Origin: Armatimonadota bacterium | GTDB lineage: Bacteria > Armatimonadota > Fimbriimonadia > Fimbriimonadales > ATM1 | Length of the DNA stretch: 64,000 bases | Assembly (NCBI GenBank): GCA_003577165.1 | Contig: QEUM01000004.1 | Location: 186,001-250,000, forward strand | Direction: 5' to 3' | In this document: positions 1 to 64,000 of the stretch, in pieces | How the letters are laid out: every line of letters begins with the position of its first letter | Numbering within the stretch: position 1 is the stretch's first letter | The notes under the pieces: model-generated | The model's database searches: none | The model's input: the letters and a program-made list of their open reading frames with translations, nothing else | Told to the model about the DNA's origin: nothing | Translations under genes and position numbers: made by a program

Positions 1-1
1 C

Positions 2-235
2 GTGCTCGGAGTTCTCGCTTCTCTCGTAGGGACGATTCTCGGAATCGGCGTCGCCATCGGAGCGCGAGCCATATCGGACTCGGTTCCGGATGCGCCCGAC
101 GTGATTTTGGCGGCGCTTCGAGTCGGTGGAATTTCGATGTTGGTCGGAGTGGCCTTGACGGTCGTCGCCTCCGTGCTGCCTGCGATGCAGGCTGCTCGAA
201 TGCCTGCCGCGGCTGCGCTGCGAGTGGAAGTGTGA
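2..235 (+). CDS. ABC transporter permease, FtsX/MacB type (3' end only)
   Basis: This is the last 77 codons of a membrane permease whose start lies before the window. Two hydrophobic segments (about residues 3-22 and 40-62 of the visible part) are followed by a PAMQAARMPAAAALR tail. That tail, with Pro-x-x-x-Ala-Ala and a final ALR, is typical of the FtsX-like permease domain of MacB/LolC/LolE exporters. The stop codon (233-235) overlaps the GTG start of the ATPase gene that follows, so the two are translationally coupled and probably form one transporter. The substrate cannot be told from this fragment; lipoprotein release, peptide or macrolide export are all possible for the family. Confidence 0.85.
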   Translation: MLGVLASLVGTILGIGVAIGARAISDSVPDAPDVILAALRVGGISMLVGVALTVVASVLPAMQAARMPAAAALRVEV

Positions 236-1026
236 GTGAAGTTATGAACTCTGCTGCTGCCGACGGTCAGGTTCCGCACCACGAGTCCGAACTGATTGTG
301 CGAACGCGCGACGTCGCGAAAACTTACGTGTTGGGAGAGCACGTGGTTCGCGCTTTAGACGGAGTATCGCTCGACGTTCACCGAGGCGAGTATGTGAGCA
401 TCATGGGGCCGAGCGGGAGTGGAAAGAGCACTCTGTTCAACGTGATCGGCGGACTGGACAAGCCGGACAAGGGAAGCGTTTACATCAACGAGGTGGACAT
501 CGCGCAACTCACGCCTTCCGAACTTGCGTTCCTACGGTGCCACACAATCGGATACATCTTTCAAACCTTCAACCTCATTCAAGTGCGGACGGCGCTGGAG
601 AACGTGACTCTGCCGATGCTGTTCGCCGGAATGAACGCCGAGGAAGCGGACGAGAAGGGCGCGCAACTTCTCGACGCGGTCGGCCTTGGAGAGCGGCTTC
701 ATCACCGGCCGACCGAACTCTCGGGGGGTCAGCAGCAGAGGGTGGCGATCGCCCGGGCACTCGCGAACGCCCCGGCAATTTTGTTAGCTGACGAGCCCAC
801 TGGCAACCTCGACCTGAGGACGGGAAAGGAGATCATCGAACTGCTGCGAAGGCTCAATGACGAGCGCGGCGTCACAATAATTTCCGCCACGCACGATTTG
901 AAGATGCTGGATGTGTCGGACAGAATCGTCTACATACGTGACGGACAGATCGCAAAGATCGAGACGCGAGGCGACCTCGAACTCAGCTTGGGTTCCGTCG
1001 AAGGCATCGGCGAAGAGAAGTGGTGA
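232..1026 (+). CDS. ABC transporter ATP-binding protein, MacB/LolD type
   Basis: This is the ATPase partner of the upstream permease and powers its conformational cycle on the cytoplasmic face. The Walker A motif GPSGSGKST is at about residues 59-67, the signature LSGGQQQR near 163-170, and Walker B ILLADEPTGNLD near 183-194, with the switch His in SATHD. The DEPTGNLD form and the Q-loop FQTFNLI are characteristic of the MacB/LolD/FtsE group. At 264 residues it is slightly longer than LolD (about 230) because of a charged N-terminal tail. The start is GTG 232, which overlaps the permease stop as GTGA; ATG 244 is an alternative. The substrate is unknown. Confidence 0.93.
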   Translation: MSEVMNSAAADGQVPHHESELIVRTRDVAKTYVLGEHVVRALDGVSLDVHRGEYVSIMGPSGSGKSTLFNVIGGLDKPDKGSVYINEVDIAQLTPSELAFLRCHTIGYIFQTFNLIQVRTALENVTLPMLFAGMNAEEADEKGAQLLDAVGLGERLHHRPTELSGGQQQRVAIARALANAPAILLADEPTGNLDLRTGKEIIELLRRLNDERGVTIISATHDLKMLDVSDRIVYIRDGQIAKIETRGDLELSLGSVEGIGEEKW

Positions 1027-1036
1027 CACGAAAGCA

Positions 1037-1043
1037 CAAGGAG
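1037..1043 (+). promoter_or_regulatory. Shine-Dalgarno of the GH4-like gene
   Basis: AAGGAGG lies 8 nt before GTG 1052. It is the evidence for starting the next gene there rather than further upstream inside the ABC ATPase gene, where the frame also stays open. Confidence 0.75.
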
Positions 1044-1051
1044 GCCGCGGA

Positions 1052-1807
1052 GTGACCGGTGGTCGCCCGCCTCTGCTGGACACGGCCACCAAGGTGGCGG
1101 TGATCGGAGCGGGGAGTCTTCGGTGCTCTCCGACCATTCTCGGGGCCGTCTTCAGTCGGCCCTGGCCCCAAGGGTCACGTTTGCACCTTTGCGACGTGCA
1201 TGGCGAGGCGCTCGATCTGTTCAGCCGGATGGCGACTCTGTACGCGGCGGAGTCCAATTCCGGATTGGAGATCTGGTCGGGGTCGTCTCTCGAATCCGCC
1301 CTCGAGGGCGCGGATTTCATCGTGCTCTGCTTCGGATTGGGACCGCTGCAGGCGAGGTTTGAGAGCGTGCTGGAGCGGTTCGGGATCTTGCCGCAGGCGG
1401 AAGAAGCCGACAAGATTCGCGCAGTCCTCCTCAACCCACTGTTCGAAAGGGTCAATGATCTTCTGTCAGGACTGCACGACCCGATCGTCGTGAACATGGT
1501 GAGACCAACGCGATTGACTTCTCAACTCCTTGCGGCAACAGCTGTCGACATCGATGCGCCGGAGACACTTGACTCAGCGTCCCGAGTCACGGCGGCGCAC
1601 TACGCTCTTCGCGTGGTTCAGGGAGATTTGTACGCGTCGCTCGAACTCAAGAAGCACGAGGCGACGCCGTTGGCGGAGTTCCTGAGGGGAACGCGCGGGG
1701 GCGGCGCGCTCCGATTCGATGCGAAGGCGTTGACCAGTTGGCTCGCAGAACTGGAGCGAGGGCACAGCGGCATCTCGGATGCGCTATTGCGCGACGAGCC
1801 TTATTGA
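1052..1807 (+). CDS. Short GH4-like NAD(P)-binding Rossmann protein
   Basis: The protein has about 251 residues. Residues 15-22 (VAVIGAGS) and the downstream pattern (a Pro in the first helix, LHLCDVHGE at the end of the second strand, then GADFIVLCFGLG) resemble the N-terminal NAD-binding domain of family 4 glycosidases and related 6-phospho-glycosidases. Those enzymes are normally about 430-450 residues with metal-binding Cys and His in the second half. Here the second half is short and I do not see those ligands, so glycosidase activity is doubtful. The gene is 25 bp after the ABC ATPase. The start is GTG 1052 with a strong Shine-Dalgarno. Its 3' end overlaps the convergent gene by 7 bp. 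Confidence 0.55.
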   Translation: MTGGRPPLLDTATKVAVIGAGSLRCSPTILGAVFSRPWPQGSRLHLCDVHGEALDLFSRMATLYAAESNSGLEIWSGSSLESALEGADFIVLCFGLGPLQARFESVLERFGILPQAEEADKIRAVLLNPLFERVNDLLSGLHDPIVVNMVRPTRLTSQLLAATAVDIDAPETLDSASRVTAAHYALRVVQGDLYASLELKKHEATPLAEFLRGTRGGGALRFDAKALTSWLAELERGHSGISDALLRDEPY

Positions 1808-2301
1808 CCCAGAAGCGATTGGATCACTTCGTAGTCCGCGTGCCACTGCGTGTAGGTGCGGAGTACGACGACGGACGTCAAGGTCATCAGCCCGAAGGCG
1901 AGGAACGCACCAAGACGAGCGAGGCTGAGCGCAGAATCTGCGGCCGCGACCTCTTCCATGTCTAACGTGAGTTTCTTCCCAATCTTCGGAAGCAACACGA
2001 TCTGGATGAACATGAACAGCCAAAGCGCGATGAAGAGCACCACCACCACATTGATGAACGGCAATTGTTCTTCGTAGTCGAAGTAGACACCGGGTCTTTC
2101 GTAGCCGAACCAGTATGCGAAGAGGCCGTCCGGATATATGCCACGGAGGATCAGTTCGATTGGCAGAAAGATGCTGTAGGCGGCAGTAACAAGGTTCGCC
2201 AGAATCAGAACCCAACCTACGGCAAAGAAGATGCGTGCGTGTTTTCGCTCTCTTAGGATGAGAGCGGTTTCTGCTGCGGGTTCGACGCCTGCGTCACTCA
2301 T
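1801..2301 (-). CDS. Hypothetical membrane protein at the end of the fab operon
   Basis: The protein has 166 residues with three clear hydrophobic helices (about residues 24-48, 80-104 and 128-148). I recognise no family. The ATG at 2301 overlaps the fabF stop by 8 bp, so it is co-translated with fabF as the last gene of the fatty-acid operon. That position suggests a membrane or lipid-related role but is not proof. It overlaps the convergent GH4-like gene by 7 bp at the 3' end. Confidence 0.7.
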   Translation of the reverse strand: MSDAGVEPAAETALILRERKHARIFFAVGWVLILANLVTAAYSIFLPIELILRGIYPDGLFAYWFGYERPGVYFDYEEQLPFINVVVVLFIALWLFMFIQIVLLPKIGKKLTLDMEEVAAADSALSLARLGAFLAFGLMTLTSVVVLRTYTQWHADYEVIQSLLGQ

Positions 2302-3541
2302 CGAACTTCTTGAAGATCAGCGTGACGTTGTGTCCGCCAAATCCGAACGAGTTCTTCATCGCGTACCGGATGGGCACGTTACGAGACTCGTTGGGAACGT
2401 AGTCGAGATCGCACTCCGGATCGGGCACTTCGTAGTTGATTGTCGGCGGGACGATGGAGTCCTGAAGCGCCTTGATGCAGACGATTGATTCGATCGCGCC
2501 GGCCGCCCCGAGGGAATGTCCGACCATGGACTTCGTGCTGCTCACCATGATCTTCTCTGCATGCGCGCCGAATGCGTCCTTGATGGCTTTGGTTTCGAGC
2601 CGGTCATTGTAAGGCGTGCTCGTTCCGTGGGCGTTGATGTATTGGATGTCTTCCGGTTGCAGCCCGGCGTACTTCAGAGCCAATTCCATGGATTTGCGAG
2701 CCCCTGCTGCATCGGGTGACGGCTGAGTGATGTGAAACGCGTCGGCGGTCATCGCGTATCCCACGAGTTCAGCGGCGATTTTTGCGTTCCGCGCCTTCGC
2801 GTGCTCGTAACTCTCCATGACGAGCACACCTCCGCCCTCTCCCATCACGAATCCGTCGCGCTCCTTGTCGAACGGTCGGCTGGCATGCTCGGGGTCGTCG
2901 TTTCGAGTGCTGACTGCCCTGGCAGCGCAAAAGCCGCCGAGGCCGATCTCGGTGATCGGCGCTTCGACTCCGCCGGCGATCATGACGTCCGCTTCGCCTC
3001 GGCGAATGATGTGGGCTGCATCGCCGATGGCGTTCGCCCCCGTGCTGCAAGCCGTGACGACGCAGGAGTTGGGACCACGCAGGTCGTGGCGAATGGAAAC
3101 GTATCCGCTCGCCATGTCGGGGATCATGTAGGGCACAAGGAACGGCGACACCTTTGAAGGTCCGCCTTCGATCTGCCTTCGGAACTGCTCACCCAGAATG
3201 TCGAGGCCGCCGATTCCGGAACCGATCATCACGCCGATCCGGTCCCTGTCCTCTGATTCGAGGTCGAGGCATGCGTCCCGGATGGCCGCATCGCTGGCGA
3301 CGACGGCGAACTGGATGAATCGAGAAAGTCGCCGAGCCTCCTTGGCGTCGAGATGATCCTCGGGGTTGAAGTCCCTGACTTCGGCGGCGATTTGGCAAGA
3401 AAAGGCGGACGCATCCATATGGGTGATGCGGCCGACTGCGTTCTTGCCCGCAACGACGTTCTTCCAGGTGCTTTCGACAGAGAGCCCTAACGGCGTTACG
3501 GCGCCCAGCCCCGTAATTACGACGCGCTGAGAAGCGCTCAT
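2294..3541 (-). CDS. fabF: 3-oxoacyl-[ACP] synthase II (FabF)
   Basis: This condensing enzyme extends acyl-ACP with malonyl-ACP in cytoplasmic fatty-acid elongation. The length, 415 residues, is the usual FabF length. The catalytic triad is visible: Cys in TACSTGA near residue 165, His in NAHGTST near 305 and His in SMVGHSLGA near 342. The C-terminal NSFGFGGHN glycine-rich loop is also present. The gene starts at ATG 3541, 18 bp after acpP, in the order fabD-fabG-acpP-fabF. KAS I (FabB) is unlikely, since the neighbouring gene order and the GFGGHN tail fit FabF. Confidence 0.97.
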   Translation of the reverse strand: MSASQRVVITGLGAVTPLGLSVESTWKNVVAGKNAVGRITHMDASAFSCQIAAEVRDFNPEDHLDAKEARRLSRFIQFAVVASDAAIRDACLDLESEDRDRIGVMIGSGIGGLDILGEQFRRQIEGGPSKVSPFLVPYMIPDMASGYVSIRHDLRGPNSCVVTACSTGANAIGDAAHIIRRGEADVMIAGGVEAPITEIGLGGFCAARAVSTRNDDPEHASRPFDKERDGFVMGEGGGVLVMESYEHAKARNAKIAAELVGYAMTADAFHITQPSPDAAGARKSMELALKYAGLQPEDIQYINAHGTSTPYNDRLETKAIKDAFGAHAEKIMVSSTKSMVGHSLGAAGAIESIVCIKALQDSIVPPTINYEVPDPECDLDYVPNESRNVPIRYAMKNSFGFGGHNVTLIFKKFDE

Positions 3542-3559
3542 AGTTTGCTCTGGCGCCGG

Positions 3560-3823
3560 TTAGCCGCCAGCTTCAACCTTTGCGCTGATGTACTCGACGG
3601 CGTCCCTCACGGTTCTCATCTTCTCGACATCCTCGTCGGGGATGTCGATTCCGAACTCGTCTTCGAATCCCATTACGAGTTGGACTACGTCGAGAGAATC
3701 TGCGCCAAAGTCCTCGACAAATGCTGAGTCGAGGCTGATTTCCTCTTCCTTCCGTCCCAGCTCGGATTCGATGACTTTCTTGACTTTTGAGAGTACTTCG
3801 TCTTGTGTCATGGTCTCGCTCAT
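3560..3823 (-). CDS. acpP: Acyl carrier protein
   Basis: This is a small acidic carrier of growing acyl chains on a phosphopantetheine arm. The attachment Ser is in GADSLD at residue 43, followed by the usual acidic helix II (FEDEFGIDIPDED). I chose ATG 3823 (87 residues) because a GAGG sequence at 3835-3838 sits 11 nt upstream and it gives a near-standard N terminus. The frame is open to an ATG at 3856, which would add 11 residues without a good ribosome site. It lies between fabG (57 bp upstream) and fabF (18 bp downstream). Confidence 0.95.
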   Translation of the reverse strand: MSETMTQDEVLSKVKKVIESELGRKEEEISLDSAFVEDFGADSLDVVQLVMGFEDEFGIDIPDEDVEKMRTVRDAVEYISAKVEAGG

Positions 3824-3880
3824 TTTAGAATCAACCTCGAATTTCAGTTTTGCCATTGCCGCGCTTCGAGCATCGGCTGG

Positions 3881-4621
3881 TCAGAGAGTCAGTCCTCCAT
3901 CGACGACCAACACCTGACCGGTGATGTACGAAGCGCCTTCTCCAGCCAAAAAGAGTACCGCCGCGGCGACATCTTCGGGGGTTCCCAGGCGTCCCACCGG
4001 GGCAGATTTCAAGATTTGTTCTCGCATCTCGTTGGGGAGGCCCTGGGTCATGTCGGTTTCGATGAAGCCTGGCGCAACAGCGTTGCAAGTGATACCCCGG
4101 CTGCCGAACTCCTTTGCAAGGCTCATGGTGAGTCCTATCAGGCCCGCCTTCGCCGCCGCGTAGTTGGTTTGGCCGGCCTGTCCGCTTAGACCGACGATGC
4201 TCGACAGGTTGATGATTCGGCCCCAGCGGGCCTTCATCATCGGCTTGGCCGCGGCCTTTGCGAAGTTCCAGGCTCCCTTCAGATTGGTCGTGATGACCTG
4301 ATCCCACTCCTCTTCGGTCATTCGGAGGATCAGTTGGTCCCGCGCGATTCCAGCGTTGTTCACGAGCACATCGAGGGATCCGAACTCGGCGATGCACCGG
4401 GAGACGGCCTCCTCGGCGGCGGCGAGCGAGCCAACGTCTGCTCCGATCGCGAGGGCCTTTCCGCCGCCGGCCGTGATCTCCGAGACCACATCCGCCGCGT
4501 TCTCCTTTCTGGAGGCGATGCAGGCCACGGCGCATCCTGCCTCAGCCAGGCCGAGGGCGATGGCCCGGCCGATTCCTCGGCTGGCGCCGGTTACCAGGGC
4601 CGCTTTGCCGGTGAGGCTCAA
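3881..4621 (-). CDS. fabG: 3-oxoacyl-[ACP] reductase (FabG)
   Basis: This NADPH-dependent short-chain dehydrogenase reduces 3-ketoacyl-ACP in each elongation round. The cofactor motif TGASRGIG is at residues 11-18, NNAG at 88-91, the catalytic Ser at 140-141 and YxxxK at Tyr154/Lys158. The length (246) and the order after fabD are typical. The start is TTG 4621, which overlaps the fabD stop as TTGA, so translation is coupled to fabD. The product also ends in VDGGLTL, a usual FabG C terminus. Confidence 0.96.
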   Translation of the reverse strand: MSLTGKAALVTGASRGIGRAIALGLAEAGCAVACIASRKENAADVVSEITAGGGKALAIGADVGSLAAAEEAVSRCIAEFGSLDVLVNNAGIARDQLILRMTEEEWDQVITTNLKGAWNFAKAAAKPMMKARWGRIINLSSIVGLSGQAGQTNYAAAKAGLIGLTMSLAKEFGSRGITCNAVAPGFIETDMTQGLPNEMREQILKSAPVGRLGTPEDVAAAVLFLAGEGASYITGQVLVVDGGLTL

Positions 4622-5580
4622 GCCGGCACCCCAGCCACCAACTGTTTTGCGGTCGCGAGGTCGCTCCCACCATGGATCGCGAGGGTTTCCGCCTCGGGGA
4701 GAATCCGCTTCACGAGGCCGGATAGCACCTCGCCCGGCCCGAATTCAAGGAACAAGCCGATGCCGAGGGCTCCGGCTCGCCGAATGGACTCGGTCCACCG
4801 AACCGGCGAGTGGAGTTGACGCTCCAGCATCTCCGGCCAGGATTGTGGGTCTTCGACGACGTCGGCCGTTACGTTGCTGATCAGGCGGACGCTGCTCGCG
4901 GGCTTGGAAAACGTGGCAGAGCGGAGCGCAAGACCCATGTCCTCGGCGGATTCGACCATGAGGGGGCTGTGGAAAGCGCCGCTCACATTGAGGGGAAGGC
5001 ACCGCTTCGCGCCTGCCGCCTTCAAAGCCTCGGCTGCCTCCGCGACGGCTTCGGCGTCGCCGGAGATGACGGTCTGCCCAGGGCAGTTTCTGTTCGCCAC
5101 CACGACGACGTGGCCCGGCCGGCTGCAGTTGCGGCAGACTTCGTCCACGGCGTCGTCGTCGAGACCCAGCACGGCTGCCATAGCGCCAGGTCTGTCCTTG
5201 CCAGCCTTCGCCATGAGGTCGCCTCGGAGTCGGACCAGGCGCGCGCCCTCTTCGATGCTCAGAAAGCCCGCGCTCGCGAGCGCGCCGTACTCACCGACGC
5301 TATGACCTGCCAGAACGGCAGGCGGCGTCTCGGCTTCATCGGTGAACGCCATGAACGTGGCAACTCCGACCGTGTAGAGAGCGATCTGAGCGTTTTGAGT
5401 TTGGCGGAGCGTTTCCTCGTCGGACTCGAAACAGAGGGACGCGATGTCCCGTTCGACGGCATCGCTCACGCGCTGGAACACAGAGCGCGCGACTTCGCTG
5501 GCGTCATAGACCTCTTTGCCCATACCTGGCTTCTGAGACCCTTGACCCGGAAAGATCGCTGCGTACGGGCGGCCACTCAC
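4618..5580 (-). CDS. fabD: Malonyl-CoA:ACP transacylase (FabD)
   Basis: The enzyme loads malonate from CoA onto ACP. The N-terminal IFPGQGSQ, the nucleophile Ser94 in GHSVGEYGA and the active-site His204 in SGAFHSPLM are all present, and the protein has about 320 residues. I start it at GTG 5580 because it gives a normal N terminus (SGRPYAAIFPGQG) and because a TAGAAT box ends 7 nt upstream with no room for a leader; an ATG at 5616 would lie upstream of that box. It is the first gene of the fab operon. fabH and plsX, often next to fabD, are not in this window. Confidence 0.95.
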   Translation of the reverse strand: MSGRPYAAIFPGQGSQKPGMGKEVYDASEVARSVFQRVSDAVERDIASLCFESDEETLRQTQNAQIALYTVGVATFMAFTDEAETPPAVLAGHSVGEYGALASAGFLSIEEGARLVRLRGDLMAKAGKDRPGAMAAVLGLDDDAVDEVCRNCSRPGHVVVVANRNCPGQTVISGDAEAVAEAAEALKAAGAKRCLPLNVSGAFHSPLMVESAEDMGLALRSATFSKPASSVRLISNVTADVVEDPQSWPEMLERQLHSPVRWTESIRRAGALGIGLFLEFGPGEVLSGLVKRILPEAETLAIHGGSDLATAKQLVAGVPA

Positions 5581-5587
5581 CGGTCGG

Positions 5588-5617
5588 ATTCTACACGCTC
5601 GGGGCGGGTGCCACAAT
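5588..5617. promoter_or_regulatory. Overlapping divergent promoters of fabD and mutS2
   Basis: Leftward: TAGAAT on the minus strand (5593-5588), 7 nt before the fabD GTG, with TTGTGG at 5616-5611 as a possible -35 and a 17-nt spacer. Rightward: CACAAT (5612-5617), 8 nt before the mutS2 ATG. The rightward -10 and the leftward -35 use the same bases, so the two promoters could exclude one another. Both transcripts would start at or next to the start codon. Confidence 0.55.
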
Positions 5618-5625
5618 CAACTCCG

Positions 5626-7992
5626 ATGCTCGAACGGCCGCGGATCGAAAGTGTGCTGGAGTTCGAGCGTGTCATCGAGGACGTGTCCGCTCGCTGCGCA
5701 TCGCTCCTCGGCGTGGAGCGGCTCCGAGAAACTCGACCGTCGTTCGATGCCGAGACTGTCACCGGGCGGCTGCAGGAAACCGAAGAAGCGCGACTCATCG
5801 TTTCCCTGGGCGACCTGCCCGCGATCGGCGCCGCGCGCGACGTTCGATCGCATGTGCTCGATGCTGCGAAGGGCGGGCAGATAGGAGGAGAGGAGATGTT
5901 CCGAGTGGGGGAATCTCTCGCGGCCCTCTCCAGGCTGCGAGCGTTTCTCCTCCATCACCGCGAGCGGGCGCCTCGACTTTGGGCGAAGGGCGAGCAGCTC
6001 CCCTATTTGGACTCACTCGAAAAGCAAATCTTCAAGACGGTCGCGCCGGATGGCACGGTGTTGGACTCCGCAAGCCCTGAACTTGCGAGACTTCGGTCCC
6101 AACGGCGCACGCACCAGAACCGTCTAATCGCGAAACTTCAGTCGCTCATCAGCGGCCCCTTTCGTTCTGCGCTGCAGGAGCCGCTCTATACCCAACGGGG
6201 GGGGCGCTACGTTCTCCCCGTCAAGGCCGGCCACCAAGGCCAGGTGAAGGGCATCGTGCACGATGCCAGTGCCTCCGGTCAAACCGTATACATAGAGCCT
6301 GAGGCTGTGATCGCTGAGTCGAACAAACTCCGAGAGATCGAAGCGTATGAGACCGAAGAGATCGATCGCATCCTCTCAGAACTGTCCCGCAAAGTCGGCG
6401 AGCATGGTGAGGAGATCGCGGCGGGCCTCGAATCGCTTGGCGAAATCGACGCGACTTTGGCGAAAGCAAAATACGCGCTCGATCGGAACGCCGCGACGCC
6501 GACGATCACGGGCAAGGGCCGACTTGCTGTCCGTCAGGGCCACCATCCTTTGATTCCGATGGAGGTCTCTGTGCCGCTCGACATCGAGGTCGGAGGGCGA
6601 GCGCGCTCGCTCTTGATTACGGGGCCGAACACCGGTGGCAAGACGGTGGCGCTCAAACTGCTCGGGCTGTATGCGCTGATGATGGGATGCGGGATGTTTC
6701 CTCCTGCTTCGCATGTTGAATACGGTCCCTTCTCCGGAGTCTATGCGGACATCGGTGACGAGCAGAGCCTTCAACAATCGCTTTCGACTTTCAGCTCTCA
6801 CCTCCGCAACATCGCTCAAGTGTTCCGTGACGCGAGGGAGTCTGCGCTCGTGCTGCTCGACGAAATCGGCGCGGGCACGGACCCACGGGAAGGCGCGGCC
6901 CTCGGACGGGCGATCCTCGAAGATCTCGCGGAGCGTGGCTGTGTGATCGCAGCAACGACGCACTTCGGCGAGTTGAAGGACTTCGCTTTTGGAAGCGGCA
7001 GGTTCTCGTGCGCGGCGATGGAGTTTGATGAGAAGACGCTTGCTCCAACATTTCGACTCGTTGCTGGCGCGTCCGGCGCAAGCCATGCTTTGGAAATCGC
7101 GAGGCGCTTTGGACTACCTGCGAAGACGGTCGATTCCGCGGAACGCTATGTGGGTTCGGAGGTGCGAGAGGAAAGGAGCAAGGCGAAGTCCATCGATGCG
7201 AATCTGGCCGCTGCGCGCGAGGAGCGAGAGGAGGCCGAGCGACAGAGGCAAGAAGCGGAGCAAATCAAGAAGCGGGCGGAGGAGGAGTTGATCGCGCTGC
7301 GAGAGAAGGTTCAGAAGGAGCGGCGCGAACAGGCCGCCGCCATTGAGGCCGCGTTGAGAGAGTCCCGCGAGCAGTATCGCGAACTCCTGGATCGAGTGCG
7401 CGCTCTCGAAGCGACTGGAACGATCGGATCCACCGAGCGAGAGGAGGTGATTCAGTCCGGCCGCAGGCTGCTCGAAAAGGCTGAACAGAGCCGAAGTCTC
7501 GCGGCTGACGTCGTTCCCGTTGGCGAAAGCGTCGCCCTCGACGTGGGGATGACGGTGAGGATCGTTTCCACGGGCCAGGTGGGAACGGTCGTGCGTGTGG
7601 CAAAGAGCGGGAAGATCACTGTGCAGGTCGGGATGTTCAAAGTCACGGCGGACCGTCAGGATCTGGTGCCCGTCGCGGCTCCAACGCCGACGCGCCCCGA
7701 AAGGCCTCAGCGGGCGAGTTCTCTCAGTCTGCAGAAGTCCCTGCAAGCGTCCACAGAGATCAACCTTCGCCGCCTGCGCGCCGAGGACGCAGAACTCGAA
7801 CTGGAGAAGTTCTTCGATGATGCCGTGCTGGCCAACCTCCACAGTGTGCGCATCGTCCACGGGAAGGGCACGGGCACCCTCAAGCGCATCGTCCTGGACT
7901 TTCTGAGGCGGAGAGCCGACGTGGAGTCTTATCGCGAGGGGGGCGCTGGCGAAGGCGGCGCAGGCGTCACAATCGCATATCTCAAGCCATGA
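5626..7992 (+). CDS. mutS2: Endonuclease MutS2
   Basis: The protein has about 788 residues, the normal MutS2 length. It has a MutS-like core with Walker A GPNTGGKT near residue 333, Walker B LVLLDEIGAGTD and an ABC-type signature further on. A long charged coiled coil (about residues 510-600) follows, and the protein ends in a C-terminal Smr nuclease domain with HGKGTGTL and a GGAGVT tail. MutS2 proteins lack the mismatch-recognition domain of MutS; they suppress recombination and in some bacteria rescue collided ribosomes. The frame is open to 4810, but ATG 5626 is the real start: the upstream part is antisense to fabD and a CACAAT box lies 8 nt before this ATG. The gene overlaps cdd by 4 bp. 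Confidence 0.95.
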   Translation: MLERPRIESVLEFERVIEDVSARCASLLGVERLRETRPSFDAETVTGRLQETEEARLIVSLGDLPAIGAARDVRSHVLDAAKGGQIGGEEMFRVGESLAALSRLRAFLLHHRERAPRLWAKGEQLPYLDSLEKQIFKTVAPDGTVLDSASPELARLRSQRRTHQNRLIAKLQSLISGPFRSALQEPLYTQRGGRYVLPVKAGHQGQVKGIVHDASASGQTVYIEPEAVIAESNKLREIEAYETEEIDRILSELSRKVGEHGEEIAAGLESLGEIDATLAKAKYALDRNAATPTITGKGRLAVRQGHHPLIPMEVSVPLDIEVGGRARSLLITGPNTGGKTVALKLLGLYALMMGCGMFPPASHVEYGPFSGVYADIGDEQSLQQSLSTFSSHLRNIAQVFRDARESALVLLDEIGAGTDPREGAALGRAILEDLAERGCVIAATTHFGELKDFAFGSGRFSCAAMEFDEKTLAPTFRLVAGASGASHALEIARRFGLPAKTVDSAERYVGSEVREERSKAKSIDANLAAAREEREEAERQRQEAEQIKKRAEEELIALREKVQKERREQAAAIEAALRESREQYRELLDRVRALEATGTIGSTEREEVIQSGRRLLEKAEQSRSLAADVVPVGESVALDVGMTVRIVSTGQVGTVVRVAKSGKITVQVGMFKVTADRQDLVPVAAPTPTRPERPQRASSLSLQKSLQASTEINLRRLRAEDAELELEKFFDDAVLANLHSVRIVHGKGTGTLKRIVLDFLRRRADVESYREGGAGEGGAGVTIAYLKP

Positions 7993-8375
7993 ACGACGCT
8001 CTGATTCAGGCGGCCATCGAAGCGAGGCAGTTCGCCTATGCTCCGTACTCCGAATTTCGGGTTGGGGCGGCCGTCGAGGCAGCCGGGGGTGAAGTGTTCA
8101 CGGGCTGCAACGTCGAGAACGCCTCGATCGGCTTGACGACGTGCGCCGAGCGGAACGCGATCGCGGCGATGATCCGCGGGGGGGAGACGAAGTGGACGCG
8201 CATCGCGATTGCAACCGAGAACGGCGCGCGGCCGTGCGGAGCCTGCCTCCAAGTGCTGCAGGAGTTCGCGTCCGACCCGGCGCAATGCAGGGCGATCCTC
8301 ATCGCGGGAGAGACTCCCGTGGCGGATTTCAAGTTTGTGGAGTTGCTCCCGCACCCGTTTGAATCACGCGGGTAA
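7989..8375 (+). CDS. cdd: Cytidine deaminase
   Basis: This small zinc enzyme deaminates cytidine or deoxycytidine in pyrimidine salvage. The zinc and catalytic residues are Cys52 and Glu54 in TCAERNA and Cys83 and Cys86 in PCGACLQV, the three-Cys pattern of the homotetrameric class. The length (128 residues) fits. The ATG overlaps the mutS2 stop as ATGA, so the two are co-translated. The 3' end overlaps the convergent rfbD gene by 12 bp. Confidence 0.95.
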   Translation: MNDALIQAAIEARQFAYAPYSEFRVGAAVEAAGGEVFTGCNVENASIGLTTCAERNAIAAMIRGGETKWTRIAIATENGARPCGACLQVLQEFASDPAQCRAILIAGETPVADFKFVELLPHPFESRG

Positions 8376-9278
8376 GGGCTGTAGTTCGGATACGAAACGA
8401 GCGACGGCATCGCGCCAATCCGGGAGCCGCTCGAATCCGAGGGAGCAGTATTTGTCCGTGCAGAGCACGCTGTAATTCGGCCTCTGCGCCTTTGTGGGCC
8501 AATCCTCGGTGCGGATCGGCAACACCGCGGCCTCTGCGCGGGCTCGGAGTTCCGACTCCTCCTGTCGGCTCTCACTCGAGTGTGACGATCTCAAGAGGTG
8601 CGCGAAAATCGTTTCGACGGCGAGTTCGCGCCAGGAAGCTTGTCCTGCGTTTACGATGTGATAGACGCCAGGCGGCGCGTTGTTTCCGATGAGGTTTGTA
8701 ATTGCTTCAGAAATGTCTCTCGTGTAGGTTGGAGATCCCACCTGATCGTCCACGACTCGAAGTTGGCGACCGGACTCGAAAGCGGAGAGGATCGTTCTCG
8801 GGAAACACTTGCCGAATGCGCCGAACAGCCAAGCAGTCCGAACTACGACGCCGTCGGGGTTCTCCTTCTGCAGAAGCCGCTCGCCTTGGAGTTTGCTTCT
8901 CCCATAGTTGCCGATGGGGTTCGGTTCATCGGATTCTGTGTAGGGCCGTTGCTTCGCGCCATCGAAGACGAAGTCTGTGCTTAGATGCAGAATTCGCGCT
9001 CCGATGCGCCTTGCATGACGAGCGAGCGTGAATGGCGCGACGGCATTGAGGTAATTCGCTTCGTACTGTTCGGACTCTGCTTCGTCCACCTTCGTGTATG
9101 CCGCGCAGTTAACGATCCAGTCCGCCGACACATTGAGGAAGAAAGCATCGATTGAAGGGCCGCTCGACAGATCGAGATCGTTGCGATTGGGACAGTCAAC
9201 AACGTGTCCCTCGGCTTGCATCGCTCGACGCAAATCCACGCCCAACATTCCCGTGCCGCCTGTTAGCAGGATTCTCAT
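8364..9278 (-). CDS. rfbD: dTDP-4-dehydrorhamnose reductase (RfbD/RmlD)
   Basis: This NAD(P)H-dependent reductase makes dTDP-L-rhamnose for cell-surface polysaccharides. The N-terminal motif LLTGGTGMLG is at residues 4-13, followed by AAYTKVDEAE, STDFVFDG (Thr101, Asp102) and the catalytic Tyr125/Lys129 in YGRSK. The length of 304 residues is standard. The other rml genes are absent here, so it is a stand-alone copy. The start is ATG 9278; I see no clear ribosome site, and a TACACT box lies 20 nt upstream. It overlaps cdd tail-to-tail. Confidence 0.93.
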   Translation of the reverse strand: MRILLTGGTGMLGVDLRRAMQAEGHVVDCPNRNDLDLSSGPSIDAFFLNVSADWIVNCAAYTKVDEAESEQYEANYLNAVAPFTLARHARRIGARILHLSTDFVFDGAKQRPYTESDEPNPIGNYGRSKLQGERLLQKENPDGVVVRTAWLFGAFGKCFPRTILSAFESGRQLRVVDDQVGSPTYTRDISEAITNLIGNNAPPGVYHIVNAGQASWRELAVETIFAHLLRSSHSSESRQEESELRARAEAAVLPIRTEDWPTKAQRPNYSVLCTDKYCSLGFERLPDWRDAVARFVSELQPLPA

Positions 9279-9313
9279 TGCGCGTCTCGCGTGACCTGAG
9301 TGTACCTTCGGGG

Positions 9314-9319
9314 TATCTT
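9314..9319 (+). promoter_or_regulatory. -10 box of the acetyltransferase gene
   Basis: TATCTT ends 5 nt before GTG 9325 with no Shine-Dalgarno between, so a leaderless transcript is likely. Confidence 0.45.
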
Positions 9320-9324
9320 GGCCC

Positions 9325-9816
9325 GTGTCCCTCCAGATTCGCGCCTACGTTCCAGGTGATGAGCCTGCCATCGAGGCTGTCATTCGATCCGTGTTCGAGG
9401 AGCACGATTTCCTTTATGAGCCCGAGGGCTATAACGCGGATGTGTCGAGGATTGCCGAGGAGTACCTGGCCGGAGGGGGGTTCTGGGTTTTGGCCGACGG
9501 GGACCGCATCGTCGGCACGGTCGCGATCAAGAGGTTGACTGAAGAGAGGTGCGAACTGTATCGCCTGTATCTTCTGCCCGAGTTCCGAGGATCAGGCCAA
9601 GGAATGAGGCTGTTGCGGCACGCGGTGGACGAGGCAAAGCGTCTCGGCTTCCACGACATGGAGATTTGGTCTGACAAAGTGCTCACGCTCGCGCACAGGC
9701 TGTACACTCGAATCGGCGCGCGATCCATCGGCGATCGATCCTGTACCTATGCGAGCGGCGCGCAATCTTACGAAGAGTGGGGATTCGTTCTCGACCTTGA
9801 GTCGGCAGACTTTTAG
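9325..9816 (+). CDS. GNAT-family N-acetyltransferase
   Basis: The protein is a 163-residue single GNAT domain. The acetyl-CoA motif A is visible as LLPEFRGSGQGMRLLRHAV (about residues 85-103, with R-G-x-G-x-G), followed by a typical AHRLYTRIGA motif B. The acceptor is unknown. The start is GTG 9325, just after a TATCTT box. The gene is convergent with trpA and their stop codons overlap by 4 bp, so there is no room for a separate terminator. Confidence 0.88.
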   Translation: MSLQIRAYVPGDEPAIEAVIRSVFEEHDFLYEPEGYNADVSRIAEEYLAGGGFWVLADGDRIVGTVAIKRLTEERCELYRLYLLPEFRGSGQGMRLLRHAVDEAKRLGFHDMEIWSDKVLTLAHRLYTRIGARSIGDRSCTYASGAQSYEEWGFVLDLESADF

Positions 9817-10601
9817 CGAGTCCCGGACTTCAGCCGCGCGACTTCGGCGCGAAGAGTCTCTTCGCAGTGCGGACGGCCCCAGCACTCGTGAATTAACTTC
9901 ACGACGTGACTCCCCACGACGGCTCCGTCTGCGACGCCGCACACCATGCGCACATGATCTGCGTTGGAGATTCCAAAGCCCACGCAGATCGGCAAAGACG
10001 TGACTTTGCGCACGCGCGCGACGAGATCCGTGACCTCTCTGGGCACTTCGCGCTCCGACCCCGTGACGCCCGTTCGCGAAACGCAATACACGAACCCTGT
10101 AGCTGCGCCGCAGGCGCATCGCAGCCGATCGTCTGTGCTAGTCGGAGCGGCGAGGAAGATGGTGTCGAGTCCTGCAGCGTGCGCGTGCTGTTTCCACTCC
10201 TCGCCCCCTTCCGGCGTGAGGTCGCTGAGGAGCACGCCATCCGCACCAGAATCCGCGACTTCTTGGGCGAATCGCTGAAATCCATGCCGCATGGCCGTGT
10301 TCGTATAGCCCATGTAGACGATCGGGACGGTGATGTTCGCGCTCTTTACGGCTTCGAATATCTCGCTGACCTTCGTTCCGCGGTCAAGCGCGCGTTGGCT
10401 GCTCTCTTGGATGGTCGGGCCGTCCGCGATCGGGTCGCTGAACGGGATGCCCACTTCGATGATGTCCGCGCCGCCGGCCTCGAGGTTCTCGAGAATCGCA
10501 GGCAGTTGGCCGACATCCGGATCGCCCCCGGTCACGAAACAGACGAGCGCCTTTTCATTCGATGCGGCCAGGTGAGCGAAGCGATCGGCGATCCGGGACA
10601 C
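9813..10601 (-). CDS. trpA: Tryptophan synthase alpha chain
   Basis: The enzyme cleaves indole-3-glycerol phosphate and passes indole to TrpB. The catalytic acids are Glu49 (IIEVGIPFSDP) and Asp60 (PIADGPT), in the same numbering as the enteric enzyme. The protein has 262 residues. The start is GTG 10601, with TAAACT 7 nt upstream. trpB is not adjacent, and trpE/trpG are 14 kb away in the other direction, so the trp pathway is dispersed in this genome. The next gene is divergent. Confidence 0.96.
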   Translation of the reverse strand: MSRIADRFAHLAASNEKALVCFVTGGDPDVGQLPAILENLEAGGADIIEVGIPFSDPIADGPTIQESSQRALDRGTKVSEIFEAVKSANITVPIVYMGYTNTAMRHGFQRFAQEVADSGADGVLLSDLTPEGGEEWKQHAHAAGLDTIFLAAPTSTDDRLRCACGAATGFVYCVSRTGVTGSEREVPREVTDLVARVRKVTSLPICVGFGISNADHVRMVCGVADGAVVGSHVVKLIHECWGRPHCEETLRAEVARLKSGTR

Positions 10602-10608
10602 GCTCGGC

Positions 10609-10614
10609 AGTTTA
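10609..10614 (-). promoter_or_regulatory. -10 box of trpA
   Basis: TAAACT on the minus strand, followed by 7 nt and the GTG start of trpA. There is no Shine-Dalgarno, so it fits a leaderless transcript. Confidence 0.45.
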
Positions 10615-10672
10615 CCGATGGATTCCGTAGAGCCGACACGGAACGCCCGCCCACAGCGTCCATCTGGTTGGA

Positions 10673-12232
10673 ATGCTTGCAGGAGTAATCGCGTTAGCCT
10701 TGGCGCAGAGCGGGCTGTTCGACCAAGGGACCTTCACTACCTACTTGTCGGGAGGAGAGATTTCGACGGAAGGTTTTCGGATGTTGGAAAGTGGGAAGAG
10801 CAGTTCGCTCATCTCCACGAAGACAGCCGGTGGATCGAAACTTAGCGTGAAGACGGAACTTCTCGTCGAGGGTGGGAGAGTTTCGTCCGCAACGGTGAAC
10901 ATCGTCTCCGTTCGAACGTACCGCCTGCAGAGAACGCCGGAAGGCCATCTGGTGGACAGTGGCGGAAAGCGCATCGCCGATGCGCAAAGGTCGGTCTTCT
11001 GCGTCGAGCCATACGCTTGGCATCAAATCTCGCATCTCCTGAGGGCGTATGAGGGTTCGACCGAACTCGCCTACGATGTCATCGCTCCTTCGTTGGGAGA
11101 GATACACCGATGGACAGTGCTGAAGTCGGGTGCGCTGCAGGACACTTCCGGCGAACTTCAGCGGTGGCAACTTTCGATGAACGGGCGGAGCGCGATGCTT
11201 GTCTCGGACCGAGACGGAAGAGTCTTGTACGTCGAAATCCCAGATCAGAAACTCGAAGTAGTGCGCAAGGGATACGAGCGGCTCAGGACAGCGCTGAGCG
11301 CTCCCACTCCGCGCCCTGACCTGCAGCCAAATCGGGAGAAGTACCGCGAGCAGGAGATCCGCGTACTCACGTCCGCGAACGTCCTGATCGCGGGCTCGCT
11401 CATGGTTCCGGTCGAGGGCGGCAGGCATCCGGGAGTCTTGATGATCGGCGGATCAGGCCCTTCGGATCGGGACTGGGACTCGCAGCCGAGCCTGACGATG
11501 GGGATGGGTCTTCAGATCGCGGACGCGCTTGCCGGGGCCGGTTACGTCGTCCTGCGTTTCGATGACCGCGGTGTGGGTCGTTCGACCGGCCCGAAGGGCC
11601 AGTCCTTCGCCGCCGCTGTCGCCGACTCTCGCTCCCTCGCCAACTACTTGAAATCGCGGTCGGAGGTCGACCCGTTCCGAGTGTACATTTTAGGACACAG
11701 CGAAGGCGCGGTGGCCGCGCTCAAACTCCTTGCGGAGGACGCGTGGCTGAAGGGCGGCATTCTCATCGGATGCCCGTCGAAGTCGCTGGATCGCGTCCTG
11801 CTCGAGCAACTGAACGCGCAGCAGGCCGACGACCGGCTGCCCCAGGCGATTCGAGATCAGGCCTCCGCGAAGATCCCGAAGGTGACCGAGGCGATCGCGA
11901 AGGCGACTGCCGGGGAGGCAGGGAGCGTGGACGGCATCGAACTCGCCTGGCTCCGGGAGCACATGAACCTCGATCCGACGAAACTCGCTTCGCAGGTGTC
12001 CGATCCCGTGCTCCTCGTTCAAGGGTTAGAGGACCTACAAGTGCTGTCCCGGAACGCCGCGGAATTGAAGGCGGCGTTCGGCGAGAAGGCGACGGTGGAG
12101 TACGTTCCCGGCGCGACTCACTACCTCGCGCCGTTCCCGTACGGGGTCACTGCGGCGTCGCCCGAAGATCAAGGCAAGGTGTCGCCCGGCGCTCTCTCCG
12201 CGATCGTGGGATGGCTGAAATCTCGGGGCTAA
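10673..12232 (+). CDS. Exported alpha/beta hydrolase
   Basis: The protein has 519 residues. A short hydrophobic N terminus (about residues 1-12) looks like a weak signal peptide and is followed by about 230 residues of beta-rich sequence I do not recognise. The second half is an alpha/beta hydrolase of the dienelactone/Hydrolase_4 group: GGSGPSDRDWD oxyanion region, DDRGVGRST, nucleophile Ser343 in GHSEGA, a likely acid in GLEDLQV and the catalytic His in GATHYL. The same layout is found in the hydrolase at 40947-42380, which has GSGAQDRN and GHSEGG. The substrate is unknown; esterase or peptidase are both possible. Confidence 0.82.
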   Translation: MLAGVIALALAQSGLFDQGTFTTYLSGGEISTEGFRMLESGKSSSLISTKTAGGSKLSVKTELLVEGGRVSSATVNIVSVRTYRLQRTPEGHLVDSGGKRIADAQRSVFCVEPYAWHQISHLLRAYEGSTELAYDVIAPSLGEIHRWTVLKSGALQDTSGELQRWQLSMNGRSAMLVSDRDGRVLYVEIPDQKLEVVRKGYERLRTALSAPTPRPDLQPNREKYREQEIRVLTSANVLIAGSLMVPVEGGRHPGVLMIGGSGPSDRDWDSQPSLTMGMGLQIADALAGAGYVVLRFDDRGVGRSTGPKGQSFAAAVADSRSLANYLKSRSEVDPFRVYILGHSEGAVAALKLLAEDAWLKGGILIGCPSKSLDRVLLEQLNAQQADDRLPQAIRDQASAKIPKVTEAIAKATAGEAGSVDGIELAWLREHMNLDPTKLASQVSDPVLLVQGLEDLQVLSRNAAELKAAFGEKATVEYVPGATHYLAPFPYGVTAASPEDQGKVSPGALSAIVGWLKSRG

Positions 12233-12266
12233 TTACCGTAGGCCAATCGAGCCGACAATCAACGGT

Positions 12267-12280
12267 GGGGCGAACGCCCC
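12267..12280 (+). other. Small GC hairpin before the PilZ gene
   Basis: GGGGC and GCCCC flank a GAAC loop. It lies 13 nt before the PilZ ATG, between the hydrolase stop and the start. It has no T tract, so it is not a convincing terminator. Confidence 0.3.
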
Positions 12281-12293
12281 TAAAGGCACCTGC

Positions 12294-13025
12294 ATGTCGG
12301 ACTCGAACCCTGTCATCGAACTGTCCCCGGGCCAGGTCGTCCAACTTGGGCGCGCCTCCGCTCAAACGGTCGACTCATTCGAGGTCGAGGTCGTTTCGCA
12401 CTCGTCGGGAGCGCTAACCCTCAGGGGGCCGACCGACCTGGCCATGCTTCGCCACGGGAGTTCGGTGTTCATCGACCCGCAGATCGAGGGGGCGTCGCTC
12501 GGATGGGGCATTGTGGGGATTCACACTCTGCACGGCGATCACACGGTGCTTCCCGTTGAGTCGCTCCGATGGGAGGCGGGAAGCGCCACCCGCGCGCAGC
12601 GAATTCCGTGCAGCGTTCGCGTGATCGTCACTCACGTCACGGAGCAGGACGGCGAAAGGGAAACCAAGCGCACCATCGGCACTCTGTACAACATCAGCGA
12701 AACCGGCTTGCGGATGAGGGTCCGAACACCTCACACGGTACGAACGCTGGCACACGTTCAGATTTACTTCGAAGAGGAGCCCGTCATCGCCCTCGTTCGG
12801 ATTGTGAGGGTGGTCAACGGCACGGAGTGCCACTCAGGCGGATTCGAAGTGGGCGCGACGTTCATCAAGTTCTTGTCGGGTCAGGAAATCCTCACATCCT
12901 TCCTTCATCGGCATGCGGAGTCTGAAGAGAGCGGCTCTGCAGAGGGGGGGGCGGATGAGGCCGAGCCTAAAGAGGCAGCCGAGCCCACGGAAGAGACGCC
13001 GCAAAAAGAAGAAGGGGCTGCATAA
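12294..13025 (+). CDS. PilZ-domain protein, probable c-di-GMP effector
   Basis: The protein has 243 residues. The first 90 residues form a YcgR-N/flagellar-brake-like beta domain. The PilZ domain follows, with an arginine pair at Arg100/Arg103 and the motif NISETG at 133-138, which matches the (D/N)xSxxG part of the c-di-GMP site. The first motif is RxxR rather than the usual RxxxR, so binding should be tested. The C-terminal 35 residues are low-complexity and rich in Glu and Ala. The start is ATG 12294 with AAAGG upstream. The stop lies in a GGGCTGC/GCAGCCC hairpin (13015-13033). Confidence 0.82.
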   Translation: MSDSNPVIELSPGQVVQLGRASAQTVDSFEVEVVSHSSGALTLRGPTDLAMLRHGSSVFIDPQIEGASLGWGIVGIHTLHGDHTVLPVESLRWEAGSATRAQRIPCSVRVIVTHVTEQDGERETKRTIGTLYNISETGLRMRVRTPHTVRTLAHVQIYFEEEPVIALVRIVRVVNGTECHSGGFEVGATFIKFLSGQEILTSFLHRHAESEESGSAEGGADEAEPKEAAEPTEETPQKEEGAA

Positions 13026-13073
13026 CGCAGCCCGCTACCAATCCATGACGGGGCGGGGGCCCCAAGACCCAAG

Positions 13074-14489
13074 ATGGTTTCTCATGAGAATTTTCAGTAC
13101 GACCTGATCGTCATCGGCAGCGGGCCGGCCGGACACCACGGTGCGATCCAGGCAGCGAAACTGGGGCATCGGGTCGCCATCGTCGAGCGCGAGAAGTGCG
13201 TCGGAGGCGTCTGTTTCAATACGGGCACCGTGCCCTCCAAAACGCTCCGCGAGGCGGTTCTGTTTTTGTCGGGGTTTCGACAGCGCGGGCTCTACGGTTA
13301 CAGTTATCGCGTCAAGAGCGACTTGACGATTCAGGATTTACTGTACCGATGCGAGCGAGTCGTCAATCAAGAGGTCGACGTGTATCGGGCTCAGTTCGGG
13401 CGCAACGGGGTTGACGTTTTGCAGGGCCGCGCAGAGCTGACGGGGCCGAACTCAGTGCGGGTCACTGGCCCGGACGGCATTCACGAGTTTTCGACGCGAT
13501 ACGTTTTGCTCGCTGTCGGAACCGTTCCCGCACAGTCCGCGGACTTCCCTGTCGACGGCGAGAGAATCATCGACGCTGACGGGGTGTTCTCGCTTCGCAA
13601 AGTTCCCAGGACTATGATCGTCGTCGGAGCCGGCGTCATTGGGTTGGAGTATGCGAGCATGTTCGCCACGCTCGGCGTGCATGTGACCGTGATGGAGAAG
13701 CGAAGTACGTTTCTTGAATTCCTCGACGGCGAGATCGTCGAGGCGTTGAAGTATCACATGCGCGACATGGGAGTCGTATTCCGACTCGGCGAAGAGGTGG
13801 AGCGTGTGGAAAGGGACGGCGATGAAGTCGTCGCCCATACGAAGAGCAACAAACTTCTCAGAGCCGAAACCGTTTTGTACGCCGTGGGTCGTCAGGGCAA
13901 CACACGCGACCTTAACCTCGGTGCAGCTGGATTAGAAGCCGATTCTCGTGGCCGTCTCACCGTGGACGAGGACTACAGAACGGCCGTGCCCACTGTCTTC
14001 GCGGCAGGAGACGTGATTGGGTTTCCGAGTCTCGCCTCGACGTCCATGGAGCAGGGGCGCATTGCGGCGGCCCGAGCGTTCGGCGTTGCGGATGCGGTGG
14101 TCGCGAAGCAGGTGCCTTACGGAATCTACACGATTCCGGAAATCTCCTTCGTCGGCAAGACGGAAGAGGAGTTAACCAGCGAGTCGGTTCCCTACGAGTG
14201 CGGCATGGCTCACTATCGTGAAATCGCGCGCGGCAATATCATCGGCGATACGACTGGGCGGCTCAAGCTCATCTTCCACCGCGAGACGGAGCAACTCTTG
14301 GGCGTTCACATCATCGGCGAGGGTGCGACCGAACTCGTGCACATCGGTCAAGCGGTGCTCGCGCTCGAAGGAAGCGTGAGGTACTTCGTCGATCAAGTCT
14401 TCAACTACCCAACACTCGCGGAGTGCTATAAGGTCGCCGCGCTTCACGGTCTCAACAAACTCGCTTGGCGATCCACGCGGGCGGCTTAG
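13074..14489 (+). CDS. sthA: Soluble pyridine nucleotide transhydrogenase (SthA type)
   Basis: This is a 471-residue flavoprotein of the disulfide reductase family. The FAD motif GSGPAG is near residue 14, the second GAGVIG motif binds nicotinamide, and the FAD2 motif VFAAGDVIG is present. The active-site segment reads GGVCFNTGTVPSKTLRE, so only one Cys of the usual CxxxxC redox pair is left and the other position is Thr. The C terminus has YPTLAECYK rather than the HPT of lipoamide dehydrogenase. Both points favour the SthA group, which transfers hydride between NADPH and NAD, over lipoamide dehydrogenase. The start is ATG 13074. Confidence 0.87.
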   Translation: MVSHENFQYDLIVIGSGPAGHHGAIQAAKLGHRVAIVEREKCVGGVCFNTGTVPSKTLREAVLFLSGFRQRGLYGYSYRVKSDLTIQDLLYRCERVVNQEVDVYRAQFGRNGVDVLQGRAELTGPNSVRVTGPDGIHEFSTRYVLLAVGTVPAQSADFPVDGERIIDADGVFSLRKVPRTMIVVGAGVIGLEYASMFATLGVHVTVMEKRSTFLEFLDGEIVEALKYHMRDMGVVFRLGEEVERVERDGDEVVAHTKSNKLLRAETVLYAVGRQGNTRDLNLGAAGLEADSRGRLTVDEDYRTAVPTVFAAGDVIGFPSLASTSMEQGRIAAARAFGVADAVVAKQVPYGIYTIPEISFVGKTEEELTSESVPYECGMAHYREIARGNIIGDTTGRLKLIFHRETEQLLGVHIIGEGATELVHIGQAVLALEGSVRYFVDQVFNYPTLAECYKVAALHGLNKLAWRSTRAA

Positions 14490-14543
14490 GAAACCTCCGA
14501 GCGGTGACTCGGCCATAATCCTCCCAGTCTTGAGGGGAGGCGT

Positions 14544-15347
14544 ATGGCACGCATTATCATTCTCATTGTCGTCGGCATCTTGGCGCTCGTAGGCGGCTGC
14601 GTCGCGATGTGCGTTGGAGGAGCGTTTTGGCTCACGTCCGGGCCGGTCAAGGCGGCGGATGAGTTTTTGGAGCGCATCGCAAAGGGGGACGTGGAGGGCG
14701 CGTACGCTTCGACCCATCCTGACTTCCAGATCGCGACGTCCCTGGACGAGTTCAAAGAGTTCGTCGAAAGCCGTGAACTCCAAAAGTTTCGGTCCGCGAG
14801 TTGGTCGTCGAGGTCGGTGGATAACAGCACAGGCGAAGTTCGTGGAACGGTCGAAATCGAAGGTGTCGGGCCGGTCAAGGCGTTCATCGTGCTGGTGAAG
14901 ACGGATGAATGGCGCGTCGTCCGGGCGGTAATTGGTGAGGATGTGACGACCGGAGGCGAGGAAGTCGCTCCTACGATTCCCCAGGAGTCCGAGGTCCGGG
15001 AGATGGTCGCCGACTCGATGTCGTCGTTTGCAAACGCCGTGAACAACGGGTCGTTCGTCGAGTTCCACGCGGAGATCGCGGAGGTTTGGAAGCAGCAGAT
15101 CACGGCCGAGGAGTTGAAGGCCGTTTTCCGCGAGTTCATCGAGAAGAAGATCGACCTCTCGCCCGTCGCGAAGATGGAGGCTCGATTCGACCGGCGGCCC
15201 GCGCTGGAGGACACCGGTATTCTTCGCGTCGAGGGTCACTTCGAGTCGCAGCCGGTGACTCGTTTCAATCTGGGCTATCTACTGGAAGCGGGCGCGTGGC
15301 GTCTTGCGAGCATCAGCGTGAATCTCGGCAACTCGTCATCGGGCTAA
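14544..15347 (+). CDS. Membrane-anchored protein with two NTF2/DUF4878-like repeats
   Basis: The protein has 267 residues. One hydrophobic segment (residues 3-32, interrupted by GGC) anchors it. Two domains follow that look alike: residues about 34-125 begin VKAADEFLERIAKGD, and about 150-260 begin MVADSMSSFANAVNNG. Each ends in a WR(V/L) strand, the pattern of small NTF2-like domains. I cannot name a function. A CATAAT box (14514-14519) and a strong GAGGGGAGG ribosome site precede ATG 14544. The stop codon sits in a 6-bp hairpin loop (15339-15354). A long minus-strand frame here is only its shadow. Confidence 0.72.
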   Translation: MARIIILIVVGILALVGGCVAMCVGGAFWLTSGPVKAADEFLERIAKGDVEGAYASTHPDFQIATSLDEFKEFVESRELQKFRSASWSSRSVDNSTGEVRGTVEIEGVGPVKAFIVLVKTDEWRVVRAVIGEDVTTGGEEVAPTIPQESEVREMVADSMSSFANAVNNGSFVEFHAEIAEVWKQQITAEELKAVFREFIEKKIDLSPVAKMEARFDRRPALEDTGILRVEGHFESQPVTRFNLGYLLEAGAWRLASISVNLGNSSSG

Positions 15348-15374
15348 CGCCCGAGGGCGAAAGCAAAAGGGAAA

Positions 15375-15451
15375 TGGGGCGGCGAATGGGATTTGAACCC
15401 ACGACCTCCTGAGCCACAGTCAGGCGCTCTAACCCCTGAGCTACCACCGCC
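15375..15451 (-). tRNA. tRNA-His (anticodon GTG)
   Basis: A full cloverleaf can be drawn on the minus strand. The acceptor stem GCGGTGG pairs with TCGCCGC, the D arm is GCTC/GAGC, the anticodon stem CCTGA/TCAGG holds loop CTGTGGC with anticodon GTG, and the T arm GTGGG/CCCAT holds TTCAAAT. G at position -1 (15451) faces discriminator C73, the identity pair of bacterial tRNA-His. The 3' CCA is encoded (15377-15375). A TATCCT box 12 nt upstream, on the same strand, is the likely promoter. Confidence 0.97.
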
Positions 15452-15463
15452 GTGAGAGACGGA

Positions 15464-15496
15464 AGGATACCCGCCGGTCGGGGCGACCGGTATCCT
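15464..15496. promoter_or_regulatory. Palindromic divergent promoter, tRNA-His / tilS
   Basis: TATCCT occurs on both strands: minus 15469-15464 towards the tRNA and plus 15491-15496 towards tilS. Between them CCGGTCG and CGACCGG flank GGG, forming a near-perfect inverted repeat centred near 15481. The tilS ATG is 11 nt after its box. Confidence 0.5.
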
Positions 15497-15507
15497 AACC
15501 CCGACCG

Positions 15508-16893
15508 ATGCTTCAGGAGTTCCAACGTCGCCTCTCGGTCGAGCGGCTCCTCGAACCGGGGGCGAGCGTCATCATCGCGTTTTCCGGTGGGCCTGATTCC
15601 AGTTGCCTTCTGCATCTTCTCACGCTTAGTGGCTGCGATGTGACGGCCGCCCACCTGGTCCACGGGCTTCGTGAAGAAGCGGAGCGCGAGGCCGAACTGT
15701 GCCGTGCGTTCGCACTGAAGCATGGTGCGCGCTTTGAGAAGGGGTGTGCCGACGTGAGGGCTATCGCGGAACAGGATGGGATTGGACTCGAAGAGGCCGG
15801 GCGGAAGGCAAGATACTCCTTCTTCGCAGCCGTCCACAAGAAGATCGGAGCGCCCGTGGCGACGGCGCACACGCTGGACGACCACGTCGAGACGATTCTC
15901 ATGAATCTCGCCCGAGGGTCCGGTGCGCGCGGGTTGTCGGGAATCCCAATGCGCCGGGACTACGTGATTCGTCCGCTGCTGTGGGTCAGGCGGTCGGAGA
16001 CTCAAGAATATTGTCGCGAACATGGGCTGTTGATACTCAGCGACCCGGCGAACGAGGACTTGCAGTTTGCGCGCAACCGCGTGCGCAAATTCGTGATCCC
16101 CGGATTCGAGCAGATCCGATTTGGGGCGGCGGAGGCGGCGGCGCGCTCCGCGCGAATCCTCTCGGAGGAAGATGCGCTCCTCGATGCACTGGCCGAAGAC
16201 GCGCTGGCCGCATGCATGCGAAGGCGCGGGGGGGCGCTCGACTTTGTGTGCGACGGGCTTTATTTGGAACTGCGCGTCGAGCCGCTGAAGGCGGCGCCGA
16301 CTGCGCTTCTTCGGCGAGTCGTCCGGATCGCGGCGCGCCGATTCGACGTGGACCTCGATTGGACGCTCACCGACATCGTCACAACGGCTATTCAGTCGGG
16401 CGATAAGGCGTCCGTGGCGGTCGAGGGCGCGCCGGTGAGGGTCTTGGTCGGCGAGCGGACTCTGCGAGTCGTGCGGGACGAAGCCACAGTGGACTACGAG
16501 GTGGAGGTCGAAGCGGGCGGATCAGTGCCTCTCCCCCGCCTCGGCGGGAGGCTAGGCGCGGGCGTCCTCCCGGGCGAGATGTTGCCGGACGGGAGCCGTC
16601 TGACGGCCTGGTTGGATGCCGACAGCATCGTCGGCGCCCTCGTTGTTCGCGCCGCTCGGTCGGAGGACGAACTGGTCCCAGTGGGCGACACCAGGCGGAG
16701 GCGAGCGTTCGAACTCCTGGAGAATGCGGGCCTCCCTCTGAAGGCGAGGCGGCGATGCCCGATCGTTTGCGACGACGAGGGTCCGGTTTGGGTGCCTGAA
16801 TGCGCCACGGCGTCACGGGTTCAGGTGACGCCCGCGACGAAGCGGACGCTGAGGCTGAGGTTAGAGCCCGATTCGACCGACGGAACGGTATAA
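15508..16893 (+). CDS. tilS: tRNA(Ile)-lysidine synthetase
   Basis: The enzyme converts C34 of the CAU-anticodon tRNA-Ile to lysidine so that it reads AUA. The PP-loop SGGPDS is at residues 26-31, the HLVHGLREE and TAHTLDDHVET segments bind ATP and tRNA, and LARGSGARGLSGI and the R-N-x-x-R segment follow, as in the family. With 461 residues it includes the C-terminal TilS domain. It begins at ATG 15508 soon after a TATCCT box shared back-to-back with the tRNA-His gene. The stop codon overlaps the ftsH -10 box. Confidence 0.93.
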   Translation: MLQEFQRRLSVERLLEPGASVIIAFSGGPDSSCLLHLLTLSGCDVTAAHLVHGLREEAEREAELCRAFALKHGARFEKGCADVRAIAEQDGIGLEEAGRKARYSFFAAVHKKIGAPVATAHTLDDHVETILMNLARGSGARGLSGIPMRRDYVIRPLLWVRRSETQEYCREHGLLILSDPANEDLQFARNRVRKFVIPGFEQIRFGAAEAAARSARILSEEDALLDALAEDALAACMRRRGGALDFVCDGLYLELRVEPLKAAPTALLRRVVRIAARRFDVDLDWTLTDIVTTAIQSGDKASVAVEGAPVRVLVGERTLRVVRDEATVDYEVEVEAGGSVPLPRLGGRLGAGVLPGEMLPDGSRLTAWLDADSIVGALVVRAARSEDELVPVGDTRRRRAFELLENAGLPLKARRRCPIVCDDEGPVWVPECATASRVQVTPATKRTLRLRLEPDSTDGTV

Positions 16894-16894
16894 T
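16889..16894 (+). promoter_or_regulatory. -10 box of ftsH
   Basis: A perfect TATAAT spans the tilS stop codon. It implies a 5' leader of about 75 nt before the ftsH GTG at 16977, unlike the leaderless genes around it. I see no good -35. Confidence 0.5.
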
Positions 16895-16976
16895 GGCGCC
16901 CGTTTCAAGCAGTCCGCGAAACGGCCGGTCACGGCAGGGCGTAGGATGAACACGGAGTCGCCCGCCCGGAGATGCA

Positions 16977-18920
16977 GTGAATAACCGCACACGCACGCTT
17001 ATCATCACCCTCTTCCTCATCGCTCTTGGAGTTTGGTTCCTGAGTTCTCTGAGCAGCGGTGGCGGCGTGCTGTTCGGCGGCCCGAAGACGATCACCTATT
17101 CGACACTGCTGAACGATGCTCGCGACGGCCGGATCGACGCCGGTGAGTACCAGCAAACGAAATTTACGGCGACCTACAAGGACGGCACCAAGGTGGTCGC
17201 AAACGTCCCGAACGTCGAATCCCCCGCAGGCGGCGAGTTGCTCGCGCGGCTTTCCGAATACGGCGTGAAGGTCAACAAACTGGACCCGCCCATCAGCGAA
17301 GGGATGATGGGCATCCTGGTGACGCTTCTGCTTCCGATCGGGATTCTCGTGCTCATCTGGTTTCTTCTCATTCGGCCCGCGCAAGCCGGGGGCAACCAGG
17401 CTCTGAGTTTCGGCCGCAGCCGAGCGAAGCGGGTGAGCGAAAGCATCCCGAAGACGACGTTTGACGACGTTGCGGGAGTTGACGAAGCGAAGCAGGAACT
17501 CGAAGAGATCGTTGACTTCCTGAAGAACACGAAGAAGTACGTGGCAGTCGGCGCAAAGATCCCGAAGGGCGTGCTTCTGACTGGCCCCCCCGGATGCGGA
17601 AAGACGCACCTCGCGCGCGCAGTCGCGGGTGAGGCGGGAGTTCCCTTCTTCCACATTAGCGGCTCCGATTTCGTGGAGATGTTCGTTGGTGTCGGCGCGG
17701 CGCGCGTCAGAGACCTCTTCGAGACGGCGAAGGCGCATCGCCCGAGTTTGATTTTCGTGGACGAGATCGACGCGGTCGGCCGTCAGCGCGGCGCGGGGCT
17801 CGGCGGAGGACACGACGAGCGCGAACAGACACTCAACCAACTGCTGGTGGAGATGGATGGATTCGATCCGAACGCCGGCGTGATTCTCATCGCTGCGACG
17901 AACCGGCCGGACGTTCTCGATCCCGCCTTGCTCAGACCGGGTCGCTTCGACCGGCAAATCGTCGTGGATGCTCCCGATGTCATCGGCCGCGAGAAGATCT
18001 TACGAATCCATGCGAAGGGCAAGCCGTTTGCAAGCGACGTTGATTTATCCATCATCGCAAAGAGAACCGTCGGCTTTACCGGCGCGGACCTCGCGAATAC
18101 GCTGAACGAAGCGGCGCTCCTCACCGCACGACGCGGCAAGCAGGAGATCGCCATGGCGGAAGTGGAGGAGGCTCTCGACCGAGTGATCGCAGGGCCGCAG
18201 CGAAAGAGCCGCGTCGTCGATGCGAAAGAGCGCGAAGTGATCGCGTATCACGAAGCGGGCCACGCGATCGTGGGCGAACTGCTCGAACACACAGACCCTG
18301 TGCACAAGGTCACGATCCTTCCGCGCGGAATGTCCCTGGGAAGCACGTGGCAACTTCCGGAGACCGACAAGTACTTGGTCTCGAAGAGCGAACTGCTCGA
18401 CGACATCACTGCGCTGTTGGGTGGGCGTGTCGCGGAAGAGGTGGTTTTCGGCGAAGTGACCACCGGCGCAAGCAACGATTTAGAACGCGTGACGAACATC
18501 GCGCGAGCGATGGTGACGAAGTACGGCATGAGCGACAAACTCGGAACGCTGGCCCTCGGCCGAAGGAGCGACAACCCGTTCCTCGGTAGGGACTACATGG
18601 AGGACCGGAACTACAGCGAGGACGTCGCAAAGATGATCGACGAGGAAATCCACTCGATCGTCGAGGTCTGCCATCGTCGGGCGACGGAGATCTTAGAGTC
18701 CCATCGGGACAAGTTGGATTCGCTTGTGGCCTCGCTCATGGAGCGCGAGAGCCTCGAGAGGCAGGAGTTCCTCACGATCCTCCACGGCACGGACGAGTCG
18801 GCTGGAGCGAGCGAAGAGAAGACCTCAGAGCCAGCGGCCGCGGACGGCGTGCCGGTCGAGGAGCGGCCCCGAGAGGGTCGCCTCAGCCCCAAACTCAAGC
18901 CGGGGACAGCCGAGACTTAG
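16977..18920 (+). CDS. ftsH: ATP-dependent zinc metalloprotease FtsH
   Basis: This is a membrane-bound AAA protease for quality control of membrane and regulatory proteins. Two membrane helices (about residues 7-25 and 103-124) bracket a small periplasmic domain. The AAA module has Walker A GPPGCGKT near 202-209, Walker B FVDEIDA and the second region of homology. The peptidase has the zinc motif HEAGH near 425-429. At 647 residues it is standard. The start is GTG 16977 after a weak GGAG. Long minus-strand frames inside it are shadows. A Pro/Glu-rich tail of about 40 residues ends the protein. Confidence 0.97.
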
Positions 18921-18958
18921 GCTAAAATTTTCCCGCCTCGGAAGTCGAAAGAGCGTGT

Positions 18959-18964
18959 TATACT
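18959..18964 (+). promoter_or_regulatory. -10 box of the TPR gene
   Basis: TATACT lies 37 nt before ATG 19002, giving a short leader of about 30 nt. The AT-rich GCTAAAATTTTCCCG stretch just upstream stands out from the GC-rich surroundings. Confidence 0.4.
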
Positions 18965-19001
18965 GCTGTGAGGCAGGGTAGCCCTCATCGAGCGGCGTAG
19001 T

Positions 19002-19385
19002 ATGGCATCCGTGCAGGACGAGAGGCAGCAGCCAACGATGACCGTCGAGCAGCAGTATCAACAAGGATTTGAATACCGCTGCCGGGGGGAGTATGGGCTT
19101 GCAAAAGAAGCCCTCAACGAAGTGCTGCGCCTGGACCCCAGCCATATCAAGGCCAAGTGGCAGTTAGCGCTGATCAAGGGGTTCGAGGGCGATTACGACG
19201 GGAGCCTCGAAGGGCTCAGAGAGGTCGCCACTCTCGCGCCGGACGACACTGAGATTCGCTACGACTACGCGATGACCCTCACAATGCTCGGCGAGTACGC
19301 CCTGGCCGAGTCGGAGTTCCGCGAAGTCCTGCGGATGAACCCGAATCACGACAAAGCGAAGCAGCAACTCGCGTACTTCAAGTAA
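19002..19385 (+). CDS. Small tetratricopeptide-repeat protein
   Basis: The protein has 127 residues. About three degenerate TPR units are visible (around residues 16-47, 50-81 and 84-115), with the expected pattern of small and aromatic residues, such as YRCRGEYGLAKEALNEVLRLDP and YALAESEFREVLRMNP. There is no signal peptide or membrane segment, so it is cytoplasmic and probably a protein-protein adaptor. The partner is unknown. It lies between ftsH and the YfhO-like gene with its own -10 box. Confidence 0.75.
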   Translation: MASVQDERQQPTMTVEQQYQQGFEYRCRGEYGLAKEALNEVLRLDPSHIKAKWQLALIKGFEGDYDGSLEGLREVATLAPDDTEIRYDYAMTLTMLGEYALAESEFREVLRMNPNHDKAKQQLAYFK

Positions 19386-19436
19386 GCCGGCGGCTGAAAC
19401 GAGTTCGGGTCTAGAATCTCCCCCCACGGAGCGACC

Positions 19437-21653
19437 TTGAATCGCCTTCTCCGAATCTGGCCGTATCTCTTCCTTGCCGCGACGGCGATCTTGCCAACAC
19501 GTCAGTTTGTGTTCGGCGGCGAGGTTCCGGCGCCAGTGGACCAAGTTCGTCAGTTCGCTCCGTGGAACGAGCCGGCCACCCCCCCTTGGGACATCCTGCA
19601 GTTGGACGGCGCGCTTCAGTTCCTGCCGTGGCGCGACCTGATGCTGGAGTCACTTCGGAATCGTGAGGTCCCCTTGTGGAACCCGTACACACTCGGTGGG
19701 ACTCCGTTCCTGGCGAACTCTCAGTCCGCGCCTCTATATCCGGTGCACCTCATTTGGTCGCTGACTCCTTTCGGCGCGGAAGATCTCATGAGGTTTTCGG
19801 CGTGGCTGCATGTCGCGCTAATTGGTCTCGGAACGTTTGTTCTGGTTCGCACGCTCGGAGGAAACGTGACTGGGGGAATCCTCGGCGCGGTCGCCATCCA
19901 GATGAGCGCATTCACTTACGGATGGCTGCTTCTTCCCAGCGTGGGAATGACAGCCGCATGGATTCCGTGGGTGTTCGCGTGCATCGTTCGACTCGACCGA
20001 TCACGACCGGGCGCCCTCATGGGCCTGGTCGCGAGCAGCGCAGCGATGCTGCTCGCCGGGCACCTGCAGATCGCTGCATTCGGTTTGATGGGCGCGGGCA
20101 TTCTTGCGATCGCCGTCGCCGTCGGCGCCCGCTCTCTTCGACCTGTCGCTGCGATGATCGTCGGCGTTGCGATCGGCGGGCTTCTCGCGGCGCCGCAGTT
20201 GATTCCGTCCGTCCAGGCGGGCCGAAGCGGGCACAGGTCGGGAGGGCCGTCGGTCGAGGCCTGGAACGGCTACAAAAGGCAGGCCGTCGAGCCCGAGCAG
20301 TTTCTGACTCTCGTCGCGCCGACCTGGTTCGGCTTACCCAACATCAGCCTCGACTCTGATCCGAAGTTGGCGGCGGCGAAGTCGGCCGGACTGCCTGCGG
20401 ACGGCACGGCTTACTGGCTCGCCTACGCGAAGCCCGGCGCCCACTTCGCGGAAGCCGCGTTCTACGTCGGGCCGATCGTTCTTCCCCTGTTCTTCTTCGG
20501 CCTGCGACGATGGCGGGGTTTGCCGGGAATCAGCGGGCTTTCGTTGATCGCCCTGTTTTCCGCGTTGGTCGCAGTCGGGAGCGCGGTTGCTCAAGCGCTG
20601 TTCTTCTATCTGCCCGGCTGGTCTGCAACGGGTTCGCCGGGCAGGTCTGCCGTGCTGTTTGCGATCGCGCTGTGTGCCGTCGCCGGCGCATCGGTACGCG
20701 ACGAGCGGGAGGGGGGGGGACGATGGGGCTGGCTGATCGGCGTCGTCCCGCTGCTGCTTTGCGCGTACGGTCTCGCTTCGATATTCGTTGGTTCGCCAAC
20801 GGACGGCGGACCGATCGAAGCCCTCGCCGAGTGTTGGCGGCAGCGGAGTCTCGTTCCGGTTCTGATCGGCCTTGTCGGAATTGGATTGGCTGCGGCGTGC
20901 GTCGCGCGGCCCAAGTTCGCATGGGCGGGGATAGCGTTTGGGACTGTTGCCTCGTTTTGGCTGTTCGCGCCACTCAACCCAGGTTCACGGAACGAGGGGG
21001 ATTCGATTCCGATCTCGGGGCTGTCGCCGACGGACCGCGTTGCGGTCATGAACGAGAACTGGTCGCTGTATACGGCTGCGCCCGGGGTCATCGCCCCCCC
21101 CAACTCCCTGCTGCCGTATCGGATCCAAGAGGTGACCGGCTACGACTCCATCATCCCGGAGTTCACGAAGCAGAGGATGGACGACGTGAACGGCCGAGAC
21201 TCTGCGCCGGAGGCTAACGGCAACATCGTCTTCCTGAAGCCGGGCTTCGATGTCGAGAAGCTCCGCCTCGCCGGCGCCAGCCACGTACTTGCGACAGCTT
21301 CGACGGACCTCGGCAGCCTGGAGAGGGTCGCTTCGGGTAATGGGTGGGCTCTTTACGCGCTTCCCAAGCCGGACTGGCGCGTGACCGGGCCCGGCTTCAC
21401 GTCAGTCGAGGTCGAGTTTGATCGGGCAGCCCCTTTCCCCTTTGCGGATCGGGAGGACTGGCTGGAGGAGACAGACACGGGAGTTACTCCGGCGCCGGAG
21501 CGGGTCGAGCCGGGGCCACACCGGTACTTGTACCGGCCGGCCGGGTACCGCATGGGATTGATTCTTTTTCCAGTTGGCGTTTTGGCTCTCTTTTTGATAT
21601 ATTGGAGAGGGCGCGCGAAGTCTGAGAATGCCGGAAACACGAGAGCGAGTTGA
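19437..21653 (+). CDS. YfhO-family polytopic membrane protein (GT-C-like)
   Basis: The protein has 738 residues with about 12 hydrophobic helices and one last helix near residues 700-718. The N-terminal pattern resembles the YfhO family of GT-C-type membrane proteins: a first helix, then an external loop rich in aromatic residues, then PLWNPYTLGGTPFLANSQSA. In some Firmicutes YfhO glycosylates lipoteichoic acid; here the substrate is unknown, and sugar transfer to a surface polymer is a guess. The start is TTG 19437 with GGAG 6 nt upstream and TAGAAT 19 nt upstream; no ATG or GTG fits better. Its last 26 bp overlap the first clpS-like gene. Confidence 0.78.
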   Translation: MNRLLRIWPYLFLAATAILPTRQFVFGGEVPAPVDQVRQFAPWNEPATPPWDILQLDGALQFLPWRDLMLESLRNREVPLWNPYTLGGTPFLANSQSAPLYPVHLIWSLTPFGAEDLMRFSAWLHVALIGLGTFVLVRTLGGNVTGGILGAVAIQMSAFTYGWLLLPSVGMTAAWIPWVFACIVRLDRSRPGALMGLVASSAAMLLAGHLQIAAFGLMGAGILAIAVAVGARSLRPVAAMIVGVAIGGLLAAPQLIPSVQAGRSGHRSGGPSVEAWNGYKRQAVEPEQFLTLVAPTWFGLPNISLDSDPKLAAAKSAGLPADGTAYWLAYAKPGAHFAEAAFYVGPIVLPLFFFGLRRWRGLPGISGLSLIALFSALVAVGSAVAQALFFYLPGWSATGSPGRSAVLFAIALCAVAGASVRDEREGGGRWGWLIGVVPLLLCAYGLASIFVGSPTDGGPIEALAECWRQRSLVPVLIGLVGIGLAAACVARPKFAWAGIAFGTVASFWLFAPLNPGSRNEGDSIPISGLSPTDRVAVMNENWSLYTAAPGVIAPPNSLLPYRIQEVTGYDSIIPEFTKQRMDDVNGRDSAPEANGNIVFLKPGFDVEKLRLAGASHVLATASTDLGSLERVASGNGWALYALPKPDWRVTGPGFTSVEVEFDRAAPFPFADREDWLEETDTGVTPAPERVEPGPHRYLYRPAGYRMGLILFPVGVLALFLIYWRGRAKSENAGNTRAS
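21574..21603 (+). promoter_or_regulatory. Promoter of the clpS-like pair inside the yfhO-like gene
   Basis: TTGGCG (21574-21579), an 18-nt spacer and TATATT (21598-21603) lie within an unusually T-rich 60 bp at the end of the preceding gene. Transcription would begin about 17 nt before ATG 21628. Confidence 0.45.
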
Positions 21654-21924
21654 GCCGACCGTCCGTGACGCGGACTCGGGATACCGAGGACGCTACATGG
21701 CGCTGATCTTCAACAACGACAGGAACACCTTTGAGGAGGTGATGCGCCAGATCATCTTTGCGACCTCTTGCTCGCTCGAAGAGGCGTACGCGGAGACATG
21801 GGAGGCGCACACCTTTGGACAGGCGCCGGTCTACTTCGGCACCCAGAGTTCCTGCTGCGCCGTCGCCTCCATCATCTCAGCCATCGGAGTGAGGACCGAA
21901 GTTCGCCCGGAGTGGGATGAGTAG
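21628..21924 (+). CDS. ClpS-like adaptor, copy 1
   Basis: The protein has 98 residues. A disordered N-terminal tail (1-22) leads into a ClpS-like domain: the first strand YMALIFNNDRNTFEEV matches the ClpS pattern around its NDD-Y-T-P-M-E-F-V segment, followed by two helices and a final strand. By eye, the positions that bind the N-terminal residue of a substrate align with Asn29, Asn30, Asp31 and His61, so the key His and one Asp are kept. ClpS hands N-degron substrates to ClpA or ClpC. The next gene encodes a second copy and overlaps this one by 8 bp. Confidence 0.72.
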   Translation: MPETRERVEPTVRDADSGYRGRYMALIFNNDRNTFEEVMRQIIFATSCSLEEAYAETWEAHTFGQAPVYFGTQSSCCAVASIISAIGVRTEVRPEWDE

Positions 21925-22216
21925 CGCAACGCTGCCCGAACTGCTTCCCGAGATCGGGGAAGGCAAGCAGGATAGCGGCCGGGGAGACCACGGCTACATC
22001 GTCACAGTCTTCGACAACGACTACAACACGTACGACGAGGTGATGGCGATCCTCCAGATGGCGACCGGCTGCACACCCGAAGAGGCCTATATCGAGACTT
22101 GGGAGATCGACCACCTGGGGTCGTCCGTCGTGCACAACGCTTCTCGCGAGGAGTGCAACCGGGTCGCAGCGATCATCTCGACGATTGGGATTCGGGTGAC
22201 GGTTTCCGAATCCTAG
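21917..22216 (+). CDS. ClpS-like adaptor, copy 2
   Basis: The protein has 99 residues. It is clearly paralogous to the preceding gene: VTVFDNDYNTYDEVM, then CTPEEAYIETWE, then a C-terminal AAIISTIGIRV. In the presumed N-degron pocket the residues are Asp33, Asn34 and Asp35, and the position equivalent to the conserved His is Asp65, with a His one residue later. That suggests altered or lost recognition of classic N-degrons. The ATG lies inside the end of copy 1. Its last 44 bp overlap the convergent lipoprotein gene. Confidence 0.7.
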   Translation: MSSATLPELLPEIGEGKQDSGRGDHGYIVTVFDNDYNTYDEVMAILQMATGCTPEEAYIETWEIDHLGSSVVHNASREECNRVAAIISTIGIRVTVSES

Positions 22217-22595
22217 TCCTCGGATCCTCGAGCATCATGAACTTGCGCTCTCTTGGCGTGCCTGGGTCCAGCACGAGGATTTGGCCTTCGAGCCTGTAGG
22301 GGGTTTTGAATACCGCCTTCGAGGTTAGCGGCTCTCGGTTTTGTACGGACTCGATTTCGGCGGTGAATGTGATGAGATTCGTCGCCACCTTGTAGGACCC
22401 GCCCTCCTCGATCGTGACGCCGCCGTACTGGGATCGGCGGACGAAGGTGCCGTCGGCCCTTAACTCCAGAACCACGCCGCCGTCATTTGCGTCGACCGTA
22501 CGCCAAGTTCCGATGAAGTCCTGTGGGTTGACTTCGGGGGGCCGACAGCCAACGGCAGCGGCAAAGGCTACGAGCAGGAGCAACGCGAGGCGCAC
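22173..22595 (-). CDS. Small lipoprotein, lipocalin-like
   Basis: The protein has 140 residues with a signal peptide ending in the lipobox AAVGC (Cys17). The mature part begins with a GTWR motif, then alternating beta strands (VVLELRADGTFVRR, GSYKVATNLITFTAE), as in small lipocalin-like or DUF domains that fold as a barrel. The function is unknown. The start is GTG 22595, 6 nt after a TAAACT box. The 44-bp tail-to-tail overlap with the clpS-like copy 2 is long but both frames look real. Confidence 0.72.
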   Translation of the reverse strand: MRLALLLLVAFAAAVGCRPPEVNPQDFIGTWRTVDANDGGVVLELRADGTFVRRSQYGGVTIEEGGSYKVATNLITFTAEIESVQNREPLTSKAVFKTPYRLEGQILVLDPGTPRERKFMMLEDPRTRIRKPSPESQSSR

Positions 22596-22601
22596 TCAGA
22601 G

Positions 22602-22628
22602 AGTTTATCTCCACCCCGGTGCCACAAT
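22602..22628. promoter_or_regulatory. Divergent leaderless promoters, lipoprotein / aldolase-dehydrogenase
   Basis: TAAACT on the minus strand (22607-22602) is 6 nt before the lipoprotein GTG. CACAAT on the plus strand (22623-22628) is 5 nt before GTG 22634. The rightward box has the same GGTGCCACAATC context as the mutS2 box at 5607-5618. Confidence 0.5.
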
Positions 22629-22633
22629 CGGCC

Positions 22634-24649
22634 GTGCCCCAAAGCCTTTGGAACGACCGCGAAGCGAGCCAACTGACCGGTCTCTCGCTGCTCGCCTATC
22701 GGTCTCGACTTCTGGCATCCGACAGGTCCGTCATCAACATCTACGGGGGGAACACGTCGTCGAAGGTGACCGAGGTGGATCATCTGGGCCGCGAGACCCG
22801 AGTGCTTTGGGTTAAGGGCAGCGGCTCTGACATGGCTGACTGCTCGTGCGAAAGTTTTGCCGGGCTGAAACTCGACGAGGTGCTTCCCCTGATGAAACGG
22901 GAGGACATGTCGGACGAGGAGATGGTCGAGTACCTCGGGCGATGCGTCTTCGAGCCGGGTCGGCCGCGGCAGTCCATCGAGACGCTCCTTCACGCTTTCC
23001 TGCCGTATGACGAGGTGGACCACACGCACCCGGACTCGATCATCGCTCTTGCCTGCACTGCGCGCGGGCGCGACGCTGCCGATGAAGTGTTCGGCGATCG
23101 GGCGGCGTGGGTTGATTACATCCGTCCGGGCTTCCGGCTTAGCCGGCTCATCGCGGACGCCGTCGCATCCAATCCGCGCGCTGAATGCGTGGTGATGGGA
23201 AAGCACGGATTAGTTTGTTGGGGCGACACAGCCAAGGAGAGTTACGAACGGACGATTCGCATCATCTCGGAGGCCGAAGACGCGATTCGTGAATCGGAGA
23301 AAAAGGTTTGGGCTGCGGACTTTGCACAACCTTCGATGGCCGCCATCGAGTTTCTTCCAGAACTGCGAGGCGCTGTGAGCAAGCAGCGCAAGCAGATCGT
23401 GTTGGTCGATCAGTCGGACCGAGTGCTGTCGATGGTGAATAGCCCGAGGGCAAAAGATCTGTCGCAGATCGGCGCAGCATGCCCGGATCACTTGGTGCAC
23501 GTAAAGCCGTTTCCTTTGTATTGGGATCCGACAGCTGGGCAGATAGGTGATGCGGTCGAAGAGTACCGCAGGAGGTATGAGGAGTACTTCGCCGCTCACG
23601 CAGAAGCCTCCGACGTCATGTTCGACCCGGCTCCTCGAGTCGTTTTGATTCCAGGCTTCGGCCTTGCCGCCGTCGGGAAGGACGCGCAGTTGGCCGACGT
23701 GAGCCGACAACTCTACCATCGTGCTGTCGAAGTCATCGAAGGCGCCGAAGCGCTCGGGGGATTTGAAAGCCTCTCTCATCGCGAATGCTTCGCGATCGAA
23801 TACTGGCCCCTCGAACTATACAAATTGAAGCAGAGGCCGCCCGACAAGGAACTCGCTGGTCACATCGCGCTCGTCACGGGGGGGGCAAGTGGAATCGGAA
23901 GGGCGACGGCGCTTCGACTCGCCGAGCAGGGCGCGCATGTCTGCGTCGCGGACATCAACTTCGACCGCGCGCAGGACGCGGCGGGCGAGATTCAGAAAAA
24001 GTGGGGGCTAATGAGGTCTGTTGCGGCGCAGTGCGACGTGACGTCGGAATCCGATGTCGCAAGGACGGTCGAGACGTGCGTTCTCACCTGGGGCGGGTTG
24101 GACGTCACGGTTTGCAGCGCCGGCATCGCATCGAGCGCCCCCGTCGAGGAGACCACCGAAGCGGAGTGGCAAAGGAACTTCGACGTCCTGGCCAAGGGGT
24201 ACTTCCTCTTTGCGAAGGAGTCCTTCAAGGTGTGGAGGCGGCAAGGCACTGGCGGCTCGCTGGTTTTCGTGACGAGCAAGAACGCTGTCGCGGCCGGCAA
24301 AAACGCATCGGCCTACAGCGCAGCAAAAGCCGCGGAACAGCACTTGGCGAGGTGCCTCGCCGAAGAGGGGGGGGCTCTCGGCGTTCGAGTTAATTGTGTG
24401 ATGCCGGACGCCGTGCTCTCCGGTTCTTCGATCTGGGATGGGGAGTGGAGGCGGCAGAGGGCGGAGGCCTACGGCATTCGACCGGAGGACCTCGAGGAGT
24501 TCTATCGCAACCGAACGACGCTGAAGAGGAACGTCCTGCCAGAGGATATCGCCGAGGCTGTCCTGTTCTTCGCGTCGGACCGCAGCGCAAAGACGACAGG
24601 AGCTGCGCTGACGGTTGATGCGGGAGTTCCCGCCGCGTATCTTAGGTAG
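22634..24649 (+). CDS. Bifunctional class II aldolase / short-chain dehydrogenase
   Basis: The N-terminal 400 residues are a class II aldolase (zinc ligands His130 and His132 in DHTHPD, and a later HGLVCWG). The C-terminal 260 residues are a short-chain dehydrogenase with TGGASGIG near 413 and YSAAK near 560. The same two-domain protein in other bacteria splits rhamnulose 1-phosphate and oxidises the lactaldehyde formed, so L-rhamnose use is the likely role. The protein has 671 residues with GTG 22634, chosen because the CACAAT box lies between it and the other possible GTG at 22619. trpE follows 8 bp later. Confidence 0.88.
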   Translation: MPQSLWNDREASQLTGLSLLAYRSRLLASDRSVINIYGGNTSSKVTEVDHLGRETRVLWVKGSGSDMADCSCESFAGLKLDEVLPLMKREDMSDEEMVEYLGRCVFEPGRPRQSIETLLHAFLPYDEVDHTHPDSIIALACTARGRDAADEVFGDRAAWVDYIRPGFRLSRLIADAVASNPRAECVVMGKHGLVCWGDTAKESYERTIRIISEAEDAIRESEKKVWAADFAQPSMAAIEFLPELRGAVSKQRKQIVLVDQSDRVLSMVNSPRAKDLSQIGAACPDHLVHVKPFPLYWDPTAGQIGDAVEEYRRRYEEYFAAHAEASDVMFDPAPRVVLIPGFGLAAVGKDAQLADVSRQLYHRAVEVIEGAEALGGFESLSHRECFAIEYWPLELYKLKQRPPDKELAGHIALVTGGASGIGRATALRLAEQGAHVCVADINFDRAQDAAGEIQKKWGLMRSVAAQCDVTSESDVARTVETCVLTWGGLDVTVCSAGIASSAPVEETTEAEWQRNFDVLAKGYFLFAKESFKVWRRQGTGGSLVFVTSKNAVAAGKNASAYSAAKAAEQHLARCLAEEGGALGVRVNCVMPDAVLSGSSIWDGEWRRQRAEAYGIRPEDLEEFYRNRTTLKRNVLPEDIAEAVLFFASDRSAKTTGAALTVDAGVPAAYLR

Positions 24650-24657
24650 CGTCCTGA

Positions 24658-26145
24658 ATGAGCACAGCACTGCCGATTCAGCCCAGTGCAGGCGAGTTTC
24701 GGCGCCTTTCTTCAGGCGGGAAGTTGGTGCCGATATGGTGTGTGATTCCCGCTGACTTCGAGACGCCGTTGAGCGCGTATTGGAAACTCGCCCATGATGC
24801 AGACTTCTCATTCCTCCTGGAATCTGTCACAGGCGGCGAGAACTTAGCGCGATTCAGTTTCTTGGGGGTCAATCCGAAAAGCGTCGTGCGTTGCAAGGGC
24901 AGACGCGTCTCGGTTCTTATGGCGGGTGAGTGGCAGGAGTCTGAACTCTCGCCGAACGAGACTCCTCTCGACGTGTTGCGCCGCGCAACGGTTGGACGCG
25001 AATACTGTGCGTTGGAAGGGCTGCCTCGATTCACGGGCGGGGCGGTCGGGATGCTGGCGTACGACTTGGTGCGTTTCTTCGAAAGACTTCCCCACGGCAC
25101 GAAAGACGATCTCGGCTGTGACGATCTTTCGATGATGATCTGCGACACCATCGTCGCCTTCGATCACGCAAAGAACCAGATTCTCGTCATCGCACACGCA
25201 ACGGAAGATGACAACTCTTATGAGTCGGCTGCAGAGACGATCGCATCCGTCGTAGATAGGCTTCGAGGCGGGCTGCCGGCCCTGCCTGCGGTCACGCCGG
25301 AAGAGATCAGGTTTGAGTCGAACGTCGGCAGGGAGGATTACCTCGAGTCGGTTAAGCGAACGATCGGATACATCGAGGCCGGAGACGGAGTGCAGATGGT
25401 GCTGTCCCAGCGGTTTAGTTCTGCTTGTTCCTGCCACCCTCTGCCGATCTACCGCGCATTGCGTTCACTGAACCCCTCGCCTTACATGTACCTGCTGAGG
25501 CTGGGGAACTGCGACATCGTCGGAGCATCGCCCGAGGTGCTTGTTACGTTGGACGGCCGCCGCGCGCGAGTCCGCCCCATCGCTGGAACGAGGAAGAGAG
25601 GCAAGAATGAAGCCGACGACGCTCGCATGGCGGAGGAACTGTTAGCCGACGATAAGGAGCGCGCCGAGCACATCATGCTTGTTGATCTTGGGAGAAACGA
25701 TCTCGGGCGCGTTTCGGTCCCCGGGTCCGTATCAGTGAACCAACTTATGGTGATCGAGAGGTACTCGCACGTGATGCACATCGTGAGCGATGTAACGGGG
25801 ACGATTTGCGACAACATGGACGCCTTCGACCTTTTGCGCGCGACATTTCCCGCAGGCACAGTTTCGGGCGCGCCCAAGGTGCGAGCGATGGAGATCATCG
25901 AAGAACTCGAGCCCACAAGAAGAGGACTTTACGCAGGCGCGGTTGGATATTTCGGCTTCGACGGCAACATGGACACAGCGATCGCAATCCGCACGGTGCT
26001 CTTGAAGGACGGAGCCGCGCACGTTCAAGCCGGAGCGGGCATCGTGTACGACAGCGTGCCCGAGCGCGAGTATGAAGAGTGCGTGAGCAAGGCGCGCGCC
26101 GTGATCGAAGCCGTCGAAGTTGCTGCGGGTGGCCAGGTCGGATAG
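24658..26145 (+). CDS. trpE: Anthranilate synthase component I
   Basis: The enzyme converts chorismate to anthranilate using ammonia from TrpG. The N-terminal LLESVTGGENLARFSFLG segment contains the LLES motif that binds tryptophan in feedback-inhibited enzymes. The chorismate-binding half has PEVLV, RPIAGTRKRG, HIMLVDLGRND and FPAGTVSGAPKVRAM. The length is 495 residues. PabB and isochorismate synthase are less likely because of LLES and the linked trpG. It starts 8 bp after the aldolase gene and is followed 2 bp later by the histidine kinase. Confidence 0.95.
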   Translation: MSTALPIQPSAGEFRRLSSGGKLVPIWCVIPADFETPLSAYWKLAHDADFSFLLESVTGGENLARFSFLGVNPKSVVRCKGRRVSVLMAGEWQESELSPNETPLDVLRRATVGREYCALEGLPRFTGGAVGMLAYDLVRFFERLPHGTKDDLGCDDLSMMICDTIVAFDHAKNQILVIAHATEDDNSYESAAETIASVVDRLRGGLPALPAVTPEEIRFESNVGREDYLESVKRTIGYIEAGDGVQMVLSQRFSSACSCHPLPIYRALRSLNPSPYMYLLRLGNCDIVGASPEVLVTLDGRRARVRPIAGTRKRGKNEADDARMAEELLADDKERAEHIMLVDLGRNDLGRVSVPGSVSVNQLMVIERYSHVMHIVSDVTGTICDNMDAFDLLRATFPAGTVSGAPKVRAMEIIEELEPTRRGLYAGAVGYFGFDGNMDTAIAIRTVLLKDGAAHVQAGAGIVYDSVPEREYEECVSKARAVIEAVEVAAGGQVG

Positions 26146-26147
26146 AG

Positions 26148-27602
26148 ATGCGCGGGGGTGAGCGCAGCAGCGAACCGTTCTACGCTCGCAGCCTTGCGGA
26201 ACGCCTTGCGGGCGTGCGACTGGTGCTCACGATCATCAACTTCGGTGTTTTGTTCCTCGATGCGAAATTCGAGGCCTCCTCGGCGAACATAAATCTTCCG
26301 ATCGGGGTGGGAGTCGCGTGCGCGTTCTTCGTATATGCGCTCGTCTCTTACGGAATGCTGAGGTATGGGTATGCGAAGCTGGCGACGTATGAGTTGGTAT
26401 CACCGCTTCTCGACATAGGATTCGCAGTGGCATTGATCTCGTTTACCGGGAGTTACACGAGTCCTTTCAATCTCTGGATCGTTTTCGGCGTGATCGGCAC
26501 GGGCTTCAGCCGCTACGCCTGGCTGCCGTGGCTGGCGACCGGCATGGGTTTCTTGGGGCACTTCGTCATCGCAAGTGTGCCTCAGCCCGTTCCGTTGGAC
26601 GTGACGGTGGTGCTCGTTCGATCCACCTTCCTTCTCGGAGTCGGCGCCGTGGTGGCCATCACGACCTCGTATCTCACTCAGCAGTCGAAACTGTTGGCTG
26701 CGATCGAGTCGGCGGCAGGGGAGTTTTCGCAGGCCCACACGGAAGATGACGTTGTCACGATTCTGCTTCGGAACCTGCAGTCCAACTTAGGCTTGGACGA
26801 GGTGTGGGTGTCGTTGGAGGGACGTGCTGGAAGCGAGGCGATAAAGCACGTGCACGGACTCACTCGGAAACTGCTCGCGAGCAATCAGGACCTTGGAACG
26901 GTTGTCATCGGGACGAACAAGCCGATCAGCAAGCAGCAGGGCTCTCTCATCGCCGTGCTTTGCGACAGAGCGGCTGCTGCTCTCTACCGGATTCGTGCCA
27001 ACGAGCGCCTTGCGGAATCGCGTGCCCTCGGCGAAAGGCGGCGCATCGCAGACGAACTGCACGACAACTTTCTTCAGACTCTCGCAGCCCTCGACATGCG
27101 CGCGGAGGCTGCGAGGATTCTGGCTGGCCCGCAGATGGAGGCCGTTCAATCCGAACTCGACGCGATCAAGCAGATCGCGCGTGATGCAGCGCAACAAGTT
27201 CGGGACATCGCGATCGCTCCGCTTGGAGCGGAATCGCTCACGACGGCCGGCCTCGAGGCCCTGCTCCAATCGCGATGGCCGGGCGACGTCGAGATGGACG
27301 TTGACGCCAGTATTGCGCTCAGCGACGTTGAGAGTCGCGCGCTGCGACTCCTCATCACCGAAGGTTTGAACAACGCAAAGCGACACGCGAGAGCGACGAA
27401 GGTCACCTTCCGAATGACGCGCCGAGGAGCATCGGTAGTGTGTTCATTAGAAGACAACGGAATCGGGATGCAGCCGAAGTTTGAAACCGGTTACGGCCTC
27501 ACGCGGCTGAGAGAACTTGTCGAAGAGGCGGGCGGATCGCTCGACATCGGAGTGTTGCCGGACGGGGGGGCGCGCATCACGGCGGAGTTCAGACGGGCAT
27601 GA
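26148..27602 (+). CDS. Membrane sensor histidine kinase, NarL/DegS type
   Basis: The protein has 484 residues from ATG 26148, 2 bp after the trpE stop (the frame is open further upstream inside trpE). The N-terminal 185 residues hold about six membrane helices with no large external domain, so the signal is probably sensed in or near the membrane. A GAF-like region (about 195-285) follows. The HisKA_3 box is ERRRIADELHDNFLQTL with phospho-acceptor His305. The ATPase domain has EDNGIGM and GYGLTRLRE. The gene overlaps the response-regulator gene by 4 bp (ATGA). Confidence 0.93.
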   Translation: MRGGERSSEPFYARSLAERLAGVRLVLTIINFGVLFLDAKFEASSANINLPIGVGVACAFFVYALVSYGMLRYGYAKLATYELVSPLLDIGFAVALISFTGSYTSPFNLWIVFGVIGTGFSRYAWLPWLATGMGFLGHFVIASVPQPVPLDVTVVLVRSTFLLGVGAVVAITTSYLTQQSKLLAAIESAAGEFSQAHTEDDVVTILLRNLQSNLGLDEVWVSLEGRAGSEAIKHVHGLTRKLLASNQDLGTVVIGTNKPISKQQGSLIAVLCDRAAAALYRIRANERLAESRALGERRRIADELHDNFLQTLAALDMRAEAARILAGPQMEAVQSELDAIKQIARDAAQQVRDIAIAPLGAESLTTAGLEALLQSRWPGDVEMDVDASIALSDVESRALRLLITEGLNNAKRHARATKVTFRMTRRGASVVCSLEDNGIGMQPKFETGYGLTRLRELVEEAGGSLDIGVLPDGGARITAEFRRA

Positions 27603-28216
27603 ACCGAGTCCGAGTCTTGATCGTCGACGATCACGTCGTCGTCGTCGAGGGCTTGGTCCGATTGCTTTCTTTTGACAAGAGGATCGAAGTCGTGGGCCGA
27701 GCGGCGAGCCTTTCCGAAGCGAAGACGCTGATGCAGCGCGTCGAGCCTGATGTGATCCTGCTCGACGTTCTTCTTCCTGACTCGAAGGACCTGTCGAGCA
27801 TCGGGGTTTTGAAGGCCATCCAGCCTCATGTGAAAGTGATTGTCTTGACGGGCCAGGGCAAGGCGATCCGTGGAGCGGCGGTGCGGGCGGGTGCAGACGG
27901 TTTCCTCACGAAAGAACTTGCCTCCGACGTAATCGCTCAACGGATTGCGGAGATCGCGGCCGGATCGCCTCAACACGATGAGCAGGAGTTGACGCACCGC
28001 GAGATTGACGTTTGCCGGCTGGTTGCGGAGGGGCTGACGAACGAGGAGATCGCGCAGAGCCTTGTTCTGTCAGTGAACACAGTTAAGACGCACTTGGCGT
28101 CAGCGCTCAGGAAGTTGGGGCTGCGCGACCGAGTTGCGGTCGCCGTATACTGGACTACCAGGCTGATGGGGCCTGCCCCCACAGAGCATTCAAAAGATGA
28201 TTCTGATTCTCGATAA
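27599..28216 (+). CDS. Response regulator, NarL/FixJ type
   Basis: The protein has 205 residues. The receiver domain has the acidic pair in IVDDH, the phosphorylated Asp56 in LLDVLLPD, the Thr in VLTGQG and the Lys in FLTKE. The output domain is a LuxR-type helix-turn-helix (LTHREIDVCRLVAEGLTNEEIAQ, then VNTVKTHLASALRKLG). It pairs with the preceding kinase. Its last 20 bp overlap the trpG start, so it is locked into the trp transcript. Target genes cannot be read from the sequence. Confidence 0.94.
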   Translation: MNRVRVLIVDDHVVVVEGLVRLLSFDKRIEVVGRAASLSEAKTLMQRVEPDVILLDVLLPDSKDLSSIGVLKAIQPHVKVIVLTGQGKAIRGAAVRAGADGFLTKELASDVIAQRIAEIAAGSPQHDEQELTHREIDVCRLVAEGLTNEEIAQSLVLSVNTVKTHLASALRKLGLRDRVAVAVYWTTRLMGPAPTEHSKDDSDSR

Positions 28217-28772
28217 CTACGACAGTTTCACTTACAACCTCGCTCAATACGTTCAAGAGTTGGGAGCCGAGGTCGTCGTTCGGCGAAACGATGACATCAC
28301 CGTGGAGGAGATCGAGGCGATGGCGCCGCAGGGAATCCTCATCAGTCCAGGACCGTGCACACCGGACAAGGCGGGGATTTCGGAGGAAGTCATCCAACGC
28401 CTGGGCGGTCGAATTCCGATCTTCGGTGTCTGCTTGGGGATGCAGGCGATTGGAGAGGTGTACGGAGGCAAGATCGTGCGCGCGAAGCAGATCATGCACG
28501 GAAAGGATTCAGAGATCCGTCATGAAGGGAAGGGAGTGTTTCAGGGCCTGCCGAGCCGGTTTCGGGCGATTCGGTACCACAGCCTGGTCATAGAACCCTC
28601 CTCGGTGCCTTCGGAACTCGAAGTCACGGCGACCAGCGAAGATGGGGAGATCATGGGGGTGCGTCACCGCGGCCTCGACGTCGAGGGAGTGCAGTTCCAT
28701 CCAGAAAGCGCGCTCTCCGAGAGCGGCAAGGAACTCGTGGCGAACTGGGTCCGTCGGGTCACCTCGCGCTAA
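28197..28772 (+). CDS. trpG: Anthranilate synthase component II (glutamine amidotransferase)
   Basis: The amidotransferase supplies ammonia to TrpE and possibly also to PabB. The nucleophile Cys is in GVCLGMQA, the His-Glu pair is in VQFHPES, and the N terminus ILILDNYDSFTYN is diagnostic for TrpG/PabA. The length is 191 residues. It begins inside the response-regulator gene (20-bp overlap). trpD, often next, is not here. The downstream 107 bp contain the TATCTT box of the next gene. Confidence 0.95.
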   Translation: MILILDNYDSFTYNLAQYVQELGAEVVVRRNDDITVEEIEAMAPQGILISPGPCTPDKAGISEEVIQRLGGRIPIFGVCLGMQAIGEVYGGKIVRAKQIMHGKDSEIRHEGKGVFQGLPSRFRAIRYHSLVIEPSSVPSELEVTATSEDGEIMGVRHRGLDVEGVQFHPESALSESGKELVANWVRRVTSR

Positions 28773-28841
28773 GGGCCGGGAGGCCGAGACCTTCTGCCTA
28801 TCCGGGGAAACCCGCCGGGGCTCGGGGCGTCCATCGGAGGG

Positions 28842-28870
28842 TATCTTTTGCCCTTGGCATATCGGAGGAA
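28842..28870 (+). promoter_or_regulatory. Promoter and ribosome site of the secreted protein gene
   Basis: TATCTT (28842-28847) and a clear GGAGG near 28866-28870 precede ATG 28880. This is a conventional leadered gene. Confidence 0.45.
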
Positions 28871-28879
28871 TCACTACAA

Positions 28880-29590
28880 ATGACACGAAGATTTAGCGTT
28901 TTGGCCGGCGCCCTGCTCGTCCCGGCCCTGCTTCTCGCCCAAGGCGAGGCAAAGATCGAATGGAAGCCGAAAGTCGGCCAAGAGCTGAAGTACAAGGCCG
29001 CCATGACGGCGTCGGGCGACTTCGGTGGCGGACAGATGGAGATTGGCGTCACTTTCATGATGTCTACGAAGACCGCCAAGGTGGAGAACGGCAAAGTCAC
29101 GGTCGAGAGCAGCCAGTCCGACATGAAGGTCGCCTTCAACGGAATGGAGATGGACCCGCTCCAGGGCCAGGTAATCAAGGGCACGACCGTCCACAACCTC
29201 GACGGCACAATCGTCTCGTCGCAGAGCGACATGGGCGCGGCGGCCGGCCGTTTCGAAGAGGTGACGTCTTTCAATTACCCAGGCAAGACCGTAAGGGTCG
29301 GGGAGTCCTGGACGCGAGTCGTCAAGCCTGACCCCGCGCGGGGGACGGTCAACGCCAAGTGCACCTACACGTTTAAGGGCTTCGAGGCGATCGACGGCAT
29401 CAACTGCTGGAAGGTCGAATACGCTTTCGAAGAGACGGAGGGCACCACGCCGATGAAGGCGACCGGCACGGTGTGGATGAACCCGGACGACGGCGAGATG
29501 GTGAAGGCCACGATGGTCGGCACGAACGTCGTGATCCAGGCTGAGATGCCGCCCGTTAACGCGAACATGACGGTCACCCGGGCCAAGTAG
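28880..29590 (+). CDS. Secreted beta-rich protein, DUF6263-like
   Basis: The protein has 236 residues with a signal peptide (about residues 1-21, ending ALLLAQ). The mature part is beta-rich and begins IEWKPKVGQELKYKA; similar openings occur in the lipoprotein at 61471-62172 ([15 protein letters not shown]), and both share an order of an ESWT or AKWT segment and a final strand. I infer they are distant paralogues of the DUF6263-like group. No catalytic residues are visible. It has its own promoter and ends in a strong terminator, so it is a single-gene unit, probably well expressed. Confidence 0.72.
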   Translation: MTRRFSVLAGALLVPALLLAQGEAKIEWKPKVGQELKYKAAMTASGDFGGGQMEIGVTFMMSTKTAKVENGKVTVESSQSDMKVAFNGMEMDPLQGQVIKGTTVHNLDGTIVSSQSDMGAAAGRFEEVTSFNYPGKTVRVGESWTRVVKPDPARGTVNAKCTYTFKGFEAIDGINCWKVEYAFEETEGTTPMKATGTVWMNPDDGEMVKATMVGTNVVIQAEMPPVNANMTVTRAK

Positions 29591-29610
29591 GCCCACCGAC
29601 TCAACATCGA

Positions 29611-29644
29611 GCGGGGCAGGCGAGAGCCTGCCCCGCATTTTTTG
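29611..29644 (+). terminator. Rho-independent terminator
   Basis: An 11-bp perfect stem (GCGGGGCAGGC / GCCTGCCCCGC) with a GAGA loop is followed by ATTTTTTG. It is the clearest intrinsic terminator in the window and separates the secreted protein gene from clpB. Confidence 0.93.
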
Positions 29645-29652
29645 TCGTTTCC

Positions 29653-29702
29653 TATAACGGTTGGAACAAAGGTGGCGTATAATAGACTTAGACTATTTGA
29701 CA
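29653..29702 (+). promoter_or_regulatory. clpB promoter region
   Basis: Two -10-like boxes, TATAAC (29653-29658) and TATAAT (29678-29683), precede the gene, and a TTGACA lies at 29697-29702. The ribosome site is AAGG near 29717. I looked for and did not find the CIRCE inverted repeat that marks HrcA-controlled heat-shock genes. Confidence 0.4.
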
Positions 29703-29721
29703 ATAGGAGACTCAAGTAAGG

Positions 29722-32343
29722 ATGAGACTGGACAAATTGACCCTGAAAGCCCAGGACTCAGTCAGGGCCTCGCAGGAGGCCGCGGAGGAGTTCAAGCACA
29801 GCCAGATCGAGCCTGAGCACCTTCTGTACGCACTCCTGACTCAGTCTGAAGGCGTGGCGAAGCCGCTGCTCGAAAAGGTCGGCGCCCTTCCCGCTCTCCT
29901 CCTGAAAGAGCTGACCGCGGAACTTGGATCCCGCCCGAAGGTGGAGGGTGCGGCGTCGTACGGTTCCGCGCTGTCGCCCGCGCTGAAGGAGGTCTTTGAC
30001 AAGGCCTTCTCCGACGCCGAGGAGATGGAGGACGAGTACGTCAGCACCGAGCACCTTCTCCTCGGTCTGTCTGCGGAGCAGAAGGGCTTTGCGGGACGCG
30101 CGCTGCGGCGAGCCGGCGCTGACAGGAAGAACCTCCTGCGCGCGATCGAGGAGATTCGCGGAGGAACAAGGGTCACTGACCAGTCTCCGGAGGACAAATA
30201 TCAGGCCCTCGAGAAGTACGGTCGCGATCTGACGGCAATGGCCCGTCAGGGGAAACTCGATCCGGTCATCGGCCGCGATGAGGAGATCCGACGGGTGGTC
30301 CAGGTGCTCAGCCGGCGAACCAAGAACAACCCGGTGCTCATTGGTGAACCTGGCGTTGGGAAGACGGCGATCGCGGAAGGGCTGGCTCAGAGAATCGTGG
30401 CGGGCGACGTGCCGGAGAGCCTGAAGAACAAGACCGTCGTCGCGCTTGACCTTGCCGCGCTCGTCGCGGGCGCGAAGTTCCGGGGCGAATTCGAAGAGAG
30501 GCTTAAGGCGGTTCTCGAAGAGATCAAGCGCTCGGATGGCCAGATCATCCTGTTCATCGACGAGATGCACACGCTCGTTGGCGCGGGGCGTGCCGAAGGT
30601 TCGATGGATGCGGCGAATATGCTCAAGCCGATGTTGGCGCGCGGCGAACTCCGCTGCGTTGGTGCGACCACGCTCGATGAGTATCGCAAGTACATCGAAA
30701 AGGATGCGGCGTTAGAAAGGCGCTTCCAACCTGTATTGGTGGACGAGCCGTCCGTTGAGGACAGCATTGCGATTTTGCGTGGACTCAAGGAGCGGTACGA
30801 GGTCCATCACGGCGTGCGAATTACTGACTCCGCGATCGTCGCCGCAGCGACGCTCAGCGACCGATACATTTCGGATCGGTTTTTGCCGGACAAGGCCATT
30901 GACCTGGTCGACGAGGCCGCGAGTCGTTTGCGCATCGAGATTGACAGCGTGCCCGTTGAGATTGACACGCTGGACCGGAGAATGAGGCAACTTGAAATCG
31001 AGAAGCAGGCCCTCAAGAAAGAACAGGACGCCGCGAGCAAAGAGCGCCTCGAAAAACTGGAGCGCGAACTCAGCGAACTGTCGGAAGAGCGGAGCGGGCT
31101 GGCTGCACATTGGCAGCGCGAAAAGGAGAAGATTTCACAGATTCGCGAACTGAAGGAGCGCATGGACAAGGCGAGGGTGGAGCTCGAGCACGCCACGCGT
31201 GACGCAGACTGGGAGCGGGCGGCCCAACTTCAGCACGGTGAGATCCCTCAGATGGAGAAGGAACTGAAGACGTTGGAGAGCGAACTCGCGACGCTTCAGT
31301 CAGACGTGAAAATGCTCAAGGAGGAGGTCGACGAGGAAGACGTTGCGGAAGTCGTGTCGAAGTGGACCGGCATTCCCGTGAGCAAACTCCTCGAGGGCGA
31401 GATGGCGAAACTCCTTCGGATGGAGGATCGGCTGCATGATCGCGTCATTGGTCAGGACGAGGCGATTCGAGTTGTCAGCGACGCGGTGAGGCGATCGAGA
31501 AGCGGCATCGGCGATCCGAACCGTCCGATCGGTTCATTCCTGTTCTTGGGCCCGACCGGTGTCGGAAAGACCGAGCTTGCGAGGGCACTCGCAGAATTCC
31601 TGTTTGACGATGAGCGGAACATGGTCCGCATCGACATGAGTGAGTACCAGGAGAAGCACACGGTTGCTCGGCTGATCGGAGCCCCCCCCGGCTATGTCGG
31701 ATACGAAGAGGGTGGCCAACTCACCGAGGCCGTCCGCCGGAAGCCGTACAGCGTCGTGCTTCTGGACGAGATCGAGAAGGCGCATCCGGAAGTGTTCAAC
31801 GTTTTGCTGCAGGTGTTGGACGACGGAAGGCTGACCGACGGGCAAGGCAGGACCGTGGACTTCAAGAACACTTTGCTCATCATGACGAGCAATCTCGGAT
31901 CGCACGAATTCGGTGAATATCCGCTCAATATCGGCGACGAGGACGGTAAGGCAGACACGGCCAAGCGGCGCGTGCTCGAAACAGTCAAGACCTTCTTCAG
32001 ACCAGAGTTCCTAAACAGGATTGACGACATCGTCGTGTTCAGCCCGCTGACTGCGGTCGAGATCAAACGCATCGCGGAACTTCAGATCGCGATCCTTCTG
32101 AAGAGGCTCGGCGAGCGCAAGATCTCGCTCGAATTGACGGAGAGCGCAAAGGATCAACTGGCCGTGATCGGTTACGACCCAGCGTTCGGCGCGCGGCCGC
32201 TCAAGCGCGCGATTCAGAACGAAATCCTGAATCCGCTCGCGCGGGAGATCCTGTCGGGGCACATCCGAGACGGCTCCACGGTCGTAGTGGATTTCCGCGA
32301 AGGCTCCTTCACCTTCTCGGAGCGGGCGGCCGCGGCCGTGTAG
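29722..32343 (+). CDS. clpB: ATP-dependent disaggregase ClpB
   Basis: This hexameric Hsp100 chaperone pulls proteins out of aggregates together with DnaK. The N-domain has two Clp repeats (residues 1-150). NBD1 has Walker A GEPGVGKT near 209-216. The long coiled-coil middle domain (about 405-530) distinguishes ClpB from ClpA and ClpC. NBD2 has Walker A GPTGVGKT near 611-618. At 873 residues it is close to the usual 860. The ClpP-binding loop of ClpA/ClpX is not apparent. The gene is monocistronic, following a strong terminator. Confidence 0.95.
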
Positions 32344-32365
32344 ACGAGCCTGGCACGGGTTCTGC

Positions 32366-32371
32366 TACTAT
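32366..32371 (+). promoter_or_regulatory. -10 box of the interrupted cytochrome gene
   Basis: TACTAT ends 7 nt before ATG 32379, the leaderless spacing seen elsewhere in the window. It suggests the gene is still transcribed. Confidence 0.45.
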
Positions 32372-32378
32372 CAGCGCC

Positions 32379-33113
32379 ATGACGAACAGCAGGCTCTTAG
32401 CGGTCGGCGGTCTTGGCGTTGCGGCAGTGGGCACGGCGCTATTTGCATTTGGAACGGAGCCCCAGCATAACGACGTGCGTGCGATGTTCACACAGAGGTG
32501 CCTCGGCTGTCATCAGCCTCCTGACATGGCGATGGCCACCGATCGTGCCTGGCTCGGGCAGGTTCGGGAAACGTCCTGAACGGACACACCTGCGGGAGCC
32601 CGTGAGGCTCTCGTGGCCTTCCTCGAGTCGCAGCCGTTTCCGCTCCCGACGAGGCTCACGCCCGGCGCGAGCGACGCTTCAGGGGGGGAGGTGCGAGCAG
32701 GGTTTGACCGAGCCTCCGTGCTTCTCCGAAACAGCGATGGGAAGTTTGTGAGGTTGGATTGGGAATCCGGTGGGGGGGCTGAGAAGTCAATCCATCTGCC
32801 GCCAGGGACGTATCAACTTCGCGGGTACCGAATCTTGAAGAAAGCGAAGGACGGCACGGACTGGTTCATTTCCGGCATTCCACCAAAGCCCGTGGACGTT
32901 CGCGTCGAGGCGGGGAAGAGAGCTTCGCTCCTCTCGGAAGACACGATCACCGTCGCGTCCAGAAACGTAGGCGGAAATCTCGGCATGGAGATTCGTGGAC
33001 TTCACCATTCAGGCGTTAGCATTTACCGCAGCGGAAAGCGGATTCCGATTTCGTACGAACTCCTCGATGCTGCGGGGAAGGTCGTCGAGAGCGGGCGGAT
33101 GACCTATGGCTGA
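32379..33113 (+). pseudogene. Exported c-type cytochrome-like protein with in-frame TGA
   Basis: One reading frame runs from ATG 32379 to 33113 but holds a TGA at 32577-32579. The first part (66 residues) has a signal or anchor helix (about 5-24) and a haem-binding CLGCH. The second part (177 codons to the end) continues in the same frame with TDTPAGAREALVAFLESQP, a normal end for a small cytochrome domain, and then a beta-rich domain resembling a carboxypeptidase-regulatory fold. The gene may be a recent nonsense mutant, a sequencing error, or a case of TGA recoding: an 8-bp hairpin (32593-32613) begins 13 nt after the TGA. Everything else in the frame looks intact. Confidence 0.6.
32593..32613 (+). 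other. Hairpin 13 nt after the in-frame TGA
   Basis: CGGGAGCC pairs with GGCTCTCG (one G-U) around a 5-nt loop CGTGA. The loop begins 21 nt after the TGA and has G as its second base. These are features asked of bacterial selenocysteine insertion elements, but a hairpin of this size also arises by chance in GC-rich DNA. Confidence 0.35.
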
Positions 33114-33231
33114 GGTGGCGGTGGTTGGGCTTCGGCGAAGTCCAGAAACCCCGAACTCCGGATTCGACTTGTGTACGATGCGCCGCCGTTCCCCGTGATC
33201 GAGCGCGCTCTACGTTAGATCGGCTCGGCGA

Positions 33232-34161
33232 TCAGTTCTTCGCTCCGTCGGCGATCCATTTTCGAATGGCGTCGATATCGCTTTGCGGCAGTTTCCCGCC
33301 GCTCGGAGGCATGCTGCGTCCGCGCGTCCACGAGACGGCGCCGTAGAGAATGCTGTTGTCCGGATCGCCGGGTCGAACGAGCCCCGAGACTTTCATGATG
33401 GACGCGTAGGAGGTCAGATCGATCCCCCCCGTAAGCCGAGATGAGTTGTGGCAACTCGAACAGTTTCGCATGAAGATCGGCGCGACGTCAGCGAAAGAAA
33501 GCTCGCGGGCGACGCTGGGGTCGATCTTTGTGGCGCCGGCTGGCGGCGCAAAAGCGAACGCGGAGGCATCGAGAGCGTCATCGAGAACCGCGAACTCGCT
33601 GGAGAGGATGAGCGACTCGGCATCGCCCGACTTTAACGAAAACCCGCGCGCGATGCCAAGTTTGGAATCCAGGTAGAGCGTGAACGTCTTCCCCCCCAGC
33701 GTGTAGGTCACTTCTTGCGTGGCATTGCCCTTGATGTTGCGCTTGGACCCGAGGGTGACGGACTTGGCGTCAGCGAGGACCTTTGGGTCGAAGAACGCGG
33801 CCCACCCTGCCGTTTCATCTATGCCGGCGATCTTCGCACACGTGTCTGAAGCGACCACTTCGACGGCGTAACGGTTCTTCGCCTTGTCGAGCGAGTAGAG
33901 AGACTTGCCGTCACTCAACCACAGGTGAGTCGGGGATTCGATTCGGAGGTAGTTCGGCCGAGAAAACTGCACGGTCCACTCGGTCGGCGCTCCCGGCAGC
34001 CTCTGTGCCGTTAGTTTCGCTGTGAGGGCCTGGGCAGAGGCCAACTTGCTCACATGGCCGTCGAGGGCCTGCTTGCCTCCGGACTGAGTCAGAGCGGCTG
34101 CAAAGGCGAGGGCACACGGAAGGGCGATCGCGGCTGTGAGGGGGAGCGCTTTGAACTGCAT
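33232..34161 (-). CDS. Exported LolA-like/DUF2092 protein with C-terminal cytochrome c domain
   Basis: The protein has 309 residues from ATG 34161, which gives a proper signal peptide (about 1-25); the frame is open further upstream but reads as low-quality sequence. Residues 30-200 resemble the LolA/DUF2092 lipoprotein-carrier fold (VQFSRPNYLRIES, LWLSDGKSLYSLD). The last 90 residues are a planctomycete-type cytochrome domain with CSSCH (Cys234, Cys237, His238) and a likely distal Met in GRSMPPSGG. The fusion suggests a periplasmic protein that binds both haem and a lipid-like or hydrophobic ligand. It is convergent with the interrupted cytochrome gene, 118 bp away. Confidence 0.75.
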   Translation of the reverse strand: MQFKALPLTAAIALPCALAFAAALTQSGGKQALDGHVSKLASAQALTAKLTAQRLPGAPTEWTVQFSRPNYLRIESPTHLWLSDGKSLYSLDKAKNRYAVEVVASDTCAKIAGIDETAGWAAFFDPKVLADAKSVTLGSKRNIKGNATQEVTYTLGGKTFTLYLDSKLGIARGFSLKSGDAESLILSSEFAVLDDALDASAFAFAPPAGATKIDPSVARELSFADVAPIFMRNCSSCHNSSRLTGGIDLTSYASIMKVSGLVRPGDPDNSILYGAVSWTRGRSMPPSGGKLPQSDIDAIRKWIADGAKN

Positions 34162-34209
34162 CTTCGGGTTAGAACGGTGAAAACCAGGCTTCTGTTCCCG
34201 GAGAGTGGA

Positions 34210-34247
34210 GACTGCGGGCGGATCGTCCGAGAACTCCGCCCGCAGTC
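34210..34247 (-). terminator. Terminator-like hairpin after the YHS lipoprotein gene
   Basis: A perfect 13-bp inverted repeat (GACTGCGGGCGGA / TCCGCCCGCAGTC) with a 12-nt loop lies 15 bp beyond the stop of the YHS lipoprotein gene. No T tract follows on the minus strand, so it may instead act as an mRNA-stabilising or Rho-linked hairpin. Confidence 0.55.
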
Positions 34248-34261
34248 TGATCCCGTGGGTT

Positions 34262-34663
34262 CTAGTGGGTGTCGCCCTCGGAGTGGTCGTGGCCTTCGTG
34301 TCCGTCGGCCGCGCCTGTGCCGGCATCCTCAGCAGGCTTGCCGTCCTTGTACTTGGCAGGATCGCCGGCGAAAGCTTCGGGGCAGTTTCCGCAACAGAAG
34401 TAGTAACGCTTTCCTTCGTAGTCTTGGTGACCTACGGCCTTGTCTTTCGAGGCGATGACCGTGCCCATGACGGGGCAAACGATTTCGCCGTTGGCGTTGG
34501 TGAAGGCGACCGGCTCGGTGGTCGCGCCGTTCTGCTCGCCGGCGGTCGCGGATGCGTCGTCTTGCTTTGGCGGGTCCTGCTCTTGCGTCCCGCCTCCGCA
34601 GCCGATTGACGTCGCCACGAGGAGGGACCCTATGGCGACGATCAGAAGAGATCTCACTTGCAT
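34262..34663 (-). CDS. YHS-domain lipoprotein with His-rich tail
   Basis: The protein has 133 residues. The signal peptide ends in the lipobox SIGC (Cys22), followed by a disordered linker. A YHS-like metal domain follows: CPVMG, then YEGKRYYFCCGNCPEAF and a DPAKY ending. The tail is rich in His and Asp/Glu (GHEGHDHSEGDTH). This combination is common in exported copper- or heavy-metal-binding proteins. The start is ATG 34663, 7 nt after TATATT. Nearby exported haem proteins fit an envelope metal or redox role. Confidence 0.85.
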   Translation of the reverse strand: MQVRSLLIVAIGSLLVATSIGCGGGTQEQDPPKQDDASATAGEQNGATTEPVAFTNANGEIVCPVMGTVIASKDKAVGHQDYEGKRYYFCCGNCPEAFAGDPAKYKDGKPAEDAGTGAADGHEGHDHSEGDTH

Positions 34664-34670
34664 GGGCGGG

Positions 34671-34676
34671 AATATA
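34671..34676 (-). promoter_or_regulatory. -10 box of the YHS lipoprotein gene
   Basis: TATATT on the minus strand, 7 nt before ATG 34663 and flanked by GGGCGG and CCCGCCC. No Shine-Dalgarno, so the transcript is likely leaderless. Confidence 0.5.
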
Positions 34677-34689
34677 CCGCCCGAAGGAC

Positions 34690-34729
34690 AAAAGAGGGAG
34701 GGCGGCGAGCCGTTGCCGGTTCGCCGCCC
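34690..34729 (-). terminator. Rho-independent terminator of the first metalloprotease gene
   Basis: On the minus strand GGGCGGCGA and TCGCCGCCC pair (9 bp), extended by a 4-bp inner stem to about 13 bp with a 4-nt loop. After the stem comes TCCCTCTTTTGTCC. It lies 11 bp after the stop of the protease gene. Confidence 0.82.
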
Positions 34730-34739
34730 TTCGGGTGGA

Positions 34740-37268
34740 TTAGCCGCAGGTGACCTTACGGACGACGACGTAGTCGACGGCCGCTTCGGTGATCGAGTTG
34801 TTCGGTTGGTCGGCCGTGGAGAAGCGAATCTTGACGTTCGCGGTCGGCGTCACAAAGGCGCTCACCACGAACCTCCGCTGAATCCACGAGTTCATGCCGG
34901 TGGAGAACGGCGTGTTTTCCACGACGACCCATGTTGCTCCGCCGTCGTTCGACACTTCGACTCGGAACGTGTCATCTCCATCGTCGTTCCAGAACCACCG
35001 CCGATACTCGACGATCGCATTCGCGCCGGCGAGATTGAAGGTCGGCGAAGTGAGGTACGTGGGTCCGCCGTCGACGTCCTGATCACCGACCGCTCCTCCC
35101 ACAGCTCCCTGTCCGGTGAAGTAGCAGAAGGTGCCTGAATCCGAAGAGTCATTCTCAGGATTTGCGGGCTGGCCGTTCTGCGTCGTCCCGTTCGGGTCTG
35201 CGCGAGTCCAAGCGCCGGTTGACAGGTTGACATTCGTGACCGCCCAACCGAGGTCCGCGCTGAACGGGTCTTCGAGCGCCGTGACGATGCCGGTGCCGGC
35301 GATCGAGAAGAACGGATCGGCGCTTCCGCTGCGCGGGAACGACGACATGTGACCGGCTGTGTCGAGCGCAGTGACGTAGTACAGAACGTACGACCCGCAC
35401 TGAGGAAGCGGGAAGGAGCCCGTAAAGTCATTCGGCGAAGTCTGGAGCATCGTCGTCTCTTGCCACGCGCCTGAATTCACTCTGTAATGTAGGCGAACGG
35501 AAGAAGGATCCAGCGTTCCGGCATTGTTCGTCACTCGTACCGTGACAGGAACTCTCGCCGAGAAACTCGGGAGTTGGATGAACTCCGGCGCGAGTCTCAC
35601 GGCTTCGAAGTTGACCCAATCGAGTTGGGGCGCATACAATCGCTTCGCGCCGAATCCAGTGGCAATCTCAGTGTAGTGAGGAGTGCCGTTGTAGATGTTG
35701 CCGTCGTTGTCATCGAGTGTCAGGACGTCGATTGTCACTTCAGGTGTGATTCCGCTCGGCAGCAGCAGGATGCTGTTGAGATACCAACTGCGAACGAGGT
35801 TCATTCCTACTGTATGACCCTCAGTGATGTCCAATTCATCGAGCGTGAGCCAAAAGGCGCCGCTGATGACTTGACCGCAAAGGTGAACTCCGCCGCTGCA
35901 CGGGTAGACGACGCTGTTGTATGCGTTCCGGAGACAGCCTGAGCCCTGGCCGAAGAAGTCCTCGCCCAAGCAGGGCGAATCGCCCAAGAGCGCGGCCGTG
36001 ACGTCGGACATTCCCTCGTGGTAGTCGCCCGCAGCACCTGGGTGGCCCCTGTCGATGATGAAGTGTCCGTACTCGTGCCAGACGACGGTCGTGAACGCCG
36101 TGTTGCCGCAGCCGCCCCCTGCGCGGTAGAAGTTGATGGAACTTCCGTTGTAGAAGGCGTTGCAAGTGTCATTCAGGTTGACGTTTGCGGGAAGCGCAAC
36201 GTCGATTCCCGGATATGCGGGGTTGATTCCGTCCGCGAAGTCGTGCACCTTCTCCGTTTGGATGAAGGCGTTGACTTGCGCGGTATTGAACTCAGCCGGG
36301 GCAGAATTGAAGATGAAGTTCGCTGGGCCGGGAGGCGTCACGTTCTGGCTGAGGACCAGATTCGCTCCAGCGGTGTTGACAACCGTCACCCACCGACCTT
36401 TCAGTTCCGCATTCACTGTGACCTGAGTCGTGCCGCCGTGCGTGATCGTGAAATCGCCATTGGGGTTCGTGTAGGCGAAGTTGCCGCCGGTGATGTTCAC
36501 ACGGAGGTCGCCGAGGTTGAAGAGTTGCGGCGGGTTGTTGGGCTGATCCGGCTTCAGGCCGGGCGTTGCCCAGCCCTTCACGTTCCCGTTCACGTCGATT
36601 TCGCGCACGAGGTTCTTCCATTCCAGAACGGTACCGGTTCGTGCATCGACGTAGACTCGGTACACCGCAGGTGTGGTGAGCAGGCCGTTGTCGGCGAGAA
36701 GGCTCCACGCGACGTGGTCGGTGGTCTCGCCTTCCAAAACAACCAACTGTGGGTCTGAAAACTGGAGCGCCCAGGGCGAATCGAGTTGCGCGTAGCGAAT
36801 GGCTTGCTTGGAGGAGATCCGAGCAGAGCCTGGATCTCGCTCAATCGTGCGCACGTTGTTGGAAGCCAGCACGACCTGGTTCGTGCGATTCAACACTAAG
36901 AGGACAAGGGATCCGTGCTCAACTCGTTTGTTGCGTACGCTTTGCGAATACTCGACAGCGGTGAACTTGCCATTCATCAAGTCGGTAGATCTTCGCAGAT
37001 GAAGCGAGGACGCGCCGGGCGCGAAAATCTCGGTGTAGTTCGAAACGAAGTCGTTCGCTGCCTGGATCGGATCTGTTCCCGTTGCGAACGGTACACCCCA
37101 GATGCGGCTGACGCGCGCACCCAAGCGAAAAATTTTGACGCCGGGCGCTGCGTCCTGAAGGTCACGGATCGCGGCTTCCTGCAGAGATCGCACGTTAGGC
37201 GACCCCTGAGCGAGCAGCGACGCGCTGAACAAGGCGACAGCGGCCGCCAAAAAGGCCCTGAATTTCAT
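34740..37268 (-). CDS. Secreted gluzincin metalloprotease, M36-like, copy 1
   Basis: The protein has 842 residues. The signal peptide (1-20) is followed by an FTP-like propeptide region, then a zinc peptidase: HEYGH at about 398-402 and the third ligand Glu in YHEGMSD, as in fungalysin-like gluzincins. After it come an Ig-like domain (about 555-640) and a C-terminal beta-sandwich (about 660-842) with NDDGDDTFRVEVSNDGG and WIQRRFVVSA. It is 67% or so identical by eye to the neighbouring copy 2, with the catalytic motif at the same position. ATG 37268 has GAGGAG upstream. It probably degrades extracellular protein. Confidence 0.86.
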   Translation of the reverse strand: MKFRAFLAAAVALFSASLLAQGSPNVRSLQEAAIRDLQDAAPGVKIFRLGARVSRIWGVPFATGTDPIQAANDFVSNYTEIFAPGASSLHLRRSTDLMNGKFTAVEYSQSVRNKRVEHGSLVLLVLNRTNQVVLASNNVRTIERDPGSARISSKQAIRYAQLDSPWALQFSDPQLVVLEGETTDHVAWSLLADNGLLTTPAVYRVYVDARTGTVLEWKNLVREIDVNGNVKGWATPGLKPDQPNNPPQLFNLGDLRVNITGGNFAYTNPNGDFTITHGGTTQVTVNAELKGRWVTVVNTAGANLVLSQNVTPPGPANFIFNSAPAEFNTAQVNAFIQTEKVHDFADGINPAYPGIDVALPANVNLNDTCNAFYNGSSINFYRAGGGCGNTAFTTVVWHEYGHFIIDRGHPGAAGDYHEGMSDVTAALLGDSPCLGEDFFGQGSGCLRNAYNSVVYPCSGGVHLCGQVISGAFWLTLDELDITEGHTVGMNLVRSWYLNSILLLPSGITPEVTIDVLTLDDNDGNIYNGTPHYTEIATGFGAKRLYAPQLDWVNFEAVRLAPEFIQLPSFSARVPVTVRVTNNAGTLDPSSVRLHYRVNSGAWQETTMLQTSPNDFTGSFPLPQCGSYVLYYVTALDTAGHMSSFPRSGSADPFFSIAGTGIVTALEDPFSADLGWAVTNVNLSTGAWTRADPNGTTQNGQPANPENDSSDSGTFCYFTGQGAVGGAVGDQDVDGGPTYLTSPTFNLAGANAIVEYRRWFWNDDGDDTFRVEVSNDGGATWVVVENTPFSTGMNSWIQRRFVVSAFVTPTANVKIRFSTADQPNNSITEAAVDYVVVRKVTCG

Positions 37269-37485
37269 GAAGTTCTCCTCCTCACAACCGTAGCGGCCCG
37301 AATTAGGCCCGACTCATGGACGAGTTTCGCCCGGCGCGCCGTTCGCGCAACCGAACATGGACCGGCCTGCCGCACCCAGGTCCCAACCCTCTCCGGGGGT
37401 GGGAACCGCAAACCTGGCAAAGTTGACAGGCACGGACGGGCGGGTCCGCCGTCACGTCCCGAAGGTGCGTCTGCCGGCGGCCGGC

Positions 37486-40014
37486 TCACGGTCTGCTGAT
37501 CCTTCTCACCCGGAACCAGTCGACGCCCGCCTCGGTGACGGAGTTGTTTGGATCGTCCGAGATCGAGAATCGAACCCTGGTTTGCATAGTCGGGACGACG
37601 TATGCGCTTACGACGAACTTTCGACGTATCCACGTGTTGAATCCGGTAGCAAATGCAACTCGCTCGATGAGTCGCCAGGTTGCTCCATCGTCGTTTGAAA
37701 CCTCAACCGAGAAGTAGTCATCTCCCGCGTCATTCCACAGCCACCTCTCGTACTCGATGATCGCATTTGCATTGGAGAGGTCAATGCGAGGCGATGTCGC
37801 TCGGGTCGGACCACCGTCTACGTCAGCCGCTCCTGGAGGACCACCTGGGGAGCCCAGTCCAGTGAATAAGCAGAAGGTGCCTACATCCTCACTATCGTCT
37901 TCCGGGTTGGCGCTTTGACCGAACTCTGTTGTGCCGATGGGATCGGCGCGAGTCCATTCGCCGTCTACAGGACTTGTGCTTTCGATGCTCCATCCCGTGT
38001 CGGCATCGAACGTGTCCTCAAATGAGAGCGTGATCGACGTGCCTGATACAGTGAAGAGCGGGTCTGACGGACCTCTCTTCGGATAGGTGTTCCCGCGCCC
38101 GTAAGTGTCTTGCGCCTTTACGTAGTACTGGATGGAGGAGCCAGGAGGTGGTACGGGAAGCGAAGTTCCGAAGACGCCCGGCGACAACTGGATCATGGGC
38201 GTTTCCACCCAGTCATCTTGGTTTGTTCGCATCACGAGACGAACGGCCAGTGGATTGAGAATGCCGGAACCACTCGAAATCCGCATGGTAATCGGAATCC
38301 GCGCGCTCGCTGACGGGAGTTGAAGGAACTCTGGCGCGAGTCGCAAGGGCTCGAGCACTACCCAGTGCAAGTCGGGAGCATCGAGTCCCTTCGCGCCGAA
38401 GCCGGACGCGATCTCTCCGTAGTGGGGGGTCCCGTTACTGATGTTTCCGTCGTCATCATCAAGAGTCAAGACATCGATGGTTATCTCTGGAGTGATCCCG
38501 CTTGGCAGGAGCAAGATGCTGTTGATGTACCACTGGCGTACCAGGTCGAGGGCAGTTTCATGTCCCTCCGATAGGTCAAGGCGATCCAGGGTTAGCCAAA
38601 AGGCGCCGCTCAGCACTTGCCCGCACAGATGAACTTCGCCCGAGCACGGATATCGAACGTTGTTGTAAGCATTTCTCCCGCATCCGGCACCTTGTCCAAG
38701 GAAGTCCTCGCCCAGACATGGACTGTCGGCGATGAGCGCTGCGGTCACGTCTGCCATGCCTTCGTGATAATCGCCAGCGGCCGTCGCGTGTCCTTTGTGG
38801 ACGATGAAGTGCCCGTACTCGTGGTAGATGATCGTGGAATATGCGGTGTTGGCGCAACCGTTGCCGGCTCGGTAGAACGCTATTGAGCTTCCGGTGTAGT
38901 AGGCGCGGCAGGTGTTGTTCAAGTTAACGTAGGCTGGAAGGGCAATGTCGATTCCTGGGTAGTTTGGATTCAATTGCTTGGCAAAGTCATGGGCTCGCTC
39001 CGTGTGGACGAAGCCATTGACTTGAGCAGTGCCAAACTCTGCGGGTGGCGAGTTGAAGATGAAGTTTGCGGGGCCCGGCGGAGTAATCGTTTGAGAGAGA
39101 ACCAGGTTACTGCCGCCACCATTGGTCACGGAGACCCACTTTCCCTTCAGCTCGGCTGTTACGTTCACCGGGTCCGAGCCACCGTGCAGTATCGTGTAGG
39201 AGCCATCGCTGTTAGTGAAGGCGTAGTCGCCGCCGGCGACTGCTACGCGTAAGTCAGACAACGCAATCTCCAGTGGAGGATTGTTGGGTTGATCCGGTTT
39301 GAGACCGGGGGTTGCGAATCCCGTTACGTTTCCGTAGATATTGATTTCACGGACGAGATTTCTCCACTCGAGAACATTCGCGGTGACGGCGTCGACGAAC
39401 ACTAAGTGGGCGCTGGGCATCGAGGCCAAGCCGTTCTCGGCGTGGAAGCACCAGGCAATCCGTTCCTCTTCCTCAGATTCCCATAGGACTAACCGTGGGT
39501 CGCCGAATCGAAGCACCCATGGCGAATCCAATTGGGCCGCTTGCATGGCACGCGCTGCGGAAACGCGTGGACGGTCAGGCACCCGATCGATCGTTCGCAC
39601 TTGGCTTGACGCGAGAACAACCTCGTTCGACCGGTTTCGCACGAGCAAAACAAGCGAGCCGCGATCAACGGGCAATCCCTTTGCCACCTGCCGAAACTGG
39701 ACGGCCGTGAACTTGCCCGAGAGTAGATCCGTGATCCGTTCGATCTGGAACTCGGAGCGTCCGGGAGAGAAGATGCTCCCGAACTGGCGGACAAATGACT
39801 CAGCGGCCAAGACCGGAGAGTCGCCGGCTCCAAGCGGAACACCCCAGATGCGGCTCAATCGATGGCCAAGTCGGTAGACCTTCACACCCGGCCACCGTTC
39901 TTCGAGCTGGTGGAGAAGCTCTTGAGATGAGGGCGTCGAAGCCTTGGCAGAGACGAAGTTAGTCAGGGCAAGCAATAAGATGCCAAGAGCCACAAATGTC
40001 TGGCGCAGTATCAC
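37486..40014 (-). CDS. Secreted gluzincin metalloprotease, M36-like, copy 2
   Basis: The protein also has 842 residues, with the same domain order as copy 1 and HEYGH at the same residue (398), followed by YHEGMADVTAAL. It has a signal peptide (about 1-25), a propeptide with RIWGVPLGAGD, the peptidase and the C-terminal sandwich. The third-ligand motif reads HEGMAD instead of HEGMSD, keeping the Glu. Codon use is visibly more AT-rich than in copy 1. The start is GTG 40014 with GAGGAG 7 nt upstream. The 217-bp gap to copy 1 has a ribosome site for copy 1 but no clear terminator or gene. Confidence 0.86.
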   Translation of the reverse strand: MILRQTFVALGILLLALTNFVSAKASTPSSQELLHQLEERWPGVKVYRLGHRLSRIWGVPLGAGDSPVLAAESFVRQFGSIFSPGRSEFQIERITDLLSGKFTAVQFRQVAKGLPVDRGSLVLLVRNRSNEVVLASSQVRTIDRVPDRPRVSAARAMQAAQLDSPWVLRFGDPRLVLWESEEEERIAWCFHAENGLASMPSAHLVFVDAVTANVLEWRNLVREINIYGNVTGFATPGLKPDQPNNPPLEIALSDLRVAVAGGDYAFTNSDGSYTILHGGSDPVNVTAELKGKWVSVTNGGGSNLVLSQTITPPGPANFIFNSPPAEFGTAQVNGFVHTERAHDFAKQLNPNYPGIDIALPAYVNLNNTCRAYYTGSSIAFYRAGNGCANTAYSTIIYHEYGHFIVHKGHATAAGDYHEGMADVTAALIADSPCLGEDFLGQGAGCGRNAYNNVRYPCSGEVHLCGQVLSGAFWLTLDRLDLSEGHETALDLVRQWYINSILLLPSGITPEITIDVLTLDDDDGNISNGTPHYGEIASGFGAKGLDAPDLHWVVLEPLRLAPEFLQLPSASARIPITMRISSGSGILNPLAVRLVMRTNQDDWVETPMIQLSPGVFGTSLPVPPPGSSIQYYVKAQDTYGRGNTYPKRGPSDPLFTVSGTSITLSFEDTFDADTGWSIESTSPVDGEWTRADPIGTTEFGQSANPEDDSEDVGTFCLFTGLGSPGGPPGAADVDGGPTRATSPRIDLSNANAIIEYERWLWNDAGDDYFSVEVSNDDGATWRLIERVAFATGFNTWIRRKFVVSAYVVPTMQTRVRFSISDDPNNSVTEAGVDWFRVRRISRP

Positions 40015-40076
40015 AATCCCACTCCTCGAGGGGTCAATAAGGGCCCCGTGCGCGGCCGCGTTTGCGGCTGTCCTCG

Positions 40077-40886
40077 CTAGTCTTTTGGAGCCGCACCAAC
40101 ATACAGGATATGCTCGGCCGAACCGAGCAGCGTGGGGTCACCGCAAAACCTGGTATTTATCGCGGCCCACGCGTCGAAGGAGCGTCCGATCAGGCGGTTC
40201 ACGTTTTCGCCGAGCACACCGAGCAGACCCTCTGCAGCGTATATGCCCAGTGTTTCAAACCCCTGCGCCTCCATAAACGGAGCGATTTCCGACGGGAATT
40301 CGCAATAGGAGTCGGGGAGAGGTCCTCCACCTTCGGCTGCCCGCAGCACGCCGGTGTCGAGAAGTTCGCGAACTCGGTCGGGTTGAGCCGACGGGGCAAG
40401 GGGCGCGATCTTGGCCATTAGGCGGAGCCATGCGTATCGGCAGAGCCAAGCGGCGATGCAGCAGCCGCCAGGTCTGAGAACCCGATGCAGTTCCCGTGCG
40501 GCGGAGCGGCGTCCCTCCTCGGTGAGGATCCCATAGAACGGGCCGAGTGCGACGGCGAAGTCGAATTCGTTGTCCGGAAGCTCCGAGAGGTCTTCTGCTG
40601 AGAGGTGAAGCACGCGGTGCAGGTGGATCCCCGACCCTTCGGCTTTCGCCTTCGCGAACTCAAGGGCCGCCGAGGAGAGGTCGGCCAGAGTCACCTCGTA
40701 GCCCCGGGCGGCGAGGTCGAGAGCGTATCGGCCGGGGCCGCCGCCGAGATCGAGAACGCGAGCAGGCGGAGGCGGGGCGAACCGCTCGATCAGGCTGAGG
40801 GTGACGGCGAACTCCGTTTTCTGTCGGGTCAGCCGTTCCCACTGCTGCACGACGGTCGCGTCGTAAAAGGCCTCGACAGGCCGCAT
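40077..40886 (-). CDS. Class I SAM-dependent methyltransferase
   Basis: The protein has 269 residues. The SAM-binding motif is VLDLGGGPGRYALDLAARG (about residues 44-62), followed by the acidic loop LADLS and a motif IV FDFAVALGPFYGI, then VLRPGG. The substrate is unknown. ATG 40886 follows TAGAAT by 9 nt. It is divergent from the hydrolase gene at 40947 and lies 62 bp beyond the start of protease copy 2. Confidence 0.88.
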   Translation of the reverse strand: MRPVEAFYDATVVQQWERLTRQKTEFAVTLSLIERFAPPPPARVLDLGGGPGRYALDLAARGYEVTLADLSSAALEFAKAKAEGSGIHLHRVLHLSAEDLSELPDNEFDFAVALGPFYGILTEEGRRSAARELHRVLRPGGCCIAAWLCRYAWLRLMAKIAPLAPSAQPDRVRELLDTGVLRAAEGGGPLPDSYCEFPSEIAPFMEAQGFETLGIYAAEGLLGVLGENVNRLIGRSFDAWAAINTRFCGDPTLLGSAEHILYVGAAPKD

Positions 40887-40895
40887 CTTCTCCGC

Positions 40896-40940
40896 ATTCT
40901 ATTCCCTGGGACGTAGAATGTGGCGTAGGACGACATCGGA
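40896..40940. promoter_or_regulatory. Divergent promoter region, methyltransferase / hydrolase
   Basis: TAGAAT occurs on both strands: minus 40901-40896 (9 nt before the methyltransferase ATG) and plus 40914-40919. The rightward gene has a 27-nt gap with a CGGAGG ribosome site near 40935-40940, so it is leadered while the leftward gene is not. Confidence 0.5.
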
Positions 40941-40946
40941 GGACTA

Positions 40947-42380
40947 ATGAAAAGAGCCTGGTTGCAGATCTCTCTCGCCGGAATTGCGTGCGCCGCCTCG
41001 GCAGCGATGGCGCAAATCGAAGGGCATTGGCTGGGATCACTGCAGATCGGCAGCCTCAGCCTTCGCATCGCGCTCGAGGTGACGCGGGCGGCGGACGGTG
41101 CGTTCATCACGACGATGGACAGCCTCGATCAGGGCGTGTTCGGAATCAAGGTTGCTAAGACTGCCTTCGATGCCCCGTCCAGGGCGTTCATATTCGAGGC
41201 GCCGAATTTAGCCGCGACGTACGAGGGCATTCTCTCTTCTGACGGTAAGAAGATCTCAGGAAAGTTCACGCAGGCTGGAGTTGACCGTGAACTCATCTTT
41301 GAGAGGCAGACTTCAAAGCCGACGCTGGAACGCCCTCAAACGCCGAAGGGCCCGTTTCCTTACAAAGAGGAAGAAGTTTCTTACGAGAACAAATCGGCAG
41401 GAATCAAGATTGCGGGCACGCTCTCTTTGCCTGCAGGTGACGGGCCGTTTCCCGCAGTGCTCCTCCTCACCGGTTCTGGAGCGCAGGATCGGAACGAATC
41501 CATCATGGGGCACAAGCCGTTTTGGGTGATCGCAGACTACTTGACGCGCCGCGGAATAGCCGTGTTGCGCGTGGATGATCGCGGGGTGGGGGGAACCGGC
41601 GGAAACCTAATGGAGTCCACGTCCTCAGAATTAGCAGACGACGCTCTCGCGGGAGTCGAGTTTCTCCGGTCGCGAAGGGAAGTCGACGCAAAGCGGATCG
41701 GGTTGATCGGCCACTCGGAGGGAGGAATCATCGGCCCGCTTGCCGCGACGAAGTCCTCCAACATCGCCTTCGTCGTCATGCTTGCGGGAACGGGAGTGCC
41801 TGGTGAGGAGATTCTGTATATGCAGGGGGGGCTCATCGCAAAGGTAATGGGCGCGACGGATGAGCAGGTCGCCGAGCAGATCAGCGGTCAGAAGGAGATC
41901 TTCGCGATCCTCAAGAGCGAGAAATCCCTCGAGGAAAAGCGCTCAGAGGTCGTGGCCGTTTTGCGCAAGCGAGTCGAAGCCCTGCCAGAGGAAGAAAGGA
42001 AGTCGCTAGGCAACGTGGATGCGTATGTGATGATGCAGACAATGCAGGTGGCGAACAAGTGGTTCGTCCACTTCGTTTCCTACGACCCTCGCCCGGTCCT
42101 CAAGAAACTAAGCGTTCCGGTGTTGGTGCTCAACGGGGAGTTAGACCTTCAAGTCCCAGCCGCCCAAAATCTTCCCGAGATCCACAGATGCTTGGAGGAA
42201 GGAGGAAACTCGGATTACACGATCATCAAATTCGCTGGGCTCAATCATCTGTTCCAGTCGACGAAGACGGGATCTCCGACGGAATACGGAACGATTACCG
42301 AAACGATTTCGCCGCAGGTGCTTGGAGCGATCGGCGATTGGATCGTGAGGAAGTTTGGCGCGCCGCCGACCGCCAACTGA
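40947..42380 (+). CDS. Exported alpha/beta hydrolase, second copy
   Basis: The protein has 477 residues with a signal peptide (about 1-22, ending AMAQ). A beta-rich N-terminal domain (about 25-120) is followed by an alpha/beta hydrolase with LTGSGAQDRNE, VDDRGVGGT, nucleophile Ser257 in GHSEGG, a likely acid in NGELDLQV and the catalytic His in GLNHLFQ. It shares layout and motifs with the hydrolase at 10673-12232, so the two are probably paralogues. The substrate is unknown. Confidence 0.86.
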   Translation: MKRAWLQISLAGIACAASAAMAQIEGHWLGSLQIGSLSLRIALEVTRAADGAFITTMDSLDQGVFGIKVAKTAFDAPSRAFIFEAPNLAATYEGILSSDGKKISGKFTQAGVDRELIFERQTSKPTLERPQTPKGPFPYKEEEVSYENKSAGIKIAGTLSLPAGDGPFPAVLLLTGSGAQDRNESIMGHKPFWVIADYLTRRGIAVLRVDDRGVGGTGGNLMESTSSELADDALAGVEFLRSRREVDAKRIGLIGHSEGGIIGPLAATKSSNIAFVVMLAGTGVPGEEILYMQGGLIAKVMGATDEQVAEQISGQKEIFAILKSEKSLEEKRSEVVAVLRKRVEALPEEERKSLGNVDAYVMMQTMQVANKWFVHFVSYDPRPVLKKLSVPVLVLNGELDLQVPAAQNLPEIHRCLEEGGNSDYTIIKFAGLNHLFQSTKTGSPTEYGTITETISPQVLGAIGDWIVRKFGAPPTAN

Positions 42381-42384
42381 ACGT

Positions 42385-43662
42385 CTATTGGCTTGCCGTC
42401 TGCCACAAGACAACGGCCAACAGGAAGCCGTCGCGAGGCGCCGCCTTCGCCAGGGCGGATAGAGCCGGGCTGTTCGCCCGCTCTGCGAGCATGCGAATCG
42501 CTTCTGCTTCCTGGCCCTGGTGAAACTTGGTTAGCGCCGTAGTGAAGATGGGGTCGCCCCCCCTCGCGATCTGCACCAACTCCTTATCGAGCGCCATCGA
42601 ATCCTGAAGAATGAGGCGATAGAACTCAGCCTCGACTCCGAAGCGCACCGCGGCGCCCAGTAGGCAACGCCTCCGCGCTGTCACGGTCGTCATCCTGTTG
42701 GCAGTCTCAAGGATAAGCGCAGCGTCCTCGTCGTTGCCGACGCGGCCGAGTGCGTAAGCGAATTCGGCAGCAGAGTCGTCGACCTCGTTTTGAAGCAAGT
42801 TCCTGAGCGTTTGCGTTCCGCCTCGCAGGTTCAACTCTGCGACGGCTTCTGCGGCTGCAATCCGTACGGAAGGATATGGGTCCTCAAGGTGCTTCACCAA
42901 GACCTCCTCGCACATCGCGTTGCCGATCGTTCGAAGGGCTTGGATCGATGCTCGACGAAGTTCCGCGTCGCCGGGATGGTTTGCAGCTGCGATGAGCGAC
43001 TCAAGCGCGCGCTCATCTCCAAGTCTTCCCAGCGATCGCGCGCTCGCCCTGCGGAGTGCGGAGGACGGGTTTTCGAGAAGTTTGATAAGCGCGTCGGCGG
43101 CAGCAGGATCTCCGCTCGCACCCAGCGCATCCACCATCTCCTCTTCGACGAGATACGGGTGTGACTCGACGAGGTCGATGAGCGCTCCCGCCGCTTCCTT
43201 TCCGCCGACGGTCGAAAGCGCGACGGCGGCCTCCCTGCGGACCCGTGGAGAAGGATCCGTCAACAGCTTCACCAACTCGGACTCTGCCAAGGTCATTCCT
43301 GCCTCGCCGATTCGCTGAATTGCGAGTTGGCGTTCTGCGGCTTCGCCGGACTGAGAGAGTTTCTTCATCGCCAGCACGCCAGTGGGCCGGACGGAAGCGA
43401 CCTGTTTGATGAACGTGCGGATCGAGTGCGAGGTCGGATCTACGATTCCGAACAGGAACAGAACGGAAACGACACGAAGCAGACTGTTGACAGCGAAGAG
43501 GACGGTGTATCCGGTCGGTTCGTCGAACATCCCCTTCGAGAACTCCAGCCACACGCCGGATGCCATCGGCGCGAGACCGCCAACGACGGCGCCGAGGGCT
43601 TGCGTTAAGCCGATTGCCTGCGCGCGATGCTGCGGTTTCGCGACGGCGAGCGTGAAACTAAA
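42385..43662 (-). pseudogene. C-terminal part of a frameshifted MFS-HEAT transporter
   Basis: This frame carries the last two membrane helices of a major-facilitator transporter and then about 320 residues of HEAT-like repeats (for example PRVRREAAVALSTVGG, ALRRASARSLGRLGD, PSVRIAAAEAVAEL). It continues directly from the gene at 43658-44653 if one T of the TTT at 43660-43662 is removed: the joined sequence would then read GHVSFTLAVAKPQHR. The upstream limit given here is where the frames meet; the first ATG in this frame is only at 43566. With the N-terminal part the intact protein would have about 750 residues. Confidence 0.7.
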
Positions 43663-44653
43663 CGTGTCCCAAGATCAAAACGGTGTAGTTCCAAACGTAC
43701 GCGCCGGGCGATGTGATGGTCCACGCCAAGGGTCCAACCGCGAGAAGCGCTCCAGAGACGAACAGAACGGGCTTGTTGCCGTATTTGTCGGACAGGAATC
43801 CCCACATCGGCGCGGATGCGAGGCTTGCCGCAGCCATGAACGATCCGATGATGGTGAGGTCGATAAGCCTGAGGTCGAGCACTTCCCGTCCGTAGTAGAA
43901 GAAGAACGGGCCGCCGATCACTTGAGCGACGGTGAAAACAACGAGAAAGGTGAACAACCGCCGAAACGGTTTGTGTGAAAACGGCGCGCCTAAGGACCGA
44001 AGGCTCTCTGTCATTGTGCCGCTCGCTACCGAGGTTCTCTCCGTCGAGGGCATCCGAAGGTAGAAGATGAAGCTGATGAGTCCGCAGATGACGCCGACGG
44101 CGAAGATGATTGACAGGCCGGCGTTCGTCATCCCTGAATCGCGCATCGCGTCAGCGAACAGGCTCGTTGGAAATCCGACCGCGGCGCCGACGACGATGCC
44201 GAGGGCGAACCTTCGGCTGAAGTACCAGCCGCGGTGCGACTCCGGTACCAATTGGCTGAGCCATTGGTTATAAGTCGCATTGATCGTGAAGATGGAGACC
44301 GCTTGGAGAACGATGCAGGCGAACAGGATCTCCAGGCGGGGCCATGAAGGAGGCAAGAGGGGAAGAAAGATGACGGGAATCCAGAAGAGCCGCCACAAAA
44401 GCCCACCGACGGCGACGAACGACTTGTAGTTCTTCTGCCGCTCTCCAAGAATGCTGCCTGGAATCATGAGGATTCCGAGAATCGCAGGCAGTGCGCTCAA
44501 CCATGCGCGAATTCGGTCATCGGACGTCAACTGACGGATGAACTCCTGCAGGAAACTGCCAGCGACGAGAGCTCCGAACACCGTGGCGAACGCCATATCC
44601 AGGTTGGCGTTTCGGAGCGCGTGGTAGCGCTCAAGCCGATTCGGTTCCGCCAT
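43658..44653 (-). pseudogene. N-terminal part of a frameshifted MFS-HEAT transporter
   Basis: The frame encodes 331 residues with about 10 membrane helices of a major-facilitator transporter, including the inter-helix segment GFLSDKYGNKP. It stops at TAG 43658-43660 just where helix 11 should begin; the rest continues one frame away (see 42385-43662). The junction sequence is GTT-TAG-TTT, so a +1 slip would rescue the full protein. Start ATG 44653 is 22 bp after the acetyltransferase stop, so it is in that operon. The substrate is unknown. Confidence 0.72.
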
Positions 44654-44674
44654 GGTTCGGCCGAATCCTACCTT

Positions 44675-45439
44675 TTAGAATTGGTCAGTCATGAACATCT
44701 GCGGAACTTCCGAAAAGCCCTTGCCCATGAGCACCAAGTCACCCGTTGCACGGGGAGGGACCAGGTCGATTGCCTGGACCATGCTTCGCAGTCCGAAAAA
44801 CTCCTGCCGGTCGCGGGTTGCCGAACCTACGTAACTGGGAAGCAGTTCGCGAATGCGAGGAGATTCCATCGCATAGTATCCGTCTCCCACTTTGATTGGC
44901 TGTTTGCTCGACCAGGTCCAGTAGTTCCACCGGCGTTCGTCACGGCGCAGACGAAGAGGGTGTTCTGCCGCCCATCGGTCGTAGACCGCACGCACGAAAT
45001 TGAACGACGCGGGGGGACAGACGACCTCGATCTCAGGATCCCCCATCGGCGCGACCACGACGTCGTCCAGAACCTCGAAGCCAAGGCGAGCATAAATCCT
45101 CTCGTCGCGCGCGAAAAGGAGCGCGCGGCCCTCAGACTGTTCTTGGCAGGCGGCGACGGCGGTCTGAAGAAGATCGCTCGCGAGCCCCTGCCCCCTGAAG
45201 TCCTCTCGCGTGCCGACTCCGGCGATCCCGATTGCCCCCCCGATACCGAAGTGCAGCGGCACCGTCGTCAAGCATGCGAGTATCTCACCGTTTTGAACGG
45301 CCGCCCACTTGCTCTTCACGTCGAAGAAGGGCTCACTTCGGAACACACCTCGCGCCCGCTCGAAGTCGAGCGAGAACACGCTGCACATCAGGCGCAAAAA
45401 CTCGTCGGCCTCGTCCGGCCGAATCGTGCGAAGTTCCAT
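44675..45439 (-). CDS. GNAT acetyltransferase, Eis-like
   Basis: The protein has 254 residues. The N-terminal GNAT domain has the acetyl-CoA motif VGTREDFRGQGLASDLLQTAV (R-G-Q-G-L) and YARLGFEVLDD. A C-terminal segment with WNYWTW suggests the longer Eis-type architecture, but I would not claim the aminoglycoside activity of Eis. ATG 45439 is 4 bp after the diadenylate cyclase gene stop, so it is co-transcribed with it and with the MFS gene. Confidence 0.82.
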   Translation of the reverse strand: MELRTIRPDEADEFLRLMCSVFSLDFERARGVFRSEPFFDVKSKWAAVQNGEILACLTTVPLHFGIGGAIGIAGVGTREDFRGQGLASDLLQTAVAACQEQSEGRALLFARDERIYARLGFEVLDDVVVAPMGDPEIEVVCPPASFNFVRAVYDRWAAEHPLRLRRDERRWNYWTWSSKQPIKVGDGYYAMESPRIRELLPSYVGSATRDRQEFFGLRSMVQAIDLVPPRATGDLVLMGKGFSEVPQMFMTDQF

Positions 45440-45443
45440 TCGT

Positions 45444-47117
45444 TCAGCGGATCCTTTCGACCGTGACGCGAACCCGGACGTTGCGATTGCTCGTGGCGAC
45501 CCCTTCCGGGAGGTCTACGCGCGCCTCGAACGTGCGGTCCGCGCGCAGGTTCGATAGGTCGATCGGCTCCGTTTCGACGACGTTGATGGCAGCAAGTTGG
45601 GCTGCCGGCCCGCGAACGGTGACCTGCGTCGGGTCGACGGTCACGGCTGTGACCCTGTATCCTGGACGAGCGGCCCCGGTCCATATTGGATTCACAAGAA
45701 CGGTCTTCTCGCTCGGCTTTGGTTCCAGTTTCGGGCGAAAAGTGACGCGCGCTGGATCGGCAGTAACGGAGACCGGCCGCCCGTCGTCGTCCAGCGCCTC
45801 GACCTTGAGGGCGTACGCGCCGCCAGGCTCCATTGAAGAGAGGTCGACGGTCACGCGTGCGACGTCGACGCTATTGACGCGCGACTCTTGACCGACGACT
45901 CGAACGGTCGAAGGCTCGATCGAGTAAGCGTCGAGCACGTAGTCTGGGTGCACGCGACCGACGTTGAGAAGTACGCGCACTAACCGGCTCGAAACTCGCA
46001 CGAGTTCCAACTCGACCGTCGAGGGCTTTGCTACGAAGTCGGCTTCACGTCGTAGGAAGCCCGGCACGTCGAGCATTACAGTAAACGTGTTCTTCCCAGG
46101 CTTCGCGCCCTTCACATCCACGTAGGCTCTTACGACTGCTTCCGAAAGATCGGGGAGTTGCATTGACTTAGCGGTCACCTCGATGCGCACGGACGCGGGG
46201 CCCTTCGCGATCTCCAAGTCGTCTGGGAGGTTTCTCGCTTCGAGGGTGACATTCTCGATCGTCGTGCGATCGTCTTCCTCGGACTTCATGGATGCTGCGT
46301 TGTTTCCGCGTCGCCAGGGCATTGTCCTCGATCTCGGCGCCGACAGGAGCAACTCGCGGAGCCTGCGTCGAAGTTCCGCTTGACTCAGGCCCTCCTCGAC
46401 AGTCGAATCCACGCACATGGACAAAGTCCCTCGTTCTTCGGAAACAACCACCGCGACCGCGTCCGTCGCCTCGGTTACACCGACAGCAGCTCGATGGCGC
46501 AAGTGCATGTGGCCGGGCAACCTCGTTTCGGCAAGAGGCAGTTGACACGCCGCTGCAACGATTCGGTTCCCTCGAATCAGGCTTGCGCCGTCGTGCAGGG
46601 GGTTCGTTCCGTGGAACAGGGCCAGCAACAGGTGTGCTGAGACCTCCGCGTCCACCGTGATTCCGGTCCTTTCGACCTCGGGGAGCGAGCGGCTCCGCTC
46701 GATGACGATCAGGGCGCCGGACCTCGTTTCGGCAAGCCCCCCCGCCGCGTCCGCGATTTCGTCGATCGTCTGAGCGCGGATGGCGGACTCCCCTCCGCGC
46801 AGCCGCTCCGGCCAGAACCCAATGCGGCCGAAGCCCTCGATTGCCGACCGCAGTTCGGGGAGAAGGAGGATGACGAGGGCCACCGGCCCGAGGACGAGAG
46901 CCTTGTCGAGCACGTAGTGGAGGGTTTTCAGGCCGAACTGGTCGCTGAGATACCAAACGAGGAGGTAGATGAATATTCCGCCGATGATCCGCCAAGCCCT
47001 GGAGCCACGAACCAGGGCCAGGAGGCGATAGGCAAGGTACGCCACGATCGCGACGTCAAGGATTTGGACGCCAAGGGGCGGTCCATCCTGGTCGAAAAGC
47101 TGCCAAACGTATTGCAC
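45444..47117 (-). CDS. Fused diadenylate cyclase (CdaA) and YbbR-repeat (CdaR) protein
   Basis: The protein has 557 residues. Three N-terminal membrane helices (about 18-34, 44-58, 73-87) lead to a cytoplasmic DAC domain with the catalytic DGA (176-178) in LHDGASLI and RHR (207-209) in LRHRAAVG. It makes c-di-AMP from two ATP. The remaining 290 residues are three YbbR-like beta repeats. In Firmicutes CdaR is a separate protein with its own membrane helix and outside YbbR domains; here no membrane helix separates the DAC and YbbR parts, so the YbbR repeats should be cytoplasmic. The start is GTG 47117. Confidence 0.9.
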   Translation of the reverse strand: MQYVWQLFDQDGPPLGVQILDVAIVAYLAYRLLALVRGSRAWRIIGGIFIYLLVWYLSDQFGLKTLHYVLDKALVLGPVALVILLLPELRSAIEGFGRIGFWPERLRGGESAIRAQTIDEIADAAGGLAETRSGALIVIERSRSLPEVERTGITVDAEVSAHLLLALFHGTNPLHDGASLIRGNRIVAAACQLPLAETRLPGHMHLRHRAAVGVTEATDAVAVVVSEERGTLSMCVDSTVEEGLSQAELRRRLRELLLSAPRSRTMPWRRGNNAASMKSEEDDRTTIENVTLEARNLPDDLEIAKGPASVRIEVTAKSMQLPDLSEAVVRAYVDVKGAKPGKNTFTVMLDVPGFLRREADFVAKPSTVELELVRVSSRLVRVLLNVGRVHPDYVLDAYSIEPSTVRVVGQESRVNSVDVARVTVDLSSMEPGGAYALKVEALDDDGRPVSVTADPARVTFRPKLEPKPSEKTVLVNPIWTGAARPGYRVTAVTVDPTQVTVRGPAAQLAAINVVETEPIDLSNLRADRTFEARVDLPEGVATSNRNVRVRVTVERIR

Positions 47118-47188
47118 TTGCCCTTGCTGCGCCGTGGTCTGTTAGTCTACCAACCGGACGCTTCGTCGCTGTCAGCCTCAGGAAGTTT

Positions 47189-47222
47189 CATAATTGGCTT
47201 TGGCGGGATGTCTCATCCCGCC
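47189..47222 (+). promoter_or_regulatory. der promoter with 5'-terminal hairpin
   Basis: CATAAT (47189-47194) is followed 7 nt later by a perfect 9-bp hairpin (GGCGGGATG / CATCCCGCC, loop TCT). If transcription begins about 7 nt after the -10, the mRNA starts with this hairpin. It ends 13 nt before the ATG. Confidence 0.5.
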
Positions 47223-47235
47223 TCACTTCCGAACG

Positions 47236-48597
47236 ATGTCGAGCGTCGGTCGCCTCCCAAGAGTTGTCATTGTCGGGCGCCCCAATGTGGGGAAGTCCAG
47301 CCTATTCAATCGCATTATCGGCCGGCGCCTCGCCGTCATCGAACATCAGCCGGGAGTTACGCGAGACCGGCTGTATCACGTCGCGGAGTGGTCTGGGATC
47401 AATTTCGAGTTGGTGGACACGGGAGGAATCCTCTTTGGGGAGGATGACCCCCTCGTCGAGCAGATCCGAGTTCAGGCTCAGATCGCCCTGGAGGAGGCCG
47501 ATGTCGTCCTGTTCATGGTGGACGCGGTGGACGGGCCGATGCCGGCGGATTACGACTTGGCCGACAAGATTCGCGGGCTGCGCTGTCCTGTTCTCGTCGT
47601 CGCGAACAAGGCCGACAACGAGGATCGGGAGACGTGGACCACGGAGTTCTATGGTCTGGGTCTTGGCGATGTGCACCCGATCAGCGCCCTGCACGGCCGA
47701 GGAACGGCGGAGTTGCTCGACGAAGTCGTCAGGCGGCTTCCCACGGTCAACGTCGTGCCAACGGAGGAGGATACGACGCGGATAGCGATCGTCGGACGGC
47801 CAAACGTGGGCAAATCGTCACTCACAAACGCGCTGTTGGGGGAAGAGCGCATGATCGTGAGCGATCTCCCTGGAACGACGCGCGATGCGATCGACTCTCG
47901 GATCGCCTTCCGCGGAGAAACGATCACTCTCGTTGACACAGCGGGGATTCGCAGACGAGGCAAGGTGCAGGGGTCGATCGAGTACTACATGGTGCTTCGG
48001 GCGGAGCGAGCGCTCGAACGAGCGGACGTCGCGCTTGTGGTGGTGGACGGAGCCGAGGGCCTTACCGACGGTGACAAGAGAATCGCGAAGCAAGCGCACG
48101 AACATGGCAAGGCGGCCGTGCTCGCTGTAAACAAGTGGGACATCGTGGAGCCACCGGACGGAAGGCCGAACAAGCGTAGCAAGGTGAAGACTGAGTTTGC
48201 GAAGTCGGTACGCGACGATTTCCCGGAACTCACTTATGCGCCGCTTGCATTTGTCAGTGCGTTCAAGCGAACCGGCTTGGAGGCGCTGCTCGAGACTTGC
48301 ATGGAGGCTTCGGAAAACCACCACTTCCGCGTAGCAACGGGCCGGTTGAATGGGATCATTCGCGAGGCGATGTTCGCGCGGCCCCTTACTCGTAAGGGGA
48401 AGGCCTTCAAAGTCTACTATGCAACGCAGACTGGGACTTGCCCGCCGACGTTCGCTCTGTTCTGCAACGATCCGGACCTCGCGCACTTCAGTTATCAAAG
48501 GTATTTGGAGAACAGGATCCGCGATGAACTGCCGCTCGAAGGCACTCCCGTCCGATTGGACTTTCGATCCAGCAGGGACAAGGCGGTGGGGGCATGA
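47236..48597 (+). CDS. der: Ribosome biogenesis GTPase Der (EngA)
   Basis: This double GTPase is needed for 50S assembly. It has two G-domains, each with a GRPNVGKSS P-loop (residues about 14-22 and near 190), DTGG/DTAG switch II motifs and NKAD/NKWD motifs, and a C-terminal KH-like domain. The length is 453 residues from ATG 47236. A TTG at 47194 would add 14 residues, but it overlaps the -10 box and a hairpin, so ATG 47236 is preferred. The next gene overlaps by 4 bp. Confidence 0.96.
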   Translation: MSSVGRLPRVVIVGRPNVGKSSLFNRIIGRRLAVIEHQPGVTRDRLYHVAEWSGINFELVDTGGILFGEDDPLVEQIRVQAQIALEEADVVLFMVDAVDGPMPADYDLADKIRGLRCPVLVVANKADNEDRETWTTEFYGLGLGDVHPISALHGRGTAELLDEVVRRLPTVNVVPTEEDTTRIAIVGRPNVGKSSLTNALLGEERMIVSDLPGTTRDAIDSRIAFRGETITLVDTAGIRRRGKVQGSIEYYMVLRAERALERADVALVVVDGAEGLTDGDKRIAKQAHEHGKAAVLAVNKWDIVEPPDGRPNKRSKVKTEFAKSVRDDFPELTYAPLAFVSAFKRTGLEALLETCMEASENHHFRVATGRLNGIIREAMFARPLTRKGKAFKVYYATQTGTCPPTFALFCNDPDLAHFSYQRYLENRIRDELPLEGTPVRLDFRSSRDKAVGA

Positions 48598-48947
48598 ACT
48601 CGGATAGACCAGATCGGAATGGGCCGAGTGACGCAGGGCAGCCGGATTGGTCGAAGCCGCCGCAAATCTCCGCGCCGCCGGTTCAGCAACCGAGCGGCAG
48701 CAAACTTCTCCCCGTCGCCAACCCGAAGGCGCTGCTTGCTTATTATCTCGGCGTCGCGTCCCTCATTCCGTGCGTGGCGCTTGTCGTCGGCCCTGTCGCG
48801 ATTTGGCTTGGAATCGCGGGTTTGAACGAGTACAAGCGACAGCCCTGGGTACACGGAAAGGCGCATGCAATTGTCGGAATCGTCTCGGGCGCAATTACAG
48901 TTCTCGCAAACCTCGCTGGAATCGGCGTTCTGGTTTTCGGGCAGTGA
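48594..48947 (+). CDS. DUF4190-like small membrane protein
   Basis: The protein has 117 residues. A Pro/Ser-rich cytoplasmic tail (1-40) is followed by two membrane helices (about 46-70 and 88-114) with the pattern AYYLGVASLIPC then GPVAIWLGIAGL and HAIVGIVSGAIT, typical of DUF4190. The role is unknown. It overlaps der as ATGA and the next gene as GTGA. Confidence 0.75.
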   Translation: MNSDRPDRNGPSDAGQPDWSKPPQISAPPVQQPSGSKLLPVANPKALLAYYLGVASLIPCVALVVGPVAIWLGIAGLNEYKRQPWVHGKAHAIVGIVSGAITVLANLAGIGVLVFGQ

Positions 48948-50113
48948 AGACGCCGCCCGTCGATCACTACCGTCTGTTGGGCGTTACTCGCGCTGCGGAC
49001 GCCGCAGAGATCAAAAAGGCCTATCGCCGACTCGCGCGCAAGCTTCACCCGGATGTCAACCGACGCAAAGATGCAGCCGAAAGGATGGCGGAGGTTAACG
49101 CTGCATACCAAACGCTGTCAAACGAGGACCTCAAAGCACAGTACGATGCAAGACTGCGCCAAGGCATTCCGGAAGCCCCCCCTCCGCCAACGGCTGCCGG
49201 GGAGGTGGGCACCCGACACCGCATTACCGTCGTAGATTTCCCGTCTCCCATATACTCCCTGTCGCTCTCGCCGGATGGACGGGAGTTCGCGGCGGCGTGC
49301 TTCGACAATGTGGTTCGGTTCATGTCTTCTCGGAACGGCCTACTGATGGGTGAGACCGTGCTGCCCGGGGGCGCGATCAACGTCGTCAAACACGCATCGA
49401 GACGAACCGTGGTTGCGGGAGGCGTAGGCGAGCGCACGGCGCGCTGCTGGCTGATTCGAGACCGAGAAGTCGTCGAGCACAAAACGAAACGCACGAAGTG
49501 GGCGTCGCATCTCGACGTTTCCATTCGCGGCAACCGCGTTGTGTTGGGGTCCGCCGACGGTGGGATCTCCGTGATCAATCGGGGCACCGGGCAGGAGGTG
49601 TATCACCGGTGGCTTGGCGGCAGCCCTATTACCGCCGTTTCTTTCAGCACCGACGGACGACTCATCGCCGTCGGCAGCAACGACGAGCAGGTGACTCTCT
49701 TTGAGGCATCTCGGGGAGTTGAGTACTCGACGTTAGGCCCCCTGGGCGCCCAGCCTGTGTCCCTCGCCTTTGCGAACGACGACAGCCTGCTGGCTGCTGC
49801 TCTCGCCGATCGAACGACCCGCGTCTACGAGTTGAGGACGGGCAAGACGCGTCGGTCACTTTGGGGGCATGAGGCTCCGATCGAGGCGATCGCGTTTCAC
49901 CCGTGCGGATGGATCCTCGCGTCGGTCTGCCGAGCGGGCGCGATCCTGTTGTGGAACGCGCTCTCCGGCAAACTCCTGACGTCCCTGGGCGGCCACTCGG
50001 CCCCGCTCAAGGCGGTTTCCTTTTCGAGGGACGGGCGCACGCTCGCCGCGGGGGGCCTGGACCGGACCGTGAGCATTTGGGAAATCGAAGTGGGAGAGGC
50101 GTCGCGCCACTAA
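48944..50113 (+). CDS. J-domain / WD40 repeat fusion protein
   Basis: The protein has 389 residues from GTG 48944 (overlapping the previous stop). The N-terminal J-domain has the catalytic HPD at residues 35-37 (KLHPDVN) and helix III NAAYQTLSNEDLKAQYD, so it should stimulate a DnaK. A short Pro-rich linker leads to about seven WD40-like repeats (for example SISLSPDGREFAAACFDNVVRF, ITAVSFSTDGRLIAVGSNDE, LKAVSFSRDGRTLAAGGLDRTVSIWE), enough for a beta propeller. I know of no named family with this pair. It is not dnaJ: the G/F region and Cys-rich zinc domain are missing. Confidence 0.8.
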   Translation: MKTPPVDHYRLLGVTRAADAAEIKKAYRRLARKLHPDVNRRKDAAERMAEVNAAYQTLSNEDLKAQYDARLRQGIPEAPPPPTAAGEVGTRHRITVVDFPSPIYSLSLSPDGREFAAACFDNVVRFMSSRNGLLMGETVLPGGAINVVKHASRRTVVAGGVGERTARCWLIRDREVVEHKTKRTKWASHLDVSIRGNRVVLGSADGGISVINRGTGQEVYHRWLGGSPITAVSFSTDGRLIAVGSNDEQVTLFEASRGVEYSTLGPLGAQPVSLAFANDDSLLAAALADRTTRVYELRTGKTRRSLWGHEAPIEAIAFHPCGWILASVCRAGAILLWNALSGKLLTSLGGHSAPLKAVSFSRDGRTLAAGGLDRTVSIWEIEVGEASRH

Positions 50114-50118
50114 GTCCG

Positions 50119-50124
50119 TATAAT
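50119..50124 (+). promoter_or_regulatory. -10 box of the HD-domain gene
   Basis: A perfect TATAAT ends exactly 7 nt before ATG 50132. With a start point at the A of ATG, this is a textbook leaderless promoter. Confidence 0.65.
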
Positions 50125-50131
50125 CCGACTG

Positions 50132-50818
50132 ATGCCGGCCCGCTCGCCCCAACCAACCGCCGTGACCCTGAGGGACGTCAAGGCCGACCGAGAAGTTCAG
50201 GAACTGCTCACCGGCGCCAACGACCTTCTGAACGCGATGGGATACACCGAGCACGGCCTCCGTCATGCCGGAATTGTCAGCACAATTACGAAGTACATCT
50301 TGCAGAAGTCGGGAGCGTCCGAACGAGAGCAGGAACTCGGAGCGATCGCCGCGTTTCTTCACGACATCGGCAACGTCATCAACCGCTTGAACCACCCGAT
50401 GATCGGTGCGGTCATGGCGCAGAACATTCTCTCTCGTTTGGGCATGCCGACTCAGGAGATCGTGCCGATCATGGGAGCGATAGGCAATCATGAGGAGCTG
50501 CAGGGTCAACCCGTCAGCCACATGTCGGCGGCCCTCATCATCGCCGATAAGAGCGACGTGCACTTTAGCCGAGTGCAGAATCCCATTTTAGAGACCTTCG
50601 ACATCCACGACCGCGTCAACTATGCGGTTCAAAAGAGCAGAGTGGAAATCCCGGAAGGAAAGAGCGAGATCTCCTTGCTTCTCGAGATCGATTCCTCGTT
50701 CGCGACGGCGATGGAGTACTTCGAAATATTCTTGACGCGAATGGTCATGTGCCGCCGCAGCGCGGAAGTTCTGGGATATCGATTCCAATTGCAGGTGAAC
50801 GGCACGACGCTCGAGTAA
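50132..50818 (+). CDS. HD-domain phosphohydrolase
   Basis: The protein has 228 residues. The metal ligands of the HD fold are visible: His45 in HGLRHAGIV, the pair His77-Asp78 in FLHDIGN, and a later His in GNHEELQGQ, Asp in IADKSD. The family includes nucleotide and cyclic-nucleotide hydrolases. Given the c-di-AMP synthase 3 kb away, a nucleotide target is possible, but nothing in the protein specifies it. It is leaderless (TATAAT 7 nt upstream). Confidence 0.85.
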   Translation: MPARSPQPTAVTLRDVKADREVQELLTGANDLLNAMGYTEHGLRHAGIVSTITKYILQKSGASEREQELGAIAAFLHDIGNVINRLNHPMIGAVMAQNILSRLGMPTQEIVPIMGAIGNHEELQGQPVSHMSAALIIADKSDVHFSRVQNPILETFDIHDRVNYAVQKSRVEIPEGKSEISLLLEIDSSFATAMEYFEIFLTRMVMCRRSAEVLGYRFQLQVNGTTLE

Positions 50819-50844
50819 CTTCGAGGGAGAATTACGAGGACTGA

Positions 50845-52191
50845 ATGACCGAGAGGCTGAGCTGTTTCAAGGCGTATGACATTCGCGGACGTGTTCCTGG
50901 CGAATTGAATGAGGAGATCGCGTACCGGGTTGGCCGCGCCCTTGCGGATGAACTCGGCGCAATGACGGCCGTCGTTGGATGGGACGCAAGGTTGACGAGC
51001 CCTGCGATTGCAGATGCACTCGCAGGGGGGCTGCAGGACGCAGGAGTCGCCGTGACGGACATCGGCATTTCCGGCACGGAGATGGTCTATTTCGCCACCG
51101 CAAAGTACGGTTTCGACGCAGGCGTGATGGTGACTGCAAGCCACAACCCCCCTGAATACAACGGGATGAAATTGGTGCGTGAAGGGAGCAAGCCTATTTC
51201 TGGCGATTCAGGGCTGTGGGCGATCGAAGAGAGGGCGCGCAACGCCGACTTCGTGCGAACCGGCGGCGGATCGCGCACATCTCGCGAAGTCGTGGGTGAC
51301 TTCGCGCAGCACATGCTCAGCGTCGTCCCCCCTGACGGGCTGCGGCCGCTCAAGGTTCTCGCGAACGCAGGGAATGGGTGCGCCGGATTGGCGGTGCGCG
51401 CGATCGCGCCCTTCCTCCCGCTCGCGATCACGGAACTCAACTTCGAGCCGGATGGGACATTTCCGAAGGGGGTGCCGAACCCGATACTTGAGGAGAATCG
51501 CGCTGAAACGGTCGAGATGATGCGGAACGGCGGATTCGATTTCGGCGTCGCGTGGGATGGAGATTACGATCGCTGCTTCTTCTTCGATGAGCAGGGGAAT
51601 TTCATCGAGGGCTACTACATTGTCGGCCTACTCGCGGAGGACACTCTACGGAACCACCTCGGAGCGACGATCATCCACGACCCCAGACTTACGTGGAACA
51701 CGCTCGAAATTGTGAGCAAGTACGGAGGTCGCGCGGTTCAGTGCAAGACCGGACACGCTTTCATCAAGGAGCGGATGAGACAAGAGGACGCGGAGTACGG
51801 GGGCGAGATGAGCGCGCACCATTACTTCAAGGCTCACTGGTTTTGCGATAGCGGCATCATCCCGTTCCTCCAGATCGCGAGGCTCGTGTCGCAGTCCGGG
51901 CGATCACTCGGTGACTTGGTTTCGGAGATGCAGCGTCGGTATCCGTGCAGCGGCGAAGTGAATGTCTCTGTGGCGGATGCGATGTCTGCTCTCATCCGAG
52001 TCGAGCGCGAGTTCTCGGATGGGGAGATCGATCGAACCGACGGACTCTCGGTCGAGTACGAGAACTGGAGGTTCAACGTTCGTGCGAGCAACACGGAGCC
52101 GGTGATTCGACTAAACGTCGAGTCGCGCGGAGATGCGGTGCTTGTGCAGATGATGAAGGGCCGAATTCTCGAACTGCTAACCGATGGTTAG
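50845..52191 (+). CDS. manB: Phosphomannomutase
   Basis: The enzyme interconverts mannose 6- and 1-phosphate for GDP-mannose and surface sugars. The N terminus CFKAYDIRG, the phosphoserine loop TASHNP (Ser99), the metal loop DGDYDR near 237-242 and the C-terminal phosphate-binding RASNTEPVIR are all present. The MKLVREGSKPISGDSGL segment matches the ManB/CpsG group rather than PGM or GlmM. The length is 448 residues. ATG 50845 has a GAGG ribosome site. The stop overlaps the convergent gene by 4 bp. Confidence 0.94.
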   Translation: MTERLSCFKAYDIRGRVPGELNEEIAYRVGRALADELGAMTAVVGWDARLTSPAIADALAGGLQDAGVAVTDIGISGTEMVYFATAKYGFDAGVMVTASHNPPEYNGMKLVREGSKPISGDSGLWAIEERARNADFVRTGGGSRTSREVVGDFAQHMLSVVPPDGLRPLKVLANAGNGCAGLAVRAIAPFLPLAITELNFEPDGTFPKGVPNPILEENRAETVEMMRNGGFDFGVAWDGDYDRCFFFDEQGNFIEGYYIVGLLAEDTLRNHLGATIIHDPRLTWNTLEIVSKYGGRAVQCKTGHAFIKERMRQEDAEYGGEMSAHHYFKAHWFCDSGIIPFLQIARLVSQSGRSLGDLVSEMQRRYPCSGEVNVSVADAMSALIRVEREFSDGEIDRTDGLSVEYENWRFNVRASNTEPVIRLNVESRGDAVLVQMMKGRILELLTDG

Positions 52192-52424
52192 CGTTGGCTT
52201 CGCGAGTTCGCCTTGATGGGCGCCAACGGGTCGACCACCTTGGGGCCGCTCTGATCGATCGGCTGGTTCGCTCCCGTTGTCATCGGAAAATCTTTGGGTC
52301 CCTCGGCTTCGAGCGTCGGTATTCGATCCGCTGCCCACCGTGCGATTCCATAGGCGAGCGCCGCCGTCACAAGACCCACGATCAGCAGCGTCAGCCAAAA
52401 GTTTCCTGTTTGAAACTGCTTCAT
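52188..52424 (-). CDS. Small single-pass membrane protein linked to the prepilin gene
   Basis: The protein has 78 residues from ATG 52424, which overlaps the prepilin stop as ATGA. One membrane helix (about residues 10-30, TGNFWLTLLIVGLVTAALAYG) is followed by a soluble tail. The coupling suggests it works with the prepilin-like protein. I recognise no family. The stop codon overlaps that of manB. Confidence 0.65.
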   Translation of the reverse strand: MKQFQTGNFWLTLLIVGLVTAALAYGIARWAADRIPTLEAEGPKDFPMTTGANQPIDQSGPKVVDPLAPIKANSRSQR

Positions 52425-53299
52425 CTTGTGATGTCCCAAATGTAGTCTTCGAGCGACGTGATCGGCCCCCGCCACTCGGGCAGGAAGTCGCATCCGTCGA
52501 TCAGTTGGCCGAGGCTCACGCTTTTGACATGTCCGTCCGCGAATGCAACGGTGAACTTACCCTTGTGCCACGGCCATGCGCCTCCGTAAACCAGCCAGGA
52601 AAGCGAACTTTCCGGATGCCATCCGACCGGCTGGAACCCGAAGTAGGCCACTGTCCCTTCCAGTCGGAACGTGTCGGCCGTGTTGCGCGAGCCGCGCAGA
52701 TAGCGGCACGGCGGCACGACGACCCAGCTTCCGCCGCCGTAAGGGTATCCGGCCTCAGTACGGTCATACACGGAATCGATGAAGGCGAGAGTGTTGGCCG
52801 GGTTCGATATTTGTGAATTCCTGATTGGGATTGGCCGCCAGTCGGTGCCGGGGTATTTCACGAGCGGGCTGAAGTAGAGGTAGTTGTAGCCGAGGTTTGA
52901 GCGGAGCGAGGCGTTGTAGTACGTTGCCCACGGATCCCCGACGACTTCGGGGGACTCCGTCGCGGTGGGCGGGTCTGTTCGGCCCGTGTCAGCGGGGCAG
53001 GTGAACGGTCCGAAGTTTCCGACGTAGGGCAGGAGCGTTTGAACCCAGGTGCGGTCGTTACCTCGGCCGGTGACGTCCACCATCTCGTAGTTCACGGGAG
53101 GCACGGCTTCGTCGTAATCCGCCTCGTACATCATCATTGCGGCGGAAATCTGACGGAAGTTCGTGAGGCAGTTGACCCTCTTGGCGGAGTCGATAGCCGA
53201 CTTGAACACCGGGAAGAGGACCGCGCCGAGAACCGCCAGAATGGAGGTCGTAACCAGTAGTTCGACCAATGTGAAGGCGGATGCAGGGCGGTGTTTCAG
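52421..53299 (-). CDS. H-X9-DG prepilin-type protein with apparent CTG start
   Basis: The N-terminal prepilin signal is intact: basic residues, then ASA followed by FTLVELLVTTSILAVLGAVLFPVF, with Glu5 of the mature protein. The C terminus has the H-X9-DG motif (His in PWHKGK and Asp-Gly in FADGHVK). No ATG, GTG or TTG exists in this frame before the processed Phe; CTG 53299 does, with GGAGG 6 nt upstream and TATAAT at 53323-53318. The protein then has 292 residues. Such proteins abound in Planctomycetes and Armatimonadetes and form pseudopilus-like structures or surface assemblies. Confidence 0.85.
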   Translation of the reverse strand: MKHRPASAFTLVELLVTTSILAVLGAVLFPVFKSAIDSAKRVNCLTNFRQISAAMMMYEADYDEAVPPVNYEMVDVTGRGNDRTWVQTLLPYVGNFGPFTCPADTGRTDPPTATESPEVVGDPWATYYNASLRSNLGYNYLYFSPLVKYPGTDWRPIPIRNSQISNPANTLAFIDSVYDRTEAGYPYGGGSWVVVPPCRYLRGSRNTADTFRLEGTVAYFGFQPVGWHPESSLSWLVYGGAWPWHKGKFTVAFADGHVKSVSLGQLIDGCDFLPEWRGPITSLEDYIWDITR

Positions 53300-53317
53300 G
53301 CTCGGCCTCCGAGGGTC

Positions 53318-53323
53318 ATTATA
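53318..53323 (-). promoter_or_regulatory. -10 box of the prepilin gene
   Basis: TATAAT on the minus strand, 18 nt before CTG 53299. The short leader of about 12 nt contains the GGAGG ribosome site that supports the CTG start. Confidence 0.6.
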
Positions 53324-53395
53324 TCAGCAGCGCTCCCGGTACCTTCGATAAGATTCCGGTTTCCTCCTCCGGGTTCCTCGATCTCCCGGTATTTT

Positions 53396-54172
53396 TTACC
53401 GGCGGTGCGCCCTGGGCGAGGCGTAAACGGCCGACCTCCCAATCTCCCGGAACCCCATGGACCGGTACCAGGGGACGAGTTCCTGCTCCGAGAGCAGGAG
53501 GATCGGCTGGTCCTCGGGGGCGAAGGCACACAGATCCGCGACAATTTTCGTGCCGAGTCCTTGGCCCCGCTCACCTGGGCTCACGCAGATGTTGTAAAGG
53601 CCGGTCACGCCGCTCGCCTCGATGAGGCAGCCCGCGCCGACCGTTTGCCCGCCTCTGTCTACCCTGAAGAATCGAGTTCGCTCGTTCGCTGCCCGGGCGC
53701 ACACGGCCGCCACCTCGGCCCGGAGGCTCGCCGGCGAAGTCCAGAGGAAGTTGTCGATGATGAACGCACAGAGGTGCGCGACTTCGGTGTCGGGGCATCG
53801 AACCAACACTCCGGCCGCGGGCGGGCGTTCGTCAATCGTCAAAATCGAAAGTTCATAGACTTGGCGCAGCCCCTCGTTCTCCAGGTGCGCTCCCAGGCTG
53901 AAAGGTCGGTCCCCCGGAAGAACGTGAACTCGAAAGTTGGGGTTTGAGCGCGCAATGCGCGCCAGATCTCGGATGTCTTCATTGGAAACTGATAGGCGAA
54001 TTGCGAGGTTGCCGACGGGGTGGTCGATTGCGCTCTCAACTGTCCACATGCTGTCCGTGCGGACGACGCGCGCGCTTCGCGCCTGCTCCGCCAGAGAGAG
54101 GTAGACGGCTGCGATGTGTGATCGCACCGAGTTCGTTTCGATTACAGAACGATGCTCCAAAGAATGCCCCAC
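53396..54172 (-). CDS. GNAT acetyltransferase
   Basis: The protein has 258 residues. The C-terminal half is a GNAT domain with NICVSPGERGQGLGTKIVADL (R-G-Q-G-L-G) and WYRSMGFREIGRS. The N-terminal half (1-120) is unassigned. The start is GTG 54172, which overlaps the upstream hydrolase stop by 31 bp; an ATG at 54049 is possible but would lose 41 residues. It is probably co-transcribed with the hydrolase. Confidence 0.82.
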   Translation of the reverse strand: MGHSLEHRSVIETNSVRSHIAAVYLSLAEQARSARVVRTDSMWTVESAIDHPVGNLAIRLSVSNEDIRDLARIARSNPNFRVHVLPGDRPFSLGAHLENEGLRQVYELSILTIDERPPAAGVLVRCPDTEVAHLCAFIIDNFLWTSPASLRAEVAAVCARAANERTRFFRVDRGGQTVGAGCLIEASGVTGLYNICVSPGERGQGLGTKIVADLCAFAPEDQPILLLSEQELVPWYRSMGFREIGRSAVYASPRAHRR

Positions 54173-55338
54173 GTCGCTCGCTCCGTCGTTGCGGCAACAC
54201 CTACAGAGAGTCCGTTCGAAATCTCTACGCCGCCGTATAAGATCGGGCCTCTCGGCGTGAGGAGGCCTGCAACGAACGGCGAAGGCTGCCGCTTCATTCG
54301 AAACAGATCGATCCCCACGCCCAAGGTCACATCCGTTTCAGGGTCGTAATGCACGCCGACGCGAATCGTGGGCGTCCGAAGGCTTGACGGTGGTGTGTAG
54401 GGCGCACCAAAGAACTCCGAACGAAAGAAGTCTGCGACGGTTCGGTGAATTCGGTTCTCCGCGAAGACCGCGCCGTAATGGCCCGAGTCGAGTGTGACGA
54501 CCCGCGACGATGGATAGGCCTCCGCCAACTTCTTCGTGTCCTCCGGCGGAACGACTTCGTCGAACTTCGCCGCGATAATCAGGACGTTCTCTCCTGCTGC
54601 CTGCCTCACATGCTCGAGTGGCTCAACGTCTGCGAGTTCTCTTCGCAAATCGTCCTCCGTGACGCCCTGTCGTCGAAAGTCCAGACGCGCCTCTAAAGTC
54701 ACGCTCGAATTCCAAATTAAGTGAGCCAGGTCGCCTCCCGCTAGCACGAATGCGCCGGACGAGAGTCGGTCATCCACTCCGAAGCAAAGGGAGGCAACCA
54801 CGCCGCCGAGGCTGATGCCCGCAACGCCGATCTTCGATCCGTCGATCGCTGGATGGCGCGACAGCCAAGCGTACAGCCGTTTGACGTCGAGGACCGCTTG
54901 CGTCATGGATTCGCGCAGGTGATTGACATCGGCTTGGAGGGCGAGTTCGCCTGAGCGCACGCCGGGAGGAGATCTTCGAAGGTGGTACGGCAGGACCATC
55001 ACGGCCGCGCCGATGCCGTTTCGATTCAGTTGCCGCGCGAGCGATTGCACGATGGCGAGATCGGTTGCACCCCAAAAGTGGAGGAGAATCACGCACGGAA
55101 CCCGCGAAGGGACGTCACGCGGAAGATATATCTCCGCTTCGACTGTGTTGTTCTCTTGAACCTTCGTGGAGATCGGGCTTGGGAACCGGAGGATGCTGGC
55201 GATCTGGTCCGGCCCGCTGCTTCGCGGAGTCTCGACGTAATCCTGAGTCTCCGGAGGGATGTCGTGCACCGAAGGAAGTTGCCCGCGCGCGGTCGAACCA
55301 AGCGATATGAAAGCCGCCAACGCTGCTGCAATCGCCAT
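54142..55338 (-). CDS. Exported alpha/beta hydrolase with C-terminal beta domain
   Basis: The protein has 398 residues from ATG 55338, with GGAGG 9 nt upstream. The signal peptide is about residues 1-19. The hydrolase has LLHFWGA, nucleophile Ser in GISLGG, Asp in FDEVVP and His in SGHYG. The last 80 residues are unassigned and beta-rich (VGVHYDPETDVTLGVGIDL). The ATG lies inside the opposite-strand gene at 55307, so the two genes overlap head-to-head by 32 bp. Confidence 0.78.
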   Translation of the reverse strand: MAIAAALAAFISLGSTARGQLPSVHDIPPETQDYVETPRSSGPDQIASILRFPSPISTKVQENNTVEAEIYLPRDVPSRVPCVILLHFWGATDLAIVQSLARQLNRNGIGAAVMVLPYHLRRSPPGVRSGELALQADVNHLRESMTQAVLDVKRLYAWLSRHPAIDGSKIGVAGISLGGVVASLCFGVDDRLSSGAFVLAGGDLAHLIWNSSVTLEARLDFRRQGVTEDDLRRELADVEPLEHVRQAAGENVLIIAAKFDEVVPPEDTKKLAEAYPSSRVVTLDSGHYGAVFAENRIHRTVADFFRSEFFGAPYTPPSSLRTPTIRVGVHYDPETDVTLGVGIDLFRMKRQPSPFVAGLLTPRGPILYGGVEISNGLSVGVAATTERATWGILWSIVL

Positions 55339-57259
55339 GGCATTCTGCCTCCCTTTCGGCGCAAATGCCGACACGCTCGAGGAGGCCCTCGGACTCGCTG
55401 GTCTCGACAAGAAAACGGCGACTTTCAATCCCACCATTTTGAGTTTCTATTCTTTCGACGAGTTCACAATGCCGTCCTTTGGGGCCCTCTCTCGGGATCC
55501 GTTCTTCCTGCCCAGAGCGATGACGGCGTTCGCCGACGGACTTCAGAATTGTGGTCTGAAAGCGAGCGAGGCTCTGATGTGGACGCGCCCAATCTTAGGG
55601 CATGCGCCGCGCCGCACATTGCTGGGCGATCCTACTGCGGCGTGGCAGCAAGCGGCAAAATCGCCGGATGGGCTTCAAAAGGCGCTTACCGCTCTCGAGG
55701 CGTCGTCCACATCTGCACCGGATGTTCCGAAACCAGCAGCCGAAGCCGCCGCCCTTGTCCTGAACTCTGTCATAGGAACGGAAGCGCTGTTCAGCGGCGC
55801 ATTTCGGGAGATATCCGACCGAACCGAGGCCTTCTCGTGGCTCGCTCGGAGTGAAACAGATTGGGCAAGAAAGCGAAAACTGATGCGCTCGGTGGACCTC
55901 GGGCAACTGTACGCGGCCGCGCACGATCTGTTCCTGGCGAGCCAAACGGCGGCAGATTGGCTCCGAACTGCCTCAGTCTCGACCGACTTCGAGTGGTCGG
56001 CGAACACTCGACTTGGAAAGGTGCTGATTCGCGGCGCCGGATCCCACATCACGCCGCCCGGCGAGTACCTTCTCATCCTCGATCTCGGGGGGGACGACCT
56101 GTACTTGGCCGGGGGGGCGAACGCGAGCGCGTCGAATTGGGCGTCGGTTCTTTTGGACGTATCGGGAAACGACCGCTACCTCTCCCACGAGGAACTCGCG
56201 TCGTCCACGGTGAGCGCTTACGCGGGCCGATCTTCCGGCACTGCACGGCCCGCCCAGGGCGGCGCGCTCATGGGCGCTGCACTCGTCCTCGACATGAGCG
56301 GGAACGACATCTACCGATGCATCCGGCCGGCCCAAGGCAGCGGCGTGTTCGGAGTGGGAGCCCTCGTTGATTACCAAGGGCAGGACGTGTACGATGCTTA
56401 CACGAATTCCCAGGGATTCGGAGACACAGGTGTCGGAGTCCTGATCGACGGATCTGGTGACGATGGTTACTCGTGTTTCTCCCAGTCGCAGGCATGCGGG
56501 CTCACACTCGGCGCGGGGATCTTGTCGGAGTTGGGCGGAAACGACGTGTACATCTCGAACGACGAGCAGATTGACTTTCCCTCTCCGCAATCGTCGGCGC
56601 ACAACGTCTCGATGAGTCAAGGCGCGGGATACGGATTGCGCGCCGATTTCAGCGACGGCCACAGCCTTGGCGGCGGGCTGGGGTTTCTGTTGGACACAGC
56701 AGGGGACGACTCTTATGCCTGCGCGGTATTCGGTCAGGGCGTCGGATATTGGCAAGGCATCGGCGCAGTCTGCGATTTGGCGGGCAATGATCGCTATTCA
56801 GGTCTGTGGTACGTGCAGGGCGCGTGCGCGCACTTTGCCATCGGTTACCTCGAAGACAGGCAGGGCGACGATGTATATAAAGCGACCATGAACATGGCCC
56901 AGGGAGCGGGACACGACTTCAGCGTTGGGTGGCTCACCGACGGAGGGGGGAACGACAGTTACTCGGCGCCGAACTTGTCGCTCGGGGCGGGGAACGCCTC
57001 GGGGATCGGAGTTTTCCGGGAGGTTTCCGGCAATGACACCTACGCATCATCCGGCACGACCCTCGGGAAAGCGAATCCTGGAGAAGGAGCCTTCCGCAGT
57101 CAAGCGATCTGCATGGGAGTCTTCGTAGACGAGAAGGGAAGCGATGCCTACCCGAAAGACCTCACCTGGGCCGGAAACTCCGTGCGAACGGTGAATTGGG
57201 CACAGAAGCGAGACGCCGCAGCCGACAGCCAATTCGGCGTATTCTTAGACGGCGAATGA
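55307..57259 (+). CDS. Secreted protein with about 11 GxDxY repeats
   Basis: The protein has 650 residues with a signal peptide (about 1-21, ending GANA). From residue 260 on, a unit of about 35 residues recurs about 11 times: a (G/A)G(N/D/Q)DxY core followed by QGxG and GxGxLxD (GGDDLY, SGNDRY, SGNDIY, QGQDVY, SGDDGY, GGNDVY, AGDDSY, AGNDRY, QGDDVY, GGNDSY, SGNDTY). Such Gly/Asp repeats often form calcium-binding beta solenoids, but the spacing is not that of RTX repeats. The ATG lies within the divergent hydrolase gene. The stop overlaps the protease gene that follows. Confidence 0.75.
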   Translation: MKAANAAAIAMAFCLPFGANADTLEEALGLAGLDKKTATFNPTILSFYSFDEFTMPSFGALSRDPFFLPRAMTAFADGLQNCGLKASEALMWTRPILGHAPRRTLLGDPTAAWQQAAKSPDGLQKALTALEASSTSAPDVPKPAAEAAALVLNSVIGTEALFSGAFREISDRTEAFSWLARSETDWARKRKLMRSVDLGQLYAAAHDLFLASQTAADWLRTASVSTDFEWSANTRLGKVLIRGAGSHITPPGEYLLILDLGGDDLYLAGGANASASNWASVLLDVSGNDRYLSHEELASSTVSAYAGRSSGTARPAQGGALMGAALVLDMSGNDIYRCIRPAQGSGVFGVGALVDYQGQDVYDAYTNSQGFGDTGVGVLIDGSGDDGYSCFSQSQACGLTLGAGILSELGGNDVYISNDEQIDFPSPQSSAHNVSMSQGAGYGLRADFSDGHSLGGGLGFLLDTAGDDSYACAVFGQGVGYWQGIGAVCDLAGNDRYSGLWYVQGACAHFAIGYLEDRQGDDVYKATMNMAQGAGHDFSVGWLTDGGGNDSYSAPNLSLGAGNASGIGVFREVSGNDTYASSGTTLGKANPGEGAFRSQAICMGVFVDEKGSDAYPKDLTWAGNSVRTVNWAQKRDAAADSQFGVFLDGE

Positions 57260-58368
57260 GTCGCAGCAACTCCTCCTCCTCGATCTGGGCCCCCCGGATC
57301 GCCACCATTGCCGGCATCCCGATCCGGCTGCACTTCACGTTTGTGCTCTTTCTCGCTTGGCTCGCTGCGGCCGCGAACCAGCAGAAGCAGGATGCCGAGG
57401 GCATTGCGCTCATTCCCGCGATCTTCTTCTGCGTGCTTTTGCACGAATTGGGGCACGCTCTCGTGGCGAAGAGGTTCGGAATCAAGACGCGCGACATCAC
57501 TTTGTATCCCATCGGTGGAGTCGCGATGATCGAAGGACGTCCTAAGCCGAAGGAGGAGTTCTGGATCGCGGTTGCGGGTCCAGCCGTCAACGTCGTCATC
57601 GCGGGCGTGATCACGCTCGTACTGTTGGCGACGGGAAGCGATCTGCCGAAATTCGATTTAGGACTGGGCCGGCAGGGATTCATCCGCGACCTGGTGATCG
57701 CGAACGCATTCATCGTCGTGTTCAATATGGTGCCTGCATTTCCTATGGATGGCGGTCGTGTGTTGAGGGCCGTTTTGGCGATGCTCATGCCGAATCCGAA
57801 GGCGACGCAGATTGCAGGAGTTCTTGGGCAGTTGCTTGCGATGGCTTTCGGAATCGCCGGTGTGTTTACAGGCAACATCCTCTGGATGGTGATCGCTCTG
57901 TTCGTTTTCTTGGGCGCCGGTCAAGAAGTGAGCGCGACGTTGGCGTTCTCTTTAGTTGAGCATCGCCGGGTCCGTGACGCGATGCTAACTCAATTTCGTA
58001 CCATCGCACATGGCGAGACTCTGAACACGGCCTGGAGGATGCTGCTCGACGGCAACCAGGACGACTTCCCAGTTGTGTATGGTTCGGAGACGCTCGGCCT
58101 GCTCACGAAAGGAAACTTGTACGCAGCCAGCGCCGCGGGCCGAGCGGACGACTACGTCGCCGATCACATCATCCGAGATTTTAGGCGTTTGCTACCCGAC
58201 GCTCCTTTGGAGGTTGCCCTCGAGATGTTCAGCGGACAGGATCGAACCGCGATCCTCGTGATGGACGGTGACCAACTCGTCGGAATGCTGACGCCAGAGA
58301 ATCTCGGCGAGTTTATGATGCGAGAACAGACCCTCGCGAGGTCCGCTCAGGATCCCACTCGCGGGTAG
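57256..58368 (+). CDS. Site-2 protease (M50) with CBS domains
   Basis: The protein has 370 residues from ATG 57256 (overlapping the previous stop as ATGA; the longer frame upstream lies inside that gene). It is an intramembrane zinc protease with HELGH at 63-67 in the second helix and the ligand motif PMDGG near 163. A C-terminal pair of CBS domains (about 235-355) probably binds an adenine nucleotide, as in the SpoIVFB/S2P-CBS class. It cleaves membrane-bound substrates such as anti-sigma factors or signal-peptide remnants. The coupled upstream gene may be a substrate or partner. Confidence 0.9.
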   Translation: MSRSNSSSSIWAPRIATIAGIPIRLHFTFVLFLAWLAAAANQQKQDAEGIALIPAIFFCVLLHELGHALVAKRFGIKTRDITLYPIGGVAMIEGRPKPKEEFWIAVAGPAVNVVIAGVITLVLLATGSDLPKFDLGLGRQGFIRDLVIANAFIVVFNMVPAFPMDGGRVLRAVLAMLMPNPKATQIAGVLGQLLAMAFGIAGVFTGNILWMVIALFVFLGAGQEVSATLAFSLVEHRRVRDAMLTQFRTIAHGETLNTAWRMLLDGNQDDFPVVYGSETLGLLTKGNLYAASAAGRADDYVADHIIRDFRRLLPDAPLEVALEMFSGQDRTAILVMDGDQLVGMLTPENLGEFMMREQTLARSAQDPTRG

Positions 58369-58371
58369 CAT
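58366..58371 (+). promoter_or_regulatory. Possible -10 box of gltX
   Basis: TAGCAT ends 8 nt before ATG 58380 and overlaps the protease stop codon. Read-through from upstream is equally possible. Confidence 0.35.
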
Positions 58372-58379
58372 CCCACCGG

Positions 58380-59879
58380 ATGATTCGAGTTCGCTACGCT
58401 CCCTCCCCCACGGGCAGCCCTCATGTGGGCAACATCCGAACGGCCCTCTTCAATTACCTGCTCGCAAAGAGATATTCGGGGACGTTCGTCGTCCGCATCG
58501 AGGATACGGATCAGACGCGCAAAGTGCCGGGCGCCCTCGAAGATATTCTCGACTCGCTTCGCTGGTTGGGGATTGAATGGGACGAGGGCCCCGAGCGCGG
58601 AGGGAGTCACGGTCCCTATTTTCAGAGTGAGCGGCTGGAAATCTATCGACGCCACGTGGACATTTTGCTCGCGGCGAAGCGAGCCTACAAGTGCTTCTGC
58701 ACTCCCGAAGAACTCACTGAGATGCGCGAGTATCAACGCATCAACAACCTGCCGACGGGATACGACCGGAGATGCAGGTTTCGATCGGATGACGAGGTCG
58801 AAGCGCTCGAGGCGTCGGGAAAGCCGTATGTCGTTCGACTTGCGATGCCACTCGAGGGTGAGATCGAGTTCCAGGATGCCATTCGCGGTCGAGTGGCGTT
58901 CGAGAGCCGCCTGCTCGATGATCAGGTGCTCTTGAAGAGCGATGGCTGGCCGACTTATCACCTCGCAAATGTCGTAGACGACTACCTTCAGGGCATCACC
59001 CACGTGATCCGCGGAGACGAGTGGATTAACTCGACGCCGAAGCACGTAGTTCTCTACAATTCGTTCGGTTGGAACATGCCGATCTTCGCCCACGCGCCGA
59101 TCATCAAGGGGCCGGACGGAGCGAAGTTGAGCAAACGCCACGGAGACACGCGGTGCTTGGACTATCGCGAAAAGGGGTTCCTATCGGAAGCCGTCGCGAA
59201 CTTCATCGCTCTCATCGGGTGGTCGCCCGGAGATGAACGGGAACTGATGACGATGTCGGAGATGGCGGAAGCGTTTTCGGTCGAGGGGATTCAGCCGAAT
59301 CCCGGCGTGTTCGACATCACGAAACTGCTTTGGATGAACGGCCACTACATTCGTTCGAAGTCTCCGGAGGACCTATTCGACACCGTAGTCAGTTGGCACA
59401 CCTCGACGACCGACGAGGAGTATCGCGGTTCCGAAGGGTGCGCCGCGCTGACGGCGGCGATCCAGTCATTGCCGCAGGAGTACGTGACGGAGGCGTTCCG
59501 CCTCGAACAGGAGCGCGTCAAACTCCTGTCGGAATTCGCCGAAGCATGCCGCTTCTTCTTCGTCGACGAGCCGGAAATGGATCCGCAAGGCGTCGCCAAG
59601 TGGTTCGGCCAACCTTACGTGGGTGCGCTGCTGGAGAAGTTGGAGGCTGAGGTTGCGGGTCGGTCAACGATATCCGCCGAAGATGCAGAAAAGATCATCG
59701 ACGGAGTCGTTGTATCCCTCGGATTGGAGAAGCGCGCGCAGGCTATCCATCCAACGAGGGTTGCACTCACGGGGAAAACGTTTGGGCCGTCGCTTTTTGA
59801 ATTAATGGCGCTTTTGGGGCCCGAGCGAATCCTTCTGCGACTCAGGCGTGCTGCGCAATTCGTTCCTGCAGCGAGCTGA
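58380..59879 (+). CDS. gltX: Glutamyl-tRNA synthetase
   Basis: The enzyme charges tRNA-Glu in the cytoplasm. The class I signature is PTGSPHVGN (10-18) and the KMSKS-like loop is KLSKR near 249-253. The length of 499 residues and the alpha-helical anticodon-binding end fit bacterial GluRS. The gene is 11 bp after the protease gene. Its last 38 bp overlap the convergent purK gene. Confidence 0.96.
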   Translation: MIRVRYAPSPTGSPHVGNIRTALFNYLLAKRYSGTFVVRIEDTDQTRKVPGALEDILDSLRWLGIEWDEGPERGGSHGPYFQSERLEIYRRHVDILLAAKRAYKCFCTPEELTEMREYQRINNLPTGYDRRCRFRSDDEVEALEASGKPYVVRLAMPLEGEIEFQDAIRGRVAFESRLLDDQVLLKSDGWPTYHLANVVDDYLQGITHVIRGDEWINSTPKHVVLYNSFGWNMPIFAHAPIIKGPDGAKLSKRHGDTRCLDYREKGFLSEAVANFIALIGWSPGDERELMTMSEMAEAFSVEGIQPNPGVFDITKLLWMNGHYIRSKSPEDLFDTVVSWHTSTTDEEYRGSEGCAALTAAIQSLPQEYVTEAFRLEQERVKLLSEFAEACRFFFVDEPEMDPQGVAKWFGQPYVGALLEKLEAEVAGRSTISAEDAEKIIDGVVVSLGLEKRAQAIHPTRVALTGKTFGPSLFELMALLGPERILLRLRRAAQFVPAAS

Positions 59880-60939
59880 CTTTCTTGTCGCGCGCTTCCG
59901 CAGAAGCTTCCACAACGGTAACGTGGCCTACCTTCCGGCCGGGGCGCACCTCTTTGCCGTACCAGTGGTAGTGCGCGCCGAGCGACAGCACTGAGCAGGG
60001 ATCGACTTCCTGACCGATTAGATTGACCATCGCGGAGTAGCCCCGCACTTCCGTCGACCCCAGAGGCCAACCCAGAACAGCACGGAGGTGGTTCTCGAAT
60101 TGACTGCATTCGGCTCCCTCGATCGTCCAGTGCCCGGAGTTGTGCACGCGAGGCGCGAGTTCGTTCGCCAGCAATCGGCCGCCCACAGAGAACATCTCCA
60201 GAGCGAGAACGCCGACGTATTCGAGATCGTGCGCAATACGAGATGCGTAGGCGACGGCGGTTGCCTCCAAATCCGGCGGCACTGCAACGGCGGGGGGGCA
60301 GTGCGAAGTCCTCAGGATTCCGCCGCGATGGTAGTTCTGCACGATCGGGTAGGTCTTGGAGGTGCCGTCTTTAGAGCGAACACAAAGCACCGAGCACTCC
60401 CAATCGAATTCGACCAGGGATTCGACGATCGCCTCTCGTTCACCGATGGCGAGCCAAGCCTCTTCAGCCTCCTCGATCCGTTCGATTCGGTGCTGTCCCT
60501 TGCCGTCGTAGCCATGCCTGCGCGTCTTCAAGATGCAGGGCGGAGCAACGGAAGTCAACGCCGACTTCAGGTCGTCGAGGGTTTCAACGGCACAATAGTT
60601 CGGGCACGGGATTCCCAATTTCTCGAAGAGTCTCTTCTCATGCAGGCGATCCTGAGCGACTTCGAGTGCGTTCCATCCTGGAAACACAGGAACGTGTCCT
60701 TCCAGGTATTTGGCAGCCGACGCAGGCACGTTCTCGAATTCATAAGTTGCGACTTCGATTCCCTCGAGGAATCGCTGCAGGCCTTGTTCGTCATCGTACG
60801 CGGCGCAGACGCACTCCCCGACGGCGGCGGCCGGAGGCGCTGGAGATGGGTCGAGAAACCGAAACTGGAGGCCCATCGGAACCCCGGCAATGCCGAGCAT
60901 GCGGCCAAGTTGGCCCCCCCCGAGAACGCCAACCCTCAC
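59842..60939 (-). CDS. purK: N5-carboxyaminoimidazole ribonucleotide synthase
   Basis: The enzyme makes N5-CAIR from AIR, ATP and bicarbonate in purine synthesis. It has about 365 residues of ATP-grasp fold with [12 protein letters not shown] (residues 4-15), [19 protein letters not shown] and [14 protein letters not shown]. The start GTG 60939 overlaps the purE stop as GTGA; the frame is open much further upstream, but that part is out-of-frame purE and noncoding. The end overlaps gltX by 38 bp. Confidence 0.95.
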
Positions 60940-61430
60940 GATTGTTTCCGCGGATCGGGATTGTCGAGAACCGACTTGGTTTGTCGCAATCTCCACGACT
61001 TCAACTTCTTTCGAATGTCCGCGTGTTCGAGGGCGAGGATGCCCGCCGCGAGGAGGGCGGCGTTCGTTGCGCCCGCCTTTCCGATCGCAAGCGTGCCGAC
61101 GGGGATGCCTGCCGGCATCTGAACGATCGAGAGCAGTGAGTCGATGCCCTTCAGGGTCTTGCTCTCGACTGGAACGCCGAGCACCGGAAGCGCCGTGAGC
61201 GATGCCGTCATCCCTGGTAGGTGCGCCGCTCCGCCCGCTCCAGCGATGATCACCTTCAGCCCACGGCTCTCCGCGCTGTCGGCGTACTCCACGAGGAGGC
61301 GCGGTGTCCGGTGAGCGGAAACGACCTTTGTCTCGTAGGGAACTCCCAGGTCGTCGAGTGTGGATGCCGCATGCTGCATTGTCTCCCAGTCGGATTTGGA
61401 GCCCATGATGAGCCCGACGAGCGGCTGCAT
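60936..61430 (-). CDS. purE: N5-CAIR mutase (class I PurE)
   Basis: The enzyme converts N5-CAIR to CAIR. The GSKSDWETM motif (residues 9-17), VVSAHRTP and [10 protein letters not shown] are diagnostic. The protein has 164 residues from ATG 61430, which follows TAGAAT by 8 nt; the frame upstream of it is not coding. The presence of purK next door confirms the bacterial N5-CAIR pathway rather than the direct AIR carboxylase of animals. Confidence 0.95.
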
Positions 61431-61438
61431 AGGTCGAG

Positions 61439-61462
61439 ATTCTACCGGTGGTTGTGTATAGT
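61439..61462. promoter_or_regulatory. Divergent leaderless promoters, purE / lipoprotein
   Basis: TAGAAT on the minus strand (61444-61439) is 8 nt before purE. TATAGT on the plus strand (61457-61462) is 8 nt before the lipoprotein ATG at 61471. The two boxes are only 12 bp apart. Confidence 0.55.
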
Positions 61463-61470
61463 GGCTGCGT

Positions 61471-62172
61471 ATGTCCAGGCTTCTGGTTTGGATCGTGCCG
61501 TTCGTGGCCATCGCCGGCTGCAGCGGAGCGGGGAGCGGCCTTCGCCTCGAATTCAAGCCTCCGAAAGGCGAGAAGCGCACGTACCACACGGACATGGAAC
61601 TCCGCCTCGACCTTGCCTCGGGGGGTCGTCAGACGATCCGTGTGGGCTTCGACTCGGAGGATGAGGTCATCGAGGCGGGTCGAGATTCGATCACGATCCG
61701 AACGACCTTCCAGAAGGTGACGGTGAAGGCAGCCGGCCTCACCGAGATGCTGGCTCCTCAGTTCAAGGCGATCGAAGGCACGTCCGTCACCCAGGTTTTC
61801 GACCGGATGGGCAGGCTCATTCGAACGGAAGGCGATTCGCAGGGCCCGACCCAGTCGCTTCAGGGCGCGCTGACTCCTGAGTTCGGAGACGTGCCGCTGC
61901 ATAAGGGCGCGAAGTGGACTGCCAAGATCGATGCCGGCGGACAGCAGGCCTTCGTCACGTACCAGGTCGAAGGCTACGAGAAGGTCAACGGCAAAGAGGC
62001 GGTGGTTCTCACGATGGAGGTCAGCGGCGACTCGTCCCTGAAGGCAGTCTCACCGCCCCAGATTTGGGTGGAGGTGGCGACGGGCCGGATGGTGCGATCC
62101 ATCGGGACGCTGTCGATTCAGGTCCACGGCGCGTCCGCCGAGGCGGCCTTCAAAGTGGAACAGGTGCGGTAG
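61471..62172 (+). CDS. Lipoprotein, DUF6263-like
   Basis: The protein has 233 residues with a lipobox AIAGC (Cys16). The mature part is beta-rich: [15 protein letters not shown], ending in a pair of long strands. It resembles the secreted protein at 28880-29590 in its opening and length, so the two are probably related. The function is unknown. TATAGT ends 8 nt before the ATG. Confidence 0.72.
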
Positions 62173-62254
62173 GCGCATCCGCATCGAATCTGAATTTAAA
62201 TCAGAATCGGCAGATCTGCGGCCCTCCGAGACTGAGGCGCGCAAGTTTTCCGCG

Positions 62255-62260
62255 TATCAT
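62255..62260 (+). promoter_or_regulatory. -10 box of the structured leader
   Basis: TATCAT in the AT-rich TTTTCCGCGTATCATCTAATC region. Transcription from here would start near 62267, about 147 nt before ATG 62414. No clear -35. Confidence 0.4.
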
Positions 62261-62266
62261 CTAATC

Positions 62267-62413
62267 AACGGCCGTGTCTCGAGGCACGCCGTCGAGCCCT
62301 GGTCACTCTCGACGGTGCGAAGGCGATCCAAGCCGCCGACTCGATGAACCGGATGCGCCGATGGAAGTCGGCGCGATGCACGGACCGGGCCGGTTGGCAA
62401 CCGAGGCCAACAA
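62267..62413 (+). promoter_or_regulatory. Structured 5' leader (candidate regulatory RNA)
   Basis: Three strong hairpins can be drawn in this 147-nt noncoding stretch: CCGTCGAG/CTCGACGG (62289-62296 and 62308-62315, 8 bp), GCGCCGA/TCGGCGC (62355-62361 and 62368-62374, 7 bp) and CGGTT/AACCG (62391-62395 and 62399-62403) extended by GGC/GCC. The last one covers GAGG (62403-62406), the only ribosome site for ATG 62414. I do not match it to any riboswitch class I know (TPP, SAM, cobalamin, glycine, c-di-GMP, c-di-AMP, preQ1, fluoride). Confidence 0.45.
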
Positions 62414-62602
62414 ATGAAAGACCAAATCACTCTGCAGGCAGCGCTCGCGCAGGCTGCCATCCTTCACGAGTACCTAAGGGAGACTGGGTCCTCGCGTTTG
62501 GACATCCAGTTTCTCTTCAACCATGTGGACGCCCTTCGATCACTGATCGAAGCCCTTGAGCGAACACTCACGACCCAGGCCCGCACAAGTCCTGCCGCTT
62601 GA
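62414..62602 (+). CDS. Small helical protein after the structured leader
   Basis: The protein has 62 residues: MKDQITLQAALAQAAILHEY, then a second helix with LFNHVDALRSLIEALER and an Ala/Thr-rich tail. Two amphipathic helices and no membrane segment suggest a small helical-hairpin protein. I do not recognise it. GAGG lies 7 nt before ATG 62414. It is the only gene with a long structured leader in the window, which is the main reason to believe it is real. Confidence 0.55.
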   Translation: MKDQITLQAALAQAAILHEYLRETGSSRLDIQFLFNHVDALRSLIEALERTLTTQARTSPAA

Positions 62603-62661
62603 GCGTGCCGCGAGTTACGCGATGCGCGCAACCCGGGACGGTTGTTGCCCCCTATCGCGGG

Positions 62662-62667
62662 TAACCT
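62662..62667 (+). promoter_or_regulatory. -10 box of the M29 aminopeptidase gene
   Basis: TAACCT ends 7 nt before GTG 62675, the leaderless spacing. It is a weak match to TANNNT. Confidence 0.4.
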
Positions 62668-62674
62668 GCGCACC

Positions 62675-63799
62675 GTGTTGGACCCACGCGTAACCAGACT
62701 CGCGCAACTGCTCACGGGGCACTCGACGAGACTCACCAAAGAAGACACCGTTCTCATTCATGCGTTCGACATCCCTGATGAGGCCGTCGCAGAGTTGGTT
62801 CGGGTCGCTCATGAGGCCGGCGCGAAAGTGGCCGTGCGCTTGGAGAATACGGCCGTACGACGACAGTTGCTCTTGGGGATGACGGAGGACAACGCGAAGA
62901 TAATCGCCGACGTCGAGTCCGCGGAGATGGACCGGATGACCGCGTACATCGCGATTCGGGGAGGGGGGAATTACGCAGAACTCTCCGACGTGCCGACCGA
63001 CACACAGCAGATGTGGCAGAGAGTGTATGCGGTTCCCGTCGTCTTCGAGCGGCGCGTTCCGAAGACGAAGTGGGTGGTGCTACGGTGGCCCTCACCTGGA
63101 ATGGCGCAGCAAGCCGGGATGAGCACCGCTGCATTCGAGAACTTCTACTTCGATGTCTGTACGATGGACTACGACAAGATGGCGAAGGCATGCGCCCCTC
63201 TGAAAGACCTCATGGACAAAACAGACGTCGTGCGATTAGTGGGGCCTGGTACCGACCTGACGTTTTCCATCAAGGACATTGGGTCGGTTCCGTGCGTCGG
63301 TCTCCGCAACATCCCGGACGGAGAGTGCTTCAGCTGTCCCGTGCGTGAATCGGCCGAGGGCGAAGTCACCTATAACACCGTCTCTCTGTACCACGGCACG
63401 GAATTCAACAACGTTCGCTACGTCGTGAAAGCCGGGAAGATCGTTGAAGCCACCGCAGGTGAGCACACGGCGAAGTTGAATGAAATCTTGGACACGGATG
63501 AGGGTGCAAGATACTTCGGTGAGTGGTCCCTTGGATTCAATCCCTACATCCTGCATCCAATGAAAGACACGCTTTTCGACGAGAAGATCGCGGGTTCATT
63601 TCATTTGACTCCAGGGAACGCCTACGAGGGTCCGGGGGGGAACGGCAACAAGTCGGCCGTTCACTGGGACAAAGTTGTCATTCAGCGTCCTGAGTATGGA
63701 GGGGGGGAGGTTTGGTTTGACGGAGTGCTTGTCCGCAAGGACGGCCTCTTCGTCCTGCCGGAACTGCAGGGCCTCAACCCGGACCAACTCAGTTCGTAG
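62675..63799 (+). CDS. M29-family aminopeptidase (AmpS type)
   Basis: The protein has about 374 residues. Family metal-ligand segments are visible: PDGECFSCPVRES (Glu), LDTDEGARYFGEWSLGFNP, DEKIAGSFHLTPG (His) and HWDKVVI (His, Asp). It is a cytoplasmic exopeptidase with a double-metal site. The start GTG 62675 (LDPRVTRLAQLL) matches the usual beginning of the family; an upstream TTG at 62642 would add residues without support. It lies 72 bp after the small gene and is convergent with the cupin gene. Confidence 0.9.
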   Translation: MLDPRVTRLAQLLTGHSTRLTKEDTVLIHAFDIPDEAVAELVRVAHEAGAKVAVRLENTAVRRQLLLGMTEDNAKIIADVESAEMDRMTAYIAIRGGGNYAELSDVPTDTQQMWQRVYAVPVVFERRVPKTKWVVLRWPSPGMAQQAGMSTAAFENFYFDVCTMDYDKMAKACAPLKDLMDKTDVVRLVGPGTDLTFSIKDIGSVPCVGLRNIPDGECFSCPVRESAEGEVTYNTVSLYHGTEFNNVRYVVKAGKIVEATAGEHTAKLNEILDTDEGARYFGEWSLGFNPYILHPMKDTLFDEKIAGSFHLTPGNAYEGPGGNGNKSAVHWDKVVIQRPEYGGGEVWFDGVLVRKDGLFVLPELQGLNPDQLSS

Positions 63800-63807
63800 G
63801 TCCCGGC

Positions 63808-64000
63808 TCATTCTCGACAGAGGCGTTCGACGACGTCTTTGCACTCGGGATGAGATGCCAGGAGTCGGTCCTTTGTCGCGAGTTCGAATTCAGAGAAGTC
63901 GAACCCTGGGGCGACGGTGCACGTGCAGAGCGCAAAGTTCTGACCGATGACTTCTGCGGCCTGCCACGTTCCCGCTAGAACGGTGAACTGGCCATGTTGG
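63808..64000 (-). CDS. Cupin superfamily protein, DUF985 (3' end only)
   Basis: The last 63 codons of a leftward gene that begins beyond the window. The visible sequence QHGQFTVLAGTWQAAEV, then TCTVAPGFDFSEFELATKD and HPECKDVVERL matches the C-terminal half of the DUF985/cupin_5 family. The stop TGA (63810-63808) is 8 bp from the end of the convergent M29 gene. The family's function is not established. Confidence 0.82.
   Translation of the reverse strand, partial: QHGQFTVLAGTWQAAEVIGQNFALCTCTVAPGFDFSEFELATKDRLLASHPECKDVVERLCRE

Follow-up and report, generated by a model that had tools for sequence, protein, structure and literature searches.

Two overlapping genes for small ClpS-like proteins lie in the 64,000-nucleotide stretch of Armatimonadota DNA analysed here (the window), part of a 2.75 Mb genome, and raise the question of whether their products read different N-terminal degradation signals. 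The first gene (c1; 21628..21924, + strand) encodes 98 aa and the second (c2; 21917..22216, + strand) 99 aa, in agreement with a preliminary description of two overlapping ClpS-like genes of about 98 residues, and the end of c1 shares 8 nt with the start of c2 (ATGAGTAG, 21917–21924). Each product is a stand-alone protein with a single Pfam domain, scoring 27.5 bits (c1) and 37.9 bits (c2) against the ClpS family (PF02617; cut-off 23), and both fall short of every NCBIfam equivalog model for ClpS (best scores of 15.1 bits for c1 and 16.1 bits for c2, against 117). Predicted structures agreed with ClpS crystal structures at an rmsd of ~1 Å, with TM-scores by target length of up to 0.94 (c1) and 0.92 (c2). 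Foldseek matches at E ≤ 0.001 comprised 36 chains for c1 and 38 for c2, all ClpS or ClpS-like; the only chains that are not ClpS itself (one for c1, two for c2) belong to 4o2x, titled as a malarial protein and elsewhere named as ClpS-containing. Both copies thus passed the profile search and the structure prediction proposed as checks in the preliminary description, confirming that c1 and c2 are ClpS-fold proteins.

A search of relatives for two-copy clpS, also proposed earlier, revealed that the tandem pair recurs across Fimbriimonadales (Armatimonadota), with 115 loci besides the window when duplicates between collections are counted; with the window included, first and second copies each number 73 distinct sequences. 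ClpS matches were present in 161 of 291 Armatimonadota genomes; two matches are usual in the window's own family (f1), in the next (f2) and in f4, and are in tandem at the loci fetched. Single matches are rare in f1 and f2 (G078, G098, G108, G132 and G133, that of G098 at a contig end), five f2 genomes (G075, G077, G102, G113 and G114) gave no ClpS match, and one genome (G105) gave three. When the possible c2 start nearest the c1 stop is taken in each of 72 pairs, a mechanical choice that is biased towards overlap, 50 starts fall inside c1 and another 16 are no more than 30 nt away. A c2 profile splits the ClpS proteins of the phylum into class II (best E-value per genome ≤4e-30) and class I (1e-11 to 1e-22), with labels assigned to genomes by hand from these scores; both window copies fall into class II, and the sole match of G108, an f2 genome, scores in the class I range. 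There are also 20 distinct c2-type sequences of class II that occur singly, ten of them from genomes outside the order (L104–L117). A quick maximum-likelihood tree was built from 212 rows and only 83 columns, leaving out L120, in which copy 1 is broken across frames; of the 209 inner branches, 105 are unresolved. In this tree, all 73 distinct first copies and three singles form a copy-1 clade (SH-aLRT 100) nested within an Armatimonadota class II clade of 170 rows (SH-aLRT 100). Over sampled pairs, first copies share a mean identity of 52% with one another and second copies 57%, against 41% for a first copy compared with a second. Median dN/dS was 0.056 for c1 (12 pairs) and 0.083 for c2 (13 pairs), few pairs being testable. 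The presence of the tandem in many genomes, together with low dN/dS in the tested pairs, rules out a chance or frame artefact. A single pattern-seeded pass beyond the phylum yielded 170 stretches, of which 88 were confirmed and 80 kept; 73 of those kept carry an Armatimonadota taxon label, five are labelled 'bacterium' and two (L162 and L170) are apparently mislabelled, and it is possible that class II is spread more widely than Armatimonadota.

The copies differ in the pocket. By alignment, E. coli ClpS residues 34–36 correspond to N29 N30 D31 in c1 (21712..21720, + strand) and D33 N34 D35 in c2 (22013..22021, + strand), and His66 corresponds to His61 in c1 (21808..21810, + strand) and to Asp65, followed by His66, in c2 (22109..22111, + strand). 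In E. coli numbering, used hereafter, c1 and c2 therefore read N/D at 34, N/N at 35, D/D at 36, H/D at 66 and T/H at 67, and the residues that had been read by eye (His61 in c1, Asp65 with His next in c2, and Asn at 35 in both) are recovered. The window c1 has the canonical Asn34/Asp36/His66 amino-group triad; the window c2 has Asp at all three positions. Among the 73 first copies, the letters at 34/35/36/66 are NNDH in 37, NNEH in 11, NDDH in 9 and others in 16, such that the N34-[D/E]36-H66 triad is present in 57 and missing in 16. The 73 second copies read NNDD (21), NNED (21), DNDH (15), DNDD (8), DNPD (3), DNSD (2), NNDH (2) or DNED (1), with the canonical N-D-H combination in two. Residue 66 is Asp in 56 second copies and His in the other 17, so the preliminary claim that the pockets differ stands as a lasting difference, but not in the form of a fixed His/Asp difference at 66.

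Other features separate the copies more steadily than residue 66, namely residue 65, how many acids the amino-group site contains, and an E-W motif close to the C-terminus (70/73 first copies, 3/73 second copies). The steadiest is residue 65, part of the side-chain pocket: 71 of 73 first copies have Ala there and all 73 second copies have Ile or Val, a rule obeyed by 144 of 146 sequences. The gatekeeper at position 40 is mixed in first copies (F 24, M 16, Y 11, I 8, V 6) and Tyr in 48 of 73 second copies. Since the hydrophobic pockets differ at residue 65 and at the gatekeeper, the two proteins probably prefer different N-terminal or second residues.

Variation at the amino-group site is not independent across positions. 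In Caulobacter ClpS, the substrate alpha-amino group is reported to be contacted by Asn47, Asp49 and His79 (PMC12493166), which correspond to E. coli 34, 36 and 66 in our alignment; by this homology, residues 34, 36 and 66 would hold the amino group in class II proteins. Pagel models were fitted because a test on independent pairs had no power (two starred pairs), using a FastTree tree built without the tested columns. Residues 34 and 66 coevolve (LR 27.7, p = 1.4e-5; LR 24.2–33.8 on 12 resampled trees), and only one of the control column pairs (225 assessed out of 528), the neighbours 75–76, scored as high, with a median LR of 4.2. The 36–66 pair ranked fifth among the 225 control pairs (LR 17.3). 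Of the 56 second copies with Asp66, 42 have Asn34, and of the 17 with His66, 15 have Asp34; where 36 is not acidic, both 34 and 66 are acids in 5/5 second copies and 1/3 single c2-type copies. Exactly two acids among 34, 36 and 66 were found in 77 of 93 rows (the second copies plus the 20 c2-type class II singles, with c1 left out), against 47.1 ± 4.6 in shuffles that ignore kinship. Nine of the 73 second copies lie above this two-acid pattern and two below; the window c2, with three acids, is among the nine and counts against the interpretation favoured below. The presence of His66 in 17 of 73 second copies, together with the coevolution of 66 with 34 and 36, rules out the His-to-Asp change alone as a specificity switch, and a different degron class does not necessarily follow from this change alone.

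We consider it reasonably probable that c1 and c2 are co-translated N-recognins whose pockets have diverged and which serve ClpCP as adaptors, probably with different preferences. On this reading, the overlapping genes would be translated together, the pocket of each adaptor would grip the free N-terminus of a target protein, and each adaptor would pass the gripped protein to ClpC-ClpP. The amino-group site of c1 would be the canonical Asn34, Asp36 and His66, and that of c2 would carry an extra acid (Asp34, Asp36 and Asp66 here; two of the three acidic in most relatives), for which the ClpS domains of UBR1/UBR2 provide a match in the alignment. A division of labour between c1 and c2 would follow, and one copy may serve classic N-degrons and the other a different class, as proposed earlier. 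Redundant paralogues with drifting pockets and equal specificity, for which there are precedents in the paralogous ClpS genes of other bacteria (PMC12493166, PMC7966870, as far as their accessible text goes) and in the switching of c2 pocket letters between solutions, seem to us improbable given that two distinct groups are maintained across the order, that the residue-65 rule holds in 144 of 146 sequences and that so few f1 and f2 genomes (the five named above) have a single match.

A second alternative assigns recognition to c2 and makes c1 a regulator or competitor, occupying the ClpC N-domain or paired with c2 and delivering no substrate. The c1 pockets are the more variable, with 16 of 73 lacking N34-[D/E]36-H66, and in one copy 1 (L093:806-1096) the pocket motif is lost and the frame is still open, which also counts against two working adaptors; the conserved C-terminal E-W motif is specific to c1, and overlapping genes would favour matched amounts. 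Against these points, the canonical triad (with Asp or Glu at 36) is kept in 57 of 73 first copies under low dN/dS, and G132 and G133 retain a copy-1-type gene alone, leading us to regard a purely regulatory c1 as unlikely, if worth keeping in view.

The interpretation as two diverged adaptors was compared with known systems. Canonical ClpS (E. coli, Caulobacter) shares with both copies the fold, Val43 and a similar length of N-terminal extension (20 aa in c1, 24 aa in c2), and shares the Asn/Asp/His triad with c1. Both window copies differ from it in Asn35, Asn38, Trp63 and Glu64, in the loss of Lys84 and of the tandem prolines, and in scoring below every NCBIfam equivalog cut-off; most relatives also differ in having His74, for which the window c1 has Tyr74. 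Synechococcus elongatus ClpS1 and ClpS2 are reported to act with ClpC and to bind different N-termini in vitro (PMC7966870), and resemble c1 and c2 as two ClpS adaptors in one cell, but the available text of that study does not mention a tandem arrangement for cyanobacteria. Two ClpS proteins with different reading preferences are also suspected in Leptospira, according to the accessible part of another report (PMC12493166), in which Leptospira interrogans ClpS1, carrying the His-to-Asp change, binds ClpA at 0.44 µM. As described there, this protein resembles c2 in having Asp at the amino-group position, a Tyr gatekeeper and Val at Lys84, and its pocket at 34–36 reads Asp/Asp/Asn when the published numbers are mapped to our alignment; its gene, unlike the c1/c2 tandem, lies apart from clpS2, which adjoins clpA. 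No paper on Armatimonadota ClpS was among the literature matches listed, and in view of this and of the cyanobacterial and Leptospira precedents, we describe the pair as a new form of two-ClpS arrangement.

Eukaryotic N-recognins provide a further comparison. A PDB profile search with c2 placed UBR1/UBR2 (9wbw and 9wbv, which we take to be the human proteins) above all bacterial ClpS (E-value 5e-8 against 5e-3 for the best of the latter), and c1 found UBR1/UBR2 at 9e-7 and 3e-6. A class I profile, however, found UBR2/UBR1 about equally well (7e-9 and 1e-7), together with E. coli ClpS at 2e-12, and the idea of class II as a special UBR1 relative was not upheld; by these profile scores, class II has moved away from bacterial ClpS without being specially close to UBR. 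In the alignments, the UBR1/UBR2 ClpS domains have Asp at 66, as in c2, and Glu at 36. They are domains inside large ubiquitin ligases, whereas c1 and c2 are stand-alone proteins of 98–99 aa and do not have the architecture of a UBR1/UBR2 type-2 N-recognin, in which the ClpS domain is part of a ubiquitin ligase with a UBR box. A double mutant in the ClpS domain of S. pombe Ubr11 is reported to be unable to recognise type-2 N-termini (PMC4447728), indicating, as far as the accessible text goes, that ClpS domains of the UBR type are working N-recognins.

Potential partners for the pair are present in the genome. As described previously, clpB lies about 7.5 kb away (its start is 7506 nt beyond the end of c2) and the window contains no ClpA/ClpC or ClpP; the genome search that had been advised for clpC/clpA and clpP located a ClpC-type protein and one ClpP on another contig. 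Only two proteins with a Clp N-domain were found in the genome, the window ClpB and an 827-aa protein (counted from its ATG) that adjoins an McsB-like protein arginine kinase and contains, by eye, an IGF sequence, presumably the ClpP-binding loop. ClpC type is our own naming for this protein, the best NCBIfam matches of which are ClpB, ClpA and others, all below the cut-off shown.

Several residues associated with Clp binding elsewhere are altered in the pair, and each of these changes counts against ClpCP adaptors. Glu79, Glu82 and Lys84 are given as ClpA contacts in the available text of PMC12493166; residue 84 is Val in both window copies, with Ser (c1) and Glu (c2) at 79, and across the set Val or Ala replaces Lys84 in 67 first copies and 70 second copies (of 73 each). 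For M. tuberculosis, Asp35 was modelled as the residue chiefly in contact with ClpC1 Lys85 and is described as universally conserved (PMC6274998, accessible text), yet Asn occupies position 35, mapped via the M. smegmatis alignment, in 62 of the 73 first copies and in all 73 second copies. Tandem prolines are described as typical of the junction of the ClpS N-terminal extension (PMC9663308, accessible text), and none of the 73 first or 73 second copies has them within ten residues taken around this junction.

The position of the pair also counts against this reading, as it adjoins an ftsH region rather than clpC. Upstream in the window lie ftsH (16977..18920, + strand; Pfam, recurrent upstream), a TPR protein of the same recurrent neighbourhood (19002..19385, + strand; Pfam, neighbourhood comparison) and a 738-aa protein, hydrophobic by eye, with no Pfam family at E ≤ 1 (19437..21653, + strand), whose end overlaps c1 by 26 nt; the defence-system models that were run gave no match. 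Among the 67 distinct pair loci with room for it, 47 have a same-strand homologue of the 738-aa protein next to c1 and 18 have no same-strand match, and the order ftsH, TPR, hydrophobic gene was seen in the larger pair loci L205 and L208 and in the single-copy locus L202. This recurrent order, continuing into c1 and c2, and the alteration of ClpA/ClpC-binding residues known elsewhere would fit a pair that serves the FtsH encoded upstream and hands N-degron proteins to a membrane protease rather than to ClpC. We hold that to be very doubtful: no Clp N-domain is among the FtsH Pfam matches, no ftsH homologue lies within a few kb at any single-copy ClpS locus examined, and of the 31 distinct pair loci for which more than 3.9 kb of upstream sequence was available, only 17 showed a same-strand ftsH homologue there, ftsH being on the opposite strand in L054 and L079.

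Adaptors that diverged in preference might be matched to different sources of N-degrons. The genome encodes a Leu/Phe-transferase, the products of which always have a basic second residue; an ATE_C/Bpt-type transferase was looked for and not found. Across the 291 genomes, ClpS and Leu/Phe-transferase occur together in 124, ClpS only in 37, transferase only in 8 and neither in 122, as raw counts that ignore kinship and completeness; this co-occurrence speaks for the adaptor reading. On the same raw basis, the transferase was present in 103 of 117 class II genomes and 19 of 42 class I-only genomes, leaving aside G108 (for its class I-like score in f2) and G173 (canonical ClpS); the 14 class II genomes without a transferase match count against the adaptor interpretation. 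G078 has the c2 type only and a transferase, G132 and G133 have the c1 type only and no transferase match, and four genomes with completeness >90% (G071, G123, G129 and G130) have both copies and no transferase match, making the link between c2 and transferase from single-copy losses suggestive only. A two-channel N-degron system, in which c2, through its UBR-like amino-group site with two acids, would favour the Leu/Phe-Arg/Lys ends that Leu/Phe-transferase produces and c1 would read a separate set of natural or cleavage-made ends, is put forward as a speculative extension that we consider unlikely.

If the two-channel system were to exist, the swaps at 34, 36 and 66 would be a record of how His is replaced by Asp in a ClpS pocket, as in UBR1/UBR2. 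Much of an order keeps a coupled pair of ClpS genes, the second of which carries natural, coevolving swaps at residues that would hold the N-terminus. These sequences provide a natural and testable set of variants for the recognition of free amino groups by ClpS and UBR ligases, and may yield proteins that bind N-terminal amino acids with other preferences.

Copy 1, the first of the two overlapping ClpS-like genes, varies in form between loci. In two genomes of 1.5 Mb (G132, locus L207; G133, locus L097), the sole ClpS retained is of the copy-1 type, and neither genome gave a match to the Leu/Phe-transferase. At two other loci (L120:3798–4102 and L206:4368–4672) copy 1 is divided over two frames, which may be either genuine or an assembly error. 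A further copy 1 (L093:806–1096) is without the pocket motif, with Q, T, G and G at positions 34, 35, 36 and 66 (E. coli ClpS numbering), and retains both an open frame and the C-terminal motif despite this loss. The records of loci L162 and L170, titled Methanoregulaceae archaeon and Actinomycetota bacterium, look mislabelled; they appear to correspond to genomes G129 and G210, which the genome collection places in Armatimonadota.

Other genes in the window include a fusion of a class II aldolase domain with a short-chain dehydrogenase (22619–24649), identified by domain matches, and apparent trpE and trpG homologues, judged by eye, with a histidine kinase/response regulator-like pair in between (24658–28772). 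On contig C18 of the same genome, an McsB-like protein arginine kinase (L199:3906–5168, minus strand) scores 157.8 bits, under the equivalog cut-off of 385. Its position immediately 5′ of the ClpC-type gene suggests that this organism has a route to ClpC that runs through arginine phosphate.
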